NCBI RefSeq assembly: GCF_003574135.1
Contig: NZ_AP018341.1
Coordinates: forward strand, 2,703,740 to 2,767,739
DNA: 64,000 bases
Reading direction: 5' to 3'
DNA from: a cyanobacterium endosymbiont of Rhopalodia gibberula
GTDB taxonomy: Bacteria > Cyanobacteriota > Cyanobacteriia > Cyanobacteriales > Microcystaceae
Position numbers and translations under genes: made by a program. Below the pieces are notes generated by a model that did not search any database, was not told the DNA's origin, and saw nothing but the letters and a program-made list of their open reading frames with translations. Position 1 is the first letter of the stretch; each line of letters starts with the position of its first letter. This document shows, piece by piece, positions 1-64,000 of the stretch.

Positions 1-258
1 CCTATTATCTGCTAAAGACTCCCGATACATCAACCCGATACTTTGTTGTTCTGAAGTTTTAGCCACTTCTAATTCAATCACTTGTTCATTAATCATTGCT
101 TTGGCTTCCACAGGGAGGCTTTGACCTTGGTTTTTGGCAATTATTTCCAGTGTCCTCCCAATCTCACTAGACTGGGATTCAGTCCGCTCTGGAAAAGAAT
201 ATCCAAAAGATAAAATAGCAATAATAACAGTTGAGGCTAAGGAAATCGATAATTTCAT
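1..258 (-). CDS. DUF192 family secreted protein, partial (C-terminus outside window)
   Basis: Minus-strand reading frame with no stop from the left edge to an ATG at 258 (another in-frame ATG lies at 270). The N-terminus is a hydrophobic signal-like stretch (KLSISLASTVIIAILSFGYS), followed by a segment ending in ELEVAKTSEQQSIGLMYRES, which matches the opening of the small DUF192 domain (family consensus ELEVA.T..Q...GLM.R). DUF192 proteins are exported and of unknown function. About 86 codons are visible and the remainder lies left of the window. It is downstream of nblR on the same strand with an 86-base gap, so it could share the transcript. The assignment rests on motif recognition of a partial sequence. 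Confidence 0.72.
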   Translation of the reverse strand, partial: MKLSISLASTVIIAILSFGYSFPERTESQSSEIGRTLEIIAKNQGQSLPVEAKAMINEQVIELEVAKTSEQQSIGLMYRESLADNR

Positions 259-356
259 TGTGAGTCCCATCTTACATTCAGTGTTTAGAAACAATTACAG
301 TTAAAGATGAGAAAAATACAAAGTAGGATTTTTCCCTTGTCTCTCTTCTTTATTGA

Positions 357-1073
357 CTATCCTTCTCGTAGAACATAGCCAACACCGCGAACAGTGTGGA
401 TTAATCGTTTTTCATTTTTACTCTCTATTTTTAAGCGTAAATAACGAATATAAACTTCGATGACATTAGATTCTCCTTGAAAATCATATCCCCAAACATT
501 TTCTAAAATTTTATCTCGTGTTAATATTTCCTTAGGATGAGACATGAGGTATTTGAGCAATTCAAATTCCTTCATCGTCAAATCAATGGCTGTTTCATCT
601 ATAAAAAGTTGGCGACTGTTCAAATCCAACATTAAATTATCAAATTGAAGTCTTTCAGTAACTGTTTCAGTAGTAGTCAAATAAAAATGGATTAGTCTAA
701 GCAAATTTTCAGTATGATAGGCTGTCAATATATAGTCGTCAGCTCCTGCCTCTAAACAAGCCACTCTTTCTTCAACGCTTTCTTGATCAAGCACCATAAT
801 AATCAACACTCGATTTTGAACCTTTCTTAACTGACGGCACAAAGTCAATCCAGCTTTTTTTGAGCGGTGACGATCAATAACTATCATAGCTGGTTGTTGC
901 TTTTCAACTTCGAGTAGAGCTTGATGAGCATCAGATACAATCACTGGAGTGTAACCAATTTCTATTAGATCAGCTTTCGCGCGTTGATTAAAATATTCGT
1001 CGAGTTGTACTAGTAAAATGCAAGGATTCATAGTAGTAGAGGTAATTACACTCATAAGTAACACCATTCTCAC
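357..1073 (-). CDS. nblR: OmpR/PhoB-type response regulator, NblR-like
   Basis: Two-domain transcription factor: receiver (about residues 15-125) and winged-helix DNA-binding domain (about 140-238) with the typical WGYDF and TVRGVGYVL segments. Overall it resembles cyanobacterial NblR, the regulator that promotes phycobilisome breakdown and survival under nutrient stress. The likely phospho-acceptor Asp is at about residue 67 (VIDRH). The acidic pocket is weakened (VQLDE instead of a DD pair), and the conserved Lys-Pro near the end of the receiver is Thr-Ala (residues 117-118). NblR is known as an atypical regulator that can work without phosphorylation, so this does not prove inactivity. The frame opens with GTG at 1073; ATGs at 1067, 1055 and 1031 are alternatives. 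It lies 23 bases after lptC on the same strand. Confidence 0.78.
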   Translation of the reverse strand: MRMVLLMSVITSTTMNPCILLVQLDEYFNQRAKADLIEIGYTPVIVSDAHQALLEVEKQQPAMIVIDRHRSKKAGLTLCRQLRKVQNRVLIIMVLDQESVEERVACLEAGADDYILTAYHTENLLRLIHFYLTTTETVTERLQFDNLMLDLNSRQLFIDETAIDLTMKEFELLKYLMSHPKEILTRDKILENVWGYDFQGESNVIEVYIRYLRLKIESKNEKRLIHTVRGVGYVLREG

Positions 1074-1096
1074 AAAAGACAGTTAGTTTAAGTTAT

Positions 1097-2266
1097 TTAT
1101 TTGGTAAAAATTTCTGTTACAACTCGATCCTGAGCATTGCCGCTCACAACAATCTTGTTATCATGAATGGTGCCTACGGCTTTTTCCCCAGTTAAATTAA
1201 AGTCGGGATTAGTTTGTTCATAAATGACATTTCCCAAGGCTTCGATGATCTGAGTGTTAACATTCCAGGTAAGATCGTTTGAATATAGTTTGGCGGCATT
1301 AGCGGTGCTATTACCTTGAACGCCACCTCGAAGATAAGCAATACTATTAGTCATATCAACCTCAGCCTGATTACCAGTGATGATAACTCCCTGTTGATAG
1401 TGAATTAATTTGACGGGTTTGCTTGAAGTGACTTGGCGCGCTTCGTATTTCCAAATAAATTCGTTGGTTGCTACTTGTACTGGAGGTTTAATTGATTTGA
1501 ATTCAATATTGTCTTTAACAATGACCTGTTTGGTGTTGAGGTGAACTTCGGCATGGTTAGCAACTAGTTTATCGGTGATGATTTTATCTTGGAAACGAAC
1601 TATTTTAAGTAAACGCTTACCAATTACCCTTTGTTCAGAAATCTTCCAGAGTAGATGTTCTGTTTTTAGTTGCATCCGAGGCTTTTTTGAAGTAGCAATA
1701 ATATTGCCTATAAATTCAAGTTCCTGCTTAGTAGCATAATATTTACCCTCCTTGGCAGAAGCTGTAAGTTGAGGAGTGGAACCCCGCAGATTTTTTCGTA
1801 CCATGAGGACGGATTCTTGGGGCTTCCACTCCACTTCGTCACTCTGCATTACCGCATCGTTACGAGGATCGACAGCAACAATGTTCTCTTTGAGATAAAT
1901 TTCTTGTCCATCTCGATCAACTTCTCCCTGGTCAGCTTTAATGCGAAGGACAATTTTACCGTCTTGGAAAATATTGCCTTTTACGGCAGTTAATTGAGCC
2001 TTTTTACGATCAGGACTGTAGGCGGCCTCATCTACTTGAATTTTCCAAAGCATTTCTCCCTTCGCATTAGATTGTTCTAAGGTCGCATTGTTGAGAATTA
2101 ATTGACTTTCTGTATTAGCAGCTTCCTGCTGTTGGTCATCAGAATTACTCTGAGATTGATTTTTTCCTTGACAGGCAGTGATAGCTGAGAGGAGAAACAG
2201 CACTCCGACTGTTAAAACCAAATTGGGTTGGAGATGCCGCTTCTGAAGAAAATTTGAGCTATCCAT
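1097..2266 (-). CDS. lptC: LPS export periplasmic protein LptC (cyanobacterial long form)
   Basis: 389 residues with a lipoprotein signal peptide: hydrophobic segment around residues 17-30 and lipobox AITAC (Cys32). The rest is rich in beta-strand repeats of the LptC/OstA type (LILNNATLEQ, a segment with VDEAAY and IKADQGEVD, later repeats around NHAEVHLN and GNQAEVDM). LptC bridges the inner-membrane LptBFG exporter to periplasmic LptA. Cyanobacterial versions are about twice the length of the E. coli protein, as here. The gene sits 34 bases downstream of the labA-like gene and 23 bases upstream of nblR, all on the minus strand. The low-complexity Q/S/N linker after the lipobox is normal for a tethered lipoprotein. 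The frame is intact. Confidence 0.82.
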   Translation of the reverse strand: MDSSNFLQKRHLQPNLVLTVGVLFLLSAITACQGKNQSQSNSDDQQQEAANTESQLILNNATLEQSNAKGEMLWKIQVDEAAYSPDRKKAQLTAVKGNIFQDGKIVLRIKADQGEVDRDGQEIYLKENIVAVDPRNDAVMQSDEVEWKPQESVLMVRKNLRGSTPQLTASAKEGKYYATKQELEFIGNIIATSKKPRMQLKTEHLLWKISEQRVIGKRLLKIVRFQDKIITDKLVANHAEVHLNTKQVIVKDNIEFKSIKPPVQVATNEFIWKYEARQVTSSKPVKLIHYQQGVIITGNQAEVDMTNSIAYLRGGVQGNSTANAAKLYSNDLTWNVNTQIIEALGNVIYEQTNPDFNLTGEKAVGTIHDNKIVVSGNAQDRVVTEIFTK

Positions 2267-2300
2267 TTGGTTGAAGTTATTTGAGTCTGACTTACCTACC

Positions 2301-2981
2301 TTATCTTGGTTTATTGCTATCTAACATCCCGACCCCCGAAAAACTACCATAAGACATGTTCGGTTTGGGAGTTTTTTGAATATCTTCTTTGATTTGATCA
2401 AGATCAATATAACGATCAGCGACATTGATTAAACTATCACTAGTCATCGAACGCAAGCTAACAACCTCGATGCGGGCTCCTCGATAGCTAACCGAATCAG
2501 CCGCATAAGCTAAGTCTCCATCGCCACTGACGATTACGGAGGTATCATAAGCTCCGACTAAAGCCATGAGATCAACTGCAATTTCCACGTCTAAGTTGGC
2601 TTTTTTTGAGCCGTCAGGTAATTGAACCAGATCTTTAGCAATTACTCGATAACCATTACGACGCATCCACAATAAAAAACCCTGTTGTTTTTCGTTGGTA
2701 CGATCAACTCCAGTATAAAAGAAAGCTCTTAATAACCGAGATCCTCCTGTCAGACGACACAGTAACTTTGTGTAGTCAATTTCAATTCCTAATTGAAGAG
2801 CAGCATAAAATAAATTAGAGCCATCAATAAAAATCGCAACACGTCCTCTATTTTCTAATACCTGTTCTGGTGTAAATATAGAATCGTCTTCAAATTCTTC
2901 AAACATTTGTCTTATTCCTGGTTGATTATGGAGAAGGTATGGTTTATGAAATGGGTTTGTTATTTCTGGCTTATATTTCAT
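2301..2981 (-). CDS. NYN-domain protein, LabA-like
   Basis: 226 residues with a PIN-like NYN (DUF88) fold. Acidic residues expected at the metal site are visible: Asp53 in FIDGSNLFY, Asp132 and Asp138 in NLDVEIAVDLM, and Asp155/Asp157 in VSGDGDLAYA. The closest well-known relatives are cyanobacterial LabA proteins, one of which acts in circadian output in Synechococcus; the fold is otherwise linked to RNA processing. The catalytic pattern appears complete, so nuclease-type activity is possible but inferred. The first 40 residues are a variable N-terminal extension. It lies 67 bases after metG and 34 bases before lptC, which suggests co-transcription. The exact paralogue (LabA or a LabA-like protein) cannot be decided by eye, so no symbol is given. 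Confidence 0.8.
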   Translation of the reverse strand: MKYKPEITNPFHKPYLLHNQPGIRQMFEEFEDDSIFTPEQVLENRGRVAIFIDGSNLFYAALQLGIEIDYTKLLCRLTGGSRLLRAFFYTGVDRTNEKQQGFLLWMRRNGYRVIAKDLVQLPDGSKKANLDVEIAVDLMALVGAYDTSVIVSGDGDLAYAADSVSYRGARIEVVSLRSMTSDSLINVADRYIDLDQIKEDIQKTPKPNMSYGSFSGVGMLDSNKPR

Positions 2982-3048
2982 GAGATTTGTAAATTGGTAA
3001 AAGGTGTAATGGCAACATTCGTTTCTCCAGAACCCGGTTCAGCCAGAT

Positions 3049-4650
3049 TTAGGTAGATTCTTCCTCAGGAAGGTTAAGCCTAACAAAAATAGGTTGGGGC
3101 TTAGTTAAGGTTTGACTAACTTCAATTTTTCCCCACCGACTATGTTGAGTGAAGGGAGCATTTTGATGGACGTGATCGCCCTCATTAAAATCAACAGATA
3201 ACCCCAATTGTTGGTAAATGTTATTACTTAAATTGGGAATTATTGGGGACAATAAGTAAGCACTCAGGCGGACTGATTCTAACACAGCAGCTAGAATAGT
3301 TTCGACTTCCGCTTGTTTTCCTTGTTTGAATAAACTCCAGGGAGCTTGTTCATCAATGAATTTATTACTTGCCCGAATTAGATTAAAAATTTCTTCACAA
3401 ACCTGATCAAACTTGATGGTTTCATAGGCTTGAGTTACTCTCAGACCCAAATCCTGACCAGTAGTTTTTAAGGGGTGGTCTAAAGGAAAATTAGCTACTC
3501 GAGGAATTACCCCTTTACAGTATTTTATGGTCATCCCAAGAGTTCGGTTGAGCAAATTTCCTAAATCATTAGCTAAATCAGCATTGAGAACATTAACAAA
3601 ACGGGTTTCATTGAAGTCTCCATCTCGTCCACATTCAATTTCCTTGAGAAAATAGTAACGTACAGCATCGGAGCCATAACGATTTACTAAATCAAAGGGA
3701 TTAAGTGTATTACCTAAACTTTTACTCATTTTTTGACCATTTTTAGTCAGAAATCCATGACTAAAAATTTTTTTAGGTAAAGGTAATTTAGCTGACATCA
3801 ACATAGCCGGCCAATATACTGCATGGAAGCGTAAAATATCCTTCCCAATTAAGTGAAGATTAATAGGCCACCATTTAGATAAGGCATTTTCTAGGGTCGG
3901 TTCTTGATCAGAATCAAGTAAAGCAGTCACATATCCTAGAAGAGCATCAAACCAAACATAAATGGTATGATTAACATCCACTGGAACAGGAAAACCCCAA
4001 CCAACATTAACACGGGAGACTGAGAAATCTTGCAACCCTTGATTAACAAACTTCAAGATTTCATTTCGGCGAGTTTCTGGTTCAATAAAATCACAATGTT
4101 CCTCATATAAGGTTTCGAGAGCTTCTTGATATTTGGACAGACGAAAGAAATAGTTCTCTTCGTCACGCCATTCGGCTTTTTTATTGGGATGAAGAGGACA
4201 ACACGCATCTTCTCGTAATTCCCGTTTTTCTTTGAATTCCTCGCAAGGAACACAATACCATCCCTGTTGTTGAGCTAGATAAATGTCGTCATTATCGTAG
4301 ACCCGTTGGAAAAATTCCTTGACGATCGCTGCATGACGTTGACTAGTTGTGCGGCTAAAGCGATCATATTGAATGTTCAACTTTTGCCACAGATCTTCAA
4401 AACTGGCCACAACCTGATCGCAATGTTCTTGCGGATCAAGACTTCTTTCTACTGCAGTGCGCTGGATTTTCTGTCCATGTTCGTCAGTTCCCGTGATAAA
4501 CAGAACTGAGGAGCCTTGAAGTCGTTTAAAGCGTGCTATGACATCAGCCACCATAGTTGTATAGGCGCTACCCATGTGAGGCACGTTGTTAACGTAATAC
4601 AAAGGAGTCGTCAGGGAAAATATTTGTGGCTTTGTCTTGTCTGTGGTCAT
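3049..4650 (-). CDS. metG: Methionyl-tRNA synthetase
   Basis: Charges tRNA-Met with methionine in the cytoplasm. The 533-residue protein carries the class I signatures: a HIGH-type motif at residues 24-28 (PHMGS after TPLYYVNNV) and KMSKS near residue 306 (KMSKSLGNTLNPFDL). A zinc-binding insertion is present (CVPCEEF, then CCPLHP). The C-terminus ends after the anticodon-binding helical domain without the tRNA-binding dimerisation extension seen in E. coli, giving the short form common in cyanobacteria. It is the first gene of the minus-strand run metG, labA-like, lptC, nblR. The ATG at 4650 is followed by a conserved N-terminal beta strand, so the start is credible. A 1.6 kb spacer without intact genes lies upstream. 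Confidence 0.95.
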   Translation of the reverse strand: MTTDKTKPQIFSLTTPLYYVNNVPHMGSAYTTMVADVIARFKRLQGSSVLFITGTDEHGQKIQRTAVERSLDPQEHCDQVVASFEDLWQKLNIQYDRFSRTTSQRHAAIVKEFFQRVYDNDDIYLAQQQGWYCVPCEEFKEKRELREDACCPLHPNKKAEWRDEENYFFRLSKYQEALETLYEEHCDFIEPETRRNEILKFVNQGLQDFSVSRVNVGWGFPVPVDVNHTIYVWFDALLGYVTALLDSDQEPTLENALSKWWPINLHLIGKDILRFHAVYWPAMLMSAKLPLPKKIFSHGFLTKNGQKMSKSLGNTLNPFDLVNRYGSDAVRYYFLKEIECGRDGDFNETRFVNVLNADLANDLGNLLNRTLGMTIKYCKGVIPRVANFPLDHPLKTTGQDLGLRVTQAYETIKFDQVCEEIFNLIRASNKFIDEQAPWSLFKQGKQAEVETILAAVLESVRLSAYLLSPIIPNLSNNIYQQLGLSVDFNEGDHVHQNAPFTQHSRWGKIEVSQTLTKPQPIFVRLNLPEEEST

Positions 4651-5325
4651 TTAAACTTACACTGTAAAAATAAACGGCATTTACCTATACCATTGACACA
4701 TTTTTATTACCGTTATGTTTAACCTCACTCGGAATTTAGTTGTTGGTTATTTGTATCACTTTTAGTTCTAACCTAATAGAGGACTCTCTATAAATAAAAA
4801 TAACCTTAAGCCAAAATTTTTATAGACAATTTTTCTGTTATTTCAGAATCTAGTCTACTTTAAGAGGTACCTTGTGAATTTTTCTTTAAGCTAACGTAAT
4901 TTATCGTAATAGTTTCTCAGATTTTTCTGAAAATAATTAAGATTTTTTGTTGATATTTTGAGAACTAATAATTTTTATCAAGTCAAATCGGTTGGCTTTA
5001 TCAACCTAAATTATTATTATTTTTTGCTTTATTTTTGGATTTTTTTTTAAAAAATAGCCAAACTTAAATAAGTGCAAGATTCTAGTAGAAAATAGATAAT
5101 CTGATAATTTTCCTGAAAGTTATCTGCTCCTAAAGTTAGAAAGTAATTAGTTGCTGCTTAGGCTGAAAAGGTTACTTTTTCAAAATTTAGAGATATATCT
5201 TTAGTTTCAGTCACTGAAAATACATCTCTTGCCATTATCAACAAACTGGGTGGATTTAATATTATGTAAGGTTCTCTATAAATATTTTCTTAGATGACTA
5301 TAACGCCATCGATGAACTTGATGGT

Positions 5326-5350
5326 CTATGATTGAATTCGTCAATCATAG
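5326..5350. other. Perfect 10-bp stem hairpin
   Basis: CTATGATTGA (5326-5335) pairs perfectly with TCAATCATAG (5341-5350) around a 5-base loop. The plus strand continues with AAAAGCTATTTTTAAT, a weak T-rich tail. It may be a leftover terminator of a vanished gene; no adjacent intact gene uses it. Confidence 0.4.
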
Positions 5351-5722
5351 AAAAGCTATTTTTAATAATTTTTCAACCACTGTAACGTTATATGTTCCTC
5401 AACAAGTTTGGCTCAACTCGACCACAGTATGTAAAATGATGGCAAACTTTTTTGGAAAAATTCCTTTTTTGTGATTGCAAGCTATCTCCGCTAAGAAAGG
5501 ATCGTTGAAACGTAACTCTTCTGGTTTAGAAATTAAACTTCTGTAGTCAAGTGACGCTAACACAGTTATGGGAAGTTAATAAGAAGTTAATAACTAACCT
5601 GCTACCCTTTAAAGGGGAGAAGGAAAAGCGATGGCTAAGTTCTCAAGCAGAATTAAGGATTGGAGAATGGGAGTGGTCAAAATTAAACTACTTTCGTGAA
5701 AGTTAGTCTTAATTCTCTGTTA

Positions 5723-5885
5723 CTAAGCATCTCGAGTGATTTTAATTCCCCGTGTTTGAGCATGAACTTTTAAATCCCAGGCTAAATGCTTAGCAATATT
5801 AGGATTAATTTCACGACCACGATAACAGGGTTGTTGAGTGTAAGTTAATTGTTTTGAGTATTCCGTAATGACATGGTGTTGTAAC
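5723..5885 (-). pseudogene. C-terminal remnant of an unidentified conserved protein
   Basis: An open stretch of 53 codons on the minus strand ends in TAG at 5723-5725 and reads ...EYSKQLTYTQQP, CYRGREINPNIAKHLAWDLK, VHAQTRGIKITRDA. It has well-formed amphipathic character unlike random AT-rich translation, but no start codon and a stop immediately upstream. I do not recognise the family. It is best read as the tail of a deleted gene. Confidence 0.4.
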
Positions 5886-6218
5886 TATTGATTAACTCAG
5901 ATTAACTCAAAGTTTAAATCGTGGGCCACTCACAGTGAGAAATGATGCCCTGTCGTCGAAAACATCTTAACAAGAGAGAAGATGAGTAATTTGAAAAGTA
6001 GCTAGCTAAACCTTCCCAAATTCCTCATCCTCAATCTAAATAATGTGAATTTCCTGGGGTTATAGGACTGTTCCTATCGTTAACTGTGCAATGCCACTAC
6101 CAATTTATAAGGCATAATTTTGATCGTTTGTTGGTTAAATTTATGAATTAATTCTATTTAGCACTAATCAGATTGTACTTCAAAAATATTTATTGTTAAG
6201 GATATCTGCTTCTAGGAT

Positions 6219-6260
6219 AAAAAGTTCCTGATCGCTATTATTTTCGATCAGGAACTTTTT
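6219..6260 (-). terminator. Rho-independent terminator of fusA
   Basis: Inverted repeat AAAAGTTCCTGATCG / CGATCAGGAACTTTT around a 10-base loop. The minus-strand copy ends in a run of T, 26 bases after the fusA stop. The stem is about 15 bp and nearly perfect; the flanking A and T runs make it potentially bidirectional. Confidence 0.85.
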
Positions 6261-6285
6261 AAAAACGAAAAATTTTGTTGAAAAT

Positions 6286-8373
6286 TTAAGAATTGGCTTG
6301 ACGTTCTTTTACTTCAGCGATCACTTCCTCAGCCACATTATTAGGACAAGGTGCATAGTAAGAAAACTCCATAGAGAATTGGCCCCGGCCTGAGGTCATT
6401 GTGCGTAAGTCTCCAATATAGCCAAACATCTCACTTAAGGGAACATCAGCCTTGATTCTAGCTCCCATAGGAGTTGAATTTTGAGACTTAATCATTCCTC
6501 GACGACGGTTAAGATCACCGATCACATCTCCCATATAATCTTCAGGGGTAAACACATCCACATTCATAATGGGTTCAAGGAGTTGAGGACCTGCTTTGGG
6601 AATGGATTGACGATAACCGGCCCGTGCAGCAATTTCGAAAGCGATCGCCGAGGAATCAACAGGGTGAAACCCACCATCGGTTAACGTTACCTTAAGATCC
6701 ACACAGGGGAAACCAGCTAAAATCCCTTTATTAATACTATTTTCAAATCCTTTCTGAACTGCCGGCCAAAATTCTCTGGGAACGTTACCTCCAGTTACTT
6801 TAGACTCGAAGGAAAAACCGCTACCAGGTTCTCCAGGTTCAATAGTATAATCAATTTTTGCGAATTGACCTGAACCCCCAGATTGTTTCTTGTGGATATA
6901 GGTATCATTTATGGTTTTGGTAATAGACTCGCGGTAAGCTACTTGGGGTTTACCCACCTCGACTTCAACTCCATGGGTTCGTTTAAGGATATCCACCTTG
7001 ATATCGAGGTGAAGTTCTCCCATCCCTTTCATAATAACTTCGCCGCTTTCTTTATCTGTTTCTACATAGAATGATGGGTCTTCTTGAACCATCTTGCTGA
7101 GTGCCATGCCCATTTTTTCGTTGTCTCCTTTCTTTTTGGGAAAAACAGAAACGGAAATTACAGGGTCAGGGAAGACCATCGGTTCCAAAGTAGCTGGAAA
7201 CTGGGGATCACAGAGCGTATGACCTGTTTGGACGTTTTTCATCCCTACAATTGCCACAATATCTCCGGCCTGTGCAGTTTCAATTTCTTCGCGAGAATTA
7301 GCGTGCATTTCCACCAACCGGCTAACTCTTTCGCTTTTTCCCGTGGCGGTGTTGAGTACGGTATCTCCTTTGGAAAGGGTTCCAGAATATAAACGGGTGA
7401 AGGTGAGTGCGCCAAAACGATCATCCATGATCTTAAAAGCTAAAGCCCGTAGGGGTTTCTCTGGGTCGACAATAGCAAACTTCCCTGTTTCATTACCTTC
7501 GAGATCAACCTCGGGTTGAGGTTTAAGTTCGGTGGGGTTGGGGAGATAGTCGACTACAGCATCAAGAACTAACTGTACCCCTTTGTTTTTGAAGGAGGAA
7601 CCGCAGTAGCTGGGAAAAAAGGCAAGCTCACGGGTTCCTTTTCGGATACAGGACTTAATTTCATCGATAGTTAGTTCTTCCCCCTCGAGATATTTTTCCA
7701 TGATCTCGTCATCCTGTTCAACCGCCATTTCAATCAACTGTTCACGGTAAGAGGCGACTTGATCAGCCATATCGGCAGGAACTTCTTTAATCTCATAATT
7801 CATGGGATCTCCTGAATCGTCCCAAATCCAAGCCTTTTCAGTTAATAGATCAACAACTCCACGAAATTCGCTTTCTATCCCAATAGGTAGAACCATGATT
7901 AAGGGTTTAGCTGCCAGGATATCTTCAACTTGCTTGATAACTGAAAAGAAATCGGCCCCCGTGCGATCAAGTTTATTAACGTAAATAATTCGAGCGACTT
8001 TGGAGTCGTTAGCATAACGCCAATTGGTTTCTGACTGTGGTTCTACTCCACCTGAGCCACAAAATACTCCAATTCCCCCATCAAGTACCTTGAGAGAGCG
8101 ATAAACTTCAATAGTAAAGTCAACGTGACCTGGAGTATCAATAATATTAAGTTGGTGCTCTTTCCAAAAACAACTGGTAGCGGCAGATTGAATGGTTATT
8201 CCACGCTCCTGCTCCTGTTCCATGAAGTCTGTGGTGGCCGCGCCTTCATGAACCTCACCGATTTTATGAATTTTTCCAGTTAGTTTGAGTATTCTTTCGG
8301 TGGTGGTAGTTTTTCCCGCATCGACGTGAGCGAAGATGCCAATGTTACGGTAACGAGTTAGGTCTTTTTTCAT
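6286..8373 (-). CDS. fusA: Translation elongation factor G (second cyanobacterial type)
   Basis: GTPase that drives translocation on the ribosome. All GTP-binding motifs are present: G1 AHVDAGKTT (residues 15-23), the switch region around [12 protein letters not shown]3 DTPGHVDF, and G4 NKLD. The five-domain length of 695 residues is normal. The N-terminus ([19 protein letters not shown]) and segments such as [20 protein letters not shown] resemble the second EF-G form found beside the main one in cyanobacteria, not the typical str-operon copy (RNIGIAAHIDAG), and rps12, rps7 and tufA are absent here. Whether the main copy exists elsewhere cannot be told from this window. The gene is solitary, with a strong terminator downstream. 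The symbol follows family use; fusB is sometimes used for this paralogue. Confidence 0.9.
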
Positions 8374-9127
8374 ACTAGGTCTACAGGGTTTAGGTCTTAC
8401 AAATGGTCTTTAAGGGAAAACAGGCGTTTCCCTCATAGCCAGCGCAGGAGGCTGGAACTAAACCACTCGGAGCGTTACATATTTGAGTTACGCCTATGGC
8501 GACACAAAATAATTGTTAAGCAATTTTACACTTAAATCACAGTGAAAGTTTGTTTCCTTCTCTAGTTGTTGTGACTATGTTCAAATTCATAGACGTAAAT
8601 AAAGTAGGCTCAGCTTTTTGAGTAGGTTGTCCACAGTGACTACAATAACTGTTCCAGCGATCACAACCTAAAAACTCTAAGTAAGAGTAGTACTGAACAC
8701 AGAGTAGGTTTGGTAAATGGCTTGTTTAGAAAGATTTAGAGCGTTAGAACGACTTTGCACGAGTTAAAGATACGATAAGTAGGCATGTATCTACGCTAAA
8801 TATAGGCGGCAAGGGAGGCGCAGTTAATATTTTTTAGTTCATTAGGCACAGAAATTACAGTCCTAAGATATGGAAAAGCTTTTCTTTATATAACTCAGGT
8901 GGAGTAATTTCAGTATTAGTAGGAGTTTCACATTGACAAAAAAAGTTCAGATGATGCTTTCAAATACTCGTTTCTAGAGGAGAAAAAGTACAATATTTTG
9001 TAGTAAACTCTCCAAAAGAAAATTTTCACGGATCAGTACACACAGTCCTTTGTTACCAAAGTCAAAATACATAGGTTTCATCGTTTAATTATTTATCTGA
9101 ACAAGGCGGGTATTGCCCACCCGACCG
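8374..9127. other. 0.75 kb spacer with a zinc-ribbon gene remnant
   Basis: Between fusA and leuC. It contains an open remnant with a CxxC pair (8537-8725, listed separately). A short GC-rich inverted repeat CGGGT...ACCCG (9107-9123) lies just past the leuC stop and may help end leuC transcription, although no T run follows. No intact gene is visible. Confidence 0.55.
8537..8725 (-). pseudogene. Remnant of a small cysteine-rich (zinc-ribbon-like) protein
   Basis: A 62-codon open stretch on the minus strand, ending in TGA at 8537-8539, reads LPNLLCVQYYSYLEFLGCDR then WNSYCSHCGQPTQKAEPTLF. The regular Cys spacing (C, then C, then CxxC) suggests a metal-binding small protein. There is no usable start: a stop lies directly upstream and the only ATG is near the C-terminal end. 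I do not recognise the family; a functional gene with a non-standard start cannot be wholly excluded. Confidence 0.35.
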
Positions 9128-10534
9128 TTAAGATAATAATTCCCGGACGTCAGCCACTTCTCCTTTAATGGCTGCAGCCACTACCATTGCTGGACTCATT
9201 AACAAGGTTCGTCCGGTAGATGAGCCCTGACGGCCTTTAAAATTACGGTTAGAGGAGGAGGCACTGATTTGATCTCCTTTTAACTTATCAGGATTCATAG
9301 CCAAACACATCGAACATCCAGCCTCGCGCCATTCGAATCCAGCTTCAACAAAGATTTTATCAAGACCTTCGGCTTCTGCCTGAAGTTTAACCCGTTCTGA
9401 ACCTGGAACTACAAAAGCTTTTACCCCTGCAAAAACCTGGTATCCTTGAGCAAATTTAGCCGCTTCTCTTAAGTCGCTAATACGACCGTTAGTGCAACTC
9501 CCAATAAAGCAAACATCCACTTTAGTACCTTTAATCGGGGTTCCTGGGGAAAGTTGCATATACTGATAAGCCTCTTGGGCAATCGCGCGATCACTATCGG
9601 GTAAACTCTCAGGGGTAGGAATCTCTTCGTCAACTCCAATTCCTTGACCTGGGGTAATTCCCCAAGTAATTGTCGGCTCAATCTCTGCAGCGTCAAACAC
9701 CACAATATCATCGTAGATTGCATCCTTATCAGAGCGGATACTTTTCCACCATTGTACTGCCTCATTCCAATTGTTTCCTGTGGGGACAAAATCTCTCCCA
9801 TTAAGGTAGTCAAAGGTCACTTGATCGGGGTTGACATAGCCACATCTGGCTCCCCCTTCAATAGACATATTACACACCGTCATTCTTTCTTCCATGGACA
9901 TACCATCAAAGGTAGTTCCGGCGTATTCGTAGGCGTAACCAACCCCTCCTTTAACTCCCAATTTACGTATAATATGGAGGATCACATCTTTAGCATATAC
10001 TCCAGAGCTTAAAGTCCCGTTAACTTCAATTCTACGGACTTTTAGCTTAGACAAGGCTAGAGTTTGGGAAGCTAAGATATCCCTAACTTGAGAAGTTCCT
10101 ACCCCAAGAGCGATTGCCCCAAAAGCTCCGTGGGTGGAGGTATGAGAGTCTCCACAGGCAATGGTCATCCCTGGTTGGGTTAACCCTTGTTCTGGTGCGA
10201 TAACATGGACAATTCCTTGATTTCCTGAGCCAATACCGTAGAAGCGGATACCGTTCTCTTTAGCGTTGGTTTCTAACGCTTGAATCATCTCTTCGGCCAG
10301 ATAGTCAGCGAAGGGGCGAGATTGATTTTCTGTCGGGACAATGTGATCGACGGTGGCGACAGTGCGATGACGATACAACACTTTCAGCCCTCTTTCGCGC
10401 AACATAGCGAATGCCTGAGGACTGGTGACTTCGTGAATCAGATGGAGCCCAATAAAGAGTTGGGTTTGTCCTGAAGGTAAAATTCTGACGGTGTGGGCAT
10501 CCCAAACCTTGTCGAATAGGGTTCTTTGACTCAT
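9128..10534 (-). CDS. leuC: 3-isopropylmalate dehydratase large subunit
   Basis: Catalyses isomerisation of 2-isopropylmalate to 3-isopropylmalate in leucine synthesis, with the small subunit LeuD. 468 residues, full length for the family. The three cysteines that hold the 4Fe-4S cluster are visible in [10 protein letters not shown] (about residue 345) and [10 protein letters not shown] (about 407-410). Aconitase-family segments [18 protein letters not shown] and the C-terminal [12 protein letters not shown] also match. Initiation is at ATG 10534 ([14 protein letters not shown]). leuD is not adjacent, as is common in cyanobacteria where leu genes are scattered. The frame is intact, which argues that leucine synthesis is kept. 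Confidence 0.95.
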
Positions 10535-10864
10535 GTAGGTGTACTAACTAAATCTTTTGAAGATACATCGTTTACATATTATTTGTGTATGGTAGCGTTT
10601 TTTTTCCTCTAAAGCTTATCTTTTTTTCTAGTCAGATATTGAGTGTAACCTTTTTTATAGTAAGGGCTAGTCTCCTTTTCAAAAAACTTTATTTATGGTT
10701 TTTGACATTGGAGTGATATATTACTTTTTCTATAAAGAAGCTGAACACAATTAGCTTATAAATATACTCCTGACTGCCAATAAAGATATTTACAACCAAC
10801 TCCTAGTTAAATTTCACTCTAACCTCATTGAGGGTGAAGTAAAGTGTTATAGTATTGATACTAT
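10535..10864. other. 330-base spacer, nothing recognised
   Basis: AT-rich sequence between leuC and the 553-residue unknown protein, with T runs. It should hold the leuC promoter, but I cannot point to a convincing element and see no gene remnant. Confidence 0.4.
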
Positions 10865-12526
10865 TTAGTTAATTTTCTGTTTAGTTAACTTTTGTAATAC
10901 TACCCACAGTTTACTTCCTAATTTTTCTATCCAGGAGATAATCATATCAAGCCATCCTAAGATATCCTCTAAAGGATGTTTAACATACCCTGTAGACTTA
11001 GCTTCGGTTTCAATCCAGTTTGGTGGTATTTCCCTAAGATTATCTCGGGGTTTTGCTTGTTTCAAGGAGGAATAAGTAGACGATATTATTCCAATTAAAT
11101 TATGTTTTTTCTTAATGTCATAGATAGATTTAGAAACATGTTTAAGCTTCTTATTTTTTTTGTTTACTATCTGTTTGCTCTGGTGTTTAAGAGATATCGT
11201 TAGGTCGTCTTCTGAGAATTTGTCTAATTTAGTTTTTCTTTTGGAAGCTTGCGGTAAAGCCATAGGTGAATCAGTTAACTTTTTGGATGAGTTAGAAGTT
11301 GTTTTTTCTAAATAAAGATCATCCCAAGATAACCAGGTATCATCGATACCTTCATTAGTCAGGTCAGTTTGATGTGAACCAAAGTTAGAAGATGAAAAAT
11401 AGGATTTAATAGCTTTAATAGATTGTTTTGGTTTTAATTGAAAATTAGAGTTTTTCTTGCTAAAAAGGTAAATAATAGCCGCAAAAATCAGTTTTCTAAT
11501 TTGAAAAGGATTGTTTGTTTCTTCTATTAAAGATCTGTTTATCCATTTCTGTAGTTTCTGTCTAATCTTTTTGATTGGTTTTACATTGTAACTAATAGTT
11601 TTATATTGAAATAATTTAGGTTTCTTTTGTAGACAAGACGCTTTTTTAAACTTACTTGTTGAATAGACATTAATCGATTGATTGGTTTCAGAGAAAAACT
11701 GTTTTGATTGATAATTTCTGTGAAAATAGTTGGTTTTCGTCTTTTGAGTAACGTTTTTTAGGTATTTGATATTCAAATTAGATGATTGTTTCGCTACACT
11801 ACTGACTGACTGGTGAGCAATTCTAACTCTTAAAAAAGATTCCCCAAATAGATTAAGTCTTGTTGCCATTGGACTTGTTTGCATCCATCGCATTCCTTGC
11901 CAAAACCAGCGTACTGGAGGTAAGACATTTTGGGGGTTAGTCGAAAAGCTAGAGATTAAACCAGGAGTTTTGCGAGATTGAGTTAGTTTGAAGCGACGAT
12001 CATACCAATAGTTAGCAGTTTCCACCTGAATAAGCTTTTGAAGAATTTTTTGTTGACTAGGGGAAAGAAGATCAACAGTCTGATTGTTTGACTTAACTAA
12101 CACTAGATAACAGCTATCTAAAACACTAGCAATTCCTTGAATTGTGAACTGCCTAGTTAAATTGCCGCTATTAGTTTCTGTCTGTGTAACTTGCTCCCCC
12201 AATAGGAATTCAGAAGAGGCTAACCAAGGTTCAATTTCTTGTAAAACTTTATTTAGGGGACGCTCACTATTCAGGGGAAAGGAAGAAATTTCCTCAGAAG
12301 ATAAGGAAATTCGTTCAACAGTTTGTCCCAATTGCCGTCGAACTGTTCGGCCTACTTGCACAAACAAGTACAATGGATAAACAAGAATTTGCGTTCCCCA
12401 CTCAGCCGTAACCCTTAGATGTCGGACAACACGGCTTAGACGATCGCGTAACTCTAAGGACTGACGATTCACGAAATTGAAAAGTCTACTTTTATATGGA
12501 CGACTGGGGGAAGAAGGCATAGGCAT
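10865..12526 (-). CDS. Uncharacterised basic cyanobacterial protein
   Basis: 553 residues, not assignable to a named family by eye. The N-terminal 230 residues look folded and conserved (LRDRLSRVVRHLRVTAEWGT, a hydrophobic ILVYPLYLFVQVG patch, then a region with TQTETNSGNLTRQFTIQGIA and WYDRRFKLTQS). The middle (about 240-500) is very rich in Lys, Asn, Ser and Thr and looks disordered. The C-terminus (EDILGWLDMIISWIEKLGSK) is a conserved-looking amphipathic helix that could contact membrane. No signal peptide or catalytic motif is evident. The gene stands alone between long spacers. The intact frame within AT-rich DNA suggests selection keeps it, while the middle may have lost constraint. Confidence 0.6.
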   Translation of the reverse strand: MPMPSSPSRPYKSRLFNFVNRQSLELRDRLSRVVRHLRVTAEWGTQILVYPLYLFVQVGRTVRRQLGQTVERISLSSEEISSFPLNSERPLNKVLQEIEPWLASSEFLLGEQVTQTETNSGNLTRQFTIQGIASVLDSCYLVLVKSNNQTVDLLSPSQQKILQKLIQVETANYWYDRRFKLTQSRKTPGLISSFSTNPQNVLPPVRWFWQGMRWMQTSPMATRLNLFGESFLRVRIAHQSVSSVAKQSSNLNIKYLKNVTQKTKTNYFHRNYQSKQFFSETNQSINVYSTSKFKKASCLQKKPKLFQYKTISYNVKPIKKIRQKLQKWINRSLIEETNNPFQIRKLIFAAIIYLFSKKNSNFQLKPKQSIKAIKSYFSSSNFGSHQTDLTNEGIDDTWLSWDDLYLEKTTSNSSKKLTDSPMALPQASKRKTKLDKFSEDDLTISLKHQSKQIVNKKNKKLKHVSKSIYDIKKKHNLIGIISSTYSSLKQAKPRDNLREIPPNWIETEAKSTGYVKHPLEDILGWLDMIISWIEKLGSKLWVVLQKLTKQKIN

Positions 12527-12652
12527 TTTAAGTCGCTAACCTCAGCTGCTTTTTCATTATGCCTGAAAGTTGCGGCAAAGGAACTTTATTCAACCAAAAT
12601 TTGATCGGTATTTATGCACATCAAAGAAAATCTAGAGACAATTGTTAATTGA

Positions 12653-12790
12653 TTAAGCACTAGTTTTAGGAACTTCTGCGGGTTCGGTTAAGGTTACCTC
12701 TGGGTTCAACAAAAAAACTTTTGTATAGCCACACTACTAACATTGCTCCCATAATAGGCGCGACCTGAGACAATAAAAATTACAAGATAA
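12653..12790 (-). pseudogene. C-terminal remnant of a membrane protein, possibly MIP/aquaporin type
   Basis: On the minus strand one frame reads QVAPIMGAMLVVWLYKSFFV and the adjacent frame reads LNPEVTLTEPAEVPKTSA then TAA (12653-12655). Together they resemble the last transmembrane helix and tail of a membrane channel split by a frameshift, with an in-frame stop just upstream. The 'VAP..GA' pattern recalls the final helix of MIP channels, but the fragment is too short for a firm name. Confidence 0.3.
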
Positions 12791-13775
12791 AAGCCGGGTT
12801 TCGGCAAAATAAAGCTACCTTTGTATGGTGTCTTAAGTTAATGGATATATTTGTTAAGCGAATGCTGAACAGTTATGTGGATTAGAGTGAGAGCCAATTT
12901 AAATAGTGGGAGGAGCCAATCTAACCAAGGCGAGGCGATAAGTTACATCTAAAATAATGATGACTCTTTCAGACCGGCCGTGACAAAATCATAATGAACC
13001 ACCAGCTGAAAATCTTACTTTGCAATATTCCTAAGATTCTAAAAACTTAATTTCTATAATGATCAAGCTTTTGAAGTTACAAAATGAAGTCAGAATGATA
13101 GTTTTGGAAGTTGTCAACTACTGGCTCATCAGGCTCAATCTAGAAGGGCTAAATTTAATTTTTTAGTTAAATTATTTGCTTTGTTCAATTATTCCTCATT
13201 TAATGTACAGAAAAGAGACCCTCCAAAAATCTTCACTTTGAATTAACTACCAAAGTTAGAGGTTTCTTATACTTCATAAAAAAACAAAGAAGATTGATTA
13301 GCAATATTCTTTCTGATTACTCTGTTACTCAATTGTTAAACTCTTTATAATGGTGCGGAGATTAGCCACAATATTTTGATATAATTATCTTATTCGCTCC
13401 CAGAAGAACCAATATAATCGTGATTATAGAGAAGGCAAAACTTGTCTTACTTCTGCTTCTTAAGCAACTGTATTAATCAGTATTGGTTTACTGTATTTTT
13501 GACTTTAATAGTCTTAGATTGAGTATTTTTGATGAATCAAGCTATCTATTTACTGTTCGTATGCTTGGTTGTTCTTCCGTGCTTATACCAATTGACGTTT
13601 CCGTTCTCGTTAACCTATAGGCTTTTGCGTAAAATTAAAAGGCATTATAAGTAGTAATTAACTTCCGTTTTTTAACCCAAATTATTCTAATTTGCTAATG
13701 TATTAAACATCTTAAATTTGCCGTTAATATGCGATTTTGTTAAGAAATTATTTCATCTTAAGGAGAAGATTCTAC

Positions 13776-14095
13776 TCATTCATCGCGAACCACTTCTACT
13801 GTTTTCATCACATTTTTAGTATCTTTCCACACATAAATATTAGGTTATCGCTATCCTTAATACTCAAAACCTAAGGGAGTAATTGCCTCCTTAATAGCCA
13901 CTTGTTTATCTTGAATTCCTGGAATTTTCGCAACTTTAATCATTTAATTCATCCAAGTTTGATACCATAACTGTTATAAAAAATCAAATCTACTTCTTCT
14001 AAGGCTACGCTATCAATAGAAACAAGTTTATAAATGTGAAGCTCAGCTCCAGATTCAAAAATTTTCTCATGCATGATTAGTCCCAAATTTTCAAT
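13776..14095 (-). pseudogene. Broken gene of unknown family
   Basis: Three coherent minus-strand segments lie in order: SLVIENLGLIMHEKIFESGA followed by ELHIYKLVSIDSVALEEVDL and IFYNSYGIKLG (stop); then IKVAKIPGIQDKQVAIKEAI, TPLGFEY (stops); then PNIYVWKDTKNVMKTVEVVR, DE and TGA at 13776. The second and third share a frame interrupted only by stop codons, which suggests one ancestral protein of over 100 residues now broken. I do not recognise the family. Confidence 0.45.
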
Positions 14096-14184
14096 AACTA
14101 AACTGGTAGATACTACCTGCTAACAGTCATTAATTTCCAACCTTAAAATAATTACCCAAGTCAATGGCTTTTGTCTTTGTCGTC

Positions 14185-14883
14185 TTATCTCTGTTTTCCA
14201 GAAGTTGGATTTCTATTCAGTGAAGGATTTTTAGGTGAATAAGATGAGGAGCGTATTGATGAATTTGTATGTAATTGTTGGCGACCATTACGAATAACAT
14301 TAAGCATACTGTTAAGTTCTTGTTCTAGCTGTGTCAGCACCCCATCAGTATAACTATCGGCATCCTCCTGAAGTTTTTGAGATTCTGCAAAACTTTGCTG
14401 ACGCAATTTTTGCATTTCCGCCGTTGTTAATTGGCGTAACTGTTCCATTTCTGCTACAGTCTGTTTCTGTATTGTCTCACAGTCTTGCTGAACCTGTTGG
14501 CGTAGTTGATTGGCTTCTTGTTGTGCTTGTTGGATGATTCGTGTCTCATCTAAAATTTGCGCTGCCTGTTGCTTAGCTGATTGAATAACTTGTTGTGCGT
14601 AAGCTTCTGCTTCTGTTAAGAGTTGCTCTTCTTGCTCGAGAACCATTAAAGCTTGGCGAATTGACTCAGGAAGTTTATCTCCAATGAGATCGAGTTGATC
14701 GATTAACTTTGCTTCATCAATTATTGTCCATCGTGTTAAAGGAATATGAAAACTTTCGTAAATCATTTCCTGAAGGCGAGCAAGTTCTTGTTGAATATCA
14801 AAATCAACTTCTCGGCGATTGGTCATAGCCTTATTTTGATGGTTGACCGTTTCATTACGGGATGATGGATTTCGGCGTAGCAT
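14185..14883 (-). CDS. Coiled-coil (DivIVA-like) protein, complete copy
   Basis: 232 residues. After a short basic N-terminus comes a conserved block ([20 protein letters not shown], then [20 protein letters not shown]), followed by a long heptad-rich coiled coil from about residue 75 to 195 full of Gln, Glu and Ala (for example [20 protein letters not shown]). The C-terminus is Ser/Asn/Arg-rich and probably disordered. The pattern recalls DivIVA-like or ATP-synthase-b-like scaffolds in cyanobacteria; function unknown. This copy keeps the natural C-terminus, unlike the copy at 15095-15739. It lies behind a truncated coaD duplicate, so it is the displaced partner of the original coaD neighbour pair. 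ATG at 14883. Confidence 0.7.
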   Translation of the reverse strand: MLRRNPSSRNETVNHQNKAMTNRREVDFDIQQELARLQEMIYESFHIPLTRWTIIDEAKLIDQLDLIGDKLPESIRQALMVLEQEEQLLTEAEAYAQQVIQSAKQQAAQILDETRIIQQAQQEANQLRQQVQQDCETIQKQTVAEMEQLRQLTTAEMQKLRQQSFAESQKLQEDADSYTDGVLTQLEQELNSMLNVIRNGRQQLHTNSSIRSSSYSPKNPSLNRNPTSGKQR

Positions 14884-15140
14884 AGAGATTAGGTTAATGG
14901 ACTCTCAAAAAGTATAAATTATGATTGACTTTCACGATAGTACCGATAAATACCTCTAGCTACATTTTCAGGAACTAAATGGCAGATATAACCGCCAAAT
15001 TGTGCAATTTCTTTAACATTACTGCTGCTTAAGAAACTATATTCAGTGGTTTCGGAAAGTGTTTTATTGATGTGGGCCATTTTGAAGTTCTTTCTCAAAG
15101 AAAGATAAAACTCTTAACCCTCTTAACAAAACCCCAACGC
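14286..15140. repeat. Left copy of a 0.88 kb tandem duplication
   Basis: Matches 15142-16022 with a few percent difference. It spans most of the coiled-coil gene plus the 3' part of coaD. It is 26 bases shorter because of a 27-base deletion and a 1-base insertion in the coaD part. The two copies lie directly end to end (15140/15142). Confidence 0.9.
14919..15140 (-). pseudogene. coaD: Truncated duplicate of coaD (C-terminal part only)
   Basis: Begins at the coaD stop (TTA at 14919-14921 on the plus strand) and matches the last part of intact coaD as far as the sequence AACCCCAACGC near 15140, where the duplication ends. Relative to intact coaD it has a 27-base deletion, a 1-base insertion that breaks the frame, and several substitutions. 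It has no start and lacks the N-terminal nucleotide-binding HxGH region, so it cannot encode an enzyme. Confidence 0.9.
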
Positions 15141-15739
15141 TCATTACGAATAACATTAAGCATACTGTTAAGTTCCTGTTCTAGCTGTGTCAGCACCCTA
15201 TCAGTATGACTATCGGCATCCTCCTGAAGTTTTTGAGATTCTGCAAAACTTTGCTGACGTAATTTTTGCATTTCCGCCGTTGTTAATTGGCGTAACTGTT
15301 CCATTTCTGCTACAGTCTGTTTCTGTATTGTCTCACAGTCTTGCTGAACCTGTTGGCGTAGTTGATTGGTTTCTTGTTGTGCTTGTTGGATGATTCGTGT
15401 CTCATCTAAAATTCGCGCTGCCTGTTGCTTAGCTGATTGAATAACTTGTTGTGCGTAAGCTTCTGCTTCTGTTAAGAGTTGCTCTTCCTGCTCGAGAATC
15501 ATTAAAGCTTGGCGAATTGAGTTAGGAAGTTTATTCCCAATGAGATCGAGTTGATCGATTAACTTTGCTTCATCAATTATTGTCCATCGTGTTAGAGGAA
15601 TATGAAAACTTTCGTAAATCATTTCCTGAAGGCGAGTAAGTTCTTGTTGAATATCAAAATCAACTTCTCGGCGATTGGTCATAACCTTATTTTGATGGTT
15701 AACCGTTTTATTACGAGATGATGGATTTCGGCGTAGCAT
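15095..15739 (-). CDS. Chimeric coiled-coil protein (C-terminus replaced by antisense-free read-through into coaD duplicate)
   Basis: 214 residues, nearly identical to the complete copy (14185-14883) up to [11 protein letters not shown] near residue 198. The reading frame then crosses the duplication junction at 15142 into the truncated coaD copy, read in a coaD-unrelated frame, and ends with [15 protein letters not shown]. The natural Ser/Asn-rich tail is therefore lost. Domains are otherwise the same: conserved [11 protein letters not shown] block and long Gln/Glu coiled coil. It sits 35 bases downstream of intact coaD, so it occupies the ancestral operon position. It may be expressed, but may also be a by-product of the duplication. 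Confidence 0.65.
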
Positions 15740-16022
15740 AGAGATTAGGTTAATAGACTCTCAAAAAGTATAAATTATGATTGACTTTCACGATAGTACC
15801 GATAAATATCTCTAGCTACATTTTCAGGAACTAAATGGCAGATAGAGCCGCCAAATTGCGCGATTTCCTTAACATTACTGCTGCTTAAGAAACTATATTC
15901 AGTGGTTGTTGCTAAAAAGACGGTTTCTATTTCTTCGGAAAGTGTTTTGTTGGTGTGGGCCATTTGGAGTTCTTTCTCAAAATCTGATAAAACTCTTAAT
16001 CCTCTTAACAAAACCCCAGCGC
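15142..16022. repeat. Right copy of the 0.88 kb tandem duplication
   Basis: From CATTACGAATAAC inside the coiled-coil gene (15142) to CCCCAGCGC inside coaD (16022). Pairs with 14286-15140. The flanking intact coaD start region and the junction show that this unit was copied in direct orientation. Confidence 0.9.
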
Positions 16023-16260
16023 CACGTAATCTAGCATAGTCTACTGTGAGTCCAGTAAAACTATCAACTTTAACATTAGTTAAATGTTGAGTACATTCAC
16101 GAATTTGTCCAACGCGCTTTTCTACGGAAAATAACGAATGTTTATTAGGGTTGCATAACACAGCAACAATAATTTGCTCAAACAACTTTCCCCCCCGTTC
16201 AATAATGTCAAGATGACCGAGGGTAATGGGATCAAAGCTGCCAGGATAAATTGCAATCAC
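15775..16260 (-). CDS. coaD: Phosphopantetheine adenylyltransferase
   Basis: Transfers AMP to 4'-phosphopantetheine to give dephospho-CoA, the fourth step of coenzyme A synthesis. 161 residues, normal length. The nucleotidyltransferase signature [14 protein letters not shown] starts at residue 7 and includes the HxGH-type TLGH. Further matches are [19 protein letters not shown] and the C-terminal [20 protein letters not shown] at 16260. The frame is intact even though its 3' half has been copied into the adjacent tandem duplicate. It is followed 35 bases later by the coiled-coil gene on the same strand. Confidence 0.95.
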
Positions 16261-16382
16261 GAAATTTAGTTGATAAGAAAAGTTAGGTCATTTTCCTACC
16301 TAAAACTCCTCTTGATTAAGGTACGTAAGTCTAAGATACAATTAAAACATAATCTGATTTGTAAAGCCTTAGAAGCTCAACC

Positions 16383-16406
16383 GTATCAGCAACTTGTTGC
16401 TGATAC
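16383..16406. repeat. 24-base palindrome
   Basis: GTATCAGCAAC and GTTGCTGATAC are perfect reverse complements separated by TT. It lies about 120 bases upstream of coaD. It has no T run, so it is not an obvious terminator; it could be a protein-binding site or a relic of a repeat family. Confidence 0.6.
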
Positions 16407-16457
16407 AGTTAGGTGCGGATCGCTCTAGGTTAGGTGGCGATTAATGTACTGGCAACA

Positions 16458-16590
16458 TTAGTACGTATAATCGCCTTTTAAACAACATTGACGAATAAAC
16501 TCAGCCACAAAACTATTCCTGCTCTCGTTTACATCCACTCCAAGAGTATCCACTTCATCTACGAGTCTCTCTCAAACAATATTTACAGTT
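16458..16590 (-). pseudogene. Ribbon-helix-helix (CopG/antitoxin-like) remnant
   Basis: The minus strand reads VNIV, a TGA stop, then ERLVDEVDTLGVDVNESRNS and FVAEFIRQCCLKGDYTY ending in TAA. This fits the short RHH pattern: a beta strand (VNI.LPE), a helix (LVDEVDTLGV) and a second helix preceded by SR (ESRNSFVAEFIRQ). The stop in the first strand and missing start show decay. RHH proteins are often antitoxins or small repressors; no partner toxin is visible. Confidence 0.45.
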
Positions 16591-17076
16591 TTTTCTTCCT
16601 GCTGTGACTGATATTCCCAAGACTTGAAGCAATTATTGAACGATTCATTTGAATTTATTTGTGTTAAATAGCTTTAGTTGAACCTTTAATGAAATCAATT
16701 AGCCTACTGTAATAGGTTTTTAATAAAAGACACCGCCCTCCCTAAATTGAGCTAGAAAAGGATTCACCAGTTGATATCAACAGTATAATTTGTATGATTT
16801 TAGCTAATCTTAATGCTTTATGTATAGTTTTTTAACTAGATGGCATAGATTGATCTCAATGTTCTCACAACCAAATAGAAAGCACAGGCTAAATTTGCCG
16901 GTGTGTTCCCAGGATAGGGAATTCAGAATATGATCTTGTCTAGGGTTTTATCTATTTGCAAGATAGTAAAAAAAATTTTCCCTAAATAAAATATTTTGTT
17001 AAACATAATCGGTGATTGAGATAGATAATGGAGAACTTAACATTTACTTAGATTCTAACTTTTTTTCTAGGTTTTT

Positions 17077-17118
17077 AAAAAAACTTCCTTTAACTTGGAT
17101 GGTTAAAGGAAGTTTTTG
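17077..17118 (-). terminator. Rho-independent terminator of the sugar transferase gene
   Basis: AAAAACTTCCTTTAAC and GTTAAAGGAAGTTTTT form a stem of about 16 bp around a 7-base loop, with T runs on both strands. It lies 58 bases past the stop at 17176 on the minus strand. Confidence 0.85.
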
Positions 17119-17175
17119 ATCTAATGAAATCCTTAATTGAGAAATTTTATTATTATAAGAAATAACCCAATTAAT

Positions 17176-17910
17176 TTAGTAAGCTCCGTTATTTCTAGGG
17201 AAAACTACAACCTCAATGGTTTTAGCCATCACCCAAAGATCCATTAACCAATTGCGGTAATTTACATAGTAGACATCGATTTGAACCCGTTGGGGATAAG
17301 GAATATCATTGCGCCCTGAAACTTGCCATAAACCCGTAATTCCGGGACGAATTGTAAGAACCTTATCAATACGATTCCCGTATTTACAGAGTTCTTCAGG
17401 AACTAAAGGTCGCGGACCGACGACACTCATATTCCCTTTGAGAACATTCCAGAATTGAGGAAATTCATCTAAGCTAGTTAAACGCAAAAATTTCCCAATC
17501 CAAGTAATTCGTGGATCGTCTCTAAGTTTAAAGTTATTTTCAAACTCAGCCCGCATCTGAGGGGAGTTTGCCATCATCGACTCTAGAACCTCATCAGCAT
17601 TATGAACCATAGTTCGGAACTTAATACAGCCGAACTTCTTAAAATTTTTACCAGCTCTCTCTTGGACATAAAAAATGGGTCCAGGAGAACTGGCGGCAAT
17701 TAATAACCCTAAAATCAAATAGAGCGGAGAAAAGAAAATCAAAACAAAGAGAGAAAAACTAATATCAAAGACTCGCTTGGCAACATCTCCATCTAATAAA
17801 GTCTGTGACCATGACCTTTGATATCTTCCTTGGGACAACGAGGGAGTTAAACCTCGTCTCATCAAAGCTTGTAAGGCTTTGACAGAGATAAATTGGCTGT
17901 TAGCAGTCAT
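17176..17910 (-). CDS. Polyprenyl-phosphate sugar-1-phosphate transferase (WcaJ/RfbP family, short form)
   Basis: Starts glycan assembly by transferring a sugar phosphate onto a lipid carrier at the inner membrane. 244 residues: a cytosolic N-terminus, one hydrophobic hairpin (about 50-73, LFVLIFFSPLYLILGLLIAA), then the catalytic domain with ERAGKNF, IKFRTM, a DEFPQFWNVLKGNMSVVGPR block and RPGITGLWQVSGRND. This is the core domain only; the N-terminal multi-helix region of full WcaJ is absent. The ATG at 17910 is preceded by AAGGAG. It follows the glycosyltransferase gene by 89 bases on the same strand, so both probably serve the same cell-surface polysaccharide. The sugar substrate cannot be told. 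Confidence 0.88.
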   Translation of the reverse strand: MTANSQFISVKALQALMRRGLTPSLSQGRYQRSWSQTLLDGDVAKRVFDISFSLFVLIFFSPLYLILGLLIAASSPGPIFYVQERAGKNFKKFGCIKFRTMVHNADEVLESMMANSPQMRAEFENNFKLRDDPRITWIGKFLRLTSLDEFPQFWNVLKGNMSVVGPRPLVPEELCKYGNRIDKVLTIRPGITGLWQVSGRNDIPYPQRVQIDVYYVNYRNWLMDLWVMAKTIEVVVFPRNNGAY

Positions 17911-17920
17911 CTTACTCCTT

Positions 17921-17940
17921 CACATCACATCACATCACAC
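17921..17940. repeat. CACAT short tandem repeat
   Basis: Three units of CACAT and one of CACAC just upstream of the sugar transferase start codon, beside its ribosome binding site. Possible slippage site in the leader. Confidence 0.6.
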
Positions 17941-17999
17941 CACACATTCCCGATCATAAAGCCAGACGACCTAAATTATGGCAATTCTGCTCATAAAAA

Positions 18000-19151
18000 T
18001 CAGGAATTTTTCTCGGAACTTTTTTGGATAAAGTCCTTCTCACAATCTTTTAAAAACGCTAAATAAGACATTTCAAAGATTTTCGGGGTAAATTTAGCTG
18101 CCTGTTGACGACAGCTTTCCGATTTAATCAGATGTTGAAACTGTTCAAAAGTTTCAACAGCTTTAACTAAATTTCCTGAAGTCTGGGAAGAAAAAAGAAT
18201 TCCTGTTCCCTTTTGGGGATATTGACGAATATCAAGCACTGTTTCTAGCGCACCACCTCCTCCATAAGCAATAACTGGGGTTCCACAGGCTTGTGCTTCG
18301 ACTAAGGCAATTCCAAAGTCTTCACAAGCAGCATAGACAAAGGCTTTTGCCTTAGCCATATATTGTTCAACGACCTGATTAGATTGATTCCCTAATACCC
18401 TAATATTGGACTTAGCCAATTGGCGAATTAAAGGAAGATCAGGACCGTCACCGATAATAACTAAAGGATAACCCAATTGATTAAATGCCCGCACTATTAG
18501 TGAAATCTTTTTATAACTTACCAATCGGGAAACGCTCAGATAAAAATCTTCTTTGTGGGGAGTAAAATCAAACCGTTCAAGGTTTACAGGAGGATAAATA
18601 ACTTTTGCTTGACGACGATAGCAACGCCAGATTCGACGTGCCGTGTGATGAGAATTAGCAATAAAGTAATCAACTCGATTAGCACTGGCCACATCCCATT
18701 GACGCAAACGGTGTAAAAGATAGCGGGTTATAAGACCTGCAATTCCTTTTCCTGCAGAAGAATTTTGCAAATAATCAAAGGTTAAGTCCCAAGCATAGCG
18801 CATTGGAGTATGACAGTAACAAATATGAAGTTGGTTAGGATTGGTTAGAATTCCTTTAGCCACCGCATGGGACGATGACAAAATAACATCATAGTTTCGT
18901 AGATCAAACTGTTCTATGGCAATTGGCAACAGGGGTAGATATTTTTGGACCCCATTACGCGCCAGTGGAAAATGTTGTAGAAAAGTAGACCCTATTGAGC
19001 GTCCGTAGAGATAACTTTGGGGATTAGTAGATTCAAAATCAATTAGGGCGTACAGATCTGCTTCAATGTGCTGTAAAATTTCTTCAACAACCAGCTCTGA
19101 CCCCCCCGTTGCTTTGGGAGTCAACCATTCGTGAACTAGGGCATATTTCAT
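18000..19151 (-). CDS. Family 4 glycosyltransferase
   Basis: 383 residues with the GT-B fold. The N-terminal part contains ALVHEWLTPKATGGSELVVE, a glycine-rich acceptor-side loop, and the C-terminal part has YLSVSRLVSYKKI, then VIIGDGPDLPLIRQLA and EDFGIALVEAQACGTPVIAY, the nucleotide-sugar-binding region with its Glu-x7-Glu-type spacing. Acts in the cytoplasm or at the membrane on capsule, exopolysaccharide or O-antigen precursors; donor and acceptor unknown. ATG at 19151. It precedes the sugar-phosphate transferase by 89 bases on the same strand, forming a small polysaccharide pair. The frame is intact. Confidence 0.88.
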   Translation of the reverse strand: MKYALVHEWLTPKATGGSELVVEEILQHIEADLYALIDFESTNPQSYLYGRSIGSTFLQHFPLARNGVQKYLPLLPIAIEQFDLRNYDVILSSSHAVAKGILTNPNQLHICYCHTPMRYAWDLTFDYLQNSSAGKGIAGLITRYLLHRLRQWDVASANRVDYFIANSHHTARRIWRCYRRQAKVIYPPVNLERFDFTPHKEDFYLSVSRLVSYKKISLIVRAFNQLGYPLVIIGDGPDLPLIRQLAKSNIRVLGNQSNQVVEQYMAKAKAFVYAACEDFGIALVEAQACGTPVIAYGGGGALETVLDIRQYPQKGTGILFSSQTSGNLVKAVETFEQFQHLIKSESCRQQAAKFTPKIFEMSYLAFLKDCEKDFIQKSSEKNS

Positions 19152-19325
19152 AACTGTTATCCCTTGTCTTGGGTAAGGTCACAAAGGTAAGGGTCGTTAA
19201 GAGAAGACAAGACGAGTTTCAGATGATTCTATTAGTGGAAAAACAGAAAACTTTTGGGAGCAATCATTAAGTTACTGAGTTGCTCGCTATTTTTTCTAAA
19301 AAGAAGGAACGGTTAACTCAATTGG

Positions 19326-19694
19326 TTAAAACTCGTCAGCTTCTTGATAACTATTAATTGATCCTGAATCATTATCCCGCTTGGACCCTAATAATTCTAG
19401 CCGATCTACTACAATTACTGGACTAGAACGATTTGCTCCAGTATTGCGATCAGTCCAAGTTTCGATGATTAATTCTCCTTGAATGCCAATCAATCCTCCT
19501 TTTCTTACGTAATTAGCTGCTATCTCGGCTGGTTTATTCCAAATTTTGAGTTTAAACCAGTCTGGCGCATCAGTCTTACCACTGCGACGACCAACTGCTA
19601 AAGAAAGCTCACATAAAACTTTTCCCGAGTCAAAATACCTGACCTGTGGATCAGCACCTGCACGACCCACTAAATTAATAACGTTTAATCCCAT
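19326..19694 (-). CDS. ssb: Single-stranded DNA-binding protein
   Basis: 122 residues with an OB fold: GLNVINLVGRAGADPQVRYF at the N-terminus, then DWFKLKIWNKPAEIAANYV and KKGG-like YVRKGGLIGIQGELIIETW. Protects single-stranded DNA in replication, repair and recombination. The tail is short, SYQEADEF, still acidic and ending in Phe like the partner-binding tip of bacterial SSBs, but with only a brief linker after the OB domain, as in other cyanobacterial Ssb proteins. ATG at 19694. It is divergent from mreB, which starts 364 bases away. Not linked to rpsF/rpsR. Confidence 0.9.
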   Translation of the reverse strand: MGLNVINLVGRAGADPQVRYFDSGKVLCELSLAVGRRSGKTDAPDWFKLKIWNKPAEIAANYVRKGGLIGIQGELIIETWTDRNTGANRSSPVIVVDRLELLGSKRDNDSGSINSYQEADEF

Positions 19695-20058
19695 TTATCT
19701 GTTAACTTCAACCGGTAATTTAGTGCGAAAATACCTTTATTGTAGAGGAAAATTATCTTGATGACTTTAATTAATCTAAATTAAAACTGATGATCATTAC
19801 CATTATGGAAAAAGTTTAGAGTCAAACTATGATTTATAAACAATCAACAATTAGGGAACGAATTCATAAGGTCATTAATAAGCAAGGGTCAAGGCCGATA
19901 AATTATGCTTACAATTTGAGTGTTTATCACTATCAATTCTTTAATTCAGCTAAACTTACCATTGAGAAACATAATTACGATTTCATTGATATCCTTAACT
20001 CTGGGGTCATTTTTAATTAGTCAGTTAGTCATTATAATTTTAGGAAGTGTAACCAAAA
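19695..20058. other. Divergent intergenic region ssb/mreB
   Basis: 364 bases that must hold promoters for ssb (minus) and mreB (plus). A 63-codon open frame occurs here (19829-20020) but looks like chance coding. I see no clear operator. Confidence 0.45.
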
Positions 20059-21111
20059 ATGCCAAAAATTGGTTTTTTTAGTCGTTTTTCTCTATCAAGA
20101 GATATGGGTATAGATTTAGGAACGGCCAATACCCTTATCTATGTTTCTGGTAAGGGGGTGGTGCTTGAAGAACCATCAGTAGTTGCTATTGATCAAGAGC
20201 GAAAAATTCCTTTGGCAGTTGGGGAAGAAGCTAAAAAAATGCTAGGTCGTACTCCAGGAAATGTAATAGCTGTGCGTCCCCTGCGCGACGGTGTAATCGC
20301 TGACTTTTTAAGTGCTATGATCATGCTCAAAGAATTTATTAATCGCGCCAACGAGGGGCGTTCCTTAGGAAATCCAAGAATGGTGATTGGAATTCCCAGT
20401 GGCATTACCGAGGTGGAGCGTCGCGCAGTAATCGATGCCGCTAGAGAGGCTGGAGCCAGAGATGTGGGGTTAATAGAAGAACCGGTTGCAGCTGCCCTTG
20501 GTGCTGGTTTGCCTGTTACCGAAGCTACGGGTAATATGATTGTCGACATTGGTGGGGGAACTACAGAAGTAGCGGTTTTAAGTCTACAAGGACGAGTGCT
20601 TAGTGAATCTGTTCGGGTGGCAGGAGATGAACTCACTGAGTCTATCATTAACTATATGAAAAAAGTTCATAATCTCGTGATAGGGGAACGGACAGCCGAA
20701 GAAATTAAAATTCGTTTAGCATCAGCCTATCCGCTACGACATGAAGATGAACCCACTATGGAAGTTCGTGGGTTACACTTAATGTCTGGCTTGCCGCGAA
20801 CCATAACGGTTAAAGGTGAAGAAATTAGAGAAAGTATGGCTGAACCTTTAGCAGTTATTGTCGATGCAGTGAAACGGACTTTAGAAAGGACTCCCCCAGA
20901 ATTAGCAGCGGACATTATTGATCGAGGAATTATGTTAGCTGGTGGGGGAGCTTTACTCAGAGGTCTTGATACTCTTCTAAGCCATGAAACCGGTATTGTG
21001 ACTCACGTAGCTGAAGATGCTCTACGCTGTGTTGTCAAGGGAACTGGAGAAGTTCTCAAAAACCCTAAAATCTTAGATAGAGTTTTGAGAGAAAGCTCCC
21101 GTCTAATTTAA
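20059..21111 (+). CDS. mreB: Rod shape-determining protein MreB
   Basis: Bacterial actin that forms membrane-bound filaments guiding lateral wall synthesis. 350 residues. The ATP-binding motifs of the actin superfamily are intact: phosphate 1 DLGTANTLIYVSGKG, phosphate 2 NMIVDIGGGTTEVAVLS, and adenosine motif MLAGGGALLRGLDTL. The N-terminal FFSRFSLSRDMG segment is short and partly amphipathic. ATG at 20059 is preceded by AGGAAGTG. First gene of mreBCD; mreC starts 33 bases later. Retention in a decaying genome agrees with continued need for a defined cell shape, with rodA at the right end of the window. Confidence 0.96.
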   Translation: MPKIGFFSRFSLSRDMGIDLGTANTLIYVSGKGVVLEEPSVVAIDQERKIPLAVGEEAKKMLGRTPGNVIAVRPLRDGVIADFLSAMIMLKEFINRANEGRSLGNPRMVIGIPSGITEVERRAVIDAAREAGARDVGLIEEPVAAALGAGLPVTEATGNMIVDIGGGTTEVAVLSLQGRVLSESVRVAGDELTESIINYMKKVHNLVIGERTAEEIKIRLASAYPLRHEDEPTMEVRGLHLMSGLPRTITVKGEEIRESMAEPLAVIVDAVKRTLERTPPELAADIIDRGIMLAGGGALLRGLDTLLSHETGIVTHVAEDALRCVVKGTGEVLKNPKILDRVLRESSRLI

Positions 21112-21144
21112 TAAACAACTTCTTAGGTAATTGCAAGCAATAAT

Positions 21145-21894
21145 ATGCTAACAGTGAGGCGTTGGTATGCTCGATATGGCTCAAAATTGACGTGGGCAAT
21201 GATAGCCTTAGGAATCGGTTGGTTTTTTCGACAAACACAGGGTGCACCTATACTAGAACTATACTATTGGCTTAGTCGTCCTTTTGAGCCAGCTCCCTCT
21301 GTGTTACTACAAGAGCGACTCACTAACGCCCGAATTCAAGAGTTGGAAATGCGTTTGGCTGAACTAGAACGACAAAATCAACAGCTACAAAAACTCCTAG
21401 GATACTTTGAGACACAATCTCAATCAGTGATCACTGCTCCTATTATTGGGCGTAGTACAGACGATTGGTGGAAACAAGTGATTTTAGGTCGAGGGAGTCG
21501 AGATGGGATTGAAGTTGGTTTTATTGTTACCGGTATTGGAGGTATCATTGGTCGGGTGGTGGATGTTACTCTCCATACCAGCCGAGTTTTATTAGTCAGC
21601 GATCCCACAAGTCGGGTGGGAGCTACGGTGAGTCGCAGTCGCACCATGGGGTTAGTGGAAGGGAAAGGCTCTCGAATAGTAGTGATGCGATTTTTTGAGA
21701 AAGTTCCCAAGGTTCATCCTGGTGACACTATTACTACTTCTCCAGTGAGTCGTCTTTTTCCAGGAGGTTTACCTATTGGACGGGTTGAGTCAGTGAATCT
21801 TGAAAGTAGTCCAGCTCCTCAGGCAACAATTAAATTAACGGCTCCAATTAATGATTTAGAATGGGCAATTGTCTATCCCTTTGACAGCAAATGA
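21145..21894 (+). CDS. mreC: Rod shape-determining protein MreC
   Basis: 249 residues: a short cytosolic N-terminus, one membrane segment (about 17-30, TWAMIALGIGWFF), a coiled coil (about 55-85, LTNARIQELEMRLAELERQN) and the periplasmic beta domain with VILGRGSRDGIEVGFIVTGI and PTSRVGATVSRSRTMGLVEG. MreC links MreB/MreD to the periplasmic wall-synthesis enzymes. Cyanobacterial versions are shorter than E. coli's. It lies 33 bases after mreB, and its stop overlaps the start of mreD (ATGATG), a typical translational coupling. Confidence 0.93.
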   Translation: MLTVRRWYARYGSKLTWAMIALGIGWFFRQTQGAPILELYYWLSRPFEPAPSVLLQERLTNARIQELEMRLAELERQNQQLQKLLGYFETQSQSVITAPIIGRSTDDWWKQVILGRGSRDGIEVGFIVTGIGGIIGRVVDVTLHTSRVLLVSDPTSRVGATVSRSRTMGLVEGKGSRIVVMRFFEKVPKVHPGDTITTSPVSRLFPGGLPIGRVESVNLESSPAPQATIKLTAPINDLEWAIVYPFDSK

Positions 21895-22439
21895 TGTTTT
21901 GGTTTCGCTATTATTTTATAAACATTTTGGTGATTGGCGGGTCTATCACCCTATGTTTATTACTGTCTCCCACTCGTTTACCTGGGACAGAGTTGTTAGG
22001 TATTGGTACTAATTGGGTGTTAATTTGGGTGGTGATCTGGAGTGTCAATCGGACTGTTTTTCAAGGGGTAATAGCAGGACTGTTATTAGGATTGATTCAA
22101 GATGGATTGACAGGAGCTTATCCCTCCCATGTTTTTGGTCTAGTCTTAGTAGGATTTCTGACAGCTCGTTTACAAAAACAACGCTATCTTCAAGAAGACT
22201 TTATTTCGATTGCCTTGATTGTCTTTGTTATGGTTTTTTTAGTAGAAACCGTTACAGCAATTCAATATTTTGCGGGCAAAATGCGTCCTTTGGAAGAAAT
22301 TAGTAGGGACTATCGACAGTTAGTTTTGTCCTCAGCAATTTTGAGTAGTTTATGGGCCCCTGTGTTCTATTATCCTCTTAATTCCTGGTGGGAAAAAGCC
22401 CCTCATAAAACTCAATATAAAGTAAATAGCAAAAAATAA
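21891..22439 (+). CDS. mreD: Rod shape-determining protein MreD
   Basis: 182-residue integral membrane protein with about five to six hydrophobic segments (YFINILVIGGSITLCLLL near the start, WVLIWVVIWSV, then VIAGLLLGLIQDGLTGAYPS and ISIALIVFVMVFLVETV). The GLIQDGLTG segment is a recognisable MreD feature. It starts at ATG 21891, overlapping the mreC stop by four bases. MreD stabilises the MreB-MreC-RodA elongation complex. The last 15 residues are basic. The next 2.1 kb holds no intact gene. Confidence 0.9.
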   Translation: MMFWFRYYFINILVIGGSITLCLLLSPTRLPGTELLGIGTNWVLIWVVIWSVNRTVFQGVIAGLLLGLIQDGLTGAYPSHVFGLVLVGFLTARLQKQRYLQEDFISIALIVFVMVFLVETVTAIQYFAGKMRPLEEISRDYRQLVLSSAILSSLWAPVFYYPLNSWWEKAPHKTQYKVNSKK

Positions 22440-23330
22440 AAATAAAAATTTTTCTATACTGAGAGTAATAAATTAATAGCTAATAACTCCTATAATCTTG
22501 ACTGTAAATCAATCCTATAACTCCAATAACTCAATATTGATACGATTAGATTTTTGAAACTTTGGAAATTTTATAAAGTAGGGCTTTAAGCTTTTATTTA
22601 TTAAATGTCACAGCTATAGCACTATACAAAAATATTAGGACAGTTTTCTCTTAGAAAAGAACTAATCAAATGTTTAAGTGAGCGTTATCAGTTATGCCAG
22701 CATTTTATAGTCATAATCTACGTTAAAAAGCGGTTAGAAGGGGAACAACATTACTCGATAGTATATAAATACATACGCACTAAAAATCAAGGATAGCCAT
22801 AAAAAAACTTATAGGTATCAAGAAATAAGCTAGAATAAAAAAAGTTCAAAAAAACGGAAATATATTTGTAAATAAAATTTTATTCTTATACAGATAAAAT
22901 TATCCATATTAATATAGTTATCTAAAAAAAGATACTGTTCTCATTTGGAAACAGGTGAAGATATTATCATTATAATCTGGTTTTCTTGGTCAGTATATCG
23001 AACTATTAAATAATTTTATCCACTACAGGTCCCCATTGCAAATAAGTATTTTCTAATTTAGTAGACTATAATCACTTTATGGAACTTATGCCCTGAATAA
23101 TGGTTTTTATGTAAAATTTTTTACACACCGGTAAAGGATAAATTAGAGAAACTAGTTTTATCTAAACTACTCTAATAAAAGTTTTTTATCAAGCTCACAG
23201 TAATGCATACCAAGTCTTTGAAGGCTGAGTTGAATAAGACCAAAATTCTGTGGAGTAGCTATTAGTAGCTTAAACCATATTTGATTATAAGCGACTACGA
23301 TAAAATATCGGTTATTGAGTTGACTCCAGA

Positions 23331-23366
23331 CAATACAGTTCTTGGTTTAAGGCAAGAACTGTATTG
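23331..23366. other. Perfect 14-bp stem hairpin
   Basis: CAATACAGTTCTTG (23331-23344) and CAAGAACTGTATTG (23353-23366) are exact reverse complements with an 8-base loop. No T run follows on either strand, so it is either a relic or a structured RNA or binding site in a region without genes. Confidence 0.5.
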
Positions 23367-24119
23367 GTCTCTTATTGAAAGTCCAAGGATATATTACTCA
23401 CAAACCATATCGACAGAATATGAAGTAAAATTAAGTAAAACTAATTAATAAAATTTAACTTCTTAGGCTTTATTTAATTGAAACGATCAACGATTAACTT
23501 GAAAATATATCTCGCATTGAATATTTGAAACATCGAAGTTTTTAGAAGTATTTAGAACTGTTTAGATTTTTTTTATTTAGCTTGTTACTTGATTCTGGCG
23601 AAAAGGTAGCTTAGCATTGTCTCCTGCCGTTTAAAAAAACATTGTAGTCTTGATTATTTGCAGTTGATATTTAAAATAATCGTTAACCTTGTCGTATTTT
23701 GACTTAGATATTGAGAATAGCAACCATATTTTTAAATCTCGTTGGACTCACATTTTATAGGATACCTTAGACAAATTACAGTTTTTTGAGTAATTTCTAT
23801 TTTGTTTTTTTTGTAACGCACTAAAACGTCTTTTTGTGTATTATGCTACCCTGATATATCCTACAGTTCTCTTGCCATTGGCTTTATAAACACTCTCTTA
23901 GAACTAAATTTTTTGAAGTGATTCGTCTACAATAACCTATCAACCACTAGAAGAATATTCTTACATAGAAGAAATACTCAGTTTTTTAGCATTATAAATT
24001 GGGTCTGAGAGGTCTTGATTCAACTATCTTTGATCTCTAACAAAATGACTACATCTAATTAAATCAATCGAACTCTTATTAATTAATAAGCAAGATTATT
24101 TGTTTAATTTAATCCACAA

Positions 24120-24215
24120 AAATCGAAAAGATATGCTCAAGCTATTCTAACCGACTTACAACAAGGAAAAACAGAAGTTGAAACAGTGGATGAGTTAATT
24201 ACGGATTTATTGTAG
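24120..24215 (+). pseudogene. C-terminal remnant of an unidentified protein
   Basis: The plus strand reads KSKRYAQAILTDLQQGKTEV then ETVDELITDLL and TAG (24213-24215). The amphipathic helical pattern and balanced codon use differ from the surrounding AT-rich DNA. No start or upstream continuation was found. Family not recognised. Confidence 0.35.
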
Positions 24216-24400
24216 TCAAACGATAAGAGTTATTTCAGAGAATCTTGTACTCCGTCTTCAAAATCTTATAAGTTAATAAACAGTCTAAGTGATTTGTTAT
24301 CTTGTTCTATTGGTTATGATTAATATATAATTTCTGTTCTTTTCAAAATGAAAACTTAGCAGAATTTTTAATTATTTTGTTGGATAATCTATCACACGAC

Positions 24401-24447
24401 TAGATTGATCAATAATCATATCGTTTACACAATCTTTGATCAATCTA
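24401..24447 (-). other. Spaced 12-bp inverted repeat downstream of glmS
   Basis: TAGATTGATCAA (24401-24412) and TTGATCAATCTA (24436-24447) could form a hairpin with a 23-base loop about 110 bases past the glmS stop. It may contribute to 3' end formation of glmS, but the loop is long and the T run is weak. Confidence 0.35.
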
Positions 24448-24555
24448 ATCAAACAGGTATTAATGATTATTCTCTAACATAAATTTAAATCATACTATTA
24501 AAAATAAACAAGTTTGTGTTTTTTGTGATATTATTTTTTAACCTAAAGTTGATAA

Positions 24556-26442
24556 TTATTCAACAGTTACACTCTTAGCTAAATTACGAGGTTGGTCTAC
24601 ATCTAGCCCTCGTCTAGCAGCAATATGATAGGCTAGTAATTGTAAGGGAATAACTGCAATTATCGGGGATAATAATTCGTCAACATAGGGAACAAACAGC
24701 AAATCATCAAATGTTGATCGTGCTTCATTATTATCAATAGGTGTTACCCCAATTAACCTTGCATCTCTTGCCTTTGCTTCTTGTGCATTAGATAGTATTT
24801 TATCATAAACTAGCCCAGGCATTGCGATTGCAACGACTGGAACTTTAGAATCCAATAAGGCAATAGGTCCATGTTTCATCTCTCCTGCGGGATATCCTGC
24901 TGCATGAATATAACTGATTTCTTTTAATTTTAAAGACCCTTCTAAGGCAATAGGAAAATTAATGCTACGTCCTAAAAATATGAAGTCTTTAGTGTCAGCA
25001 AATTCATGGGCTAATTCTTCAATTTTCTTCTCTTGTTTTTCTAAAATAATCTCAATTTGAGATGGCAGTTCTCGCAAGCCCTTAATTAAGGTATTAATCT
25101 TATCCACTGTTAAATAATGTTTACGATGAGCTAAGTGAATAGCTAAGAAATAAAATCCCATTAATTGAGCCGTAAAACTTTTGGTAGCCGCTACCCCAAT
25201 TTCAATACCAGCTTGGGTATTTATGATACGATCTACCATGTGGGCTAGGGTACTTTCTGGCCGATTTGTAATTCCTAAAATTCGTGCGTCATATGGAAAA
25301 ACTAACCCAATGCGTCGTTGTTTTTCCATTTCTAATGCTGCTAAAGTATCAGCCGTTTCCCCTGACTGTGTAACACCAATAGTTAAGGTATTTGCAATCA
25401 TCGGCGCAGGAGAATAACGGAATTCTGAGGCATATTGTACCATCGTCGGAATTCCTGCAATTTGTTCGAGTAGATACTTTCCAACTAAACTAGCATTCCA
25501 ACTAGTTCCACAAGCAACAATTTGAATATAATCCACGTTATCGCACAATTCAGATGCTGATCCTAAATCAATGGGACTTAAATTGTCACCATTCTGGGCA
25601 CACCAATCATTGTTTAAATAGGTTTCTAAACAACTTCTAACCACCGAAGGTTGTTCATGAATTTCCTTCAACATAAAGTGGCGAAACCCTTGTTTTTCTA
25701 CCGTGGTTGCTGTCCAGTCAAGGGTTCTAGGAAGTTTTTTCAGGCGTTGTAAGGTGAAATCGTAGACTTCTACACCGAGGGGAGTTAAACGGGCAATTTC
25801 CCCATTTTCCATCGACAAAACCGCATGGGTATGAGGAACTAGGGCAGTGACATCAGAAGCACAGAAAAATTCTCCTTGACCAAAGCCAATAATGAGGGGA
25901 GCTTGATTTCGCGCCACAATTAATTCATCAGGATAATTTGCACAAATAACCGCAATTGCGAAAGACCCTCTGAGACGATGAATCGTTTTTTGAACGGCAG
26001 TAAGTAAATTATCATAGTCCGAAGTTTTAGGGAGAAATTGAGCAATTAAATGAGGAATGACTTCTGTGTCAGTTTCGGAGAGAAATTCATAACCCTGACC
26101 GATTAATTCTTCACGCAAATCTCGATAATTTTCAATAATGCCATTTTGCACCACAGCTATCTGCCTAGTTGCATCCATGTGAGGATGGGCATTATATTCT
26201 TCAGGTTTACCATGAGTTGCCCAGCGGGTGTGCCCAATGCCAACTTGAGAGGGGTTAACATCCCGTTCTAATTTTTCGCGCAGATTATATAATTTTCCCT
26301 TAGCTCGTACACAGTGAATGTTGCCTTCTCGAAGAGTAGCTACTCCTGCTGAGTCATAACCTCGATATTCTAATCTTTCTAAACCGCTCATTAAAATATC
26401 CGTTGCGGTTTGAGTCCCGATATAGCCAACGATTCCACACAT
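24556..26442 (-). CDS. glmS: Glutamine-fructose-6-phosphate aminotransferase (isomerising)
   Basis: Makes glucosamine-6-phosphate from fructose-6-phosphate and glutamine, the entry to peptidoglycan and LPS amino sugars. 628 residues. The glutaminase domain begins MCGIVGYIG with Cys2 as nucleophile, followed by RLEYRGYDSAG and GHTRWATHGKP. Two SIS sugar-isomerase domains follow (VACGTSWNASLVGKYLLEQ; VTQSGETADTLAALE; later FLGRSINFPIALEGSLKLKE). The C-terminus DQPRNLAKSVTVE is the family signature that closes the active site. ATG at 26442, necessary because Cys2 must become N-terminal. Solitary gene; no glmS ribozyme is expected or seen. Confidence 0.97.
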   Translation of the reverse strand: MCGIVGYIGTQTATDILMSGLERLEYRGYDSAGVATLREGNIHCVRAKGKLYNLREKLERDVNPSQVGIGHTRWATHGKPEEYNAHPHMDATRQIAVVQNGIIENYRDLREELIGQGYEFLSETDTEVIPHLIAQFLPKTSDYDNLLTAVQKTIHRLRGSFAIAVICANYPDELIVARNQAPLIIGFGQGEFFCASDVTALVPHTHAVLSMENGEIARLTPLGVEVYDFTLQRLKKLPRTLDWTATTVEKQGFRHFMLKEIHEQPSVVRSCLETYLNNDWCAQNGDNLSPIDLGSASELCDNVDYIQIVACGTSWNASLVGKYLLEQIAGIPTMVQYASEFRYSPAPMIANTLTIGVTQSGETADTLAALEMEKQRRIGLVFPYDARILGITNRPESTLAHMVDRIINTQAGIEIGVAATKSFTAQLMGFYFLAIHLAHRKHYLTVDKINTLIKGLRELPSQIEIILEKQEKKIEELAHEFADTKDFIFLGRSINFPIALEGSLKLKEISYIHAAGYPAGEMKHGPIALLDSKVPVVAIAMPGLVYDKILSNAQEAKARDARLIGVTPIDNNEARSTFDDLLFVPYVDELLSPIIAVIPLQLLAYHIAARRGLDVDQPRNLAKSVTVE

Positions 26443-26795
26443 AAGTTTAAACTAGAAATTGATTAATCCTATCAATTATCAGTGATTAGGTTGATTATGA
26501 CTATTGATTTTTAAAGGTTGTTAGAGGTTAATAAACCTTAACTTTTACTTTCAGTCACAAATTAGAAGTTACTCTACTAAGTTATTAATGATTTATATAG
26601 ACGCACCAAACTAAGGTCTTGTTTCATCTTAAACCCAGTTTAGTGACAAAAAAAAGTCACCCCGGCTAAAATCCTAAGATTGTCATGAATTAAATTTGCT
26701 CTTTTTCGCCTAATAGAATTCTTTTTGGAATACCGCGATCAGATTATTGTCGAACTAGGTATTCCTTTAGGCTGAATTATGATGGGCATCAGTGT
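26443..26795. other. 353-base spacer
   Basis: Between glmS and the DUF3172 gene. A small hairpin AGTGAC-AAAAAAAA-GTCACC is at 26641-26660. A short plus-strand peptide IEFFLEYRDQIIVELGIPLG (about 26715-26775) looks protein-like but has no start. Nothing else recognised. Confidence 0.4.
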
Positions 26796-27347
26796 TTAAA
26801 AATTATCTATTTCTGAACGGGGAGGAGCTACCGAGCCTGCTGGGTTCAAAAAGAGATTTCCCGCGGCGTCATTGGGATAAATACAATTAATTTCCGGTTT
26901 AGTCTCAAGAGAACCTGTAAACCCAAAAGTATTCATCCGATTTTTACAGTCTTTCACCTGTTCCCCTGTAATCAACCTTTGTTGTTCAAGTAAACTCATA
27001 TTAGCGCGGCGTAATACACATCCTGGTTGCATTGCCGGTTGAGTGACAAAGACACTGAAAGGGTTAAGGGTAATAAAAACCCGCATATCAGTGACAATAG
27101 CACTAGCTCCAAATTGAACGCAAAGTTCAGCGTCAGGCACACTTTTGTCAATGACCTCCCGTGAGGCAACATTTTGGGGGTCAAAACTTGCGGTGGAACT
27201 AACTCCAATACCAACGCCAATTCCTAAGATAAAAATTCCCCCTAATAAAGCTATCTTAGCGTAATTAAATTTGGAATCAGAAGGCTCTGAAGAAGAATAA
27301 CGAGGCGGTCTAGAACGAGGATGATAATCGCGAGGTCTACGTGCCAT
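26796..27347 (-). CDS. DUF3172 family membrane-anchored protein
   Basis: 183 residues. A basic, Pro/Arg/Ser-rich N-terminus (about 1-28) precedes one transmembrane segment (KIALLGGIFILGIGVGIGVS, about 30-50) and a conserved extracytoplasmic domain with VASREVIDKSVPDAELCVQF, MRVFITLNPFSVFVTQP and a second Cys in QPGCVLRRAN. Two further cysteines lie in VKDCKNRMN and EINCIYPND. The pattern matches the cyanobacterial DUF3172 family, whose function is unknown. ATG at 27347. It is divergent from the Ca2+/H+ antiporter gene 184 bases away. The four cysteines could form disulfides outside the cytoplasm (inference). Confidence 0.75.
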   Translation of the reverse strand: MARRPRDYHPRSRPPRYSSSEPSDSKFNYAKIALLGGIFILGIGVGIGVSSTASFDPQNVASREVIDKSVPDAELCVQFGASAIVTDMRVFITLNPFSVFVTQPAMQPGCVLRRANMSLLEQQRLITGEQVKDCKNRMNTFGFTGSLETKPEINCIYPNDAAGNLFLNPAGSVAPPRSEIDNF

Positions 27348-27530
27348 AAATAGAAATTATGATAATTTCTTGTTCAGAAAAACTAACTAAAAGAGACATC
27401 ATGAAATCAGACACAGACTTTGATCACTTGATCGTATTCCAATATGAAAAGACATGATGATTATAAAACGACCTAAACTAGAGCTAGATTCAAAGATAAA
27501 TATTCTCTAGTTAAAGATCTCTCATTGTTC

Positions 27531-28637
27531 ATGATAACTAAAAAGAACCTCTTGTTCTTACTATTGCTATTTATCCCCTTCTCTTTTGCGGCTGATTATT
27601 TCCACTGGGGTTCTAAAGTAGTTTTTATCACTGCTGCTTTAGCCATTGTCCCGTTAGCTGCTTTTATGGGGGAAGCAACAGAAAAGATCGCAGTAGTTGT
27701 TGGTCCGAATTTAGGGGGACTACTCAATGCCACTTTTGGGAATGCCACTGAGCTTATTTTAGCATTAATTGCCCTCAAAGAGGGATTAATTAGTGTAGTT
27801 AAAGCCACCATTACAGGTTCAATTATTGGTAATTTATTGTTGGTTGTAGGCTTTGCTATGTTATTCGGGGGACTTCGCTACAAAGAACAGGAATTTCAAC
27901 CTGTGGCTGCCCGATTAAATGCATCCTCAATGAATTTAGCAATAGTCGCTATTCTCTTACCGACAGCCGTTCAATTTACTTCCACAGGAATTGAAGAACA
28001 AACTCTACAAAATCTTTCAGTCGCTGTAGCTATCGTCTTGATTATTGTTTATATTTTAACTCTAATTTTTTCCATGAAAACCCATGTCTATCTTTACAAT
28101 GTGGGAATACTGGAAATAGAAGATAAAGACTTACCAGAATCTAGTGAGGAAGACTTCAAAAAAATTAATTTAGGACAGTGGGGGTTTCTCTTATTGTTAA
28201 TAACTCTTGGGGTTGCTATTGAATCGGAATTATTAGTTAATTCCCTAGAAGAAGCTACAGAATCTTTAGGACTGACCTCTTTATTCACTGGGGTTATATT
28301 ACTTCCCATTGTGGGTAACGCTGCAGAACATACTACAGCAGTGACGGTTGCAATTAAAGATAAGATGGACTTATCTATGGCTATTGCAGTAGGTTCAAGC
28401 TTACAAATTGCCCTATTTGTTGCTCCAGTTTTGGTGATTTCAGGATGGATTTTAGGGCAACCGATGGATCTTGGTTTTAATCCTTTTGAATTGGTAGCTG
28501 TTGCTGTCGCCGTTTTAATTACTAATTCTATTAGTTCTGATGGTCGGTCTAATTGGTTAGAAGGAACCCTCTTATTAGCCACTTATACAGTGATTGGATT
28601 AGCGTTTTATTTCTATCCTGTGATTAATGGATTTTAA
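27531..28637 (+). CDS. Calcium/proton antiporter (CaCA family, Cax type)
   Basis: Inner-membrane exchanger that expels Ca2+ in return for protons. About 368 residues with eleven hydrophobic segments. The two inverted alpha repeats characteristic of the family are clear: GEATEKIAVVVGPNLGGLLN followed by ATFGNATELILALIALKEG in the first half, and LPIVGNAAEHTTAVTVAIKD in the second, each with the GN..E ion-binding motif. An acidic loop (EIEDKDLPESSEEDFKK) separates the halves. I chose ATG 27531 (MITKKNLLFLLLL); an in-frame TTG lies two codons upstream at 27525. Solitary gene. Confidence 0.9.
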   Translation: MITKKNLLFLLLLFIPFSFAADYFHWGSKVVFITAALAIVPLAAFMGEATEKIAVVVGPNLGGLLNATFGNATELILALIALKEGLISVVKATITGSIIGNLLLVVGFAMLFGGLRYKEQEFQPVAARLNASSMNLAIVAILLPTAVQFTSTGIEEQTLQNLSVAVAIVLIIVYILTLIFSMKTHVYLYNVGILEIEDKDLPESSEEDFKKINLGQWGFLLLLITLGVAIESELLVNSLEEATESLGLTSLFTGVILLPIVGNAAEHTTAVTVAIKDKMDLSMAIAVGSSLQIALFVAPVLVISGWILGQPMDLGFNPFELVAVAVAVLITNSISSDGRSNWLEGTLLLATYTVIGLAFYFYPVINGF

Positions 28638-29200
28638 ACTTGAAAGAACACGAACCAATTAAGAACAAACAACATTGTATAAGACTCCTACTATAGCCCT
28701 GAAAGGAACTAAAATCTGAGTGTAAGTTCGATGTTTCAATAAAGTTACGAATGCTACTATAGCTACGATTCTGGCTAGTAGTTACTCAGAAAAAATTGGT
28801 TTTGACAGGAAGCCTGTAATAGAGAAACTATTGCAGAAGCGATCACTCCCACTGTTCCAAGAATTTCCTTATAGAAAAGCATAATTCCCTAAACTCCGAC
28901 CCATTTGAGCTAGCTAATAAGGTAAAGGCATGGCTATTATGAAATATAAGAAAGAATGAATAAAAATAGCGACGGAAGCCGCAATCTCCACTAAATATCC
29001 ATCTACTTTGTAGCCGACAAAGGATGTGATTATGACAAATAAATCAGGAAAAACTTGACAGATAGCCACTCCATTAATAAGCTTAGTGGACGTTAACTAA
29101 CGAAATTGATTCACCACATTCAGTTTTAGCAACGTAAGTTTGACGAGATTTAAAAACACTGTTGTTATTCTCAACAACTGACAAATAACGCTTGCAACGA
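28638..29200. other. 563-base spacer with a transporter remnant
   Basis: Contains the chromate-transporter-like remnant (28808-29080). Immediately before the GTPase stop a 42-codon minus-strand open stretch (about 29092-29219) includes FKSRQTYVAKTECGESISLV; it has no start and no recognised family. Confidence 0.5.
28808..29080 (-). pseudogene. Chromate transporter (ChrA)-like remnant
   Basis: The minus strand reads INGVAICQVFPDLFVIITSF, VGYKVDGYLVEIAASVAIFI then HSFLYFIIAMPLPY, a stop, LAQMGRSLGNYAFL, another stop, and in a shifted frame GTVGVIASAIVSLLQAS. The order 'PG..F...GY..G..GA.AA...IF.PSF' of the CHR domain can be followed with substitutions (VFPDLF, IHSF). Two stops and a frameshift make it non-functional. 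ChrA exports chromate or related oxyanions; family assignment is by pattern only. Confidence 0.5.
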
Positions 29201-30631
29201 CTAACTCCGTTTCAATTTTGCTCCCAATTCCCACTTAATTCGATTTAAAATAGAGGACTGATCTAAAGATGATAGGATGCTTTTGACCACTGTCTTGGGA
29301 CCTTCAGGACCCCAAGAAGCCCCATTAGCTAAATAACGTTTTGTTACTTGTCCAATGGCATAACACGACGCCCCTGCAACACCCCCTTGAGTGATAGCCA
29401 CAGAAACATAAGGTAGCAAAGAAATACCTCCGGTAATTGGTGTAGCCAGTCCTAATAAACTTTTAAGAGAACTCAAGCCAAAAGAAGCCACAAATTCACT
29501 TCCAGTAATACCCCCCATACTTACTCCAATTTTTTGCAGCAAAGCGATTGCTCCTTGTTGAGTCATGTCTACTCCATACAATCGAGACAAAGCCAAAATC
29601 ATCGCTACATCTACTACTGCCCCCGTCAATAAATCGACCACCGTCACAGGGTTAAGAGCAATCGCCACAGCTTTAGCCATTACGGCCTTCTGAATTAATT
29701 GATTGGCCGCGTCTTCTCGGATTATCAGCTTTCGTTCAACAATTTGTTCATTGACTTCTGAGGCGTACAGCATTGTATTCAGGGCTACTAGAGATTTTCC
29801 CTCTCGATGCAAAATTTCAAGAATTTTTAATTTAAGGGCTTCAACTTGCGGTTTTCCTCGCTTCCGTTGTTGTTTTAAGCTCCCTTCTTGATTCCTTATC
29901 ATTTCCGTCACTAGAGGAGAAGCGGCAACCATCACAATTTCATCGGGAGATAACAACTCTTTCACTCTATCATCCCGAATTTTTTGATAAATTGCCAGAC
30001 GATCAGCTTCAGGATACTGATCAATTTTGTTAAAGGCTAAAATCATCGGTTTTCCCACTTCCCGTAACTGACATAGGGTCTGATACTCTACATTAGTCAT
30101 GTCTCCAGCGATAATAAATAAAATTAAATCTACCTGCCTAGCTATCTCATGGGCTAATGCTTCACGGGTTTTACCACCCACTTCATCAATCCCAGGAGTA
30201 TCAATTAACTGTATTTGGGAATTTCCCCACCCTGATAATTCCAGTCTTTGAACTCCCTTATGGGTGTCATCGGTGTTCAATTGCCAGTTAGCATTATCAA
30301 CAGTCTTTGTCACCCCATGTAAGGGACCTGTTTCAAAAATTGCTTTACCTAAAAGGGAGTTTAAAACCGAAGACTTTCCCCGTCCCACCATCCCAAAGGC
30401 AGCTATTTGTACCACAGACCGATCTAATTTTTCTAACATTGCCGTTAGATGATTTAATTCAGTTTCTAATCCTACTTGTTCAGATGTAGTTAAGTCGAGA
30501 TGATTAACTAGCCCTCTCATTGTATTTTGAGCTTTTTTGTAGTTAATTTCCTCCTGAATTGCTTTAAAATCAAGAATTGCTTGATCCAAGTCATCAGGAT
30601 TCCAACAATTATCAAAGTCGGTTTGAGACAT
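29201..30631 (-). CDS. Membrane-associated GTPase with DUF697-like C-terminus
   Basis: About 476 residues. The N-terminal half is an Era/dynamin-like GTPase: P-loop GMVGRGKSSVLNSLLGK, switch region ETGPLHGVTKTVD, G3 DTPGIDEVGG, G4 AFNKIDQYP. The C-terminal half is hydrophobic (VTVVDLLTGAVVDVAMILAL, and GITGSEFVASFGLSSLKSLL) like the DUF697/YcjF-type region found in cyanobacterial GTPases of unknown role. It probably acts at a membrane. I chose ATG 30631 (MSQTDFDNCWNPDD) because the open frame upstream offers only a TTG at 30655 followed by a non-conserved octapeptide. No related gene adjoins. Confidence 0.82.
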   Translation of the reverse strand: MSQTDFDNCWNPDDLDQAILDFKAIQEEINYKKAQNTMRGLVNHLDLTTSEQVGLETELNHLTAMLEKLDRSVVQIAAFGMVGRGKSSVLNSLLGKAIFETGPLHGVTKTVDNANWQLNTDDTHKGVQRLELSGWGNSQIQLIDTPGIDEVGGKTREALAHEIARQVDLILFIIAGDMTNVEYQTLCQLREVGKPMILAFNKIDQYPEADRLAIYQKIRDDRVKELLSPDEIVMVAASPLVTEMIRNQEGSLKQQRKRGKPQVEALKLKILEILHREGKSLVALNTMLYASEVNEQIVERKLIIREDAANQLIQKAVMAKAVAIALNPVTVVDLLTGAVVDVAMILALSRLYGVDMTQQGAIALLQKIGVSMGGITGSEFVASFGLSSLKSLLGLATPITGGISLLPYVSVAITQGGVAGASCYAIGQVTKRYLANGASWGPEGPKTVVKSILSSLDQSSILNRIKWELGAKLKRS

Positions 30632-30979
30632 TATGGTTAGAACAGTTAGGGTCAAAAATTTACTGTTTTCTTATTCCATTATGATTGACTGAATTTCTTA
30701 TTGAGGTAAATTTTCAGTTCGTTAGATTCAGTCCCATCGCTTAAACATAAAAGGAATTTCTGTTTCTATTACAGAATAGATTAACAACTTGTCCTAAAGA
30801 ACCCACCAGTTAAATCAACTAAATGGAACATTCTCCGTTGAGTTAATTATCATTACACAATCATTCAGACAATCCCCCTGGTGTCCCATTTCCTTGTAGG
30901 GTGGAGAAGAGTTTGGTCCATACATAATTAACCAAAATAACTATTATATTTACCTATCCTAGAGTTCATTAATTTGCTT
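30632..30979. other. 348-base spacer, nothing recognised
   Basis: Between the GTPase and the SDR gene. AT-rich, no coherent peptide or hairpin with a T run noticed. Both neighbours are transcribed leftward, so the GTPase promoter should be here. Confidence 0.4.
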
Positions 30980-31948
30980 CTATTGATTCGTTTTTTTAGG
31001 AATTCCATTTAACCTTAAAACATCATCTACAGTTGTACAATAATTTTCTAATCCAAAGTTTGCCGGAGTTACAGGAGCTTTATAAACAAAATGGCGATAA
31101 TTAATTGAGAAATGATCCCAATCTTCCATCTGTAATCGAAAAATAGTAATAAAGAAATTTATTAGAGCAGTATTCAAAGGAATGCGAAAATAAATTCTCT
31201 TATTAAGGTAAGCACAAATTTGGGTGATTGCTTCATCAACTGTAATTACTTTATTTCCTAATACTAACTGTCTAATTTTAGACTCACCAGGGGGATTATC
31301 AACTAAATATTTAACGACTTGAGCAATGTCTTTAGCATGAATATAATGAAAACTTCCATCTGCTTTAAACCAACGAATTAAGTCAATCCATTTGACGACA
31401 TCAGAAAATCCCCCAGATAAATGAGAAAAGGGTTTATTTTTTTCGCCTCCAAATACCAAGGTAGGAAAGATAGTAGTAATTTTATTGGCAATGGGTGAAT
31501 GAAGAAGCTTAGTGTAACAGGCGTGTTTAGTGCTAATATAATTAGTACCTAATTTACCTGCTTCAGCAAGCAGTTGATTATTTTTATCTAAAATACTCGC
31601 GGTAGAGAAATAAATAATTTGTTCACATATTTGAATATCAAATGAGTTAATTAATTCTAACATCCTAACAACGTTAATCTCATAAGATTCTTTAATTCCT
31701 CCCCAGCTGGTTGCAGCTAAAATGGCAATATTAATAGTTTTTAATAATCCCTTGAGTTGACCAACACTTTCTAAATCTCCTATTAAAAGATGAATATTGG
31801 GACGAGCTTTGTAATTAATTTGTAGTTTTTCAGGATTTCTTACTAACAAAAAAAGCTCATGGGACGTTTCTTGAATCAAAGCTTCTGTCATATAATGACC
31901 AATACAACCACTCGCACCTGTCAAAAAAATTCGTTTCATTGGTATCAT
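30980..31948 (-). CDS. NAD-dependent epimerase/dehydratase (extended SDR)
   Basis: 322 residues. The Rossmann nucleotide-binding loop TGASGCIGHYMTEAL is near residues 10-24, the acidic stretch IGDLES near 57, and the SDR catalytic pair appears as YISTKHA (Tyr and Lys spaced by three), with STASI supplying the serine. The C-terminal part (FHYIHAKDIAQVVKYLVDNP) is typical of extended SDRs that act on nucleotide sugars, isoprenoids or other small molecules. Substrate unknown. Start at ATG 31948, or the third-codon-later ATG 31939 (MKRIFLTGASG), which fits the family better. Flanked by spacers; hemE lies 354 bases upstream on the same strand. Confidence 0.82.
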   Translation of the reverse strand: MIPMKRIFLTGASGCIGHYMTEALIQETSHELFLLVRNPEKLQINYKARPNIHLLIGDLESVGQLKGLLKTINIAILAATSWGGIKESYEINVVRMLELINSFDIQICEQIIYFSTASILDKNNQLLAEAGKLGTNYISTKHACYTKLLHSPIANKITTIFPTLVFGGEKNKPFSHLSGGFSDVVKWIDLIRWFKADGSFHYIHAKDIAQVVKYLVDNPPGESKIRQLVLGNKVITVDEAITQICAYLNKRIYFRIPLNTALINFFITIFRLQMEDWDHFSINYRHFVYKAPVTPANFGLENYCTTVDDVLRLNGIPKKTNQ

Positions 31949-32302
31949 TTTGTGATCGACCGTTAATCCTGAGGAACAAGAAATTTACAGTCTCCCTCAC
32001 CCGTGTCAATTGATTGTGACACTCCCACAAGTAGGACTGAGTGGTATCTCTGCTTCATTTGTTCTAAGCTGGACATAATTTTTTCTATGCCTTCACCAGA
32101 CCGAATAAACCCGTCAGCTATCTTAAGCACAGAACCTTACAAATTTTTGGGCAAGAAACACTGATAAACACCCTGTGTGCACCACCGCATTTCGATGGTA
32201 GCACAGTTTCTACTCAGCCTAAAGATAGTTAAACTAAATCCTATGACTAGATTACGTAGTCCTTGTTTACAGAACTTTAATAGGGATAAGTAAATTTACT
32301 AA
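31949..32302. other. 354-base spacer with a small open frame
   Basis: Between the SDR gene and hemE. Holds a 55-codon open frame (31963-32130, minus), listed separately. Nothing else recognised. Confidence 0.45.
31963..32130 (-). pseudogene. Short open frame, possible gene remnant or small protein
   Basis: The minus strand from GTG 32130 to TAA 31963 encodes 55 residues: LKIADGFIRSGEGIEKIMSS, LEQMKQRYHSVLLVGVSQSI, then DTGEGDCKFLVPQD. It has a balanced, protein-like composition in contrast to the AT-rich surroundings, and AAGG lies just upstream of the GTG. A stop precedes it. It may be a small gene or the tail of a lost one. No family recognised. Confidence 0.35.
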
Positions 32303-33367
32303 TTAAACTGGAACAGCTGATGACCGATCTACTTGCTTGGCGGTTTCAAAAAAGTAACGCACATTATCTTCAGGGGTTCCAACTAAAACACCATGGCCCA
32401 AATTCAGAATATGGCCAACTTTTCCAGCTTTACGAACTGTATCAAGGATACGACTATGGATAAATTCTTTAGATCCAAACAAAACCCCAGGATCAATATT
32501 GCCCTGTACCTTCATATTAGACCCTAATCGTTGTCTGGCTTCAGCCATATCCACAGTCCAATCTATACTGACTATATCTACTCTTGACTTTACCATCCGT
32601 TCGAGAACCCCTGCACTGCCGCTAACGTAAAGAATGAGAGGTGTATTCGGGTGGGTTTGTTTTACTTGACGTACTACCTGTTGTTGATAAGGGAGGGCGA
32701 ACACCTCATAATCTTGGGGGGTTAATTGTCCTGCCCAAGAGTCAAACAATTGCACTACTTGCGCTCCACAGTCGATTTGATAACGAATATAGATAGTGAT
32801 CGCATTAGCTATTTTACTCAAAAATTGATGGAGAATAGACGGTTCAGAAAAAGCCATAGCCTTGATAATGGCATAACTTTTAGAACTTTTTCCTTCAATG
32901 GCATAAGCTGCTAAAGTCCAAGGTCCACCTACAAATCCCAGAACCGTTGATTGATTACCAACTTCTTGCCGTAGGGCTTGCAAAATGATTTTAATGAAGG
33001 GTAGAGAGGTTTCAGGCTCAAAAGGATAGAGGTTATCAACCTGTTGTTGAGTCCGAATCGGAGAATCAATCATCGGTCCCTTACTTTCAGGAATCTCGAA
33101 GGGAATACCCAATCCAGGGAGAGGGGTTAGAATATCAGAGAACATGATGACCCCATCAGGTCGAAATGCTTGCCAGGGTTGTAAGGAAATTTCAATCGCT
33201 AACTCGGCATTTTCTGATCTATCACGAAAACTAGGATATTTATCCCGTAAGTCTCGATAAACTTTCATATAACGTCCTGCCTGCCGCATCATCCAGACAG
33301 GGGGACGTTCCAACACCTCGCCCCGCACTGCCCGGAGCAAATATGGGATTTCTGTTGCTTGAGTCAT
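32303..33367 (-). CDS. hemE: Uroporphyrinogen decarboxylase
   Basis: Converts uroporphyrinogen III to coproporphyrinogen III, the committed step towards heme and chlorophyll. 354 residues. Active-site segments are intact: [20 protein letters not shown] near the N-terminus, the substrate-binding Asp in [29 protein letters not shown] and the C-terminal [21 protein letters not shown] at 33367. Solitary, with a 0.46 kb spacer upstream. If this lineage has lost photosynthesis, hemE would be kept for heme used in respiration and other hemoproteins (inference). Confidence 0.96.
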
Positions 33368-33823
33368 CGCAGCTTCTCTAATAATTTTGGTGCACCTGTC
33401 AGCTTATCATCCAAAGACAAGGTCTCTGTAGTGACGATTCACGAATATTTATCTTTAAATTTATTGGCTCTCCTGGATTAGCTGTGATAGGATCACCATG
33501 ATAGGTAACTGATAACAATCAATAAAAGATCAAAAATCTCTTATTGCGAATCTTCCAAAATTATAGCGACTGAATTTTATTTAATTAAACAAAATTCAGT
33601 TCGAGTTTTTGAAGTAATATTGTGCAGTCAGGATGATTAAGTTAAGAAATGATTAGCTGCTGATTTGTGATGCACAGTATAGAGGAACTAACTCGTCCTT
33701 GGTTTTTATATACTGTCAAACTCTAACATTTTTTGTAAATTGTCTTACGAGATTAGTTGTTGTAGCTATTGATTATTTTTACTCACAAGAATATTTTACT
33801 TTATTAGTAACTACATAATTGAT
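33368..33823. other. 456-base divergent spacer
   Basis: Lies between hemE (minus) and the MscS gene (plus), so it holds both promoters. AT-rich; I see no gene remnant and no clear operator. Confidence 0.45.
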
Positions 33824-35512
33824 ATGTATCTAAATAAAATCAAAAAGTTTGCAATACTAACGAAAAATATCTTACCCAAAAAGTCTGTTAATGTGTTTTT
33901 ATGTATTCTTCTTATTTGTCTTATTACATTACCCGGTCTTATTACATTACCTGTTAAGGCCAAAGTTTTTGTTTTTCCTGATTTGACAAACACAAATAAT
34001 TGGTTGCCTCAGTCTGAGAAGAATGCTGAGATATCTGTTTGTATTAGACTGGATGGAATTTGTCTGTTTCAGGTAACTGCACCACAAGAGAAGGTTTCTG
34101 AACGAGTTAGTCTTATTCAAGACCGCTTAAAAGAAATTAGTCATCTTTACTTTTCCCAAAAGGATCCCGAAGCTATAATTAAACGAAAAACGATAAACAA
34201 TCTCCCTAATATCAGTGTAACTATTGGTCGGCAAGAAATCCGCCTGATGACTGTTACAACTTTGGATGTGAAGAATGAAGGAGTTGATATAGCAACGAAG
34301 GCTAACTTTATAATTGAGCAACTAGAACAGGGATTGAAACGAGGCAAGAAAGAACGAGAAAGTATTTACTTGGTTAAAAAAGGGCTTATATCGGCAGCTA
34401 TTGTGGGGTCGTTGCTGATCACTAATCTTCTTCTATCTCGCCTAATAAAACAGTTAAGTTTTTCTAAAGATAGAGTTTCTAAATCTAGAAATGGTCAGCC
34501 CATTTCTACTCTTTTAATCCGGCGAGAACAATGGAACATTAAAGAAGTTCAATACCGACTTCTACAAATCACTCAAGGGGGAATATGGTTCGCCGGAGTC
34601 TTAGTGATTATCGGACTATTCCCTTATACACGTGTCGGAAAAATTTGGCTGATTACTTTTTTGAGAATCCCAATTAGAATAGGGATAGTCAGTTTAGTTA
34701 CCTATTTAGTGATTCGTATAAGTTATGCTCTCATTGATAAATTCAGTTCTATTTTATTTAATCAAGATTTATTAGCCGTAGCTGTCGAATCGAATCAAAG
34801 ATTACACTTACGATTGACAACAATCTCTCTTGTTTCTCGCAGTATCATTACTATTATTTTAATGGTAATAGGAATTATTGTTGCTTTATCAGCGATTGGA
34901 ATTGACATTGCTCCCCTATTAGCAGGGGTTGGTATTTTGGGTGTAGGCGTTTCTTTAGCTTCTCAAAACTTAATTAGAGATGCAATTAATGGTTTTTTTA
35001 TTATTATTGAAGATCAATATGCAATAGGAGATGTTATTCAAGTTGGAGATTTTTCTGGGTTGGTAGAAAATATTAATTTAAGAATTACTCAACTTCGCGA
35101 TCCAGCGGGGAGATTGGTTACTGTTCCTAATAGTGAAGTTAGAATTGTTGCTAATCTTTCTAGCAAGTGGTCGAGGGCTGATTTAATGATACCAGTTGCT
35201 TATGAAACGGATATAGATAAAGCATTGGAGGTAGTTTATGAAGTTGCTCAAGACATGACTCAAGATAAGTTTTGGAAAACCGATATTTTAGATAATCCTG
35301 AGATTTTGGGAGTAGATGGTTTTGAAGAATGGGGATTAATTATTCGGGTTTGGATTAAAACTAGACCTCTTAAACAATGGAATGTTTCGCGAGAGTTCCG
35401 CCGTCGTTTAAAAGTAGCTTTTGATAGCCAAGGTCTACCCCTTCCTATACGTCAACAAAAACTTTGGTTGACTCATGATTCTTCTAGTAAAAATAGTCGT
35501 CCACCTGCTTAG
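33824..35512 (+). CDS. Mechanosensitive ion channel, MscS family (long form)
   Basis: 562 residues. An N-terminal hydrophobic leader (about 18-45) and a periplasmic domain with two cysteines (SVCIRLDGICLFQV) come first, then about four to five membrane segments between residues 180 and 390. The pore-lining helix and start of the beta domain are the MscS core: IAPLLAGVGILGVGVSLASQ, followed by NLIRDAINGFFIIIEDQYAI and GDVIQVGDFSGLVENI. The C-terminal alpha-beta vestibule domain runs to about 545. Opens under membrane tension to release solutes in osmotic downshock. ATG at 33824. An intact frame in very AT-rich surroundings suggests that osmotic protection is still needed. Confidence 0.9.
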   Translation: MYLNKIKKFAILTKNILPKKSVNVFLCILLICLITLPGLITLPVKAKVFVFPDLTNTNNWLPQSEKNAEISVCIRLDGICLFQVTAPQEKVSERVSLIQDRLKEISHLYFSQKDPEAIIKRKTINNLPNISVTIGRQEIRLMTVTTLDVKNEGVDIATKANFIIEQLEQGLKRGKKERESIYLVKKGLISAAIVGSLLITNLLLSRLIKQLSFSKDRVSKSRNGQPISTLLIRREQWNIKEVQYRLLQITQGGIWFAGVLVIIGLFPYTRVGKIWLITFLRIPIRIGIVSLVTYLVIRISYALIDKFSSILFNQDLLAVAVESNQRLHLRLTTISLVSRSIITIILMVIGIIVALSAIGIDIAPLLAGVGILGVGVSLASQNLIRDAINGFFIIIEDQYAIGDVIQVGDFSGLVENINLRITQLRDPAGRLVTVPNSEVRIVANLSSKWSRADLMIPVAYETDIDKALEVVYEVAQDMTQDKFWKTDILDNPEILGVDGFEEWGLIIRVWIKTRPLKQWNVSREFRRRLKVAFDSQGLPLPIRQQKLWLTHDSSSKNSRPPA

Positions 35513-37202
35513 TTAGGCTTAAATCAATGATCTTATCTTTGATCTGATAAGTGAAGATTTAAATATTAAAGAAACAGTTCTATTGTCAGTATTGAGTTGA
35601 TCAAAATCCATGATTTTGACCTAGATAGTATGTAAGTAAGTTTTATGTCTTAAACTTAAACTAGACTGGACTAAACATTTTTACTTCTCCTAAATATAAG
35701 CTTTTTGGTACTTGGTCTAAGAACAACAATAACCTCTAACTGCCGTCAAATCACTTTAGTAATTCCAGATTTATTCGTAAAAAGATTTAATAACTTTATT
35801 TTAAAATTAGCGTTAAGCAGTATTAACCGAAACAGTCAAATTTATTTGACAAGATATTTCAGAGTTATTCTGATAATAATCAAGTTTAGAAGCTACGTCA
35901 AATTAGATCCAATCAATTATAGAAATAAACCTATAGAAGAGTTAAGCTAACTTGAAAATAAAAAAATATAAACTGAAAGATTTAAGACGAAAAATATTGG
36001 GTGAATCTTAAACAAGAATATTAAAAATTTAGCCGAAAGAAATAAAGTGAGTAAACAATAAATAAAAACAACACTAAAAGGTTTAAGTTAAAAATTACAG
36101 GCAAAAAAATTTAGATATTGAAACGGTTAGCAGTTTATAAAATTGCCGCGACTAAAATAACTAAAATTATCTAATAATTTTAGTTATTTTAGATAAAAGA
36201 GCGAATTTAGTAATTTTAAAAATAAAAAAAATCAGACAAATAGTAAAACAACTAAAAATTTAAGAAAAAAAGGTTTCAATTAGATTAAATAGATCTTTTT
36301 ATATAAAGAAAACTACTTAAATAAAAAGCTAAAGAGTTTAAAAACCTAGTCAATAAAAAAATATGTTTTTGTGAAGAACTAAGAAGATTTAACCAAAAAA
36401 TAAAAAGTTCAATTAAACTGGGTGTATAAAATACTATAATTTTTCTCAAAAATACATCAATATAAATAGAAAAATAATTTAGAACAATTTTAAAAAAAGA
36501 TTCAAACTAGATATCAAAACTATTAAAATTAGCTGATTGGTATTAAAAAGCTTATATTTTGTCTTCAAAAAGCTGTAGAACAGTTGATTATTATTTATTC
36601 TTGCTAAGAAACAATGGATAATATTGAAAATAAATTAAAGTTAATTAAAAAAAGAGCCTATGGATTCAGGAATTTCGTTAACTTCAAACTTTAAAGTTTA
36701 CTAACTTGATATTTCACTAGCCAATTCCACATTATCAGTTCAGTATCACCAAATTTAATCTCTTTATTGTTCAATATATAGTGATCAATTTGTCCATTCT
36801 AGAGGATTCACACTTGGCGTAATTTTTTAATAGAGAACTCTACTCTTAAAGTCAACCAATTAGCATAAACTCTTGAAAAGAGTCCAATTTACCTATCCTT
36901 GTAATTACCGTTATCGTTATTTTCTAGGTCCCAATAGTAATACTTAGATATACCGTGGATTTTGAATTCATTAGACTATTATTAATCTTTTGACCATCAA
37001 AGCTATTGAGAAACATTATTTAGCTATCCGTCAAAGTCCAGCCTAAAATTTTACCTCAACAAAAAGAGATCGTCTCTAAGCTATAAAGACAATAGTAAGT
37101 CACTAACCCAGAAACGGTTTTTGTAACGGGGATTTAATTTAGCCCCGCTCCAAAAACTATTCGCTCCAAAAAGCGAGATTTTAAAAGCGACCAATACAAC
37201 TT
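35513..37202. other. 1.7 kb decayed spacer with a transposase remnant
   Basis: Extremely AT-rich. Contains the tail of an ISL3-type transposase (about 36280-36725, separate entry) and a short inverted repeat CGGGG...CCCCG (37127-37147) just beyond the secreted-protein gene. An 81-codon open frame at 35705-35950 is probably chance. Confidence 0.6.
36280..36725 (+). pseudogene. ISL3-type transposase remnant, copy 1
   Basis: The 3' end reads ENKLKLIKKRAYGFRNFVNF then KL, stop, SLLT, stop, YFTS, matching the very conserved C-terminus of ISL3-family transposases (INN.LKLIKR.AYGFRNF.NFR.R). Upstream sequence to about 36280 aligns with copy 2 at 50150-50520, including stretches around AAATATGTTTT and GGTGTATAAAATA. 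Many stops; no intact ends or target duplications recognised. Confidence 0.7.
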
Positions 37203-37583
37203 TTAAAATTGAATTAAAGGAATTCGTCGTGTCGGACGTTCCACATCTCCTAAATGAGAATCATGTTCTTCTAAGGTGATATCGAGAGCTTCTGTTTTAG
37301 CTTCATAGACGGTTTGGTTAAATTGATATCGAGTCAGTTCTCCACGAGTTCCCTCAGTGGCTGCATATTGTCCGCCAACACCCCCTAACCATTCTTCGCG
37401 GGCTTTTGACTCAGTTCCGTCTAAATCTTGAATGGTTCCGGTATGAATTTCGAGGGGTTTAGGGTCAGTAATAATCTCCTCTTGAGCAAACGCAGACATG
37501 GAACTCGATATTGTCCCTATTCCCAAAACAAGTATCCCCGTGCAAATTTTTATTGAGTGAGTTAAACTCTTACAAAGATTCAT
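37203..37583 (-). CDS. Small secreted protein of unknown function
   Basis: 126 residues with a clear Sec signal peptide: basic start (NLCKSLTHSIK), hydrophobic core (CTGILVLGIGTISSSMSAF) and a probable cleavage after SAFAQ near residue 34. The mature part of about 92 residues is hydrophilic (GTIQDLDGTESKAREEWLGG, later TRYQFNQTVYEAKTEALDIT) and ends HLGDVERPTRRIPLIQF. Not recognised as a named family. Solitary on the minus strand next to another small gene at 37959-38270, with the same orientation. ATG at 37583. Confidence 0.65.
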   Translation of the reverse strand: MNLCKSLTHSIKICTGILVLGIGTISSSMSAFAQEEIITDPKPLEIHTGTIQDLDGTESKAREEWLGGVGGQYAATEGTRGELTRYQFNQTVYEAKTEALDITLEEHDSHLGDVERPTRRIPLIQF

Positions 37584-37958
37584 ATTTTTTACCTAATGTC
37601 CATAAAAAACTCCTCAGCGACTTTACTCGCCTAACTCCTCAAGATACTTCTTGTAAACACCACACCTAAATAAGATTCCTAAGTTTAACAGCCTCTGTCT
37701 TTTTAAAGTTTAGAATAAAAAGAAATCAAGAAGACTGCTATCAAAGTCCTTCAAACACCTTCATTGTCCTCGACAATAAATTGTAAATCTATTAAGAGAA
37801 ACAAAAACTTTCTATTTTTCTTTTTTATGGGTTATGTAATAGACACAAAGACAAACCCCGGGAAAATTTTACGTACTCAGTGTCATTACCCCCCACCCCA
37901 TGTTTTGATACATTCTGTTAATCTCCTTAAGAAGATTAACTAGTAGCCTCTGGGGCTT
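37584..37958. other. 375-base spacer
   Basis: Between two small minus-strand genes. Contains an imperfect palindrome GTTAATCT...AGATTAAC at 37918-37941, just past the stop of the downstream-strand membrane protein gene, which may act in termination. Nothing else recognised. Confidence 0.45.
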
Positions 37959-38270
37959 TTAATTAGCTGGTTTAATGCTTCCACTTGAAGATGAGCGAGT
38001 GTTTTGTGCCGCTTCCATAGAGGTAAACTCAATATGGTCAAGCAGAGTAGTTAAAAATCCAAAAAGCAAAAATGGTAAGGATAATACTAAAGCAAATCCC
38101 ACCATGGCCAAAGCATAAATTTGACGAGTGCCACTCCACAACACTAAAGTACCAACTAAGGTGAGGATAATAACAATTAACCAAACGATAACCTGACCGT
38201 AAATGTCCTCAAGGGTACACACCACACGGTAATTTTGAGCTTCTTTATCCATTATTAAAGTCCGGTACAA
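37959..38270 (-). CDS. Small two-helix membrane protein of unknown function
   Basis: 103 residues with two strong transmembrane segments (about 29-47, VIVWLIVIILTLVGTLVLW, and 53-75, ALAMVGFALVLSLPFLLFGF) and hydrophilic ends; the tail is Ser-rich (NTRSSSSGSIKPAN). No family recognised. A good ribosome binding site, AGGAG followed by five bases, precedes the TTG at 38270, so this non-ATG start is preferred over the in-frame ATG at 38252, which has none. The gene is divergent from the VWA gene 285 bases away. Confidence 0.62.
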   Translation of the reverse strand: MYRTLIMDKEAQNYRVVCTLEDIYGQVIVWLIVIILTLVGTLVLWSGTRQIYALAMVGFALVLSLPFLLFGFLTTLLDHIEFTSMEAAQNTRSSSSGSIKPAN

Positions 38271-38555
38271 ATCTTCTCCTGATGTTCTACTCCACGTTAA
38301 TGCGAGGATTTGGATTGAGCTTACTATTTAAAGATTTTTATAAAATTTTGCAATATCCCTTTACAATTTTTACTTTATATGTTCGGATAACATGACTTAT
38401 ATTGCTGATGCTTTCAAGTTAAAAACAAAAGTTAATTTTGATAGTTGTCCAAGATCAATTCTGATGAAATTCAGGATTTTTAGGAAAAATCCTCAAATGT
38501 CGTAATAGGCTATAAAGCAAAAGCTAATGATAAATACTGGGAGGTTATTTTTTTT

Positions 38556-39176
38556 ATGCCAGGAGACTCAATTATCGAAAATCGGGACTATACCCTGATT
38601 ATCGACAAAAGTGCCAGTATGGCTGCCTCTGATGACCCCAATGGTAAAACTCGTTGGGAAATTGCCCAGGGGTCTACTTACGCCTTGGCTAGGAAATGTG
38701 AAGAAATCGATCCTGATGGGATTACAGTTTATGTTTTCTCCGGTCGTTTCAGAAGATACGACAATGTGACCTCAGATAAGGTTACTAAAATTTATGAAGA
38801 AAACGAACCGATGGGACAAACGAACTTGGCGACAGTGCTCCAAAATGGTCTTGACAACTATTTTGAGCGTAAAGCGGCAGGGAAAACCCAACCTAATGGG
38901 GAAACTTTTCTTGTCATCACCGATGGTGAACCTACCGATCGCAAAGCGGTTATTCGAGTCATTATCGAGGCATCCCAGAAAATTGAGCGTAGGGAAGAAT
39001 TAGCGATTTCTCTAATTCAAGTTGGTCGTGATAAGAAAGTAACCACATTCTTTAAAGCGTTAGATGATGATCTAGAAACAGTAGGGGCTAAGTTTGATAT
39101 TGTCAATACAGTAACGGTGGATGATATGAAAAATATGTCCTTAACTGATGTGCTACTTAATGCCATTATCGATTAG
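38556..39176 (+). CDS. Stand-alone von Willebrand factor A domain protein
   Basis: 206 residues forming a single VWA domain. The metal-ion-dependent adhesion site is complete: DKSAS (residues 17-21) right after the first beta strand YTLIID, Thr in GQTNLA near residue 90, and Asp in VITDGEPTD near residue 129. Such domains bind protein partners through a divalent metal. No signal peptide or membrane segment, so it is probably cytoplasmic. Solitary VWA proteins often work with MoxR/RavA-type ATPases or tellurium-resistance modules, but none is adjacent. GGGAGG lies 12 bases before ATG 38556, and a strong terminator follows. Confidence 0.85.
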   Translation: MPGDSIIENRDYTLIIDKSASMAASDDPNGKTRWEIAQGSTYALARKCEEIDPDGITVYVFSGRFRRYDNVTSDKVTKIYEENEPMGQTNLATVLQNGLDNYFERKAAGKTQPNGETFLVITDGEPTDRKAVIRVIIEASQKIERREELAISLIQVGRDKKVTTFFKALDDDLETVGAKFDIVNTVTVDDMKNMSLTDVLLNAIID

Positions 39177-39194
39177 GCTATTTAAGTTAAAAGT

Positions 39195-39245
39195 AAAAAG
39201 TTCATCATTATTTATAGATTTTCTATATTAATGATGAACTCTTTT
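39195..39245 (+). terminator. Rho-independent terminator after the VWA gene
   Basis: AGTTCATCATTA (39199-39210) pairs with TAATGATGAACT (39229-39240), followed by CTTTTT. The flanking AAAAA extends the stem. About 20 bases after the VWA stop. Confidence 0.85.
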
Positions 39246-39510
39246 TGCGAGGACATTAAAAAAATAAGGAGCTTCTAAATTGAGTAGATTAAATTAATAG
39301 CTAGTAACTTCCAAAATTTTTGTTACAACCGTGTTTTATTACTCAAAAAACTTGACTTTTATTAAAATAGAGTTTTTTGAATTTTAGAGGTTTTATAAGC
39401 AGATACTTTCGGCTTTTTTTATCATTACTTTGCCATGACTAAGCTGGAATAACCATAATTAATTTTATGACAATTTTTATATCAATTTAACTTTATCATT
39501 AACAACTGAA

Positions 39511-39547
39511 TAAGAGACACGATCCCTCGAGTCTCTTATTTTTTTTT
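39511..39547 (+). terminator. Hairpin with long T run facing ftsH
   Basis: TAAGAGAC and GTCTCTTA form an 8-bp stem with a 12-base loop, followed on the plus strand by about ten T. The orientation best suits rightward transcripts, although it lies 20 bases past the ftsH stop and may serve both strands in this convergent region. Confidence 0.65.
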
Positions 39548-39566
39548 AAAAGTTGCTTGAAACTGA

Positions 39567-41453
39567 TTACAGTTGAGGGACAAACTTTTCCTTTTCAGGG
39601 ACTTCAGTATATTCAGCCACAATTTGCCTAAACTCTTTACCATCAATGGTTTCTTTTTCGATTAACAATTCTACCAAACGATCAATCACTTCGCGGTTAT
39701 CTCGAATGATTTGCCGTGCTAATTGATGTCCCTCTTTAGCAAGAGTCCGAACTTGATGATCAATTCGCATAGCCACTTCCTCAGAATATTCTGAACGGTT
39801 CATCAACCCACCTCCAAGGAATACCTCTCCAGAAGAACTTTCCAAAGAGATAGGACCTAAGTCACTCATTCCAAAACGAGTCACCATTTGCCGTGCCATC
39901 TCGGAAACCTGCTGTAAATCGCCACCAGCACCAGTGGTTGTTTCATCATAGCCAAAGACCTCTTCTTCGGCTGCACGACCTCCTAACGTTCCCGCAATAC
40001 GCGCCATGAGCTGTGCTTTGGTGGTTAACCCTTGTTCTTCATCAGGAGTAAACCAGGTCAACCCTTGCGCTTGACCACGGGGGATTAAAGTAACTTTCTG
40101 AACAGGATCATGGTCTTTAACTAAAGTTCCGACAATCGCATGACCCACTTCATGGTAGGCGATGAGTCGTTTACTCTTACTATCGACGAGGGGAGTTCCC
40201 TCCATCCCAGCTACAACGCGATCAACTGCATCATCAATTTCTAACAAGGTAATTGTTTCCTTACGACGACGGGCAGTTAAAATGGCAGCTTCATTAAGTA
40301 AGTTAGCCAAATCTGCCCCACTGAACCCAGGGGTGCGACGGGCGATTGCCTCAATAGACACATCGGGATCGAGTTTTTTATTGCGGGCGTGAACTTCTAA
40401 TATTTCAATTCGCCCTTTGAAGTCAGGGGCATCTACAATGACCTGACGGTCAAAACGACCTGGACGCATCAAGGCAGAGTCAAGGACATCAGGACGGTTA
40501 GTAGCTGCAATGATAATAATCCCTGTATTACCCTCAAACCCGTCCATTTCCGTTAGCAATTGGTTTAGAGTTTGTTCCCGTTCATCGTTACCACCACCGA
40601 TACCTGCACCCCGTTGACGACCAACAGCATCGATTTCATCAATAAAGATTAAACAAGGAGCATTTTCTTTGGCCTTTTTGAATAAATCACGAACGCGAGA
40701 AGCACCCACTCCTACGAACATTTCCACAAATTCCGAACCAGAAATACTGAAGAAAGGAACCCCTGCTTCACCTGCGATCGCCTTTGCCAACAGAGTTTTC
40801 CCAGTTCCAGGAGGTCCAATTAGGAGAACCCCTTTCGGAATTCGTGCACCGACTGCTGTAAACCGTTCAGGCTGTTTGAGGAAAGTAACAACTTCTTGTA
40901 ATTCTTCTTTAGCTTCGTCGATACCGGCTACATCATCGAACATTATGTCAGTTTTAGCTTCCATTTGGAAACGAGCACGAGATTTTCCAAAGCTCATTGC
41001 CTGACCTGGGCCTCCTGGCAAATTATTAGACCGACGAAAGAGAAAGAATAATGCTCCAATCAAGAGAAGAGGGAACAGTAAGTTTCCTAAAAATCCCCAT
41101 AAAGCCCCTTCATTACGAACTGGATGGGATTCGAGGTTAACCTCTGCTTTTCTTAATTTGGCTATCAAATCAGGAGTATCAATGGGCAAATCTACCCGTG
41201 ACCGCTGTACTCGATTTGCTAATTCAGGATCAACCGCTTGAACAATTGCAGTTCTTCCCCCTTCATAAAGGTCAACTTCAAGAATACGACCCGAATCTAG
41301 ATATTCTAAGAATCTTCCGTAGGTCATACGAGCATTAGCCGTATTGCTTCCCATATTGGTCCCAAAAGGAAAAAATGTTCCTTGCCAAAGAAAAAATCCT
41401 ACTACTAAAAGGGGTAGACTCCAGAGTAATAGGGTTCTCCAAGAAATTTTCAT
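39567..41453 (-). CDS. ftsH: ATP-dependent zinc metalloprotease FtsH
   Basis: Membrane-anchored AAA protease that extracts and degrades damaged membrane proteins. 628 residues: two transmembrane segments (about 8-24 and 118-138), Walker A GPPGTGKT near 213-220, Walker [16 protein letters not shown], second region of homology [20 protein letters not shown], and the zinc site HEVGH near 430. Length and composition fit the cyanobacterial FtsH2/FtsH3 type. In photosynthetic relatives such proteins repair photosystem II; if photosynthesis is lost, general membrane quality control remains (inference). ATG at 41453. A GCGATCGC octamer lies within the gene. Confidence 0.96.
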
Positions 41454-41704
41454 AGGTTAATGTTTCTCTTAATGGTTAATCAAAAAAATTACGTCAGTCA
41501 CCAGTGTAATATTCCACTTTTATCAAGTTGTCTGACATAAGTAATGTTAATGTGTGTAAATTTTTAATACATCTTAGCTAAATTTAACGTAATTCTCAGA
41601 TTTTTAACAACCGTAGTTAGGATAGAGGAAAAAAGTAGAAGTTGAAAGTTAGAATTTTTTCTTGTCACTCCCTCTCCCACTTTCCCCCTCTCCTTTCCTT
41701 TCAC

Positions 41705-42130
41705 CTACTTTTCCTTATCCTCATCTGCTTGAGCTTTTGAGGCAGTTAAAATATCCCAGGCAGCTTTAGCAGCTTCATTAAGGCGATCACCAAAACTGGT
41801 GACTTCCTTGAGAATTGAATCCCAGTCTTTTTCAATTTCTTTTTTAATCTGCCTTATAGCATCTTCAATTTGTTCGGGTTCAAATAGTTGCCGACGCTCG
41901 ATATCTTGGCGGGCTTTACGAACTGCTTCTAAATAATTGTCAATGGCGAATTCCCCTGCTTTTTGCACTTCAGAAAAGGCTTTGGTTTTAATAGCTTTAA
42001 TTAACGCTTCAGTTTCATCTTTTATTGGTCTGTTAGGGGGTTGATTCGAGGTTGCCTGGTCAGCTTTAATGATTTCAACATCTACCTGTTCAATAGCATT
42101 TTCTCGGGAAATATTGGGTTTGTTTGTCAT
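41705..42130 (-). CDS. Helical protein of unknown function
   Basis: 141 residues, charged and largely alpha-helical, with no membrane segment or signal. The N-terminal third is polar and possibly disordered (DVEIIKADQATSNQPPNRPI). The conserved-looking part runs from ETEALIKAIKTKAFSEVQKA through NYLEAVRKARQDIERRQLFE to IKKEIEKDWDSILKEVTSFG and a Lys/Glu-rich end. The pattern is reminiscent of small cyanobacterial accessory proteins with amphipathic helices, but I cannot name the family. ATG at 42130, close to a GGAGGGG sequence upstream (minus strand). Downstream of it lies ftsH, 251 bases away on the same strand. Confidence 0.65.
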   Translation of the reverse strand: MTNKPNISRENAIEQVDVEIIKADQATSNQPPNRPIKDETEALIKAIKTKAFSEVQKAGEFAIDNYLEAVRKARQDIERRQLFEPEQIEDAIRQIKKEIEKDWDSILKEVTSFGDRLNEAAKAAWDILTASKAQADEDKEK

Positions 42131-44270
42131 TATGATTTCCCCTCCTACGGGTTAAACTAAAAAAGTTGAGTGAGTTACCAAAAATACTGGGTTAACTTTG
42201 TCACAATTACTATTCTACGTAAATCTTGGATCCTAATGTTGAAGGATGGATTGAAAATGAATTAGTAAAGAATTAACTCAAAAACAAGCTAATTTACTAA
42301 ACAATGGCTCACAGGCTGGGTTGCTGTCTATTGGTAATTCCCGACCTAAGTTTTCTAACCGTTGTTAGGCGTAGACGAAAGTCTTAGGATTTCGAGCTAA
42401 TTACACTAAACCTATATCAACTTCAAATCTCCTAGTGTATAAAACTACCATTTAAGTCACACCCAACACTGTGTACAGAGCAGTATTTTTGTTAGATCTG
42501 ATAGGTTATGCTCAATGAGGAGCTAAGTCCATACGATCACTGTAATTGTTCTCAAAAAATTCTATTTTTATTTTACTTAGGGATTTGGAATTAGAAGTTG
42601 AAAGTTCGTAAAATTAAGTTCATGTTAACATATTCTAACATCAAATCATCACTTGTGTGTGAGCAACTTTTGATCTTAAGTTTATTTAAATAAATATAAA
42701 AAAATAATTTCACATTTTTAAATTTGAGTAATTAGGGTTTAACTAAAATTAGTTTAGTTAGTTTTTTAGAAAACTTATTTAAAGGGAAAATCACCAAACC
42801 AACTTTCTTTAAAAATATTTAAAGTAGAAACTTACTTGAAGACATTTAATAAGCTTTTATATAATGTCCTTCACTTTATATTATATCTGTCTCCAGACTA
42901 GTAATTAGCATGAAAAATAAATATATTTTTATTGTTTAAGCCCGGCTTTATCTGACTCACCTAATATGTACTTAGTACTTATTATCAATAATCACTACAT
43001 CTATTCCTCTGTATCTGAAGTATTTCTCAATTTTATACACTTATTCATTTATAAATCACGAAACTTACTTTTTAAAAGTTACCTATTAATAGGTATAAAA
43101 TTTGGACTTTTACTTAGATTTTATATTCCTATTCTATTTATTTTTTCTCTTTTTATTTTAAAAAATTATTTCTATTCTCTAATTTTTAGCTATCTATCAA
43201 TTTCTAAAATTTACAAAATAAATTGTATTTTTACAAGTAAAATATCCTTATATTTTTGTTGCTTTCTAAATAAAACTGTCTTCCCTGATCTGCCGAGAAT
43301 AAATTCTGCTTTTCTCTATTTTTAAAAAGTTTTAGATAATTGTAGTCTGTTATAAGTTTTTTATTTTTTCTGAGATATATTCAATATACTTTATTCAGTA
43401 TAAGTTCTCTTCTTTTCACTTTTCGGATACTCCCATAGTCTTTCTCTTCCTCGACTAATTCATCTAAGAATTGCTTTTCTTATGTTCTTATTCTCGTTTG
43501 TATCACGATAAATTACTCTGACGACATCTTGTTTAAGAATTAGCATTTTACTTAAATCAATAGTAACATAACGGACAGTTACGTCAAGAATCTCTACTCC
43601 TATTTTATAACAACTATGTTAAGATTTAGCTCTAGCAATTACAGGTAAAATGATTAGTTAATATTAATTATTATTAAAATTATAGTAATAAACTATAGTA
43701 GTATAATTTATACATTTTCTTTTATCTCAAAAATAAGTTAATATGGCATTTTTACAGTAATTAAAATTATCTTATTTATAAGATAATTTTATTATTTTTT
43801 ATTCAAAGTAAGAAAATTAACGCTAAACTATAAGCGATTACTGAATAACTTAGTGTTATTGCTAATAATCAAAGAAAGATAAGTACGAATTTCTTTAACA
43901 TGCCATCTTCATAATCAATCAAGTAAACAACGATCTTGGTGGCTGACCTATAGGGTAGGGCGAGGAATTTTATAAAAAAATAGATTTGCAGAACAGCTCA
44001 CACTAGTCCAGCAATAGAAGTAAAGAACAAAGAGATCTATAATGCCATAGGCAAGATTAAATCTGTCGAGTCGTCATGTCTAGTAGAGTGAGAAATAAAC
44101 AAGCTTCAAAATCTGTATATTGTCTACATAAATAACATTACCGTCATTACTATAAATAAAATTAGTAAATGTAGAAACTAATCTTTATTGATCAGGAGAA
44201 TAAATCAATAAAGTTATTGTTAGCTTTTAAATAAAAATCAATAGCAACAATTATTACTATTGATTTTGTA
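42131..44270. other. 2.1 kb AT-rich spacer, largely decayed
   Basis: No intact gene. A plus-strand open frame of 119 codons (42966-43325) is made of Ile, Leu, Phe, Tyr and Ser, as expected from AT-rich DNA by chance. A minus-strand segment at about 43440-43645 reads GVEILDVTVRYVTIDLSKML then KQDVVRVIYRDTNENKNIRK and may be a remnant of an unrecognised gene. Confidence 0.5.
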
Positions 44271-45629
44271 TCAAGCAAAACTCAAAAATTGAGAATGACT
44301 TGCCCGAATAGAAAACTGATTAAGATAAACCAGAGGTTGACTCGGATCAAAAGGTCGTCCATCTATGAAAGCGTTAGTAGGTTCAGATTTCATTGATTCA
44401 CTAGGAATTTTAATATTTAGGACTTTAGCTACTTCTTTATAGATAGAAATAGGATAAATTCGATCTAAGATTCTATCAGCATCTTTCGGATAACTAGTGG
44501 TTTCCAGTTGATTCCAACGAATCATTTGGGTTAGCAACCATACAGCATGAGAACGCCAAGGATAGTTAGCATGATCGGGAATCTTAAGATACGGAGTATC
44601 TTGATAGTGAAAAATAGTAAAGTCGGGAATCTCTACTAATTTACTGTTAGAAGCGTTATTAGTATAAGCATACTGTCCATTTAAAGTTGGTTCAATTAAA
44701 GTTCTATTCAAATTTAAATATTTACTTTGAGCTAATATTTCGGTCATTTCTCTGTGATGACGCTGGTGATCGCAATATTGACAGGCTTCTAATAACGCAG
44801 CCATTAAAGACCGTGCAGTAACAGGATGTCTTCTCACCCAACCATCCATAGCAGCTAAAATCTTATTAGGATGTCCTCGCCAAATTTCTCGACTAATGTT
44901 GATAATAAATCCTATATTTTCAGTAATTGCAGAGCGCGTCCATGGCGCTGAAATACTGTAGCCTTCTATCATTTGTGCTTGTAATTTATAGCTCAATTGG
45001 TTGGACTGAAATTCTAATAATTCTACCTCACGATCAGGATCAACTCCCATAGCTGCTAACCAATAACGTAATAAATAGGCATCCATTGAAATTGGGGAGT
45101 CTATAGCAAAACGAGTCTGGCTACTACCTCGAATATACCGTCGAAAACTTCTTTCAAAATCCCTAAAATCGTTATAATTTAGGGAAGGACGTAAGCCTTC
45201 TTCCCAAGCTTTCTTAGTAAAAGTAATGGCACTACCATTCAAATTAAGATTCATTAGGGAAATCAGGGAGGCTTTTTGTTTCCCTAACTGTGCAGACATG
45301 GGTAAAGCAAAGGGAGCTTGTGCAGCATCTAATTGCCAGCTCAATAAACCCTTTTCAATTGCTTCCCAGGAAGATCGACGTTTGAGTGTAACTTCTAGTC
45401 CATAACGCTCAAAAAAACCCTTTTCTTGGGCAATAATCAAGGGAGCAGCATCAGTAGTCGGAACAAACCCTAGAATTAGGTTAGTTTTTTCCAATGAGCC
45501 AAATTTATTGTTGGGGTTCAATGAAGTTTCTGACGAACGAAGGAAATCTAGATTACCTTGAGCGCAAGCAGTTATTCCTAAACTAGCCGTTCCTAGGCTG
45601 CCATATTTGATGAATTGACGACGCTTCAT
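44271..45629 (-). CDS. NrtA/CmpA-family ABC transporter substrate-binding lipoprotein, orphan
   Basis: 452 residues. The N-terminus has a twin-arginine-like KRRQFIKYGS, a hydrophobic core and a lipobox GITAC (Cys22), so it should be lipid-anchored outside the inner membrane. The body begins TNLILGFVPTTDAAPLIIAQ EKGFF in the manner of nitrate (NrtA) and bicarbonate (CmpA) receptors, and length is typical. It is divergent from both in the ligand-facing parts. No permease or ATPase gene adjoins. The substrate cannot be assigned; nitrate, bicarbonate, taurine-like or thiamine-precursor ligands are all used within this superfamily. ATG at 45629. No GTA-N8-TAC NtcA box was found upstream. Confidence 0.78.
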   Translation of the reverse strand: MKRRQFIKYGSLGTASLGITACAQGNLDFLRSSETSLNPNNKFGSLEKTNLILGFVPTTDAAPLIIAQEKGFFERYGLEVTLKRRSSWEAIEKGLLSWQLDAAQAPFALPMSAQLGKQKASLISLMNLNLNGSAITFTKKAWEEGLRPSLNYNDFRDFERSFRRYIRGSSQTRFAIDSPISMDAYLLRYWLAAMGVDPDREVELLEFQSNQLSYKLQAQMIEGYSISAPWTRSAITENIGFIINISREIWRGHPNKILAAMDGWVRRHPVTARSLMAALLEACQYCDHQRHHREMTEILAQSKYLNLNRTLIEPTLNGQYAYTNNASNSKLVEIPDFTIFHYQDTPYLKIPDHANYPWRSHAVWLLTQMIRWNQLETTSYPKDADRILDRIYPISIYKEVAKVLNIKIPSESMKSEPTNAFIDGRPFDPSQPLVYLNQFSIRASHSQFLSFA

Positions 45630-45982
45630 AATGAAGGTTAATCGGAATAATCTAAAGTTTTCAGTGAATATTAAGATAACATCTCTTTAGTTATTTTTCA
45701 TCTGCTCTACAATTCTTCTATGTATCCTTAAAAATACTACAATCGGCTTATTTAGATGATCACAAAAATAAGTTTAATTATTCTAAAAGTTTTCACCCTA
45801 TTTATAAATTGATTTTTTAAAAATTACCTCTATTTTGTTCACCTTCATTATAGTAAGCCTCTATTTATTTAAAAGTTGCAAACTCTAATGGTGAGAAGAA
45901 AATTCTATCTTAAATTTTCTTAAAAGAAGATAGTTCTTATTCTATAAGAACGCAATTCTCAACAGTTCTTGATTTAAACCTA
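45630..45982. other. 353-base divergent spacer
   Basis: Between the binding-protein gene (minus) and the NTRC pseudogene (plus). AT-rich. The only near-palindrome, GTA-N10-TAC at about 45721-45736, has the wrong spacing for NtcA. No other feature recognised. Confidence 0.45.
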
Positions 45983-47364
45983 ATGGTTAATAGAACCATA
46001 GAAAACTTAGTTATTATTGGCTTAGGTTCGGTAAGTTACACCACATTAATTTACGCTGGACGGGCTAAAGGGCTAAATTAAGACCTATTATTTTTGAATA
46101 TTTAAAAGTGGGAGACATTTATGGTGGATAACTAATAACCAGCACAAAAGTAGAAAAGTTTTCATGGTTTTATGAAGGCATTATCTGCCCTGAATTAATG
46201 GAATGGATGAAGGCAAAAACAAAACGTTGGGGAACTCAATGTTATACTAAATATGTGGAAAAAGTTTATTTAAGTTAGCGTCTTTTCGAGGTATATTCGA
46301 CCGAACAAAAAATATTAACCCATAGTCTAATCGTTGCGATAGTGGAGATCCCTAAACACTTAGGAATTAGTGCCGAAGAGGAGTTTTAAAGTCGGATAAT
46401 TTCTGTCTGTGCTATCTATCTTTGGTGGAGCAACCCCGATGTTTAGAAGTCAAGAACTAGCAATTGTGGGAGGTGAAGATACCGCAGCAGAAAAAGCTCT
46501 TTATTTAACTAAGTGCGACTCATTGATTCATATCCTAGTCTATCGAAAGGAAATGCGGGCTAGTGAAACTCTGCAAAATCGAGTCTTCAACCATTCAAAC
46601 ATTATCATTCACTAGAATAGAGAAGTAGTGGGCGTCATCTCTAGTGGTTCTAAACTCGGAAGGCTAACAATTCGTAACAATGAGATGGAAGAAAAGGTTA
46701 GAGGGTTATTTTATGCTGTCTGTCATACCCCCAATACAAAATTACTTAAAGGACAGTTAGAACTCAATAATGCTGGTTATCTTTTTGTTAACACAGAAAC
46801 AATACAAACCAATATTAAAAGGGTTTATACGACTAAAGACGTGCAAGATCATGAATATCGTCAAGCAGTGATCGCCGCCGGAATATATTGTATAGCAGCA
46901 TTAATTACACAACGATGGCTATCAGCGCATAACCTTCTTAAAGAAGATAAGATAACTCCCAAAACGCAAGAAGACAAATATCAAAAAGAATCAGCTTCTG
47001 TTATTTATATAGCAGAAATTTTTAATATTAAGGAGACTTGTAATGTGAGAAGATATATTTCACCAAAATTATTCTATAAAAACAAATGCTTAATTGCGGT
47101 TAAATATATCTATCCTAACTGCAGCCAATATCATGTTATAAAACTAATTTAAAATAAGTTGGTTGTTCCATATAAGGGAGAAATATATTCTATGAAAGTT
47201 AATATCGAAGTCAATCCTGAAATTGCTCATAACTTTCAGGTAATGGGGATTACTACTGTTAAACTCTTCAAAGATAAAGAATCACTTGAATACATTGATG
47301 AAATTTAAAAAAAAGTTAGTATCGTCCAGTTATTAATGAATACTTACTTTCTGAAGTTAACTAA
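45983..47364 (+). pseudogene. NADPH-thioredoxin reductase C (TrxR-thioredoxin fusion), degraded
   Basis: A nearly full-length but broken copy of the fused enzyme that reduces 2-Cys peroxiredoxins in cyanobacteria and chloroplasts. It opens at ATG 45983 with VNRTIENLVIIGLGSVSYTT, where the FAD loop GSGPAG has become GLGSVS. Stops and frameshifts follow (around 46078, 46127, 46276, 46387, 46613). The reductase dithiol site CAxC at 46408-46419 reads CAIY because of a local rearrangement. The NADPH domain (LAIVGGEDTAAEKALYLTKC) and much of the C-terminal FAD part are still readable. The thioredoxin domain is present (VKYIYPNCSQYH; NIEVNPEIAHNFQVMGITTV) but its CGPC site is CSQY (47120-47131). It ends in EYLLSEVN at 47364, four bases before lnt. 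Confidence 0.88.
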
Positions 47365-47368
47365 ATAA

Positions 47369-49036
47369 ATGACTAATAGATTTTTTTTAAAAGCTTATAT
47401 GCCAATAATTATAACTTTTTTTAGTGGAGTATTGATGGGATTGTCAACTGCTCCTATATCTGCTTTTTATTTAGCATGGTTGGCTTTAATTCCTCTATGG
47501 TTTTTTACTATTAAAACTCGTGACTACCTTAATCAATTTGAAGATAAACTAACTATAAAATCTTTTATTTTGAATAAAAAAACCTGGATTGCTTTATTTT
47601 GGGGACTAGGTTATCATGGATTAAGTTTATTTTGGATTACGGGAATTCATCCCATGACTTGGATGAATTTTTCTTGGTTTACTAGTTTATTAATTACTAT
47701 TATTTGTTGGCTATTTATTACTTTTTGGGGAGCTTTATTAGTTACTATTTGGTCATTGGTTATTAGGTTATTTGATTATCTAAAATATAGAAATATTTAT
47801 CTTAAAAATACTTTAATAAATTCTTGCTCAAGGGTTATTTTTGGTGTTGCAATCTGGTGTTTATTGGAGTCAATTTGGAGTCAAGGACCTTTATGGTGGA
47901 CTTCACTTTCCTACACCCAAAGTCCTAATAATTTAGCTATTCTACAACTTAGTAAATTATCAGGATTTTCAACTGTAACTGCTACTATTGTTGCTATTAA
48001 TGGATTAATTGCAGAAGGAATTATTTTGCAAAGTAATCAATTTCAACTAAATTTTTTACATCAAAAAAAAAAATATCTCCGATTTAATTATTACAATTAT
48101 CACTCTTTAATTATTTTTTTTATATCAATAATAAGTCTACTTAGTTTGCATTTATATGGATTTTTTTTGTATAAAAATCCAGTTTTAAAATCAGAAAAAA
48201 ACGCTATAATAATAGGCATTATTCAAGGTAATATTCCTAACACGATAAAACTTTATTCTGAGGGTTTACAAAAAGCAACTCAGAGTTATACAATTGGTTA
48301 CAAACTATTAGCTTATCAAGGAGTTGATTTAATCATAACACCAGAGACTGCTTTGCCCTTTAACTGGAATTATATTGTAACTAATAGTCCTTTATATTCA
48401 GAAATTTTGACACACAAAGTTCCTATTTTATTGGGTGCATTTGGCAAGCGAAACAACAGCTATACTAATAGTCTATTTTCGGTGACAGGAGAAGGAAAAA
48501 TATTAAGCCGTTTTGATAAAGTAAAATTGGTTCCCTTGGGAGAATACATTCCTTTTGAATTCATTTTAGGTAAAGTTATTGATCGACTTTCTCCTTTAGA
48601 CAATCATTTAAAAGCAGGAGATAACAATCAAATTTTTAAGACTCCTTTTGGTCAGGCAATTGTAGGAATATGCTATGAATCAGCTTTTAGTGAACATTTT
48701 CGTCATCAAGCAAAAATAGGTGGAGAATTTATAATTACAGTGTCTAACAATGCTCATTATAGTGAAGCAATGCCTGCCCAACATCATGCTCAAGATATAA
48801 TTAGAGCCATTGAAACAGGTAAATGGATGGCAAGAGTAACTAACACTGGATATTCTGGTATTATTAATCCTCGTGGTCAAACTTTATGGATATCTGATAT
48901 GAACACTTATCAATTGCATCAGGGAAAAATTTATCGTAGTCACAGCCGCACTTTATACGTCCAATGGGGCGATTGGTTAACTAAAATATTATTATTACTA
49001 GGGATAATATTATTGTATTTTAAGATTAAACGATGA
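47369..49036 (+). CDS. lnt: Apolipoprotein N-acyltransferase
   Basis: Adds the third acyl chain to the N-terminal cysteine of lipoproteins in the inner membrane. 555 residues: about seven hydrophobic segments in the first half (YMPIIITFFSGVLMGLSTAP, then several in 60-270) and a nitrilase-like periplasmic domain. The catalytic triad is visible: Glu in LIITPETALPF near 324, Lys in FDKVKLVPLGEYIPFE near 384, Cys in VGICYESAFSEHF near 434. ATG at 47369 lies only four bases after the NTRC pseudogene, so the two were probably co-transcribed. lnt is intact, in line with the lipoproteins (lptC, znuA, orphan receptor) elsewhere in the window. Codon use is strongly AT-rich. Confidence 0.92.
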   Translation: MTNRFFLKAYMPIIITFFSGVLMGLSTAPISAFYLAWLALIPLWFFTIKTRDYLNQFEDKLTIKSFILNKKTWIALFWGLGYHGLSLFWITGIHPMTWMNFSWFTSLLITIICWLFITFWGALLVTIWSLVIRLFDYLKYRNIYLKNTLINSCSRVIFGVAIWCLLESIWSQGPLWWTSLSYTQSPNNLAILQLSKLSGFSTVTATIVAINGLIAEGIILQSNQFQLNFLHQKKKYLRFNYYNYHSLIIFFISIISLLSLHLYGFFLYKNPVLKSEKNAIIIGIIQGNIPNTIKLYSEGLQKATQSYTIGYKLLAYQGVDLIITPETALPFNWNYIVTNSPLYSEILTHKVPILLGAFGKRNNSYTNSLFSVTGEGKILSRFDKVKLVPLGEYIPFEFILGKVIDRLSPLDNHLKAGDNNQIFKTPFGQAIVGICYESAFSEHFRHQAKIGGEFIITVSNNAHYSEAMPAQHHAQDIIRAIETGKWMARVTNTGYSGIINPRGQTLWISDMNTYQLHQGKIYRSHSRTLYVQWGDWLTKILLLLGIILLYFKIKR

Positions 49037-51029
49037 TAATTAAATTTAAAGGATAATCAATACAAATAAACACTAAAATTGATGCATAATTACAACAATA
49101 TCTTAGTTTTTCAGTCATCTATAATATCACAGCTTGCATTAATAGTGTTGCTAAATAAGGTTATGTTTATGTTTGGACAAAGTTTAATCATCTAATATAG
49201 ATGACTTAAATTTACTCTTTAATCCTAACTACTACTTGCTACTTGGTAGTAGAGAGCATGACTTAATGTTTTAAAGTTAATAATTAACTAACACTTAACT
49301 TTTGAGCAAAGAAACAAAAAAATGCGTACAATGATGTATTAAAGATAACTAATAAGGTCAAATACTCAGACAATGTCTGTTTTAATTCAAGATTAAAATA
49401 GTTAAAGATGTTGTATATTCTTTTTAGTTTATAAAAATATTTTTTCAGGCTGACTTGATATTAAAATTAGTAATTAATTCATTTGTTCTAGCTTTGGATA
49501 CCCATTTACTAAAAGTTGTTAATTTTGTAAAAACAGCTACTAAAAAAATAGGGCTAAAAAAGATTAAATGATTTTCTAAAAATAGATCTTCTTATTATAG
49601 TCTGTAAATAAAATATAGAAATTAATAGTCTTTTGAACAAAAAAAATAATATCACACCTTAAAAATTTTAAAAAAATCTTTAAAAGCTAAAATTAAATAT
49701 ATAGTTTTTGGTGAATTTAGAGTAGTTTTGAAGTAAATCAAAAGAAAAGTTGCAGTCCCATTGGGTAAAGATTAACTTTTATAAAAAGCCAGGTCGATAA
49801 AGGTTATATGTCTATATATTTGTCAAACAAACTAATAACGGAAGCAAACTGATAGTATTGAAGTCTAAGAATAAATAGAAAATGGCTGAATTTAGTTTAT
49901 GAACGTTGAGCTAAAGATGTAGAGCTATCTAAAAAAGGTCTTATTGATAGAAGATGATGCCGGATAACATCATAGCAAAAAGTAAAAATTTCTTGAGGAA
50001 ATTACTAAATAATATTTGATAGCTGACTATCAATAATTAGACCCAACATAAAGGTTATGGATACTAGTAGATAAGTCTTGATTAAACTACTCTAATTTTT
50101 AAAAAGGATATGGCTATCTTGTCTAGTAAGAAACGATTTTATACTTTATTAGATGATAAAAAAAACTTAAATAATACTTTAATAAATTAAAAATACTAGT
50201 CATAAAAAATTGTTAGAATTGAATAAAAAAAATATGTTTTACTTAATTCTTAAGTAAATTAAAGTAAAAAAAGAAACTGAATTAGGTGTATGAAACATCA
50301 TTAGTTCTTCAAAAAAAATTAAAAAATTTTTAATAAAAACTAAGACTAGGTATTAGTACTATTTAAGGTTACTTAATTCATTGTACTTAAAAATAGTGAA
50401 ACAATCAGACTTCAGATTAAAGAAATTATTATTTATTTTGACCGAGGAATAGAGTAATAAACGGTATAATCTACTAATTAGAAATTAAAGTTGATAAAAA
50501 GTAGAACTTATATATAGGTTCCTAAATCATATTAATTTTTATCTCTTAGATTTTCTTACTTAAGATATAATTAATTATATACTACACTATCAGTTTTGTT
50601 TTATAAATAAAGTTTACGTGACTACTATTTATAATTAAAATAAGTTTTATACAAAATATTTCCCTATTTTTATAGTCTTTGATAGTTTAAAAATAAGTAA
50701 ATCTTAGTTTTTTTAAGTAAGTTTTTTTTTAAAAAACTTTAAATAGTACTGTATTTTTTTATTTTTGCTAAAAAATATTATCTAATATAGAAAATAAATT
50801 GATTTAAAAATCTTTTGTTCTTTTAGATAACAAGAAGGAATTATAGATAATAATAAAAAACACAAATCTGAATATAAAAATATCGATATGGTTAATAAAT
50901 ACTCTTTCAGGTTAACAGGTATATTATCTTTTTTAGATAGAGGATATAGTGAAGTATTTAAATACTTATCAAGTTATATAAAATATAATTGTGATCGTTG
51001 TCACTCTTACATAAAGGTCATAATCTTAA
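49037..51029. other. 2 kb AT-rich spacer with a transposase remnant
   Basis: No intact gene between lnt and znuA. The second ISL3-type transposase remnant occupies about 49900-50520. A 69-codon open frame (50888-51097) overlaps the znuA start out of frame and is probably chance. No Zur-type box (TGATAATCATTATCA-like) was found upstream of znuA. Confidence 0.6.
49900..50520 (+). pseudogene. ISL3-type transposase remnant, copy 2
   Basis: Near the 3' end the plus strand reads IIIYFDRGIE, two stops, TV, stop, STN, stop, KLKLIKSRTYI, which follows the ISL3 C-terminal pattern YFDRGTTNG.VEGINN.LKLIKR.AYG codon by codon. Upstream parts align with copy 1 at 36280-36600. It is more eroded than the other two copies. 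The left limit at 49900 is approximate. Confidence 0.6.
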
Positions 51030-51947
51030 ATGAATTTGCAGGTTTCGGCTATCTGGATGATCCTGGTGTTGAACGTTGTTACAATAACGGGATGTAGTAA
51101 CCCGTCAGGGACTCAAAACAAAGCTAAAGAAATTTTAGATATTACGGTAAGTATTGTTCCCCAGAAATATTTCGTCAGAAAAATTGGAGGTGATCGCGTC
51201 AAGATTAATGTTATGGTGAAATCTGGGGTCGACTTCCATAACTACGAACCAAAACCCGAACAATTACAAGCTTTGAGTCATGCTGAAGCTTACATTACTA
51301 TCGGAATCCCGTTTGAAAGAGCGTGGATAGATAAGATTTCAGGGGCGAATACTCAATTGCAAATTATCGACTCAGCTAAAGGAATAAAACGCCTCCCCAT
51401 GATAAACCATGATCACCATGAACATCACTATGATAAATCAAGATCGGAAAACGCGACAGAAACCCTAGATCCCCATATTTGGCTATCTCCAACATTAGCC
51501 AAGATTCAGGCTAAAAATATTTATCAAGGATTAACCAGACTTGATCCTAATTATCAGGTAAAGTATTTAGAAAATCTAGAAATATTTCTACAAGAGATTG
51601 AGCAGTTAGGTGGTCAAATAAAAGAAAATCTCAGCCAAATAAAAAATAGAAAATTTATCGTATTTCATCCGGCTTGGGGTTACTTTGCTAATGAGTATAA
51701 CTTGACTCAAATACCTGTAGAAGTAGGAGGTCAAGGACCAAGTCCTGCTGAGTTAGGGAAATTAATTAAGGAAGCTAAAGAAGAAAAAATAAAAGTTATT
51801 TTTGCTCAGCCAGAATTAAATATTAATCCCGCCACAATTATTGCAAAAGAAATCGATGGAGAAGTTTTATTAATTAGTCCCTTGGAACCTAATTGGTCAG
51901 AAAATTTACTAAAAGTTTCTGAAACTCTTTCTAATGTTTTAGATTAA
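51030..51947 (+). CDS. znuA: Zinc/manganese ABC transporter substrate-binding lipoprotein
   Basis: 305 residues, cluster A-I binding protein. Signal peptide with lipobox ITGC (Cys23). The metal-coordinating pattern of the family is present: His in SGVDFHNYEP, a histidine-rich loop HDHHEHHYDK (about 129-138), His in LDPHIWLSPT, His in VFHPAWGYFA and an acidic residue near the C-terminus. The His-rich loop favours zinc over manganese. ATG at 51030; the upstream alternative frame is unrelated. First gene of a plus-strand operon, with the ATPase 31 bases downstream. The pattern of three components makes a complete high-affinity importer. Confidence 0.9.
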   Translation: MNLQVSAIWMILVLNVVTITGCSNPSGTQNKAKEILDITVSIVPQKYFVRKIGGDRVKINVMVKSGVDFHNYEPKPEQLQALSHAEAYITIGIPFERAWIDKISGANTQLQIIDSAKGIKRLPMINHDHHEHHYDKSRSENATETLDPHIWLSPTLAKIQAKNIYQGLTRLDPNYQVKYLENLEIFLQEIEQLGGQIKENLSQIKNRKFIVFHPAWGYFANEYNLTQIPVEVGGQGPSPAELGKLIKEAKEEKIKVIFAQPELNINPATIIAKEIDGEVLLISPLEPNWSENLLKVSETLSNVLD

Positions 51948-51978
51948 ATTTATAAAGCACTACCACCAATTTGACTTT

Positions 51979-52755
51979 ATGTCTACTGAAGTTATTAGTC
52001 TGAATCATGTCTGGGTAAAATATAATCAAACTCCTGTCTTAGAGGATATTGATTTTACGGTTTACGAAGGAGATTTTGTCGGGTTAATTGGTCCAAATGG
52101 AGGGGGAAAGACAACCTTATTAAAACTAATATTAGGATTAATTTCTCCTTACCAAGGGAATGTTAGAATTATGGGAAAGCGGGTCGGCTTTGGACGACAA
52201 TATATAGGTTATGTTCCTCAAGTCTTAGAATTTGATCGAGAGTTTCCCATCAGAGTTGCTGATGTCGTTAGGATGGGACGATTAGGAAAACGTCGTCTAT
52301 TACACAGATATAATGCTAAAGACGAAGCCATTGTCAATCATAGTTTAGAAAAAGTAGGAATAGTCGAATTACGTAATCGTCCCATTGGTCAACTATCGGG
52401 AGGTCAACGTCAACGGGTTTATATTGCCCGCGCTTTAGCTTCAGAACCTCGTATTTTGTTGTTGGATGAACCTACTGCAAGTGTTGATTACAAAATAAAG
52501 AGTAGTATTTATGAGTTGCTGAAAGAGATTAATCAATACATCACAATTTTAATGATATCCCATGATATAGGAGAAGTTTCCACCTATGTTAAAACTATAG
52601 GCTCTCTTAACCGCCGTCTACTCTATCACGGAGAGAATCAGCTTACCAGTGATATTATTGAACGGACTTATCAGTGTCCTATTGATTTAATTGCCAATAA
52701 AGTCCCCCATCAGATTCTTCCTCAACATTCTTGCTCCCTTTACAGTAATGATTGA
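51979..52755 (+). CDS. znuC: Zinc/manganese ABC transporter ATP-binding protein
   Basis: 258 residues. Walker A GPNGGGKTTLLKLIL, Q-loop in VPQVLEFDREFPIRV, ABC signature LSGGQRQRVYIARALA, Walker B ILLLDEPTASVD and switch His in LMISHDIGEV are all intact. It powers metal uptake with the ZnuB permease and ZnuA receptor. ATG at 51979, 31 bases after znuA; its 3' end overlaps the start of znuB by eight bases. The last 30 residues are a family-typical tail. Confidence 0.92.
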   Translation: MSTEVISLNHVWVKYNQTPVLEDIDFTVYEGDFVGLIGPNGGGKTTLLKLILGLISPYQGNVRIMGKRVGFGRQYIGYVPQVLEFDREFPIRVADVVRMGRLGKRRLLHRYNAKDEAIVNHSLEKVGIVELRNRPIGQLSGGQRQRVYIARALASEPRILLLDEPTASVDYKIKSSIYELLKEINQYITILMISHDIGEVSTYVKTIGSLNRRLLYHGENQLTSDIIERTYQCPIDLIANKVPHQILPQHSCSLYSND

Positions 52756-53575
52756 AAGTATTTTTGAGTTATTTCAATTTGAATTCATGCGAAATGCTCT
52801 TTTAGTAGGGGTATTGGTTAGTATTGCTTGTGGTATTGTTGGTACACTTGTGGTTGTTAACCGTATTGTGTTTATCAGTGGAGGAATTGCCCACGCGGCC
52901 TATGGCGGTATTGGGTTAGGTTATTTTTATGGCTTTAATCCTATTGTCGGGGCTATTATTTTTGCGTTAATGGCAGCTTTAGGAATGGGATGGATAGCCC
53001 GAAAAACTGAACAAAGGGCAGATACTTTGATTGGTGTCATGTGGGCGGTTGGTATGGCAATTGGGATTATTTTAGTAGATTTAACCCCAGGGTATAAATC
53101 AGATTTAATGAGTTACTTATTTGGGAGTATTCTAACAGTATCCAAAACAAATCTACTAATAATAGTAGGTTTAAATACTATTATTATTTTGATAGTAACT
53201 ATGTTTTATAAAGAGTTATTAGCTATTTCTTTTGATCGTGTTTTTGCATTAACTCGTGATCTTCCTGCAGATACTCTTTATCTGATATTAGTTGCCATGA
53301 TTGCTTTAACCGTGGTAATGGTAATGCAAATTGTCGGATTGATTATGGTAATTGCCTTATTAACAATTCCGGCAGCAATTGCAGAGCAATTTCTACAAGA
53401 TATTAAACAAATAATGATAGTTGCGATTATCCTAGGAGGAATTTTTACCACCCTGGGACTGGGTTTATCTTATTGTTTTAACTTAACTTCTGGGGCAACT
53501 ATTATTCTAATATCTGGAATTACTTATTTACTCAGTTTAGTTATTAAACAATATAATAAAATTAAGTTAACTTAA
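52748..53575 (+). CDS. znuB: Zinc/manganese ABC transporter permease
   Basis: About 275 residues with eight to nine transmembrane helices (ALLVGVLVSIACGIVGTLVV near the N-terminus, IVGAIIFALMAALGMGWIA, LIVAMIALTVVMVMQIVG-like segments further on). The ABC-3 family features VVNRIVFISGGIAHAAYGGI and VGLIMVIALLTIPAAIAEQF are clear. I placed the start at ATG 52748 (MIESIFELFQFEFM), overlapping the znuC stop by eight bases; a longer frame from TTG 52691 would overlap znuC more and adds a non-conserved leader. Last gene of the operon. Confidence 0.9.
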   Translation: MIESIFELFQFEFMRNALLVGVLVSIACGIVGTLVVVNRIVFISGGIAHAAYGGIGLGYFYGFNPIVGAIIFALMAALGMGWIARKTEQRADTLIGVMWAVGMAIGIILVDLTPGYKSDLMSYLFGSILTVSKTNLLIIVGLNTIIILIVTMFYKELLAISFDRVFALTRDLPADTLYLILVAMIALTVVMVMQIVGLIMVIALLTIPAAIAEQFLQDIKQIMIVAIILGGIFTTLGLGLSYCFNLTSGATIILISGITYLLSLVIKQYNKIKLT

Positions 53576-54155
53576 AATCTAGATAAGAAATAATTATTCT
53601 TTTATTTTTATAAAATTAAGGTTTTATCAGGACAAAAACTAATCCTTACATGCATTTATTTGCAAATATTTAATGACATTTTTAAGGAATTGGGAGAATA
53701 TCTTGGTCCTCATATCTACTTAAACCACAGGAACTTCAGAAGTTATGATTTTATTGCCAGAACACGAAATGGGCAAGAAAATTCTGAGTCATATGGTTAA
53801 GATTATCCTTGGATAATTAATTAAAGACGAACTGTGATATATTTGGTTCAACGATATCTTTATTAAAAGTTATAAAATTAAAAAATTGAGTATTTAGGAA
53901 ATCGTAGTCTATGTATTAATAGACATAAAAAAGTACAATATATTTATTATACTACTAATAGTATATTGATTGATTTATATATTTCTGATATCTTTTAAAG
54001 ACAGTTTGTTCTTAGTACAAATACTGGTTTAAAAAAAATAAAATAGTGTAGAACAATAAATTTTAATTAAATTAAAAGCATCAACTTAAATATCTGCGAA
54101 TAAGAATAATTTATTATAAAATCTATAAAGATAAAATTATTTGGACATTCTTCAG
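53576..54155. other. 580-base spacer
   Basis: Between znuB and the DUF1400 hydrolase. A short plus-strand peptide LGEYLGPHIYLNHRNFRSYD FIARTRNGQ (about 53688-53778) looks like a gene fragment of unknown family. The rest is AT-rich with nothing recognised. Confidence 0.45.
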
Positions 54156-55841
54156 ATGAGATTTTCTTATATTTTCTTTGTTCCTTGGTTATTGAGTGTA
54201 TTTAGCACAGTAACCTTTCCCCTCTCAGCCTCTGTTCACGGGGCCGAGACAATATATTTACTATATAACGCCATTAATCTCTCAGTGAGGGTTAAATCCT
54301 TAGATAAATTTGCTAAAGAAGGGAAAATAGATAAGAACTTGGCATTCTATTTAGATATTGTCGGAGCTACAGAAGAAGAAAAAGTCTTATTTCGGGAGGC
54401 ATTAATGACTCCCGTAGAGGTTGATCCCGTATTATTGTCTCGTTTTCTTCGCACCGATGAAGGGGAACGTCTCATGGATTATTTTGGAGACGTTATTAAC
54501 ATTCAAGGAGGGCGTAATGGCAAATCTCCCCTGAGAGGCTCATTAGTTCAAGCAGCCTTTGAACCTGAAGGATTAAGCTTGATTAATGTTCTCAAAAAAC
54601 TCCCCGTCAATATGCAAATTGATATCAAAAAAACCTTACGTTTATCTCGACAAATTGAGGTAATTGTTAAGGGGACTTATTTATTTAGTGAAGCAGTAGT
54701 TAACTTATCAGAAATTGAAGCTCAAAACTCTACGCCTATCAATTTTTTCCAATTGGCTGATATACGAGAACCAGGCCCTTTCGAAGTGGAAAAACCTAAA
54801 CGTTGGATTTTACGAAATAAAAAGCGTAATATACAACGGGGAGGGCAAAAATTTTATGTTGATGTCTATCGACCTCAAACAGAACGTGAGGGTAAAACCC
54901 CCGTAGTGATTATTTCTCATGGGTTAAGTTCTAGACCTGAAGATTTTGCCAAACGGGCTGAACATTTGGCTTCTTATGGTTACGTGGTCGCCCTTCCTCA
55001 ACATCCAGGGAGTGATATCCAACACCTTCAAGACTTATTAGACGGTTATACTGGGGAAATATTTTATCTTGATGAATTTTTAAACCGTCCCCTAGATATT
55101 AGTCAAACTTTAGATGAATTAGAACGGCGTAATATTACTGAGTTTGGCGGCAAACTGAACTTAAAAAATGTAGGAGTTCTAGGTCATTCTTTTGGCGGTT
55201 ATACAGTCCTAGCTTTAGCAGGAGCAACCTTAGATTTCAAAGGACTTGGAAAGGATTGTAATATAGAATTGGGTAAGTTAAATACAGCGTTATTACTTCA
55301 ATGTCGAGCTTTAAAATTGGAGCGGAAAGATTATAATTTTCGAGATGAACGAATACAAGCAGTTTATGCAATTAATCCTGTTAATGCTAGTATTTTCGGA
55401 GAACAAGGATTAAGTAACATTATAATTCCAACTTTTATTGGTGCTGGAAATTACGATCCAGCTACACCTTTTGTCTTTGAACAGGCTCGATCTTTTCCCT
55501 GGTTAACAACTAAAAACCGCTATCTTTTATTGCAAGAAGGTCAAGCTCATGTTGATTTTTCTCAACTAGATGCAGGGTTAACAGATATGATTAATACTCT
55601 TCCTAATTTAACATTACCAAGTCCAATTTTACTAGATAATTATACTAATGCAACGATGTTAGCCTTTTTTGAAATCTATATTGTCAATAATCAAGATTAC
55701 AAACCTTATCTTCAATCCTCTTATGTTAACCATATTAGTCAAAAACAAAACTTCCCTGCTCATTTAATTTCGGGAGATTCTACAGAAGGATTACGTAAGT
55801 TCATTAAACAGTATAGATTGGATAACTTAGATATCAATTGA
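54156..55841 (+). CDS. Exported alpha/beta hydrolase with DUF1400 N-terminal domain
   Basis: About 561 residues. A Sec signal peptide (RFSYIFFVPWLLSVFSTVTF, cleavage near SVHGA) is followed by the helical DUF1400 domain common in cyanobacteria (AINLSVRVKSLDKFAKEGKI, later EALMTPVEVDPVLLSRFLRT). The C-terminal alpha/beta hydrolase domain has VVIISHGLSSRPEDFAKRAE (oxyanion side) and the nucleophile elbow VLGHSFGGYT near residue 345. The arrangement recalls platelet-activating-factor acetylhydrolase or chlorophyllase-like enzymes; substrate unknown, location probably periplasmic. I chose ATG 54156 since the frame's earlier TTG (54141) would put five residues before the signal peptide. Confidence 0.78.
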   Translation: MRFSYIFFVPWLLSVFSTVTFPLSASVHGAETIYLLYNAINLSVRVKSLDKFAKEGKIDKNLAFYLDIVGATEEEKVLFREALMTPVEVDPVLLSRFLRTDEGERLMDYFGDVINIQGGRNGKSPLRGSLVQAAFEPEGLSLINVLKKLPVNMQIDIKKTLRLSRQIEVIVKGTYLFSEAVVNLSEIEAQNSTPINFFQLADIREPGPFEVEKPKRWILRNKKRNIQRGGQKFYVDVYRPQTEREGKTPVVIISHGLSSRPEDFAKRAEHLASYGYVVALPQHPGSDIQHLQDLLDGYTGEIFYLDEFLNRPLDISQTLDELERRNITEFGGKLNLKNVGVLGHSFGGYTVLALAGATLDFKGLGKDCNIELGKLNTALLLQCRALKLERKDYNFRDERIQAVYAINPVNASIFGEQGLSNIIIPTFIGAGNYDPATPFVFEQARSFPWLTTKNRYLLLQEGQAHVDFSQLDAGLTDMINTLPNLTLPSPILLDNYTNATMLAFFEIYIVNNQDYKPYLQSSYVNHISQKQNFPAHLISGDSTEGLRKFIKQYRLDNLDIN

Positions 55842-55899
55842 AATTAGTTGAGTGGAGTCAAAAAGCTTGTTTATTTTCCCAGCAATGGAACAACTAGGT

Positions 55900-56085
55900 A
55901 GGTGTTAGATTTGATAAATTATCGCCTATTTTCTTCAAAGAAGAGTATAAAGTATCAATAATGAATTTAAATCGATTAAAAGGAGAGCTTATGACTCATG
56001 GATTCAGAAATTTTGTTAATTTTTAATTCTAAAATTTTTTGATTTGGTATTTCACTGATTAATTTTACATCATAAGTCCTGTAAA
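55900..56085 (+). pseudogene. ISL3-type transposase remnant, copy 3
   Basis: One frame reads INNEFKSIKRRAY, then after a frameshift HGFRNFVNF, stop, F, stop, NFLIWYFTD. This reproduces the conserved ISL3 C-terminus seen also at 36630-36725. Only the end of the gene is recognisable. Confidence 0.7.
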
Positions 56086-56374
56086 GTCTTTGACTTCTAC
56101 CTCTTGAACACGTCCAATAGTCTCTTTTCAGTTAATTTATTGTTGTTTTCCAAAAGATTTTTCTGGCCAATAGACATAAAGAGCGTGCATAATTAAAAGA
56201 GAAATCTTGACACGATAAGTTATACTCGCTTTTGATAAGTGTAAACCCTCATTAATATCCATTAATTTCTTTAAAATTGTTCTTTAACCGAGATAAACCT
56301 CATTCTCAGCTAAAGATAAATCAAATATATAAACTTTTTATTAGGTAAATATATCCATCTACCTCGAAGTAAAT

Positions 56375-56560
56375 AATCATGCTATTTTAACTCATATTCT
56401 ACCTCTGACTATCTACAGTCCACAACATAGTTACATATATCATAAATTGGTTGTTGACGATGAAGCGATCTTTCTCGGATTAATTGATGGGTTCCTTTTT
56501 TAATAACATTGAGCGAGTGGCGAACATTGAGTTGAATTATTTTTAACATAACTCATTTTC
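56375..56560 (-). pseudogene. DUF4327 family remnant
   Basis: The minus strand reads IIQLNVRHSLNVIKKGTHQL, IRERSLHRQQPIYDICNYVV, DCR, stop, SEVEYELK, stop, HDYLLRGRWIYLPNKK. This follows the small cyanobacterial DUF4327 pattern (YSIDVI..E...LV..G..SRQQPIY.LC.YIP.REW..VE.ELE..DYLLRDRI..L). Two stop codons make it non-functional. DUF4327 function is unknown; assignment by memory of the family pattern. Confidence 0.6.
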
Positions 56561-57132
56561 TCATAATGTTCTAGTAGATAAAATGGTTAAAGTAATAGGG
56601 GATGGAAAAAACTTTAAACTCCCATTTTTGTTTCCAATGAGGTTATATATTTCTTTAAATCCATAACTCTTTATTTGAATTCGATTACCAAAATAGAAAG
56701 ACATTTAAATATAGGATCACTCTATCCGATGATTTCCCCTTCCACGACCTGGGGACCAGTTTTAGGAAATAATTCAGGTTCAGACAGATTAGGAAGTTTT
56801 GTTCTTGAGACAGGCGACAGACTTCCATTTTTAAGTAACCGATACGGATTTCAATATTAGTGATACTTATTTTTAACGATATCTCAGAACTTGCAACAAT
56901 CTCTAATGATACTTATGACTAGTCAATTAATCATCAATGCTGCTACAAAAATGATACATACTCTAGTAAGAGAATGATTAAATATGCAATCATCACTCGT
57001 AAACTTACCTGAAATTTAACTTAGGAGACTCTTCGTAAAATCACTCTAGCAACAAAACTATAACACATCAGGATCAACTAGTCGTTAATCCTGATGAAAA
57101 TTTATTTTTGCTTATTTATCAAACTCTTTAGC

Positions 57133-58191
<1,059 letters not shown>

Positions 58192-58203
58192 GATCTTCTC
58201 CAT

Positions 58204-58761
58204 TTGCGAAACTTTGGGGCAAAGACCGCTACACTAAAGGTATTCACGCTAAAGGTATAAAGTCAACTACAATAAGATTTGCTGCTTTCACCAATACTTT
58301 ACCTTCATGAGTAGTTCTATTGCTTTTTTGATCAATTTTTTTATTAGTGAGGCTAGTCACCTATATTAGTCTAACGCTCTCTGCAAATCCCGATCAATTC
58401 CCTATTGCTAAAACCGGTTAGTTTCATTTTGGGTAGGAGTTATATTATGCTCGTTTCTCAATTAATTCATCCAAGTTGTCATTTGTTCCTTATTTTTAGT
58501 TATTTGCAACAAAAATGTGGTTAAAACTCTATTTTCTGATTATTTCTTTAAATTATTTTAATATCTTTTACTTCGATAACAATCACCCTATTATGTTTAA
58601 TACGACGCCAAGTAGTTAATTGTTAGAAAATATGAAGTTATTAGGAGCATTATTTAAAGAGACGATCACTATATTAAATCCGAATTTAAACGTGGGTACG
58701 ACCAAATTATCCCTATCAATTACCAGACACGTCAGTATTATAAACGAATGCTACATAACCC
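58204..58761. other. 558-base divergent spacer
   Basis: Between the CobW-type gene (minus) and the decarboxylase (plus). AT-rich. A 60-codon open frame (58620-58802) with MKLLGALFKETI near its start overlaps the decarboxylase out of frame and is probably chance. No clear operator or terminator. Confidence 0.45.
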
Positions 58762-60243
58762 ATGACCCCATCACAACATACATTTTTGAACTCTCAATCT
58801 AAAATGCCCCTCGTTGAGGCATTAAGAACATCAATAGCTCAAAAAAATGTAGCTTTTCATGCACCGGGACATAAAAAAGGACAAGGAATACCACAATCTC
58901 TAGAAAGGTTACTAGGAAGAACTGTATTTACTGCTGATTTACCAGAGTTACCCGAATTAGATAATTTGTTTGCCCCATCAGGAGTGATCCAAAAAGCTCA
59001 GAAATTAGCGGCAGAGGCATTTGGGGCAGAAAATACCTGGTTTTTAGTGAATGGTTCAACTTGTGGTATTGTTGCAGCAATTTTAGCTACTTGTAACCCA
59101 GGGGATAAAATTGTCTTACCCCGTAATATTCACCAATCAGTGATCGCGGGGTTAATCCTGTCGGGGGCTATTCCAATTTTTCTCAATCCTTATTATGATC
59201 CCCTTTGGGATCTTTCCTGTAGCATTACTCCAAATTCTTTAAAACAGGTATTAGAAGAAAATTCTGATGTTAAAGCGGTTATGATAGTGTACCCCACCTA
59301 TCATGGTATTTGTGCGGATATAAAAGTGATCGCGGATCTAACCCATCGCCAGGGAATTCCTTTGCTGGTCGATGAAGCCCACGGGGGTCACTTTACCTTT
59401 CATCAAGACTTGCCGCCTTGTGCTTTATCAATGGGAGCCGATTTAACCGTACAATCGACCCATAAGGTGTTAGGAGCCATGACTCAGGCTTCTATGCTAC
59501 ATCTTCAAGGCACACGTATTGATCCCCAAAGAATTAGTCGTGCTTTACAGTTAATCGAGTCTACAAGTCCAAGTTATTTATTGTTAGCATCTTTGGATGC
59601 AGCAAGACAACAAATGGCATTACATGGAAAAGAATTATTGGATAAAACTCTTGAATTTTCTGAAAAAGCTAGGCAACAATTAAGTCAAATTCAAGGTTTA
59701 TCTATTTTAGATTTACAAGAACCTTTTGGCGGTTTTTATTACTTAGATACTACGCGATTGACAGTGAACATTACAGCCTTGGGATTAAGTGGCTTTGAAG
59801 TGGATAAAATTTTTCATCAACAATTAGGAATAACGGCAGAATTACCCATGTTACGTCATTTAACATTTATTATTTCTATAGGTAATACAACAGATGATGT
59901 TACTAAATTAATAGCAGCTTTCCAAATCCTAAGTAACTCCTATTTTTCTCCCCATTCCCCCATCTCCCCATTCCCCCATCTCCCCATTCCCCCATCTCCC
60001 CATTCCCCCATCTCCCCCCGTGAAACTTTTTTTGCTGCAACAGAAATGATTGATTTTGACTGTAGTATCGGCAGAATTAGTGGGGATTTAATTTATTCTT
60101 ATCCCCCAGGAATTCCTATCTTAATGCCAGGGGAAAAAATTACTGATCAGACCTTAGAATATTTACAAACAATGTTAGCTCTAGGAGCTAGTGTTATTAA
60201 CTGTAGCGATTCCAGCTTACAAAAATTAAAAGTATTGGCTTAA
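58762..60243 (+). CDS. Orn/Lys/Arg decarboxylase-family PLP enzyme
   Basis: 493 residues, fold-type I PLP enzyme. HAPGHKKGQGIP near residue 35, NGSTCGIVAAILATC (PLP phosphate side), VDEAHGGHFTFH (the Asp and His contacting the cofactor) and the Schiff-base Lys in VQSTHKVLGAM near 238 are all present. Cyanobacterial members of this short family are variously annotated as lysine, ornithine or arginine decarboxylases, so the substrate is open. A Pro/Ser/His segment (about 395-420, SPHSPISPFPHLPIPPSPHS) is produced by a 16-bp DNA repeat and lies between the large and C-terminal domains. ATG at 58762 has no clear Shine-Dalgarno; ATG 58804 is an alternative. Frame intact. Confidence 0.85.
   Translation: MTPSQHTFLNSQSKMPLVEALRTSIAQKNVAFHAPGHKKGQGIPQSLERLLGRTVFTADLPELPELDNLFAPSGVIQKAQKLAAEAFGAENTWFLVNGSTCGIVAAILATCNPGDKIVLPRNIHQSVIAGLILSGAIPIFLNPYYDPLWDLSCSITPNSLKQVLEENSDVKAVMIVYPTYHGICADIKVIADLTHRQGIPLLVDEAHGGHFTFHQDLPPCALSMGADLTVQSTHKVLGAMTQASMLHLQGTRIDPQRISRALQLIESTSPSYLLLASLDAARQQMALHGKELLDKTLEFSEKARQQLSQIQGLSILDLQEPFGGFYYLDTTRLTVNITALGLSGFEVDKIFHQQLGITAELPMLRHLTFIISIGNTTDDVTKLIAAFQILSNSYFSPHSPISPFPHLPIPPSPHSPISPRETFFAATEMIDFDCSIGRISGDLIYSYPPGIPILMPGEKITDQTLEYLQTMLALGASVINCSDSSLQKLKVLA
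59950..60013. repeat. 16-bp tandem repeat (STRR-like) inside a gene
   Basis: Four exact copies of CCCCATTCCCCCATCT followed by CCCCCC. GC-rich island in AT-rich DNA. Sixteen is not a multiple of three, so successive units are read in different frames, giving the peptide period of sixteen residues per three units. Matches the style of short tandemly repeated repetitive sequences known in cyanobacteria. Confidence 0.92.
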
Positions 60244-60369
60244 TGGAAAACATCAATCAAAAATGTTACAATCAGGGACTCAGCAAAATAATCTTGGCTT
60301 TTCTAAACTGGCTATGAAGACATTACAATCAAAAACTTAAAGTATTATTCTATAAGGGCTCCAAGATCT

Positions 60370-60403
60370 CAGACACTTGATTTTGATCAAAATCAAGTGT
60401 CTG
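60370..60403. repeat. 34-base perfect palindrome
   Basis: CAGACACTTGATTTTGA is followed directly by its exact reverse complement, with no loop. It lies 127 bases after the decarboxylase stop and 114 bases before sppA. No T run follows, so simple termination is unlikely; a binding site or a relic of a repeat family is possible. Confidence 0.75.
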
Positions 60404-60516
60404 TAGTCAAAGAATACGATCAGAATAAGACTTCAGAAAGTCGTTAACTTCTAACATACTTCAGTTTAGAAAGTCCATTATTTTCATCTTTTCTATTGAA
60501 CAATTAAAAAACGCTT

Positions 60517-61335
60517 ATGATTTGGCCGTTCAAACCTAGACCAACTAAACAAATTGCCCGTATTGAAGTTAATGGTGCTATTGTCTCAGAAACCCGTAAA
60601 AATGTTTTGAAAGCTTTAAAAATTGTCAAAGAAAAAAAATTCCCCGCTCTACTTCTACGAATTGATTCCCCGGGAGGGACAGTAGCAGATTCTCAAGAGA
60701 TTTATGAAGCGCTCAAGAAATTAAGAGAAAAAGTCAAAGTAGTAGCAAGTTTTGGTAATATTTCTGCCTCTGGAGGCGTTTATATCGGGGTAGCAGCAGA
60801 GTATATTGTTGCTAACCCAGGAACTATTACTGGGAGCATTGGAGTTATTTTGCGAGGAAATAACCTCGAACGGTTCCTCGATAAAGTTGGTATTTCCTTT
60901 AAAGTGATTAAATCTGGTCCTTATAAAGACATTCTTTCTTTTGATCGGCAATTAACTGCAGAAGAACAGACTATTCTTCAAGAAATGATTGATGTAAGTT
61001 ATCAACAATTTGTCAATACCGTTGCTCAAGGTCGTAATTTAGATGTGGAGAAAGTTAGAAGTTTTGCTGATGGGCGCATTTTTACCGGACAACAGGCTTT
61101 AGAATTAGGAGTGGTGGATCGCTTAGGAACTGAAGAAGATGCCCGTCGCTGGGCGGCTGAATTGGCGGGACTCAATCCTGATCAAGCCCAATGTTATACC
61201 ATCGAAGAACCCAAACCTCTATGGAACCGAATTTTGTCTCAGAATAAAAATAGATCTGGGTTAGGACTAGCAATAGATTGGGTTAAATTTGAGTTAGTGA
61301 CCAATGGCCAACCATTATGGTTATATCGACCTTAA
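60517..61335 (+). CDS. sppA: Signal peptide peptidase SppA (S49 family, short form)
   Basis: Cleaves leftover signal peptides in the membrane. 272 residues, the short single-domain type. The catalytic Ser is in ISASGGVYIG near residue 83-85 and the Lys in SGPYKDILS near 134. The N-terminal RIEVNGAIVSETRKNV and substrate-side LLRIDSPGGTVADSQEIYE also match the S49 family. There is little membrane-spanning sequence at the N-terminus (IWPFKPRPTKQIA), so anchoring may be weak or through oligomer contacts. ATG at 60517. aroH follows 39 bases later on the same strand, suggesting co-transcription. Confidence 0.92.
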   Translation: MIWPFKPRPTKQIARIEVNGAIVSETRKNVLKALKIVKEKKFPALLLRIDSPGGTVADSQEIYEALKKLREKVKVVASFGNISASGGVYIGVAAEYIVANPGTITGSIGVILRGNNLERFLDKVGISFKVIKSGPYKDILSFDRQLTAEEQTILQEMIDVSYQQFVNTVAQGRNLDVEKVRSFADGRIFTGQQALELGVVDRLGTEEDARRWAAELAGLNPDQAQCYTIEEPKPLWNRILSQNKNRSGLGLAIDWVKFELVTNGQPLWLYRP

Positions 61336-61374
61336 ACTCTAATATCAAGCAAAAGTTGTCGGAGGGATTTGATT

Positions 61375-61758
61375 GTGAATTGCAAAGTGCGGGGCATTCG
61401 AGGAGCAACCACAGTATCATACAATACCAAAGAAGCGATAAAGGATGCTGTGACCGAATTACTTGAGGCGATCGAAATCCGCAACCAACTTGATCCCGAA
61501 GACATAATTAGTGCGACCTTTACCACTACTCAGGATCTCGATGCAATTTTTCCAGCGGAAATTGCCCGTCAACGTCCACATTGGGGTAACATTCCTTTAT
61601 TAGATTTGCAACAAATGCACGTCGAAGGAAGTCTACAAAGATGTATTCGGGTGTTAATTCACTTCAATACCCCAAAGCCTCAAGTAGAAATCTATCATTC
61701 TTATTTACGAGATGCTCGTAACCTCCGTCCCGACTGGCATTTTATGAAATTGGAGTAA
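61375..61758 (+). CDS. aroH: Chorismate mutase, AroH type
   Basis: Rearranges chorismate to prephenate for phenylalanine and tyrosine synthesis. About 127 residues, the trimeric Bacillus-type fold. Key family segments are present: VRGIRGATTVSYNT at the start, SATFTTTQDLDAIFPAEIAR, an active-site Arg/Cys region GSLQRCIRVLIHF, and YLRDARNLRPDW. GGAGGG at 61361-61366 is eight bases before GTG 61375, which I take as the start (NCKVRGIRG); a TTG at 61369 is too close. The stop codon lies within a sequence (TTGGAGTAACATTCC) that is itself the beginning of a partial tandem copy of the gene, so the last few residues (FMKLE) may be altered by that event. Confidence 0.88.
   Translation: MNCKVRGIRGATTVSYNTKEAIKDAVTELLEAIEIRNQLDPEDIISATFTTTQDLDAIFPAEIARQRPHWGNIPLLDLQQMHVEGSLQRCIRVLIHFNTPKPQVEIYHSYLRDARNLRPDWHFMKLE
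61581..61712. repeat. First copy of a partial aroH tandem duplication
   Basis: Begins TTGGGGTAACATTCC within aroH and matches 61750-61881 at an offset of 169 bases with scattered substitutions that grow more frequent towards the right end. Confidence 0.85.
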
Positions 61759-61881
61759 CATTCCTTTATTAGATTTACAACAAATACACGTGGAAGGAAG
61801 CCTACAAAAGTGTATTCGAGTGTTAATTCACTTGGACATCCAAAAAACCCAGGTACAACCATATTATTCCTATTCATGAGG
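61750..61881 (+). pseudogene. Partial tandem duplicate of aroH 3' region
   Basis: Reads NIPLLDLQQIHVEGSLQKCI, RVLIHLDIQKTQVQPYYSYS then a stop, paralleling aroH NIPLLDLQQMHVEGSLQRCI. It has no start, and lacks the N-terminal half, so it is not a functional mutase. Its first bases supply the aroH stop codon. Confidence 0.85.
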
Positions 61882-62386
61882 GGAAAGCTTTGGTCGTCAC
61901 ATAACGGCTACTTCTAACTTTTCCAATCGGAAGATAAAAGTTTAAGCTGTTAATATCAATGTGGGTGATCCTCCTGTTGTTCTAGAGCAGTCTAGTTTAG
62001 ACACTTTATGTTTTTTTGGAAAAACCCTAGGGTTCGGTTAAACCTCCTACTAAAAAAACATGAAAGAAAGGGATGCTACAGTTTCTAATTTAATTAGGCA
62101 AAAATCTAGTGTTATTAAGCCTAAATATCGGTAATATTATTTATTTTGGACAAATACGAGTCTTAAACCTGCAATGCAGCCAGTGGTATTTTTTGTGATG
62201 TTGTTATTTATTTAGATATACGATAATGGGTATTTTACCATCCGTTTAAGAAGCTTTCATATCTTAAAATCAGCTTATAAAACAGAATTTGATAGAGTAA
62301 TTCCAAAATTCTGAGGGTGCAAACAGGTTGAGCATTAATGTCAAACTGATAAACTAATTTTAAGTTCATGATGGGGTAAGATTAAG
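61759..62386. other. 628-base spacer after aroH
   Basis: Besides the aroH duplicate, a plus-strand stretch VNINVGDPPVVLEQSSLDTL CFFGKTLGFG (about 61940-62040) ends in a stop and may be a remnant of another gene. No terminator or RNA gene recognised. Confidence 0.45.
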
Positions 62387-62671
62387 ATGAAAGACATAAA
62401 ACAAACAATAGTTAAACAACAACAAGAGCAAATTACCTATCCTAATTTACCTCTAGCAGTGTATCGAGAATTAGCGGCTCATTTACAACAAGTCAAAGGA
62501 GTGACCACTAAGTTAATTCCTCAACAGTCAGAAAGATTTGATTATGCTAAAAGTCAAGTGGAAACCTTACTAATTCAGTATCCAAGTTCCCTTGATATCC
62601 TAGAAAAATACCAGATCAAAAGAATTTTAGACTATTATGCTAAAGTTCATGGAGCCTATGAGCGGAAGTAG
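62387..62671 (+). CDS. Small conserved cyanobacterial protein of unknown function
   Basis: 94 residues, soluble and mostly helical: MKDIKQTIVKQQQEQITYPN, LPLAVYRELAAHLQQVKGVT, TKLIPQQSERFDYAKSQVET, then LLIQYPSSLDILEKYQIKRI LDYY. The segment YPNLPLAVYRE and the closing ILDYYAKVHG look like a conserved short cyanobacterial family that I cannot name. No signal, membrane segment or catalytic motif. GGGGTAAG lies near the ATG at 62387. It is convergent with rodA; a small hairpin AGTAG...CTACT at 62667-62685 spans its stop and is followed by a T run. Confidence 0.65.
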   Translation: MKDIKQTIVKQQQEQITYPNLPLAVYRELAAHLQQVKGVTTKLIPQQSERFDYAKSQVETLLIQYPSSLDILEKYQIKRILDYYAKVHGAYERK

Positions 62672-62697
62672 TTAAATAGCTACTTTAAAAAGTTTTT
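62667..62697 (+). terminator. Possible weak terminator after the small protein gene
   Basis: AGTAG and CTACT form a 5-bp stem overlapping the stop codon, followed by TTTAAAAAGTTTTTT. Short stem, so only a tentative call. Confidence 0.35.
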
Positions 62698-62827
62698 TAC
62701 CCTTTACTTCTTTTCTTCGAGCGAAAAAATATTAGGTAAGTTTATTGTAAAAATTTATTTTTTTTCGTTGAATAAAAGACATTAAACTAAATTAATCAAA
62801 TATCAACTAAGAGCTGTTAGTTGATAA

Positions 62828-64000
62828 CTAGAGTCTTTTCTGGGTACGATAATTAGCGACAGATTCCACCAAACCTAGAGCAATAAAATTAGTTAGTAAG
62901 GCTGATCTACCATAACTTAACCAGGGCAAAGGAATTCCCGTAATAGGAGCTAAGCCCACTGTCATGCATATATTAACAACAACCTGAAATGCGATCATTG
63001 ATAACATTCCAACAGCTAATAAAGACCCGAAGTTTTCTTTAGCCTGGCAGGCAATGATTACTAAGCGAAAACAAATTAGCCAAAAGGCAAATAAAACACA
63101 AATACTGCCGATAAAACCGAACTCTTCTCCGACTGCTGCAAAAATAAAGTCCGTATGTTGTTCAGGAATAAAATTTAGTTGAGTTTGAGTTCCTTGGTGC
63201 AGTCCCCGTCCCCATAATTCTCCCGAACCAATAGCAATGCGGGACTGAATTAACTGATAACCTCCCCCGAGGGGGTTTTTTTCTGGCTCCAAGAAAAGAG
63301 TTAGACGGTCCTTTTGGTAGTCTTGGAGTAATCTCCATAACACACCACTTAATTGTCCTGCTACTATATTAACAGCGACCGCCCCCATGGCAAAAACAAA
63401 ACGCAAGGGTAAAGTAAACCAAGCAATTGACCCCATGATCGCTGTCCAAATAATCCAACCCAGGGGCAAGACATTGACTAACATCGCAGAAACCAGAGGA
63501 GATAGAATTAGAATGAGCCATCCTGGGTGCATGTTTGCCCAATACAGCATGCCCAAAGTAATTGCTGTAAAAACTAACCCTGTCCCTAAATCTGGTTGTA
63601 ACATGATCAGCACCCAAGGAACTGCCGTTACCGCAAAAATTCTTAAGACAGCTGGGATTGTTGTGGCTTGTCTTTCATGTAACAGAGCTCCTAAAGTAAT
63701 AATTAGACCGACTTTAGCAAATTCTGAAGGTTGAATATTAAAGCTACCAATACTAATCCAACTTTGCGCTCCATTAGCAGCTACTCCAATGATAATCACC
63801 GCAATGAGAGAAATATTGGTGATAGCATAGGTTACCCAATGCAACTGTATAAGAGGTTCATATCTCCAGCGAGCTAACGTCAAAGTGATTACTAACCCTA
63901 TTATTCCAAAAACCCAATGTTGCCACCAATCTACCGAGCCTTCTAGAAGTTCGGTACTGCGGATCATCAACCCCCCTAAACTGGTTAAACCGACAATTAA
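62828..64000 (-). CDS. rodA: Rod shape-determining protein RodA, partial (N-terminus outside window)
   Basis: SEDS-family peptidoglycan polymerase working with MreBCD. The minus-strand frame stays open to the right edge, with LIVGLTSLGGLMIRSTELLE upstream of the internal ATG/TTG near 63970, so the gene begins beyond 64000. About 390 residues are visible, with at least nine membrane helices. Family motifs are present: GAQSWISIGSFNIQPSEFAK, PDLGTGLVF with the catalytic-type Asp, QSRIAIGSGELWGRGLHQGT and EQHTDFIFAAVGEEFGFIG, ending in GLAPITGIPLPWLSYGRSAL. Together with mreBCD it indicates a working elongation machinery. It could be FtsW, but the GSGELWGRGLHQGTQTQL region favours RodA. Confidence 0.9.
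   Translation of the reverse strand, partial: LIVGLTSLGGLMIRSTELLEGSVDWWQHWVFGIIGLVITLTLARWRYEPLIQLHWVTYAITNISLIAVIIIGVAANGAQSWISIGSFNIQPSEFAKVGLIITLGALLHERQATTIPAVLRIFAVTAVPWVLIMLQPDLGTGLVFTAITLGMLYWANMHPGWLILILSPLVSAMLVNVLPLGWIIWTAIMGSIAWFTLPLRFVFAMGAVAVNIVAGQLSGVLWRLLQDYQKDRLTLFLEPEKNPLGGGYQLIQSRIAIGSGELWGRGLHQGTQTQLNFIPEQHTDFIFAAVGEEFGFIGSICVLFAFWLICFRLVIIACQAKENFGSLLAVGMLSMIAFQVVVNICMTVGLAPITGIPLPWLSYGRSALLTNFIALGLVESVANYRTQKRL

Follow-up and report, generated by a model that had tools for sequence, protein, structure and literature searches.

NTRC, an NADPH-thioredoxin reductase fused to a thioredoxin, draws on NADPH and has 2-Cys peroxiredoxin as a known client. A damaged copy of its gene lies in the genome of the Rhopalodia gibberula spheroid body (RgSB; G000), and this locus raises three questions: is the gene dead, when did it die, and how could its client be recharged without it? 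The window that we analysed is the whole stretch of 64,000 nucleotides taken from the single contig (3,020,309 bases) of RgSB, a cyanobacterial endosymbiont without photosynthesis according to the available part of PMC5638926. We compared it with the spheroid body of Epithemia turgida (EtSB; G003) and with two further reduced genomes, G001 (3.07 Mb) and G004 (2.48 Mb), which branch with RgSB and EtSB in the tree and which, from their reduced size and this branching, we take to be spheroid bodies as well; these four genomes are referred to below as the four symbionts. On eight intact genes, not all of which were included for every genome, RgSB and EtSB are sisters (support 96), and the node of G001 has a support of only 67. 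The nearest large-genome relative of the symbionts among the genomes compared is G002 (5.2 Mb); its terminal branch of 0.10, against 0.27 for Cyanothece sp. PCC 8801 (G006), places it far nearer the spheroid bodies. Two genomes of 1.4-1.5 Mb, G013 and G021, are presumed from their size and family to be UCYN-A.

Aligned to the intact gene of G002, the relic runs from an ATG at 45983 to about 47364, with 74% DNA identity over 1365 bases, and lnt adjoins the gene in both genomes. Relative to G002, it carries indels of +8, +4, -12 and -1 bases, three of them frameshifting, and seven premature stops at codons 47, 96, 133, 207, 390, 442 and 446 of 461, followed by a near-terminal stop. The reductase and thioredoxin domains are recognisable in their order, but no single frame holds them. 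This bears out the first-pass annotation, which had called the region an NTRC pseudogene with multiple stops and frameshifts. With the G002 NTRC as query, a whole-genome protein search of RgSB returned the relic in two pieces (E 8.0e-101 for residues 137-454 and 1.2e-34 for residues 26-142). TIGR01292 matched two open reductase pieces (E 6.1e-18 and 2.1e-12, both far below the whole-protein cut-off, as pieces should be), and PF00085 still matched the thioredoxin part (E 1.1e-5), with two stops inside the match. A second NTRC, for which the annotation had suggested a search, was not among the five matches listed of six (the sixth being weaker); these five were the two relic pieces and three small thioredoxins.

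The altered FAD loop and thioredoxin site lie where they had been reported: GLGSVS lacks the last glycine of GxGxxG, and neither CAxC nor CGPC is left. The reductase dithiol had been read as CAIY, and this reading is indeed present, but it spans the 4-base insertion, so that the second cysteine has not simply been exchanged for tyrosine. We conclude that the NTRC gene of RgSB is dead, and see practically no room for doubt. The adjacent lnt is intact, as had been stated. Elsewhere in the window, positions 42131-44270 and 49037-51029 form long AT-rich stretches (about 27% GC), in which the longest listed open frames have 119 and 69 aa; these stretches are possibly further decayed genes. Two more Pyr_redox_2 matches, each with three stops, were found at positions 602375-602746 and 1390553-1390873 of the RgSB contig, and are perhaps pseudogenes of other flavoenzymes.

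Table 1 Features of the NTRC locus of RgSB (positions within the window)
Feature	Position	Strand	Basis or remarks
NTRC pseudogene (NADPH-thioredoxin reductase fused to thioredoxin)	45983..47364	+	Alignment with the intact G002, G006, G005 and G016 genes; whole-genome protein search; TIGR01292 and PF00085 matches
Degenerate FAD loop, GLGSVS for GSGPAG	46019..46036	+	Sequence, alignment
8-base tandem duplication, frameshift	46062..46077	+	Sequence, alignment
Stop at codon 133 (TAA)	46387..46389	+	Same codon is TGA in G001, TAG in EtSB and TGG in G004
Former reductase dithiol CAIC, read as CAIY beside the 4-base frameshifting insertion	46408..46419	+	Sequence, alignment
Stop at codon 207 (TAG)	46613..46615	+	G004 is stopped here too; G001 and EtSB are not
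Thioredoxin dithiol, originally CGPC and here CSQY	47120..47131	+	Cys to Tyr at codon 383 common to EtSB
lnt, apolipoprotein N-acyltransferase, intact, 555 aa	47369..49036	+	Same neighbour in G002 and the three other symbionts; constrained (dN/dS in text)
NMT1-like ABC substrate-binding protein gene	44271..45629	-	Open in all four symbionts as far as the loci reach; constrained (dN/dS in text)

All four symbionts carry a broken NTRC at the same site, flanked by the substrate-binding protein gene on one side and by lnt on the other; the NTRC of G002, which likewise adjoins lnt, is intact. The frameshifting indels number four in G001, seven in EtSB and four in G004, where the 3' part is also gone and alignment is difficult. 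Calculated over 322-445 of the 461 codons per comparison, with gapped codons removed, the dN/dS of the relic was 1.48, 0.85, 1.01, 1.12, 0.82 and 0.97 for the six symbiont pairs. The bootstrap intervals of five pairs span 1; that of RgSB-G001 (1.07-2.11) is above 1, partly because the dS of the relic is low in this pair (0.15 vs 0.29 for lnt). For the same six pairs, the dN/dS was 0.24-0.35 for lnt and 0.14-0.26 for the substrate-binding protein, and NTRC itself gave 0.14 for the intact pair G002-G006. This shows that the relic has no remaining protein-level constraint and is drifting neutrally.

The lesions also point to common descent. At the 274 sites that are invariant among the four intact NTRC genes, RgSB, G001 and EtSB have 24 changed states in common (23 replacements and the stop at codon 133), six of which occur in G004 too, and the relics of RgSB and EtSB have the 12-base deletion and C383Y in common. 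We conclude that NTRC was dead or unconstrained in the common ancestor of RgSB, EtSB and G001, and probably before the split from G004 as well. Judged by these shared lesions, one ancestral loss is very likely. Counting against it, the stop at codon 133 is a different one in each of the three genomes, and G004 has Trp there. Repeated hits on Trp codons do occur, since codon 207 was hit in both RgSB and G004, where the stop is probably recurrent, so that the stop at codon 133 could be convergent. The relic's own tree pairs G001 with G004 (support 51).

Separate, later losses after the symbionts had parted, the need for the enzyme having gone in all of them at about the same time, would fit the repeated hits on codon 207, the missing codon-133 stop of G004, and the fact that most frameshifts and stops differ among the four genomes. 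They would not fit dN/dS values that are close to 1 for every pair, nor a stop at codon 133 common to three genomes together with 23 common replacements at conserved sites, and we regard them as improbable. We thus retain one ancestral loss, which must be old, because the relic is common to four genomes, its dN/dS is near 1 in all pairs, and three genomes have the codon-133 stop. This overturns the earlier view that the loss was fairly recent, which had been based on the length of what remains. Slow decay accounts better for that length; pseudogenisation is slower in RgSB than in the genome of the Epithemia turgida symbiont, as described in the available part of Nakayama and Inagaki (PMC5638926). 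The destruction of both redox sites, also noted earlier, is true of RgSB, but since the G001 relic keeps CAIC despite the upstream stop at codon 133, the loss of the active-site cysteines looks like later decay and not the first hit. The relic is an ordinary, old pseudogene of a kind expected in these genomes.

The client of the lost enzyme is kept, as is the rest of the thiol redox system: genes for 2-Cys peroxiredoxin, thioredoxin, ferredoxin-thioredoxin reductase (FTR), ferredoxin and a short FNR are present and open in the symbionts. FTR and 2-Cys peroxiredoxin were the other two genes that the first-pass annotation had proposed to look for in RgSB, and both were found. Constraint was computed for the 2-Cys peroxiredoxin, TrxA, a second thioredoxin, FTR and FNR. 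Each symbiont has one PF10417 peroxiredoxin, vs two in G002, G005 and G006. The retained protein is of the typical 2-Cys type, with both cysteines present, a dN/dS of 0.02-0.05 among the symbionts and 6j13, a 2-Cys peroxiredoxin, as its best PDB match; it has the GGIG and YF motifs, which we take to be the marks of the overoxidation-sensitive, NTRC-type class of 2-Cys peroxiredoxins. The second PF10417 peroxiredoxin, of 215 aa and, by length and match, probably a 1-Cys form, gave no match in the symbiont genomes. Each of the four encodes three small thioredoxins with WCGPC and has ferredoxin-family matches and a single FNR match. FTR-beta is present in 39 of 39 genomes and FTR-alpha in nine of nine. 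The dN/dS of FTR-beta was 0.06-0.17 among three symbionts (RgSB, G001 and G004; EtSB was outside this comparison), and that of FTR-alpha was 0.04-0.90 among the symbionts on about 90 codons, a loose and poorly shown constraint. RgSB also encodes a glutathione reductase that scores above the TIGR01424 cut-off. Catalase-peroxidase as a replacement peroxide remover was rejected, PF00141 being found in none of nine genomes vs 5 of 14 control genomes. With PF02195, a weak model, frames that look sulfiredoxin-like by their motif were seen only in G005 and G006, below the cut-off, and nothing was found in the four symbionts; G002 gave five matches to this model, none noted as sulfiredoxin-like, one of the five having been inspected.

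Did the loss of photosynthesis cause the loss of NTRC? By protein search, NTRC occurs in 24 of 39 relatives (in pieces in G032), is a relic in the four symbionts and is absent from the remaining 11, namely the two presumed UCYN-A genomes and nine genomes of 3.3-6.2 Mb that have FTR-beta. Outside both symbiont groups, the same search thus found no NTRC in 9 of 33 relatives; judging from their size, these nine are presumably free-living and photosynthetic. Since these nine genomes are sizeable, NTRC is missing repeatedly in the order, also where there is no sign of genome reduction. The loss of photosynthesis may have contributed to the loss of NTRC, but the missing NTRC by itself is no proof of this, and such a cause is doubtful. 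The relaxed need for photosynthetic redox control that had been proposed therefore stands insofar as the organism carrying the relic is non-photosynthetic; the nine relatives without NTRC, the conserved 2-Cys peroxiredoxin and the retained FTR speak against it, as does the use of NADPH by NTRC.

A second change concerns FNR. The FNR of G002 has an N-terminal CpcD domain (PF01383, E 3.2e-23), a domain that binds phycobilisomes, and the FNR of Cyanothece sp. PCC 8801 aligns along the full length. In all four symbionts, the FNR frame opens only at an internal methionine, the counterpart of G002 residue 108, and the region upstream of this frame holds a broken remnant of the CpcD domain. PF01383 is absent from the short protein. 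The FNR core is constrained (dN/dS 0.04-0.12 among the symbionts). The presumed UCYN-A genomes G013 and G021 have the short FNR only, with no CpcD relic visible. The short form may be a mere consequence of phycobilisome loss. In Synechocystis, short FNR mainly oxidises NADPH and reduces ferredoxin, as far as the available text of PMC9144156 goes. For the symbiont of Epithemia clementina, the part of PMC11070190 at hand describes a retained ferredoxin-NADP reductase and proposes a flow from NADPH to ferredoxin that feeds nitrogenase; the term FNR is absent from the main texts of PMC11070190 and PMC12903740, and the trimming of FNR was not found there.

Taken together, these genes suggest how the peroxiredoxin might be served. 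NTRC was very probably inactivated in the rhopalodiacean endosymbiont lineage at a time when at least three of the four sampled genomes had not yet diverged; it has drifted neutrally since, and its client 2-Cys peroxiredoxin was kept. NADPH supplied by the pentose phosphate pathway would reduce ferredoxin through the short FNR, ferredoxin would reduce thioredoxin through FTR, and thioredoxin would reduce the peroxiredoxin, the whole chain presumably running without light. An old ancestral loss of NTRC, with peroxiredoxin recycling moved to ferredoxin, is the overall reading towards which we lean; for the ferredoxin route taken by itself, we put the chances at about even. In vitro, most of the Anabaena thioredoxins tried could be reduced from NADPH by a chain made of FNR and FTR from Anabaena and ferredoxin from spinach (PMC7242069, available part). 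The same part of that paper reports that in Anabaena heterocysts, which are also without PSII, FTR and Trx-m1 are lower and thioredoxin targets are partly oxidised, which argues against FTR working well without light. Also counting against the route, the 2-Cys peroxiredoxin of Anabaena is better served by NTRC than by TrxA (PMC9025218, in the portion available), the constraint on FTR-alpha is loose, and glutathione reductase is kept.

The last point leads to another way of recycling the peroxiredoxin, by glutathione reductase and glutathione with glutaredoxin in place of FTR. The glutathione reductase of RgSB, above its family cut-off, speaks for it; however, all thioredoxin and FTR parts are kept, and cyanobacterial 2-Cys peroxiredoxins are described as dependent on thioredoxin or NTRC (available part of PMC9025218), and we consider this route unlikely. 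Still less likely is a supply of NTRC or thioredoxin by the diatom host: for UCYN-A, an import of 6-phosphogluconolactonase, which it lacks, from the host has been described (PMC12903740, available part), but the spheroid body keeps three thioredoxins of its own with intact sites. That the lesions are assembly or sequencing errors, or that a 174-aa frame open in RgSB (46628-47152) is a remnant protein in use, can be dismissed, since the three other genomes have different lesions in NTRC, and the stretch, read in the G002 frame, is interrupted by a stop or a frameshift in every sister and shows no constraint (dN/dS near 1).

The ferredoxin route, which we continue to prefer, could be part of a wider change. 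FTR normally acts as a light sensor and is the light-linked system proper. It is conceivable, and we put this forward tentatively, that thiol redox control was rebuilt around one ferredoxin pool, with the NADPH enzyme dropped, FNR trimmed and FTR turned into a light-free gauge of NADPH. If so, nitrogenase and peroxide defence would share the same ferredoxin. The presumed UCYN-A genomes show a matching outcome (NTRC missing, FNR short, FTR kept), which, under this tentative reading, would have been reached apart from the diatom symbionts. The pattern worth keeping is that the reductase is lost, the client is kept and FNR is short. It provides a test case for the recycling of peroxide defence in a nitrogen-fixing proto-organelle that has no photosystems, and for whether FTR can work without light.

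That a spheroid body contains a thioredoxin reductase pseudogene is already known: Table 2 of Kneip et al. 2008 (PMC2246100) gives a 'thioredoxin reductase' pseudogene, sbp15*, for the spheroid body of Rhopalodia gibba. It comes from another host species and is not called NTRC, and the available part of that paper does not discuss its sites, age or redox partners. It is very probably the same gene as the RgSB relic, a match by description and not by sequence, because NTRC is the sole near full-length thioredoxin-reductase match among the matches listed for G002, G005 and G006. This table entry was the only literature found on the loss of NTRC or thioredoxin reductase in cyanobacterial endosymbionts, and the words thioredoxin and peroxiredoxin are absent from the main texts of PMC5638926, PMC11131595 and PMC12903740. 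What is worth following is the retained client together with the trimmed FNR, and two known systems provide the comparison. The NTRC of Anabaena sp. PCC 7120 has the same domain make-up as the intact G002 protein, but it is a working enzyme; when it is knocked out, ROS increase and peroxiredoxin stays overoxidised for longer (available part of PMC4988983). Synechocystis is without NTRC, and TrxA is reported as the main donor to its 2-Cys peroxiredoxin (PMC9025218, in the part available), so that a donor other than NTRC is needed there as in the symbionts; in contrast to them, Synechocystis is photosynthetic, and its 2-Cys peroxiredoxin is of a kind not reducible by NTRC, whereas the symbiont protein has NTRC-type motifs.
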